A stretch of 13,185 nucleotides of DNA from a bacterium (lineage in GTDB: Bacteria > Coprothermobacterota > Coprothermobacteria > Coprothermobacterales > JAADFF01). The translations under genes and the position numbers were made by a program. The notes under the pieces were generated by a model, which did not search any database, had not been told where the DNA came from, and saw only the letters and a program-made list of their open reading frames with translations. Positions 1-13,185 of the stretch are shown piece by piece (position 1 is the first letter of the stretch; every line of letters begins with the position of its first letter). The stretch lies in contig JAMORD010000006.1 in the NCBI GenBank assembly GCA_027063755.1, positions 1 through 13,185 of the forward strand, read 5' to 3'.

Positions 1-110
1 TTAAACAGTATGAGGCCTATCTTGAGGCCGAGTTGAGACTTGTTAGGGAGAGACTTGCTCAGCTTGAGGGCAGAGTACCTCCTGCACCGCCTGCTGAGCC
101 TGGAGTATGA
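1..110 (+). CDS. 3' end of a DUF5320-like small protein with C-terminal coiled coil (partial)
   Basis: Only the last 35 codons are in the window, read in the frame that ends at the TGA at 108-110. The residues are a charged, heptad-like helix (LEAELRLVRERLAQLEG) followed by a Pro/Ala-rich end (PPAPPAEPGV). DUF5320 proteins commonly end in such a short coiled coil after an N-terminal MPxxDxTGPxGxGP motif, and the next gene has that N-terminal motif, so this is probably its upstream paralogue in the same transcript (27 nt between stop and next start). The N-terminus lies outside the window, so the family call is an inference from the coiled coil and the neighbour. An unrelated coiled-coil protein cannot be excluded. 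Confidence 0.55.
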   Translation, partial: KQYEAYLEAELRLVRERLAQLEGRVPPAPPAEPGV

Positions 111-137
111 TTAGATAATTAAAGGGAGGTGAGTAGT

Positions 138-506
138 ATGCCTTATGGAGATTGCACAGGACCAGATGGACTCGGTCCCATGTGGGCAAGGGGAGGATAT
201 GGTTATCCTGCTACACCTGTAAACTATGCTGGATATAGAAGACCTTATGGATGGTTTGCCCCATACTACAATTGGGGTTATGCGCTTGGTCGTGGACTTG
301 GTAGATGGCTTGGTGGTTTCTTTGGTGGATACGGCTGGGGTCGCGGTAGAGGCCGTGGTGGCTGGGGCCGTGGTCGCGGATACGGCATGGGCTATGGCAT
401 GGGATATGGCCGTGGCTGGGGCCGTGGAGGTAGAAGAGGCTTCGGCGGTAGAGGACGCGGAGGCCGTGGCGGACGCGGTTGGGGCCGCGGAGGCTGGGGC
501 TGGTAA
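138..506 (+). CDS. DUF5320-like protein with Arg/Gly-rich tail
   Basis: This is a 122-residue protein. Residues 1-20 carry the MPYGDCTGPDGLGPMWARGG motif, close to the MPxGDxTGPxGxGPMTGRG signature of DUF5320 proteins, which are small, uncharacterised and often coded beside NifX-type and MinD-type cofactor genes in anaerobes. Residues 30-60 are rich in Tyr, Trp and Pro. From about 63 to the end the chain is almost only Gly, Arg, Trp, Tyr, Phe and Met, with RGG/GRG units, ending in GGWGW. The coiled coil common at the C-terminus of the family is missing. I chose the ATG at 138 because GGGAGGT at 124-130 sits 8 nt upstream; an in-frame GTG at 129 overlaps that ribosome site and would be wrong. 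Function is unknown; RNA binding, self-association or metal handling by the tail are all inference. Confidence 0.8.
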   Translation: MPYGDCTGPDGLGPMWARGGYGYPATPVNYAGYRRPYGWFAPYYNWGYALGRGLGRWLGGFFGGYGWGRGRGRGGWGRGRGYGMGYGMGYGRGWGRGGRRGFGGRGRGGRGGRGWGRGGWGW

Positions 507-527
507 TAGCCTCTGCAGTTTGTAGTT

Positions 528-559
528 AAAGGGGGCCCCAGGCCCCCTTTCTTTTTTTA
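528..559 (+). terminator. Strong intrinsic terminator after the DUF5320-like gene
   Basis: A perfect 10-bp inverted repeat, AAAGGGGGCC (528-537) and GGCCCCCTTT (541-550), is separated by CCA and followed by C and seven T residues (551-558). It ends the transcript of the DUF5320-like genes, so the NifX-like gene downstream should have its own promoter. Confidence 0.92.
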
Positions 560-598
560 CTGGATGTGTGAAATATGATTATTCTTTTCATATGAATG

Positions 599-629
599 GT
601 GTATACACTTTTTATATATGTGGTATACT
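599..629 (+). promoter_or_regulatory. Candidate promoter with two GTATAC palindromes
   Basis: Between the terminator and the NifX-like gene there is a perfect 10-bp palindrome GTGTATACAC (599-608). A second GTATAC core lies at 623-628, 22 bp from the first core and so on roughly the same helix face. The hexamer TATACT (624-629) could be a -10 element and overlaps the second core. The -35 position, 17 bp upstream, would fall on the first palindrome and is a poor match to TTGACA. Overlap of both elements with repeated palindromes suggests an operator, but no regulator is identified. Confidence 0.35.
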
Positions 630-671
630 TGAAAGTGTGAAGATATATAAACTTTTTGGGAGGTGGTTAGT

Positions 672-1229
672 ATGATCGTAATACTGTCTGAAGGTCCAGA
701 TATCAATAGCCCCGTGGCAAGCAGATTTGCCCGTGCTCCATATATAGGTTGGGTTCAGCCCGATGGTTCTGTTCAGTTTGAGCCCAATCCAGTGCTGAAC
801 GAAGCCCACGGTGCTGGTCCGAGGTTTGTCATGATGCTTTCGGAGGCCGGTGTTACCGATGTTATATCTGGTGCGGTACCCGGTACAAATGCCATGACAG
901 CGCTTATGGAAGTAGGTATTAATATGTGGGATGCTGCAGGCATGACAGTGGCCCAGGCCCTTGATGCTTTTAGAAATGGTGCCCTTCAGCCTACACCAGT
1001 AGCCGGTCGTCCCGGTGGAGGTATGGGTCCTGGTATGGGCGGAGGTTTTGGCGGCGGCTTCGGCGGTGGATTTGGCGGAGGCCGTGGCATGGGTAGAGGC
1101 ATGGGCGGCGGTTATGGCCGTGGTATGGGAGGTGGCCGCGGAATGGGCGGCGGCCGAGGATTTGGTGGCGGTCGTGGCATGGGCCGTGGTAGAGGCGGTG
1201 GTTTTGGAGGTGGCAGAGGTGGCTGGTAA
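672..1229 (+). CDS. NifX/NifB-type cofactor-binding protein with Gly/Arg/Met-rich tail
   Basis: The protein has 185 residues. Residues 1-110 fit the dinitrogenase iron-molybdenum cofactor family (Nitro_FeMo-Co, the NifX/NifY/NifB C-terminal fold): a first beta strand MIVILSE, an APYIGW segment near 22-27, a conserved ISGAVPGTNAM turn near 65-75 where the family has a Gly-rich loop, and a TVAQALDAFRNGAL helix. Members bind or carry metal clusters: FeMo-co precursors in NifX, a Mo-Cu cluster in orange protein. Residues 113-185 are a tail of Gly, Arg, Met, Phe and Tyr ending in GGRGGW. The ATG at 672 lies 8 nt after GGAGG (659-663); the in-frame GTG at 663 overlaps that site. It overlaps the next, related gene by 11 nt. 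No Cys or His is seen in the tail, so direct metal ligation by the tail is unlikely except through Met. Confidence 0.85.
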   Translation: MIVILSEGPDINSPVASRFARAPYIGWVQPDGSVQFEPNPVLNEAHGAGPRFVMMLSEAGVTDVISGAVPGTNAMTALMEVGINMWDAAGMTVAQALDAFRNGALQPTPVAGRPGGGMGPGMGGGFGGGFGGGFGGGRGMGRGMGGGYGRGMGGGRGMGGGRGFGGGRGMGRGRGGGFGGGRGGW

Positions 1230-1575
1230 TGTCTGCATCTTTGCCACCTCTCCCTCTGAAAATGCTCAGATCTTTAAAGGTTTTTGTAAGGTGCCTTTTA
1301 TTGGATTTGTAGAGGGCGATGATATTGTGTGGATAGAGAATCCCTTTGTAGAAGATAGCGGTGTTGCCTCTATATTTCTAAAATTTTTGCTTGATAAGGG
1401 AATTACAGAAATCATTGCTGGTGATGCTCCCGGAGCCGGTGTGTTTCCTATTTTGGAACGAGCAGGTATCAATGCTTATAAATATGAAGGCACAGTAAAA
1501 GATGCTATAAATGCCTATAAAAGTGGAAAACTTACACCTGTTAAAGACGGATTTCCCAGAGGTGATTGCAGATAA
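1219..1575 (+). CDS. Second NifX/NifB-type cofactor protein, tail-less
   Basis: This 118-residue protein aligns along its length with the preceding NifX-like domain: VCIFATS matches the first strand, VPFIGF matches APYIGW, IIAGDAPGAGVF matches the ISGAVPGTNAM loop, and TVKDAINAYKSGKL matches the C-terminal helix. It lacks the Gly/Arg tail. The start chosen is GTG at 1219, because GGAGG (1206-1210) lies exactly 8 nt upstream, as in the two genes before it, and the first beta strand follows four residues later. This start lies inside the last codons of the upstream gene (stop at 1227-1229), so translation is probably coupled. An ATG at 1229 is in another frame. Three Cys (6, 23, 117) are present. 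Its likely role is as partner or second carrier of the same cluster as the upstream protein; no substrate can be read from sequence. Confidence 0.82.
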   Translation: MAGNVCIFATSPSENAQIFKGFCKVPFIGFVEGDDIVWIENPFVEDSGVASIFLKFLLDKGITEIIAGDAPGAGVFPILERAGINAYKYEGTVKDAINAYKSGKLTPVKDGFPRGDCR

Positions 1576-1595
1576 CGGAAAGGTGGTGAAGCCCT

Positions 1596-2453
1596 GTGTA
1601 TATCGCTGTTATCAGTGGAAAGGGTGGCACAGGTAAGACGACAGTATCTGTCAATCTTGCATATGTTGCCAGTCAGCATGAGCCAGTTTATCTTGTAGAC
1701 CTTGATGCGGAAGAACCTAACGGACATTTGTTTTTCAAAGATAAGATACAGTGGCAGGGGGAAGAGATAGTGTATAAGAAACTGCCCCGTGTTAACTTAG
1801 ACATATGCACTTTCTGCGGTGAGTGCCAAAGGGCTTGCCAGAAAGGTGCCATTGTTGTTGGTAAAAAGACTGTAATGGTATTTGATAATCTCTGTCACGG
1901 ATGTATGCTGTGTCAGTATGTGTGTCCCGAAAAGGGGGCCATTACAGAGGAGTTAAAACCCATTGGTTATGTCAGATGGGGAAAAATCTCTGATACCCTT
2001 GATTACTATATGGGGCTTATGAATGTTGGTGAGTTGTCTGCTACACCTGTTGTACGTGAGGCAAAACACAAGGTACCCGGTGATAGGCTTATTATTGCCG
2101 ATGGTGCTCCCGGTGCCTCATGTCCTGTTGTTGAGGCCATAGATGGGGCAGACTATGTCATATTGGTAACAGAACCAACACCGTTTGGCCTTCACGACCT
2201 TGAGGTAGCTCACGATATTGTGCGGGAGTTGGGGCTTCGTGCCGGTGTTATCATCAACAGAGATGATAAAGATAGGCCGTTTGAGCCTCTTGAAAACTTT
2301 ATAAGAGATAGAAAGCTTCCAGTGCTTGCCCGTATACCATTTAGCAGGGATATTGCCAGCGTTTATTCCCGTGGGGGCATCCTTGCAGAGCATCTTCCAT
2401 TTGTCAGGGAGATATTTGAGGATGTCTACCAGAAGGTGGTGAAGCAGAGATGA
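1596..2453 (+). CDS. MinD-type P-loop ATPase with inserted ferredoxin domain (first of pair)
   Basis: This 285-residue protein has the deviant Walker A of MinD/Mrp/NifH-type ATPases, GKGGTGKTT at 8-16 with the signature Lys9, and a switch/Walker B region ADGAPG at 168-173 followed by Cys176-Pro. An inserted ferredoxin domain provides two full [4Fe-4S] sites: Cys71, 74, 77, 81 and Cys100, 103, 106, 110. This layout is the MinD-superfamily ATPase with an inserted ferredoxin (COG1149 type), usually coded as tandem pairs. In Desulfovibrio related pairs belong to the orp locus; the general family is linked to iron-sulfur cluster or cofactor handling and is not tied to a proven reaction. The GTG start at 1596 follows AGGTGGTG (1581-1588). 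It overlaps the next gene by 4 nt (ATGA), so the two ATPases are coupled and may form a heterodimer. Confidence 0.9.
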   Translation: MYIAVISGKGGTGKTTVSVNLAYVASQHEPVYLVDLDAEEPNGHLFFKDKIQWQGEEIVYKKLPRVNLDICTFCGECQRACQKGAIVVGKKTVMVFDNLCHGCMLCQYVCPEKGAITEELKPIGYVRWGKISDTLDYYMGLMNVGELSATPVVREAKHKVPGDRLIIADGAPGASCPVVEAIDGADYVILVTEPTPFGLHDLEVAHDIVRELGLRAGVIINRDDKDRPFEPLENFIRDRKLPVLARIPFSRDIASVYSRGGILAEHLPFVREIFEDVYQKVVKQR

Positions 2454-3331
2454 TACAGATAGCCGTTATCAGCGGAAAAGGTGGCACAGGCAAGACAACA
2501 CTGACAGGTTCTTTGGCCTCATACTTTAAAGGGAGAATAGCCGTAGATGGCGATGTTGATGCCTCTAACCTCTATATGCTCTTTGACCCTGAAATGAAAG
2601 AGAAGCATGATTATGTGGCGTCTAAAAAGGCCGTTATCAACAATGAGGGTTGTATAAAGTGTGGTATCTGTAAAGATGTGTGTATTTTTGATGCCGTGCG
2701 TATAGATAAAGATGGCAACTATTACATTAATACCTTTGCATGTGAAGGGTGTGCCTATTGCTTTTATGCATGTCCTGTTAAGGTGATTGACATGTACGAT
2801 GAAAAATCCGGTGAATACTACTGGGGCGATTCTGAGCGTGGTCCAGTTGCCTATGCAAGGCTCTTTCCCGGTGAGGAGACCAGCGGTGGTCTTGTAGCCG
2901 AGGTGAGGCGTATTGCACTTCAAAAGGCCCTTGAAAATCCAAAAAAGCCTTCTATTATCATAGATGGAGCCCCCGGTGTGGCATGTCCTGCCACATCGTC
3001 TATCACCGGCACAAACTATGTTGTTGTCGTTACAGAGCCAACAGTGTCTGGTCTTCATGACCTTGTGAGGGCCGCAGAGATGATAAACCACTTTGGTATA
3101 CCATTTGGCGTTGTTGTCAATAAATATGATCTGTCTGAAGAGAAGACTGCCGAGATAGAAAACTGGTGCCGTGAAAACGGGGTAGATTTTCTTGGCAAAA
3201 TACCGTTTGACCCCAAGGTGGTGGAGGCCACCCGTCTGGCAAAGCCTATTATAGAGGCGTTTCCCGACAGTCCATCGGCAAAGGCCATAATGAATATCAT
3301 TAAAACTATAGAAGAAAAATTCCAGATATAG
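2450..3331 (+). CDS. MinD-type P-loop ATPase with inserted ferredoxin domain (second of pair)
   Basis: This 293-residue paralogue of the gene before it has the deviant Walker A GKGGTGKTT at 9-17 (Lys10), ferredoxin Cys68, 71, 74, 78 and Cys98, 101, 104, 108, and the switch region DGAPGVACP at 172-180 with a Cys at the same place as in its partner. The VVTEPT segment near 193-198 and the following GLHDL helix are shared by both copies and are typical of the family. The ATG at 2450 overlaps the upstream TGA and AGAAGGTGG lies at 2431-2439. The insert differs in sequence from that of the first copy, which fits an asymmetric pair rather than a recent duplication. Probable role: ATP-gated loading or electron transfer to the NifX-type carriers coded upstream; this is inference from context. 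A hairpin terminator follows the stop. Confidence 0.9.
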   Translation: MIQIAVISGKGGTGKTTLTGSLASYFKGRIAVDGDVDASNLYMLFDPEMKEKHDYVASKKAVINNEGCIKCGICKDVCIFDAVRIDKDGNYYINTFACEGCAYCFYACPVKVIDMYDEKSGEYYWGDSERGPVAYARLFPGEETSGGLVAEVRRIALQKALENPKKPSIIIDGAPGVACPATSSITGTNYVVVVTEPTVSGLHDLVRAAEMINHFGIPFGVVVNKYDLSEEKTAEIENWCRENGVDFLGKIPFDPKVVEATRLAKPIIEAFPDSPSAKAIMNIIKTIEEKFQI

Positions 3332-3332
3332 T

Positions 3333-3356
3333 GGGGAGGGTAACCTCCCCGTTTTT
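3333..3356 (+). terminator. Hairpin terminator or attenuator before the radical SAM gene
   Basis: GGGGAGG (3333-3339), loop GTAA, CCTCCCC (3344-3350), then GTTTTT. The stem is strong but the T run is only five bases, and the ribosome site of the next gene starts five bases later (3361). No room remains for a separate promoter, so partial read-through into the radical SAM gene is likely. Confidence 0.72.
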
Positions 3357-3373
3357 CATTGGAGGTGTTATCT

Positions 3374-4312
3374 GTGGAAGCGAAATACAAGTATGTCTTC
3401 GGTCCAGTTCCTTCTCGCAGACTGGGACAGAGTCTTGGTATTAGCCCTATTCCACCAAAAACATGTAACTACTCATGTGTTTACTGTCAACTGGGACGAA
3501 CAAAGACATTTACCAATACACGGCAGATGTTTTTTCCACCGGAAGAGATCTCTGCAGAAATCAAAGATGCCCTTTCTAAGTATACCGATGTAGACTTTAT
3601 TACATTTGTAGGCGAGGGAGAGCCTACACTGTATCTTGGTATAGGTGATGTTATACGCATGATAAGAGACTATACACCTCTTCCTTTGTCTGTGATTACC
3701 AATGGTGCCCTTTTATATGACAAAGATGTGAGAAGAGACCTAAAACCTGTATCTGTTCTGATGCCAACATTTGATGCACCCGATGAGGATACATGGAGGC
3801 GCATAAACAGACCGCACATAGACCTGAAATTTGACAGGGTGCTTGACGGTCTGTTTTCTATGAAAGAAGAGATGGATGGCGAGATGTGGCTGGAGGTTAT
3901 GCTTGTAAAGGGTATAAATGATGACGAGGATACCCTTTATAGGATGAAAGAGGTTATAGATAGGCTAAAACCCCACAGGGTATATATCAATGTACCGATT
4001 AGACCACCGGCTGAAAAGTGGGTGGAGATGCCCGACAAAGAAACGCTGGAAAGGGCTACAGAGATACTGGGTGCTATACCTCTGGGTAGCATGGAGGAGG
4101 GCACATTCTATGTTTCTGGGAATGATCCTATAGAAGGTATACTTCGGATCATTAAAAGACACCCCATGAGGGAGGAACAGATACGCAAGGTGGCAGAATG
4201 CAAAGGGTGGGATGCAGAGAAACTTCTGAAGGACCTTGCCTCCCGAGACGATGTTGAGATATTACAGGCACATGGAACAAAATTCTACCGCTACAAGGTG
4301 TGGAGGGTATAA
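3374..4312 (+). CDS. Radical SAM protein (COG0731-like)
   Basis: The protein has 312 residues. It has the radical SAM cluster motif CNYSCVYC (Cys31, Cys35, Cys38) in the family context FGPVPSRRLG...PPKTC, and GEGEPTL at 80-86, equivalent to the GGE motif that contacts SAM. The (beta/alpha) core runs to about residue 235. A charged helical tail with a winged-helix look (HPMREEQIRKVAECKGWD onward) fills the last 60 residues. This family, common in archaea and anaerobic bacteria, is annotated loosely as a radical SAM or wybutosine-synthase-related Fe-S oxidoreductase, and its reaction is not known. The GTG at 3374 is used because GGAGG (3361-3365) stands 8 nt before it; a TTG at 3359 precedes that site. 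Its place after NifX-like and MinD-like genes hints at cofactor assembly, as NifB is also a radical SAM enzyme, but it lacks NifB's own signature and the link is inference. Confidence 0.85.
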   Translation: MEAKYKYVFGPVPSRRLGQSLGISPIPPKTCNYSCVYCQLGRTKTFTNTRQMFFPPEEISAEIKDALSKYTDVDFITFVGEGEPTLYLGIGDVIRMIRDYTPLPLSVITNGALLYDKDVRRDLKPVSVLMPTFDAPDEDTWRRINRPHIDLKFDRVLDGLFSMKEEMDGEMWLEVMLVKGINDDEDTLYRMKEVIDRLKPHRVYINVPIRPPAEKWVEMPDKETLERATEILGAIPLGSMEEGTFYVSGNDPIEGILRIIKRHPMREEQIRKVAECKGWDAEKLLKDLASRDDVEILQAHGTKFYRYKVWRV

Positions 4313-4313
4313 T
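4308..4313 (+). promoter_or_regulatory. Possible -10 box for the first chemoreceptor gene
   Basis: A perfect TATAAT overlaps the stop codon of the radical SAM gene and would give a leader of about 40 nt before the ATG at 4360. No convincing -35 hexamer stands 16-19 bp upstream, so transcription may instead continue from the gene before. No terminator separates the two genes. Confidence 0.25.
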
Positions 4314-4359
4314 AAAAGCATAAGGCTGAATATCTTTTAAAGGGAGGAGGTCTTACCTG

Positions 4360-5433
4360 ATGTGGTATTTTGTTGTAGCTATTTTATTTTTTGCTCTTGG
4401 TTTTGCAACGGCTTATCTTATCAATTGGAAGCTGTTAAAAGATGTTTCCCGTGCTAAAAAGGTTTTAGAGGATAACAGAGATGTATATGAGGCTCATATA
4501 GCCAATTATGAGGGAGACACTCTTTCAAGATTTATACAGGCTTTAAAAGACCTTCATAGTGAGGTACAGATGCTGAAAAGCAGGGTTCAGGGGATTTCTT
4601 CGTCCATCAGTGATACATCTGAGGCTCTGGGTATGCAGAGAGAGAGCCTGAGAAAGGCTATGGAGCTTATTGAGGAGTCATCAAGAGTGGTATCCGATTC
4701 GCTGGGTAATGTAGAGAGCATATCTTCACAACTTGATGTAGCGGCACAGTCTTTAGCCAATAGTGTTGAAGTATTATCCCAAACTATCAGCACAATAGAA
4801 GTTTCTACAACAGACGCAGAACATAGTCTTGAGCATGTTGAAGCGTCTATTGGTAAGGAAGTAGAAAATATACATTCTGATTCTCGCAGACTTAAAGAGC
4901 TGGAGCGGGCCGTTGGTGATATAGAAAATATTACGAGTCAAATTGAGTATATTGCAAATAAGACAAAGTTGCTTTCACTCAATGCCTCTATAGAGGCGGC
5001 CCGTGCCGGAGAGGCAGGTAAAGGCTTTTCTGTGGTTGCCATGGAGATAAGAACCCTTGCAGATAGTTCCCGTGGGGCAGCTGAAGAGGTAAGGCAAACG
5101 GTGAAAAACCTTGTTGATCTTATTCATGAGGCCTACGATAGCAGCATTACCCGTGTTGAAGATGTGAAAAAACTTCAGAAACTGGTGGCTGAGACCAACA
5201 ATAAGGTGCGTGTGATTATGGATGCCATAGAGAAAGTTGATATTATGGGCTCTGACCTTGCTGCCGTATCAGAAGAGCTGTCAGCTTCGGTAACAGAGGT
5301 GTCTGACTCTATAAAGCGCATTGCTTCTACTATGGATAGGCTTGTTGAGTCTATTAAAGAGATGGCTTATGTTGAAAATGAAATAGAGCGTATAGATAAA
5401 TCTATAGAAAACCTACTTGAGAATGTGCAGTGA
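4360..5433 (+). CDS. Methyl-accepting chemotaxis protein without sensor domain (copy 1)
   Basis: This 357-residue protein has one hydrophobic helix at residues 2-22, then positive residues (NWKLLK), so the rest should be cytoplasmic. No periplasmic domain, PAS, GAF or HAMP region is seen; a long helical stretch (about 30-190) leads into the chemoreceptor signalling tip at 195-237 with [17 protein letters not shown] and [11 protein letters not shown]. The residues matching E. coli Tsr Asn381, Glu385 and Arg388 are kept, while the usual QTN before LLxLN reads KTK. The descending helix runs to the end. The chain has no CheR/CheB-tethering pentapeptide at its C-terminus. Likely role: clusters with CheA/CheW and reports an internal or membrane signal. 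The ATG at 4360 follows GGAGGAGG (4343-4350) by 9 nt. It is followed by a terminator and then a paralogue. Confidence 0.9.
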
Positions 5434-5455
5434 GCTATTTGGTATAGGGTAATAG

Positions 5456-5489
5456 GGGAGATGGCATGCCATCTCCCTTTTTCGTTTTT
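5456..5489 (+). terminator. Intrinsic terminator between the two chemoreceptor genes
   Basis: A perfect 22-nt palindrome (5456-5477) forms a 9-bp stem, GGGAGATGG and CCATCTCCC, with a CATG loop, followed by TTTTT (5478-5482) and another T run (5485-5489). The two paralogous receptor genes are therefore separately transcribed. Confidence 0.92.
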
Positions 5490-5494
5490 GTAAA

Positions 5495-5524
5495 CTGTCA
5501 TGTAATAAAATATTTATAGATAAT
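5495..5524 (+). promoter_or_regulatory. Candidate promoter of the second chemoreceptor gene
   Basis: CTGTCA (5495-5500; 4 of 6 matches to TTGACA) and GATAAT (5519-5524; 5 of 6 matches to TATAAT) are separated by 18 bp, just after the terminator and 25 nt before the start codon. The site fits a vegetative sigma factor; the motility sigma factor pattern (TAAA, then GCCGATAA about 15 bp later) is not met. Confidence 0.4.
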
Positions 5525-5548
5525 CTTATCTGTTAGGGGGTGCGGGGG

Positions 5549-6634
5549 ATGTGGTATTTGGTGATACTGGTGCTCGGTATTGTTGTGGGGTATGCTATTC
5601 GGTATATGCAATGTCTTCCCAGACAGCGTGAGCTAGATAAACTTCGGGAGCTGACCCTTAGTGGAAGGGTGCTTACCGATGAAGAGGTTGAAAAATATGT
5701 TCGCACACAAGAATGGGTAAAACATCTTTTGGTGATACTAAAAGAGCTCCGGAATACAATTGATAAGTTAGAGAATGCCATTAGGGAGACAACAAGTAAA
5801 GTTAAAGGTGCGGCCGATGCCCTGGAGATGCAGAGAGATAAGCTGAGAAATGCCATTACCGATGTGGAGAAATCATCGGAGGTTATTAACGAAGCTTTGC
5901 AGGGTGTAGATTCTATATCTAAACAGTTGGAGATTGCTGCCAATGATTTGGCTGTTAGCACGGAGAAACTCTCATCGGCCATAGGTCAGATAGAGGATTC
6001 TACAGCAGAGGCAGAGAGGGGACTGGGCGATGTAGAGAAGGTTATGAATAAGGAGATGGAGCATGTTCGTGAAGATAGAGATAGGCTGAAACATCTGGAA
6101 TCGGTGATATTCAGTATAGGTACCATAACCGATCAGATAGAAAAGATAGCAAAAAAGACAAAGCTGCTTTCACTCAATGCCTCTATAGAGGCTGCCCGTG
6201 CCGGTGAAGCGGGAAAGGGATTTGCCGTTGTGGCTATGGAGATAAGGAATCTGGCCGATAGTTCCCGTGAAGCTGCGGAAGATGTAAGAGAAACGGTATC
6301 TGATCTTATAACCCTTATCAAGGAAGCCTATTCTCAAAGTGAAGAGCGGGTTGTTGATATGGAGGCTCTTGAAAAACTTCTTCACATCACTAACGACAAG
6401 GTGCGAAGTATTATGGATGCTATTGAAAGTATCAATGTTATGGGAGAAGACCTTGCCGCTGTTTCAGAAGAGCTGGCGGCGTCTACATCTCAGGTGGCTG
6501 AATCCATAGAGAGTATTACCATGAGTATGGATACCCTCAATGGTGCCATACACCATATGGCATCACTGGAGAGGGAGCTGGCACAGCTGAGGCAGGAGAT
6601 AGATGAAGCTCTGAAGGTTTTGCAGATGGAGTAG
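5549..6634 (+). CDS. Methyl-accepting chemotaxis protein without sensor domain (copy 2)
   Basis: This 361-residue paralogue of the preceding receptor shares the MWY start, a single membrane helix at 2-19, no ligand-binding or HAMP domain, and a signalling tip at about 197-239 with [17 protein letters not shown] and [11 protein letters not shown]. The tip again has KTK where most receptors have QTN. The segment between the membrane helix and the coiled coil (about 22-60) differs most between copies and includes a [14 protein letters not shown] stretch; this could be where the inputs differ. I prefer the ATG at 5549 over the GTG at 5540 because it lies 8 nt after AGGGGG (5535-5540) and matches the start of copy 1. 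No terminator is visible downstream before the convergent phosphatase gene. Confidence 0.9.
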
Positions 6635-6782
6635 GTAGTATAGTGTTTCAAGGTGAGAGGGTATCTATCTTTGTTGGTATCCAGTAGTATGGAATGAGTA
6701 TCTTTGTGGTTGTTTGAGGTTTTTAGATAGAAAACACTCCGAAGATAAGCGCCATAAGGGATACTATATTTCTTGCTTGGTA
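6635..6782. other. Convergent intergenic region with nested inverted repeats
   Basis: This 148-bp gap separates two convergent genes and holds no reading frame I trust and no T-tract terminator on either strand. It contains AGTGTTT (6642-6648) paired with AAACACT (6732-6738), and TCTATCT (6664-6670) paired with AGATAGA (6725-6731). The two right-hand arms abut, so both stems could stack in one RNA. There is also an imperfect direct repeat, TATCTTTGTTGGT (6666-6678) and TATCTTTGTGGT (6699-6710). Whether this is a small RNA, a 3' end structure or chance is open. Confidence 0.4.
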
Positions 6783-7412
6783 TTATTTTTTCTTTTTCAT
6801 GCTGTTCATATTCCTTAATGTGTTAATGACAAGCTTGGCGGCAAGTGTAAGGGGATAGAAGATATACATATGGCCTTCTTGTTCTTCGCCGTCTATCCAC
6901 ACTGTAAATTGGACAGAGGCCACTTTTCCCTTCATGTTTTTCTTGATATCTTCAAGCATGTCTTCGGTAAGCCCGTTTTCCAGTAGAAGGAAAGTGGGAG
7001 TAGTAATATCTACAAAGGCACCTGTTAGTTCGGAAAGGGCCCTTGCAGCGGCACCCATCATTTGATTCATGGCCTCCATAAGTGCAGATGACGCCAAGTC
7101 ATCAAGCTCTGTTACTTCCATGCCCATGGGGGCAAGCATGAGATTGGCTATTTTGATAGCCATGCCCTCTCTCAGTGTCATGAGAGAAGAGCCTGTAATA
7201 TCACCCTTGTAGTTAACAGATATGAGTATTTTCATGTCACCTGGGTTTTCTACAACAGGTTTATCGCCAAGCCATACCTTGGGGGATGTAAACTGAATTT
7301 TTCTGCCTGTAAGCTCCGATAGCGAGATAGAGGCAGCACCCATGGCAATACTACCAATTTCGCCCAGCATGGACATCAGGGCATCGCTATTGACTGCACT
7401 CTCTTCAGGCAT
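6783..7412 (-). CDS. Stand-alone FliY-N/CheC-type CheY-P phosphatase
   Basis: The 209-residue protein has two copies of the CheC/FliY phosphatase helix. The second is canonical: Ser109-x3-Glu113-x2-Asn116-x22-Pro139, in EAMNQMMG, the form seen in FliY. The first keeps Ser14-x3-Glu18 and Pro44 but has Ser21 where the catalytic Asn is expected. Members remove phosphate from CheY-P. FliY proteins continue into a FliN-like switch domain (about 380 residues in B. subtilis); here the chain stops after the phosphatase domain and ends in KKKK, so it is not a flagellar switch part in itself. The ATG at 7412 follows AGGTG by 7 nt; a GTG at 7421 overlaps that site. It faces the two receptor genes, suggesting a shared signalling path. 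CheX or CheC are the alternative names. Confidence 0.87.
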   Translation of the reverse strand: MPEESAVNSDALMSMLGEIGSIAMGAASISLSELTGRKIQFTSPKVWLGDKPVVENPGDMKILISVNYKGDITGSSLMTLREGMAIKIANLMLAPMGMEVTELDDLASSALMEAMNQMMGAAARALSELTGAFVDITTPTFLLLENGLTEDMLEDIKKNMKGKVASVQFTVWIDGEEQEGHMYIFYPLTLAAKLVINTLRNMNSMKKKK

Positions 7413-7447
7413 TTTTATCACCTATCTTTATGTTCACTCATCACTTT

Positions 7448-7453
7448 ATTATA
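7448..7453 (-). promoter_or_regulatory. Possible -10 box of the phosphatase gene
   Basis: On the minus strand a perfect TATAAT (read from 7453 to 7448) lies 36 nt before the ATG and just after the spoVS terminator. The -35 region falls in the T tract of the terminator and matches poorly, so this is a suggestion only. Confidence 0.3.
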
Positions 7454-7472
7454 TCCTATATACCTTGCAACG

Positions 7473-7499
7473 AAAAAACCCACCGCCTCTGGCGGTGGG
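7473..7499 (-). terminator. Intrinsic terminator of spoVS
   Basis: Read on the minus strand: CCCACCGCC, loop AGA, GGCGGTGGG (stem arms 7499-7491 and 7487-7479), followed by six T residues (7478-7473). It begins 22 nt after the spoVS stop and isolates spoVS from the phosphatase gene. Confidence 0.92.
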
Positions 7500-7521
7500 C
7501 CATGTTACCCCCATTGTCTAC

Positions 7522-7785
7522 TTACTCTTTGGGCTCAACGATGAACTTGATTGCTGTGCGCTCCTCCTCACCGATCTTGACATCGGTGAACCCGGGGATG
7601 CACACGAGGTCAATACCATTTGGTGCGAGATAACCTCTTGCGATAGCGATTGCCTTAACAGCCTGGTTTACAGCACCAGCACCAATTGCCTGCAGCTCGG
7701 CCTCACCGCTCTTACGAATAACCTCGGCGAGTGCACCGGCAGCCTTCTTAGGGTCAGTCTTAGCAGAGATCTTCAGAACTTCCAT
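7522..7785 (-). CDS. spoVS: Stage V sporulation protein S
   Basis: This 87-residue protein matches SpoVS almost end to end: MEVLKISAK at the N-terminus, QAIGAGAVNQAVKAIAIARG at 32-51, and EERTAIKFIVEP at the C-terminus; the B. subtilis protein has 86 residues. SpoVS is a small Alba-fold-like, probably nucleic-acid-binding protein, needed for spore coat and septation events in Bacillus and also kept in non-sporulating thermophiles. The ATG at 7785 gives the conserved MEVLK start; a GTG just before it (7788) is closer to the ideal distance from AGGAGGGG and could also be used. The gene is monocistronic with its own promoter, 5' hairpin and terminator. All ten Ile codons are ATC or ATT, with no ATA, unlike its neighbours, which points to high expression. 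Its presence does not prove sporulation. Confidence 0.95.
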   Translation of the reverse strand: MEVLKISAKTDPKKAAGALAEVIRKSGEAELQAIGAGAVNQAVKAIAIARGYLAPNGIDLVCIPGFTDVKIGEEERTAIKFIVEPKE

Positions 7786-7808
7786 CACTTGATCCCCTCC
7801 TTTTCTAA

Positions 7809-7822
7809 TGGGTTTTTACCCA
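7809..7822 (-). promoter_or_regulatory. 5' hairpin in the spoVS leader
   Basis: On the minus strand TGGGT-AAAA-ACCCA forms a 5-bp stem with an A4 loop. It begins about 7 nt after the -10 element, so it should sit at or within a base or two of the 5' end of the mRNA, a place where such hairpins can slow RNA decay. It also covers the stop codon of the ATPase gene. Confidence 0.45.
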
Positions 7823-8763
7823 AGATTTATTATACCATTTATCTTTTTCTTCCAATATGGGTGAAGAAGCGCAAAGTGTCCACTTTTGTTTCTATGCAGT
7901 ATACCAACGGAGACAAGTTTTTCTATGAAGTCTAACTTTTTTATCTTGGGGTATTTGAGCCTTATCAGTTTTTTAGGTGCTACTACTTCACCTTCGGTGG
8001 CTACAACCTTTAAGAGGAAGAGTGCCGGTTCTGGTAAGCTGTTTATAAGGTTTTGCCACGCTGTGTCAATGCCCGATTCCCATATGTCTCTTGCAAATTC
8101 TGGGTTTCGCACCTTGTTTCTGATGTATAGGGCTATTTCCAGCCATGTGCGTTTACCATTAGGTTTTTTGGCTGGTGCCTTGAGTATCTCTTCCACCATA
8201 TACCGTGCAGCATCGGGACTATGGGCACCAAGGTTGATATCTCCATGTTTGTCAAGCATTAGGGTTATTGTTGTATCACTGGGTTTAATGCCACCGATAT
8301 GCACATCGTACATGTCCTTATCGGCAAACAAGAGCACAGGAGTGTCAGTTGCCAGTGCCAGTTTCTCAATGTCTTCTGCTTCTATATGAATATTACCCTT
8401 TAGTTTGATAAACCAGAAAGGCCTCGGCAGTGTGCGTATAAGGAGATAAGCAAGTGCGGTTTTCCCCGTGCCGGTGGCTCCTCCTATTGTCAGTCTGCCC
8501 TTTCTGATAAACCTGTCTTTGATATCGTCAAAGTCAAATGTATGCACAAGGTGGCTGCTGCGATGAACAGGGATGTAATCAATGGCCGGCGATATCATCT
8601 TCTTGTTGGTAATGAGATAGATGTCTGCAAGTTCTGTTTCTGGTAAACCATCTACCTCTCTGTAGTTCCAGCCCATGCTACGGGCCAATACTTCTCTCAT
8701 ATGTACATCTTCTACATTGGTTTTAAGCCAATATGAAAATGCGTCCCTAATAATTTCTTTCAT
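7816..8763 (-). CDS. Orphan P-loop ATPase, unknown function
   Basis: I do not recognise this 315-residue protein. It has a clear Walker A, GGATGTGKT at 94-102 (Lys101), preceded by a predicted strand RLTI, and a Walker B-like hydrophobic strand VLLFAD at 143-148. A following TTITLML strand and SPDAARYMVEEIL helix suggest a compact AAA or STAND-like ATPase core. Residues 1-90 look like an all-helical or mixed N-terminal region, and 245-305 (EPALFLLKVVATEGEV, then LVSVGILHRNKSGHFALLHPYW) look like a winged-helix domain, as in archaeal-type AAA ATPases. No signal or membrane helix is seen. I chose ATG 8763 because GAGGTGAT precedes it; the longer frame upstream runs into the divergent gene. The spoVS promoter lies in its 3' end. 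It could be regulatory, DNA-linked or defence-related; the sequence does not decide. Confidence 0.8.
   Translation of the reverse strand: MKEIIRDAFSYWLKTNVEDVHMREVLARSMGWNYREVDGLPETELADIYLITNKKMISPAIDYIPVHRSSHLVHTFDFDDIKDRFIRKGRLTIGGATGTGKTALAYLLIRTLPRPFWFIKLKGNIHIEAEDIEKLALATDTPVLLFADKDMYDVHIGGIKPSDTTITLMLDKHGDINLGAHSPDAARYMVEEILKAPAKKPNGKRTWLEIALYIRNKVRNPEFARDIWESGIDTAWQNLINSLPEPALFLLKVVATEGEVVAPKKLIRLKYPKIKKLDFIEKLVSVGILHRNKSGHFALLHPYWKKKINGIINLG
7829..7855 (-). promoter_or_regulatory. Extended -10 promoter of spoVS
   Basis: On the minus strand TGGTATAAT (7837-7829) is a perfect -10 hexamer with the TGn extension. TTGGAA (7855-7850) is a possible -35 at a short 15-bp spacing, which an extended -10 can tolerate. 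The promoter lies within the last codons of the ATPase gene. Confidence 0.65.
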
Positions 8764-8810
8764 ATCTATCACCTCTTCTATTAATATATACCTTGTGGGG
8801 GTGATATTGT
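8764..8810. promoter_or_regulatory. Divergent intergenic region with back-to-back ribosome sites
   Basis: Only 47 bp separate the start codons of the ATPase gene and the NAD(P)HX repair gene. It contains both ribosome sites (GAGGTGAT on the minus strand; GGGGGTGAT at 8797-8805 on the plus strand) around an A/T core, TATTAATATATA (8779-8790). Any two promoters here must overlap or extend into the opposite genes; no clear -35 boxes are visible. Confidence 0.35.
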
Positions 8811-10259
8811 ATGTTGCCACTTGTGGGAGCAGGTGAAATGGCATTGCAAGATGCACTGGTGCAGGAATCTCTTGGTATTCCCGGCTCAGTGCTTATGGAG
8901 AGTGCCGGCAGAAGTGTAGGTGAGTTCATACTGACAACGCTGGATCCAGCAGAAGTTACTGTTCTCGTTGGTCCGGGTAATAATGGTGGTGATGGCTATG
9001 CCGTTGCCAGATATTTACTGTCGTGGAATATACCGGTAAAGGTATATGCAGCAGAGCCTAAATCTCGGCTTGCCATTATGCAGAGGCGACTATTTACCCG
9101 TTCAGGAGGTAAGGTATTTCCTCTGAAGGATGTCTTTGCTGTTGACAGTATGGATGTTGTTGTTGATGCCCTATTTGGTGTGGGGTTAAAGAGGCCTCTT
9201 GATGGTATATATGCAGATGTTGTTAGCTATATGTCTGAAGTATCGTCCCGTGTTAGGGTTGCTGTTGATATGCCATCGGGACTTTCTGCAGATACAGGTA
9301 TGCCTATGGGAAGTGTTTTTCCGGCTGACTATACCATTACATTTGGACTACCTAAACTGGGTTTGTTTCTTGAGCCTGGCTTTATGTTTTCTGGCAAGAT
9401 AAGGGTAGATTCTATTGGTGTGCCCTTGTCTGTGTGGCTCTCAAGCATATCCGTGAAACATTGGGCTGTGGTCAAAGAGGATGTTCAAGTGGCATTGGCA
9501 TCGCTAACATCTCCCAGCCATAAGGGAGAGGCCGGAAGGTTGCTTATTGTTGGAGGTGGAGATATCTACAGCGGCGCACCGCTCATGGCAGCCCTCGGTG
9601 CTATGGCCATGAGAACAGGTCTAATATATGTAGCCGTGCCAGACAAGATAAAGCCGTATGTAGCAGGAAAGTATCCAGAACTTATTGTAATAGGTTGGAA
9701 TGAGTTTGATACAGAACTGTTGGAGAAAGTTGATGCCATTGTTGTAGGACCTGGTATGGCACAGCTGCCACCATTTATAGACAACATCTTAGATGTGCCA
9801 GTACCCCGTGTTGTTGATGCCTCTGCTATACGGAGGGATATTCTTATAGGCATGAAGGGTAGTTATGTTATTACCCCTCATCCCGGTGAAGCGGCGCGGT
9901 TGCTCGGCACCGATGTAGAAAAGGTGAAAAACAATAGACTTCGCACGACACTGGAGCTTCTCAACTATGCCCCTGTTGTTGTTTTAAAAGGCAGACGTAC
10001 CATTACAGCTTCAGGTTCTGTCAGGTGGATAAATACATCGGGCAATGATCTCCTTGCTATTGGTGGTTCCGGTGATGTTTTGTCTGGCATAATAGGAGGC
10101 TTAATAGCCAGAGGACTTGATATTGCTACATCCTCATGGGCCGGTGTCTATATACATGGCTGGTGGGCAGATTATATGAAAGACAATGGTGGTATGTTAC
10201 TACCTCACAAGGTTATAGATATAGATTTCTTTACAGAGCTTTTTAAAAGATCATCCTAA
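8811..10259 (+). CDS. nnr: Bifunctional NAD(P)HX epimerase / ADP-dependent NAD(P)HX dehydratase
   Basis: This 482-residue fused enzyme repairs hydrated NADH and NADPH. The epimerase domain fills residues 1-210, with GPGNNGGDG at 54-62, DALFGVGLKRPLDG at 119-132 and the VDMPSGL motif at 152-158. The ribokinase-like dehydratase domain follows from about 220, with SHKGEAGRLLIVGG at 236-249, VGPG at 312-315, ITPHPGEAARLLG at 354-366 and the anion-hole GGSGDVLSG at 418-426 containing the catalytic Asp422. The usual GNPGMATGGTGD is GNDLLAIGGSGD here; the GD core is intact. Length and domain order match E. coli Nnr (YjeF). The ATG at 8811 follows GGGGGTGAT by a usual distance. The gene stands alone between divergent and convergent neighbours; its 3' end overlaps the permease gene by 17 bp. 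The protein is cytosolic. Confidence 0.95.
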   Translation: MLPLVGAGEMALQDALVQESLGIPGSVLMESAGRSVGEFILTTLDPAEVTVLVGPGNNGGDGYAVARYLLSWNIPVKVYAAEPKSRLAIMQRRLFTRSGGKVFPLKDVFAVDSMDVVVDALFGVGLKRPLDGIYADVVSYMSEVSSRVRVAVDMPSGLSADTGMPMGSVFPADYTITFGLPKLGLFLEPGFMFSGKIRVDSIGVPLSVWLSSISVKHWAVVKEDVQVALASLTSPSHKGEAGRLLIVGGGDIYSGAPLMAALGAMAMRTGLIYVAVPDKIKPYVAGKYPELIVIGWNEFDTELLEKVDAIVVGPGMAQLPPFIDNILDVPVPRVVDASAIRRDILIGMKGSYVITPHPGEAARLLGTDVEKVKNNRLRTTLELLNYAPVVVLKGRRTITASGSVRWINTSGNDLLAIGGSGDVLSGIIGGLIARGLDIATSSWAGVYIHGWWADYMKDNGGMLLPHKVIDIDFFTELFKRSS

Positions 10260-11202
10260 TAATCCAATAGAATATGGGGATAAGCACAAGGCTTGCCACA
10301 GTGGTCAGGGTGACCGCTGCGGCGGCCTTTCTACTGTCAAGGTGTGCCCCTGATGCATATATAACACTGGCCATCATCACAGGCATAGTTGACTGAAACA
10401 TAATAGCCATGGAGGCCATGTGGCTAAGCTGAATCATGCCCGGAATGAGAGGAAGCAGATAGAGGGCGGTGAGTACAACTCCCAGGTGAATGACAGGTGT
10501 GATGACAAATTTGCCCACGAAGGTTAAGAATATAAACCGAATATACTGAATAATACCTGTGAAGTTTGTGATAAGTCCCAGACTGAGCATAATGAGTGGA
10601 CTTGATGTCTTGCCAACGGTTTCCGCTATTGAGATAACAATATCCCACCCAGAGGCCCATGATGACGGGGTTAGGGGTATGATGAATCTCAGAAGAAAGC
10701 CGATGATAAAACCTATCAGTGGGGGGGATAGGATCTTTTTCTTCTTGCCCTTGCCTCCCAGTGTAGGGTATATGATGGTGAGAAATGTTGTTGTCTGAGT
10801 AATGTTGTATGCCACGGCATATGTTAGTGCTGAAACTCCAAGCAGACTTTCTACTATAGGGTAGCCCATATATGCCGTATTTCCCATGATTGCGGTAATT
10901 TCTAATAGTTTTTCTTCATCGTGGGGTACAAGGCCCGAAAACAGAAACTTGATAACACCCCATGTCAAGAGAATGGATATAAAGGCAATGATGGGAACCA
11001 GCCACATATCTTTGGGAATGTTGGCCGTATATGAGACATATAGCAGAAGTAGTGGGAGTGTAATGTTGTAAACAATCTTTGTAAGTCTATCTCCATCTTT
11101 TTCATCAATATTGGGCGAGAATACTTTATAGAGATATGCTAGTAACATTATGCCGGCGAATATCAGCACCTTATGTATAGCCAGTATTAACCCCTTTTCC
11201 AT
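10243..11202 (-). CDS. AEC-family permease (auxin efflux carrier superfamily)
   Basis: This 319-residue membrane protein has about nine or ten hydrophobic helices in two groups separated by a basic loop, GGKGKKKK, at 149-156. Family marks are NITLPLLLLY at 46-55, MGNTAYMGYPIVESLLG at 106-122, the second-half TSSPLIMLSLG near 199-209 and a C-terminal STMPVMMASVIYASGAHLDS at 271-290 before the last helix. AEC proteins export or take up organic acids such as malate, malonate or citrate in bacteria; the substrate cannot be read here. The ATG at 11202 follows GGGAGGG by 6 nt; a GTG frame upstream has no site. It is divergent from phoH and convergent with nnr, sharing 17 bp at the 3' end and no visible terminator. 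Confidence 0.88.
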   Translation of the reverse strand: MEKGLILAIHKVLIFAGIMLLAYLYKVFSPNIDEKDGDRLTKIVYNITLPLLLLYVSYTANIPKDMWLVPIIAFISILLTWGVIKFLFSGLVPHDEEKLLEITAIMGNTAYMGYPIVESLLGVSALTYAVAYNITQTTTFLTIIYPTLGGKGKKKKILSPPLIGFIIGFLLRFIIPLTPSSWASGWDIVISIAETVGKTSSPLIMLSLGLITNFTGIIQYIRFIFLTFVGKFVITPVIHLGVVLTALYLLPLIPGMIQLSHMASMAIMFQSTMPVMMASVIYASGAHLDSRKAAAAVTLTTVASLVLIPIFYWIIRMIF

Positions 11203-11273
11203 GGCTACCCTCCCTTTTTGTGTTATATTATGCCACGACACTCATTATAATGGTGATAAGGAGGTGTATGTGA
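11203..11273. promoter_or_regulatory. Divergent promoter region of the permease and phoH
   Basis: The centre holds CATTATAATG (11243-11252), a perfect palindrome with TATAAT on both strands. On the plus strand TATAAT (11246-11251) lies about 23 nt before the phoH start. On the minus strand TGGCATAAT (11234-11226) resembles an extended -10 for the permease. Neither has a convincing -35, so exact promoters are uncertain. Confidence 0.4.
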
Positions 11274-12263
11274 TTGTCGGATATTAAACAGATGCGTATT
11301 GGAGATAGGCATGCTGCAGAACTGAGCGGTGTGTCATCAGATAATCTTAAGACTATTGAGTCTGTGTTTGAGGTAAGTATAACGCTGTCAGGCGATGAAA
11401 TATACATCATAGGGGAAAAAGAGGCTGTAGATATGGCCTATCAGTTTATTAAAGGTCTTCTTGAAGGCAACCATATGGATTATTCTCCTGAAGACCTGTT
11501 TCGTGTTGCCAATGACTTTGTTCATGGCAAGGTAAAAGGGGCCGATCTCGCCCCCGATGCCATTGTCAAGACATATAGGGGCAAGGTTATTAAACCCAAA
11601 ACTGCAGGTCAAAGACGCATAGTAAAGGCCATACAGGAAAATGATGTGGTATTTGTTATTGGGCCGGCTGGAACAGGTAAAACTTATATCAGCGTGGCGA
11701 TGGCAGTTTCATATTTCAAAGCCCACAAGGTGTCTCGTATTGTCTTAACAAGACCTGTTATAGAGGCTGGTGAGAAACTGGGATTCTTGCCTGGAGATAT
11801 TCTCCAAAAAGTAGATCCATATTTTAGACCCCTTTACGATGCTTTATATGACATGATGGGTTTTGATAGGGTCAATAAATACATACAAAAAAACATCATT
11901 GAGATAGCCCCTCTTGCTTATATGAGGGGCCGTACATTCAATGACTCATTTATTATCATGGATGAGGCCCAGAATACAACAATAGAGCAGATGAAGATGG
12001 CACTGACAAGGCTTGGTTGGGGTTCAAAGCTCGTTATTACCGGTGATATTATGCAGATAGACTTGGAACATCCCGGTAGAAGTGGACTACTGCATGCCCT
12101 TGAAGTGCTGAAAAATGTTAAGGGCATTTCCATGGTATTTCTTGATGAGACAGACAATGTCAGACATGATCTTGTGCAGAAGATTATTAGGGCATATAAG
12201 GTGTATGAAAAAGAGACAGACTACGATAGATTGAGAGGAAGACTTGGCGGTGGCGAAGAATAA
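11274..12263 (+). CDS. phoH: PhoH-family ATPase
   Basis: This 329-residue PhoH-like protein has a KH-like N-terminal region (1-65), Walker A GPAGTGKT at 130-137, LTRPVIEAGEKLGFLPGD at 158-175, the RGRTFNDSF segment at 218-226, Walker B FIIMDEAQN at 226-234 and sensor region ITGDIMQIDL at 255-264; the common TGDxTQ Thr is Met here. VRHDLVQKIIRAY at 296-308 closes the domain. PhoH proteins are ATPases linked to RNA metabolism and ribosome maturation, coded beside pgpH and ybeY in many Firmicutes, as here. The start is TTG at 11274, 9 nt after GGAGG (11260-11264); nearer ATG and GTG codons run into stops. It overlaps the next gene by 14 nt. The protein is cytosolic. Confidence 0.94.
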   Translation: MSDIKQMRIGDRHAAELSGVSSDNLKTIESVFEVSITLSGDEIYIIGEKEAVDMAYQFIKGLLEGNHMDYSPEDLFRVANDFVHGKVKGADLAPDAIVKTYRGKVIKPKTAGQRRIVKAIQENDVVFVIGPAGTGKTYISVAMAVSYFKAHKVSRIVLTRPVIEAGEKLGFLPGDILQKVDPYFRPLYDALYDMMGFDRVNKYIQKNIIEIAPLAYMRGRTFNDSFIIMDEAQNTTIEQMKMALTRLGWGSKLVITGDIMQIDLEHPGRSGLLHALEVLKNVKGISMVFLDETDNVRHDLVQKIIRAYKVYEKETDYDRLRGRLGGGEE

Positions 12264-13185
12264 AAAGCGTAAGTTTCGGTTGTTTCACCTAATAATGGGC
12301 TCTATTATTCTATTTGCCGTCATGTCGGGTTCTATTTTTATTACATATATACCTGTGTCTGTAGGTAAACCTGCACCGGCAGATGTTTATGCCCGTAAAA
12401 CAGCTGTTGTTGTAGATGAAGATGCTATTAAGCTTATGAAGGCTGAAATATACAATGCCCTTTTACCACCAAGATATAGGCTGGTGGCAGTCATTAACCT
12501 GTTTGCGACGAGAATAGATGTTTTAACGACTTTAATGAATTACAATGACTTTTCACCTGGAGATGTGTACAGGTATAAAGATGTATTTGGTGAAGATAGG
12601 GCCGATAGATTGGTGAAGTTGCTTCTAAATGTTGATCCCGATGATTATCCTATTTTGTCTGGTCTCGTGTATAAAGTGGGTAATCGCCTTATATACAACG
12701 GTATTACCAACGAGGAGAACTTAGATAAAGACATAGAAAGAGCTCTTTCAGATGAGGGGGTCTTTTCTGAGTATCGTAGTGTTGTGAAGGATATTATCAA
12801 ATTACTTATCCCTGGTATCACAGACAAGGTAGATAACTCTTATGTTGATAGCAAGCTGGTATCGCAATCTTTGACGCTCACATCACCTGTGAAGTTTGTG
12901 GCTAAAGGTGATCTTATCTTGCGTAAAGGTCAGATCGTTGCCCCGGCAGATATTCGTATTCTCAACATGATAGGCTACACTACCAGTGGTTTTTATTCTA
13001 AGATTGCCGAAGGTTTCGTTCTCACCATTCTTATTGCATTGGGTGTATATGGACTTTATCTGTGGCGGAGGCAGAGATATGGAAGTACAGTATTTATGCT
13101 TCCATATATTATGGCTGTTTGGTATAGCTTGTTTTTTGTGCTCATGTGGTATTTTCCATATGAGCGGGTGGGCTTTTGGGTAGCG
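12250..13185 (+). CDS. pgpH: PgpH-type membrane HD phosphohydrolase, N-terminal part
   Basis: A continuous frame runs from GTG 12250 to the window end (312 codons, no stop). It begins with a basic stretch MAKNKKRKFR and a membrane helix at about 13-34, then an extracytoplasmic 7TMR-HDED-type domain with GKPAPADVYARK at 39-50 and VAKGDLILRKGQIV at 217-230, and further membrane helices from about 253-272 and 282-302. The whole protein should have about 700 residues with a cytosolic HD domain that hydrolyses cyclic di-AMP; that catalytic part is outside the window. The gene starts inside phoH (14-nt overlap), 10 nt after AGAGGA at 12234-12239, so the two are coupled. The phoH-pgpH order is that of Bacillus and many Clostridia. 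The HD motif cannot be checked here, so the symbol rests on domain layout and gene order. Confidence 0.85.
   Translation, partial: MAKNKKRKFRLFHLIMGSIILFAVMSGSIFITYIPVSVGKPAPADVYARKTAVVVDEDAIKLMKAEIYNALLPPRYRLVAVINLFATRIDVLTTLMNYNDFSPGDVYRYKDVFGEDRADRLVKLLLNVDPDDYPILSGLVYKVGNRLIYNGITNEENLDKDIERALSDEGVFSEYRSVVKDIIKLLIPGITDKVDNSYVDSKLVSQSLTLTSPVKFVAKGDLILRKGQIVAPADIRILNMIGYTTSGFYSKIAEGFVLTILIALGVYGLYLWRRQRYGSTVFMLPYIMAVWYSLFFVLMWYFPYERVGFWVA

Follow-up and report, generated by a model that had tools for sequence, protein, structure and literature searches.

The window analyzed here, that is the whole stretch of DNA under study, is the entire contig JAMORD010000006.1 (13,185 nt) of a 1.5-Mb draft genome. 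The locus of interest fills its first 4.3 kb, with every gene on the + strand and with the same gene order in a sister genome of the same genus. The genes named by an earlier sequence-only reading, namely DUF5320-like genes, two NifX-type genes, two ferredoxin-containing MinD-type ATPases and a radical SAM protein, are all found where that reading had placed them, as judged from sequence, Pfam matches and synteny with the sister. Both of the DUF5320-like genes it counted are present, but the first is represented only by its 3' end, encoding a coiled-coil end (1..110, +), because the contig edge coincides with the start of the window. The intact sister copy (G001, L062:13987-14223) encodes 78 aa and scores 35.7 bits against PF17253 (cut-off 27), so that the truncated gene passes the cut-off through its complete counterpart. 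The second gene (138..506, +) encodes a DUF5320-headed protein of 122 aa that is rich in RG, W and Y and has a tail with a pI of ~11.9. This protein has no Pfam match at E 0.1 and does not reach the PF17253 cut-off of 27 bits; its assignment is based on the head motif MPYGDCTGPDGLGP and on weak phmmer similarity to a genuine DUF5320 protein (E 3e-6). Elsewhere, DUF5320-type segments are fused to the FeS domain PF04060 (L076:6665-7054) and to a two-cluster ferredoxin (L063:6354-6911), and the RG module therefore moves among iron-sulfur proteins. Our search of the open-licence literature on DUF5320 returned off-topic papers only.

The first NifX-type gene, hereafter NifX1 (672..1229, +), encodes a protein of 185 aa devoid of cysteine, in which a PF02579 domain (IPR003731; 34.7 bits, cut-off 26.3) is followed by a Gly/Arg/Met-rich tail ending in RGGW. 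The tail comprises 81 residues, including 48 Gly and 10 Arg, and has a pI of 12.0. NifX2 (about 1219..1575, +), the start of which overlaps the stop of NifX1, is a tailless NifX-type protein of 118 aa with three cysteines; it remains under the PF02579 cut-off (21.3 bits) and is assigned by its similarity to TM1290 (E 1e-7) and by its position in the NifX tree. An additional frame preceding NifX2 (1015-1218) was discarded as an artefact of repeats, running as it does within the NifX1 tail. In the tree, NifX1 and NifX2 form a lineage-specific tandem pair (support 99/97), which lies inside a grouping with MTH1175, TM1290, ORP and the Thermococcus IssA-type proteins (92/94); both are on long branches and show no specific grouping with the IssA-type protein.

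NifX1 has in common with IssA, which stores iron and sulfur as thioferrate in Pyrococcus furiosus, a NifX-type domain joined to a positively charged Gly/Arg tail with an extreme pI (10.7 for the IssA tail; PMC5524996). The same paper reports these features also in uncharacterised homologues from non-thermophiles, called IssX. The IssA family is further marked by conserved acidic residues for ferric iron and by the binding of thioferrate as large particles. NifX1 differs from IssA in its long branch and in lacking, in our alignment, the aspartate of the IVD motif that is common in relatives; moreover, the aromatic type of tail described for IssA is carried in the window by the DUF5320-headed protein. 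Further components of the window are the ATPase pair and a gene for a radical SAM protein, neither of which is mentioned in the passages of PMC5524996 considered here. In a Thermococcus genome, a tandem of NifX genes encodes two proteins with Gly/Arg tails, one of which has a Pro-rich stretch, one tail Cys and a Trp/Gly/Arg tail and thereby agrees with IssA (PF2025) as described in PMC5524996. The tail of the 138-506 protein resembles this IssA-type tail beyond composition (1/500 shuffles as good), and that of NifX1 matches the tail of the other Thermococcus NifX protein, of 157 aa (0/500 shuffles as good). Since all these tails are of low complexity, their likeness may be convergent.

Downstream of NifX2 lie ATPase A (1596..2453, +; Pfam CbiA and Fer4) and ATPase B (2450..3331, +; CbiA, ParA and Fer4_21), the start of the latter overlapping the stop of the former (ATG on TGA). 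Each has a MinD-type P-loop and two inserted 4Fe-4S ferredoxin motifs. Two MinD-type ATPases of this kind together with a NifX-type protein are also characteristic of the Desulfovibrio ORP complex (Orp3, Orp4, Orp8 and Orp9; PMC6345978), in which MrpORP transfers clusters to Orp3 and Orp4, the proteins that resemble our ATPase pair by their description in that paper. The kinship with orp perceived in the sequence-only reading thus holds at the level of protein families. The window, however, lacks a gene for MrpORP (Orp9), its ATPases scoring 35 and 47 bits against the NF041136 cut-off of 450; it also lacks the sigma-54 activator that governs the divergent orp operons, no such gene being seen by reading among the open reading frames of either the window or the contig of the sister. 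Beyond what is present in Desulfovibrio, it contains the DUF5320-like proteins, the tails and the radical SAM gene. One may suppose that a heterometal sulfide cluster (Mo-Cu or similar) is bound by the NifX proteins, which would form a complex with the ATPase pair and serve in positioning or regulation, rather than in storage. The gene combination just described, the match of NifX1 to the ORP structure 2wfb (E 1e-6) and the molybdopterin-family enzyme encoded in the genome would all agree with this. Yet MrpORP and the activator are missing from the window, the structurally known ORP chain, of 120 residues, leaves no room for such a tail, Orp9 has no such tail (PMC6345978) and the relatives of the locus adjoin iron genes, as detailed below; hence, we regard an Orp-type role as unlikely.

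That all these genes form one run, as previously proposed, is correct insofar as they share a single strand. Nevertheless, the sequence fits a series of three linked segments better than one smooth operon, because hairpins interrupt it at 528-550 and 3330-3353 and both places carry a hairpin in the sister as well. The first (528..550, +), a strong intrinsic terminator 3' of the DUF5320-like gene, has a stem of 10 pairs followed by 7 T and is replaced by a different hairpin at the corresponding place in the sister. The second (3330..3353, +), a terminator-like hairpin with a 10-pair stem and a U run, separates ATPase B from the radical SAM gene and is kept in the sister. A consensus scan predicts a promoter-like site with an extended -10 for the NifX1 unit (602..629, +), situated in a block that is nearly identical in the sister. 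Overlapping this site are the palindrome GTGTATACAC (599-608) and the inverted repeat ACACTTT/AAAGTGT (599-638 region), which, being conserved in the sister, possibly constitute an operator. A search of the window with Rfam matched no riboswitch or known RNA. Of the three segments, that of the radical SAM gene is probably the least expressed.

The radical SAM gene (3374..4312, +; Pfam Radical_SAM, 1.7e-16) most likely starts with GTG at 3374, after GGAGGTG, and encodes a protein of 312 aa with a CxxxCxxC core and a C-terminal winged helix, both of which are recovered in its AlphaFold2 model (pLDDT 94). Among fold matches, PFL activase, NifB, RlmN, TYW1 and viperin are nearly tied (NifB with Z 19.4). 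TYW1 and viperin are the nearest annotated sequence models of the SAM core, yet the scores fall far under the curated cut-offs: 50 bits against 317.95 for TYW1 (TIGR03972) and 45 bits against 180 for viperin. The structural matches listed for the winged helix are ArsR/PadR/MarR-like repressors, with Z under 8, and speak neither for nor against a RiPP-type maturation; no RRE-type entry appears among the matches listed, which is likewise no evidence against it. Searches of the open-licence literature found nothing on COG1149/COG0731 or on UPF0026/TYW1-like radical SAM proteins.

The residues of this protein bear directly on the previous suggestion of a NifB-like builder, according to which the radical SAM enzyme would make a special iron-sulfur cofactor and the NifX proteins would carry it to a client enzyme. 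A radical SAM fold beside a NifX domain is indeed reminiscent of NifB and NifX in the assembly of the nitrogenase cofactor; the core fold is NifB-like, the NifX genes are adjacent and their linkage is recurrent (see below). However, the three cysteines of the CxxxCxxC motif are conserved in 64/64 relatives, whereas Cys occurs in at most 8 of them at any other column, and thus the extra ligands of NifB type are absent. The fold, tied as it is with others, does not favour NifB, and a winged helix takes the place of the NifX domain on the radical SAM protein. No nitrogenase was found either, in agreement with the sequence-only reading, for the component 1 family (PF00148) has members in 0/2 genomes, namely those of the window and its sister (88 and 93% complete), with a positive control. 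Furthermore, the radical SAM gene and the ATPase pair lie apart in most genomes. On account of the cysteine pattern, the idea of a NifB-type builder was dropped from its leading place, and we now regard it as very doubtful.

The association of the radical SAM gene with the other families was evaluated in 98 genomes, mostly of different families. A strong homologue is encoded in 24/26 genomes possessing the ATPase pair vs 19/72 of those without it (Fisher p 3e-9), a difference confounded by anaerobic life. In 5/23 independent genomes the radical SAM gene lies within 10 kb of the pair, when 0.23 would be expected (an excess of ~20-fold), and a separate scan of named genomes found ATPase genes at less than 8 kb in 12/80 radical SAM loci, against ~0.8 expected on the assumption of 1.5 pairs per 2.5 Mb; these chance rates were calculated from the size of the genomes and an assumed number of copies rather than from matched controls. 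ATPase, NifX or DUF5320 genes occur within 5 kb in 24/79 loci, a count that includes a few weak NifX calls. With a looser clustering that includes Mrp, the ATPase/Mrp/NifX group is the commonest neighbour of the radical SAM gene (33/79 loci), the next one reaching 11/79. The linkage is found in archaea (Methanosarcinales, ANME-1, Methanoliparum, Lokiarchaeota, Altiarchaeota and Thermoplasmata) and in bacteria (Anaerolineae, Spirochaetaceae and the phylum of the window), dispersed across the radical SAM tree (12 changes or more) and with differing gene orders; in a Thermosipho genome, DUF5320 genes lie immediately 5' of the radical SAM gene. The sequence-only reading had staked its grouping on such co-occurrence, and genes for the radical SAM protein, DUF5320, NifX and the ATPase pair do co-occur beyond chance in unrelated genomes.

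These distributions are relevant to two further explanations. The radical SAM gene could be a passenger in a conserved neighbourhood of anaerobes, with no functional tie to its neighbours: a conserved hairpin separates it from them, both families track anaerobic life, and most COG1149 pairs in the 98 genomes have no radical SAM gene nearby. An adjacency about 20 times above expectation in independent genomes, with different gene orders and at least a dozen changes on the tree, makes this improbable. Alternatively, the enzyme would modify RNA in the manner of TYW1 or RlmN, the winged helix binding nucleic acid and the tie to iron-sulfur genes reflecting shared regulation only. TYW1 is among the best matches in both sequence and fold, a C-terminal winged helix is present, and a TrmO-type tRNA methyltransferase lies near the radical SAM gene in 5/79 loci, SAM methyltransferases in 7/79. 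This explanation is weakened by the low score with the TYW1 model (50 bits vs 318) and by the clear predominance of ATPase/Mrp/NifX genes among the neighbours; we consider it possible but rather unlikely.

The neighbourhoods of relatives point to iron. DUF5320/NifX genes come after Fur in the loci of three relatives, and in that of another they follow genes for a DtxR-FeoA protein, FeoA and FeoB; the window itself has no iron regulator. A run in a Methanosarcinales genome (L206:3198-10321) starts with DUF134, Mrp, a NifX protein with a Gly/Arg tail, DUF5320 and a ferredoxin with a GRG tail, and continues with DUF5320, a NifU_N scaffold, NifX, the ATPase pair and the radical SAM gene. A similar run, NifU-type scaffold included, is present in ANME-1. 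On pyrite, Methanococcus voltae raises its levels of two IssA homologues and of radical SAM proteins encoded nearby (PMC8516115, PMC9431491); the neighbouring locus tags Mvol_0689 to Mvol_0698 recall the window in joining IssA homologues to radical SAM proteins that respond to an iron sulfide mineral (PMC9431491), but these radical SAM proteins have extra cysteines and look NifB/SPASM-like, unlike that of the window.

From the gene content, synteny, recurrent linkage, tail similarity, iron-linked neighbours of relatives and lack of extra cysteine ligands, all directly observed, we infer with a probability of roughly 0.55 that the locus serves the storage and delivery of iron and sulfur in anaerobes, with a radical SAM accessory. 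Against this reading stand the long branches of NifX1 and NifX2, the missing IVD aspartate of NifX1, the possible convergence of the tails, the lack of an iron regulator in the window and the many COG1149 pairs with no radical SAM gene close by. Iron-sulfur storage is nonetheless a better proposal than the cluster of unknown identity put forward previously, in view of the IssA-like Gly/Arg tails and the iron regulators and transport genes beside relatives. The NifX1 domain would bind iron and sulfide. The resulting anionic iron-sulfide polymer, which is thioferrate in the case of IssA, would be wrapped and condensed by the Gly/Arg tails, cationic in both NifX1 and the DUF5320-like protein. Tailless NifX2 may act as a smaller carrier, while the MinD-type ATPases, with their two 4Fe-4S motifs each, would draw on ATP and electrons for the loading or unloading of iron-sulfur units, which they would hand over to client proteins. 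The radical SAM protein would then be a low-expressed accessory enzyme, rather than a cluster builder of NifB type, and its substrate would be a small molecule, a protein or an RNA connected with the iron-sulfur economy. That its direct target is the storage system itself, for instance through a modification of the Gly/Arg-rich tails or of the DUF5320 proteins that enables them to bind or release the iron-sulfide polymer, is a speculation to which we assign little probability; if true, anaerobes would possess a widespread system for storing iron and sulfur that depends on a radical SAM enzyme.

Little is known about the way in which strict anaerobes keep iron and sulfur in reserve and deliver them to enzymes, IssA being the sole characterised thioferrate store that we found in the open-licence literature. 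If the storage and delivery reading is true, the partners of such a store would now have names, that is RG-tailed DUF5320 proteins and an ATP-driven pair, plus the NifU scaffold and Mrp in archaea, and a radical SAM enzyme would be tied to an iron-sulfur store in both domains. Housekeeping iron-sulfur assembly is probably not the role of the locus, because a NifU_N protein is encoded elsewhere in the genome. Across the phylum, such a protein is found in 5/7 genomes (open frames of 212-222 aa), and SufB/SufD (PF01458) is absent from 7/7 (G000, G001, G002-G005 and G008) and present in 14/14 controls.

In the remainder of the window, tandem genes at 4360-5433 and 5540-6634 encode chemoreceptor-like proteins, each of which has one membrane helix at its N-terminus and lacks an evident sensory domain; in the sister genome, a single chemoreceptor-like gene occupies the corresponding place (L062 8711-9844). 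The protein encoded at 7816-8856 has only a weak match to an nSTAND3 ATPase, and its neighbours on the minus strand encode SpoVS (7522-7788) and a CheC/CheX-like protein (6783-7421).
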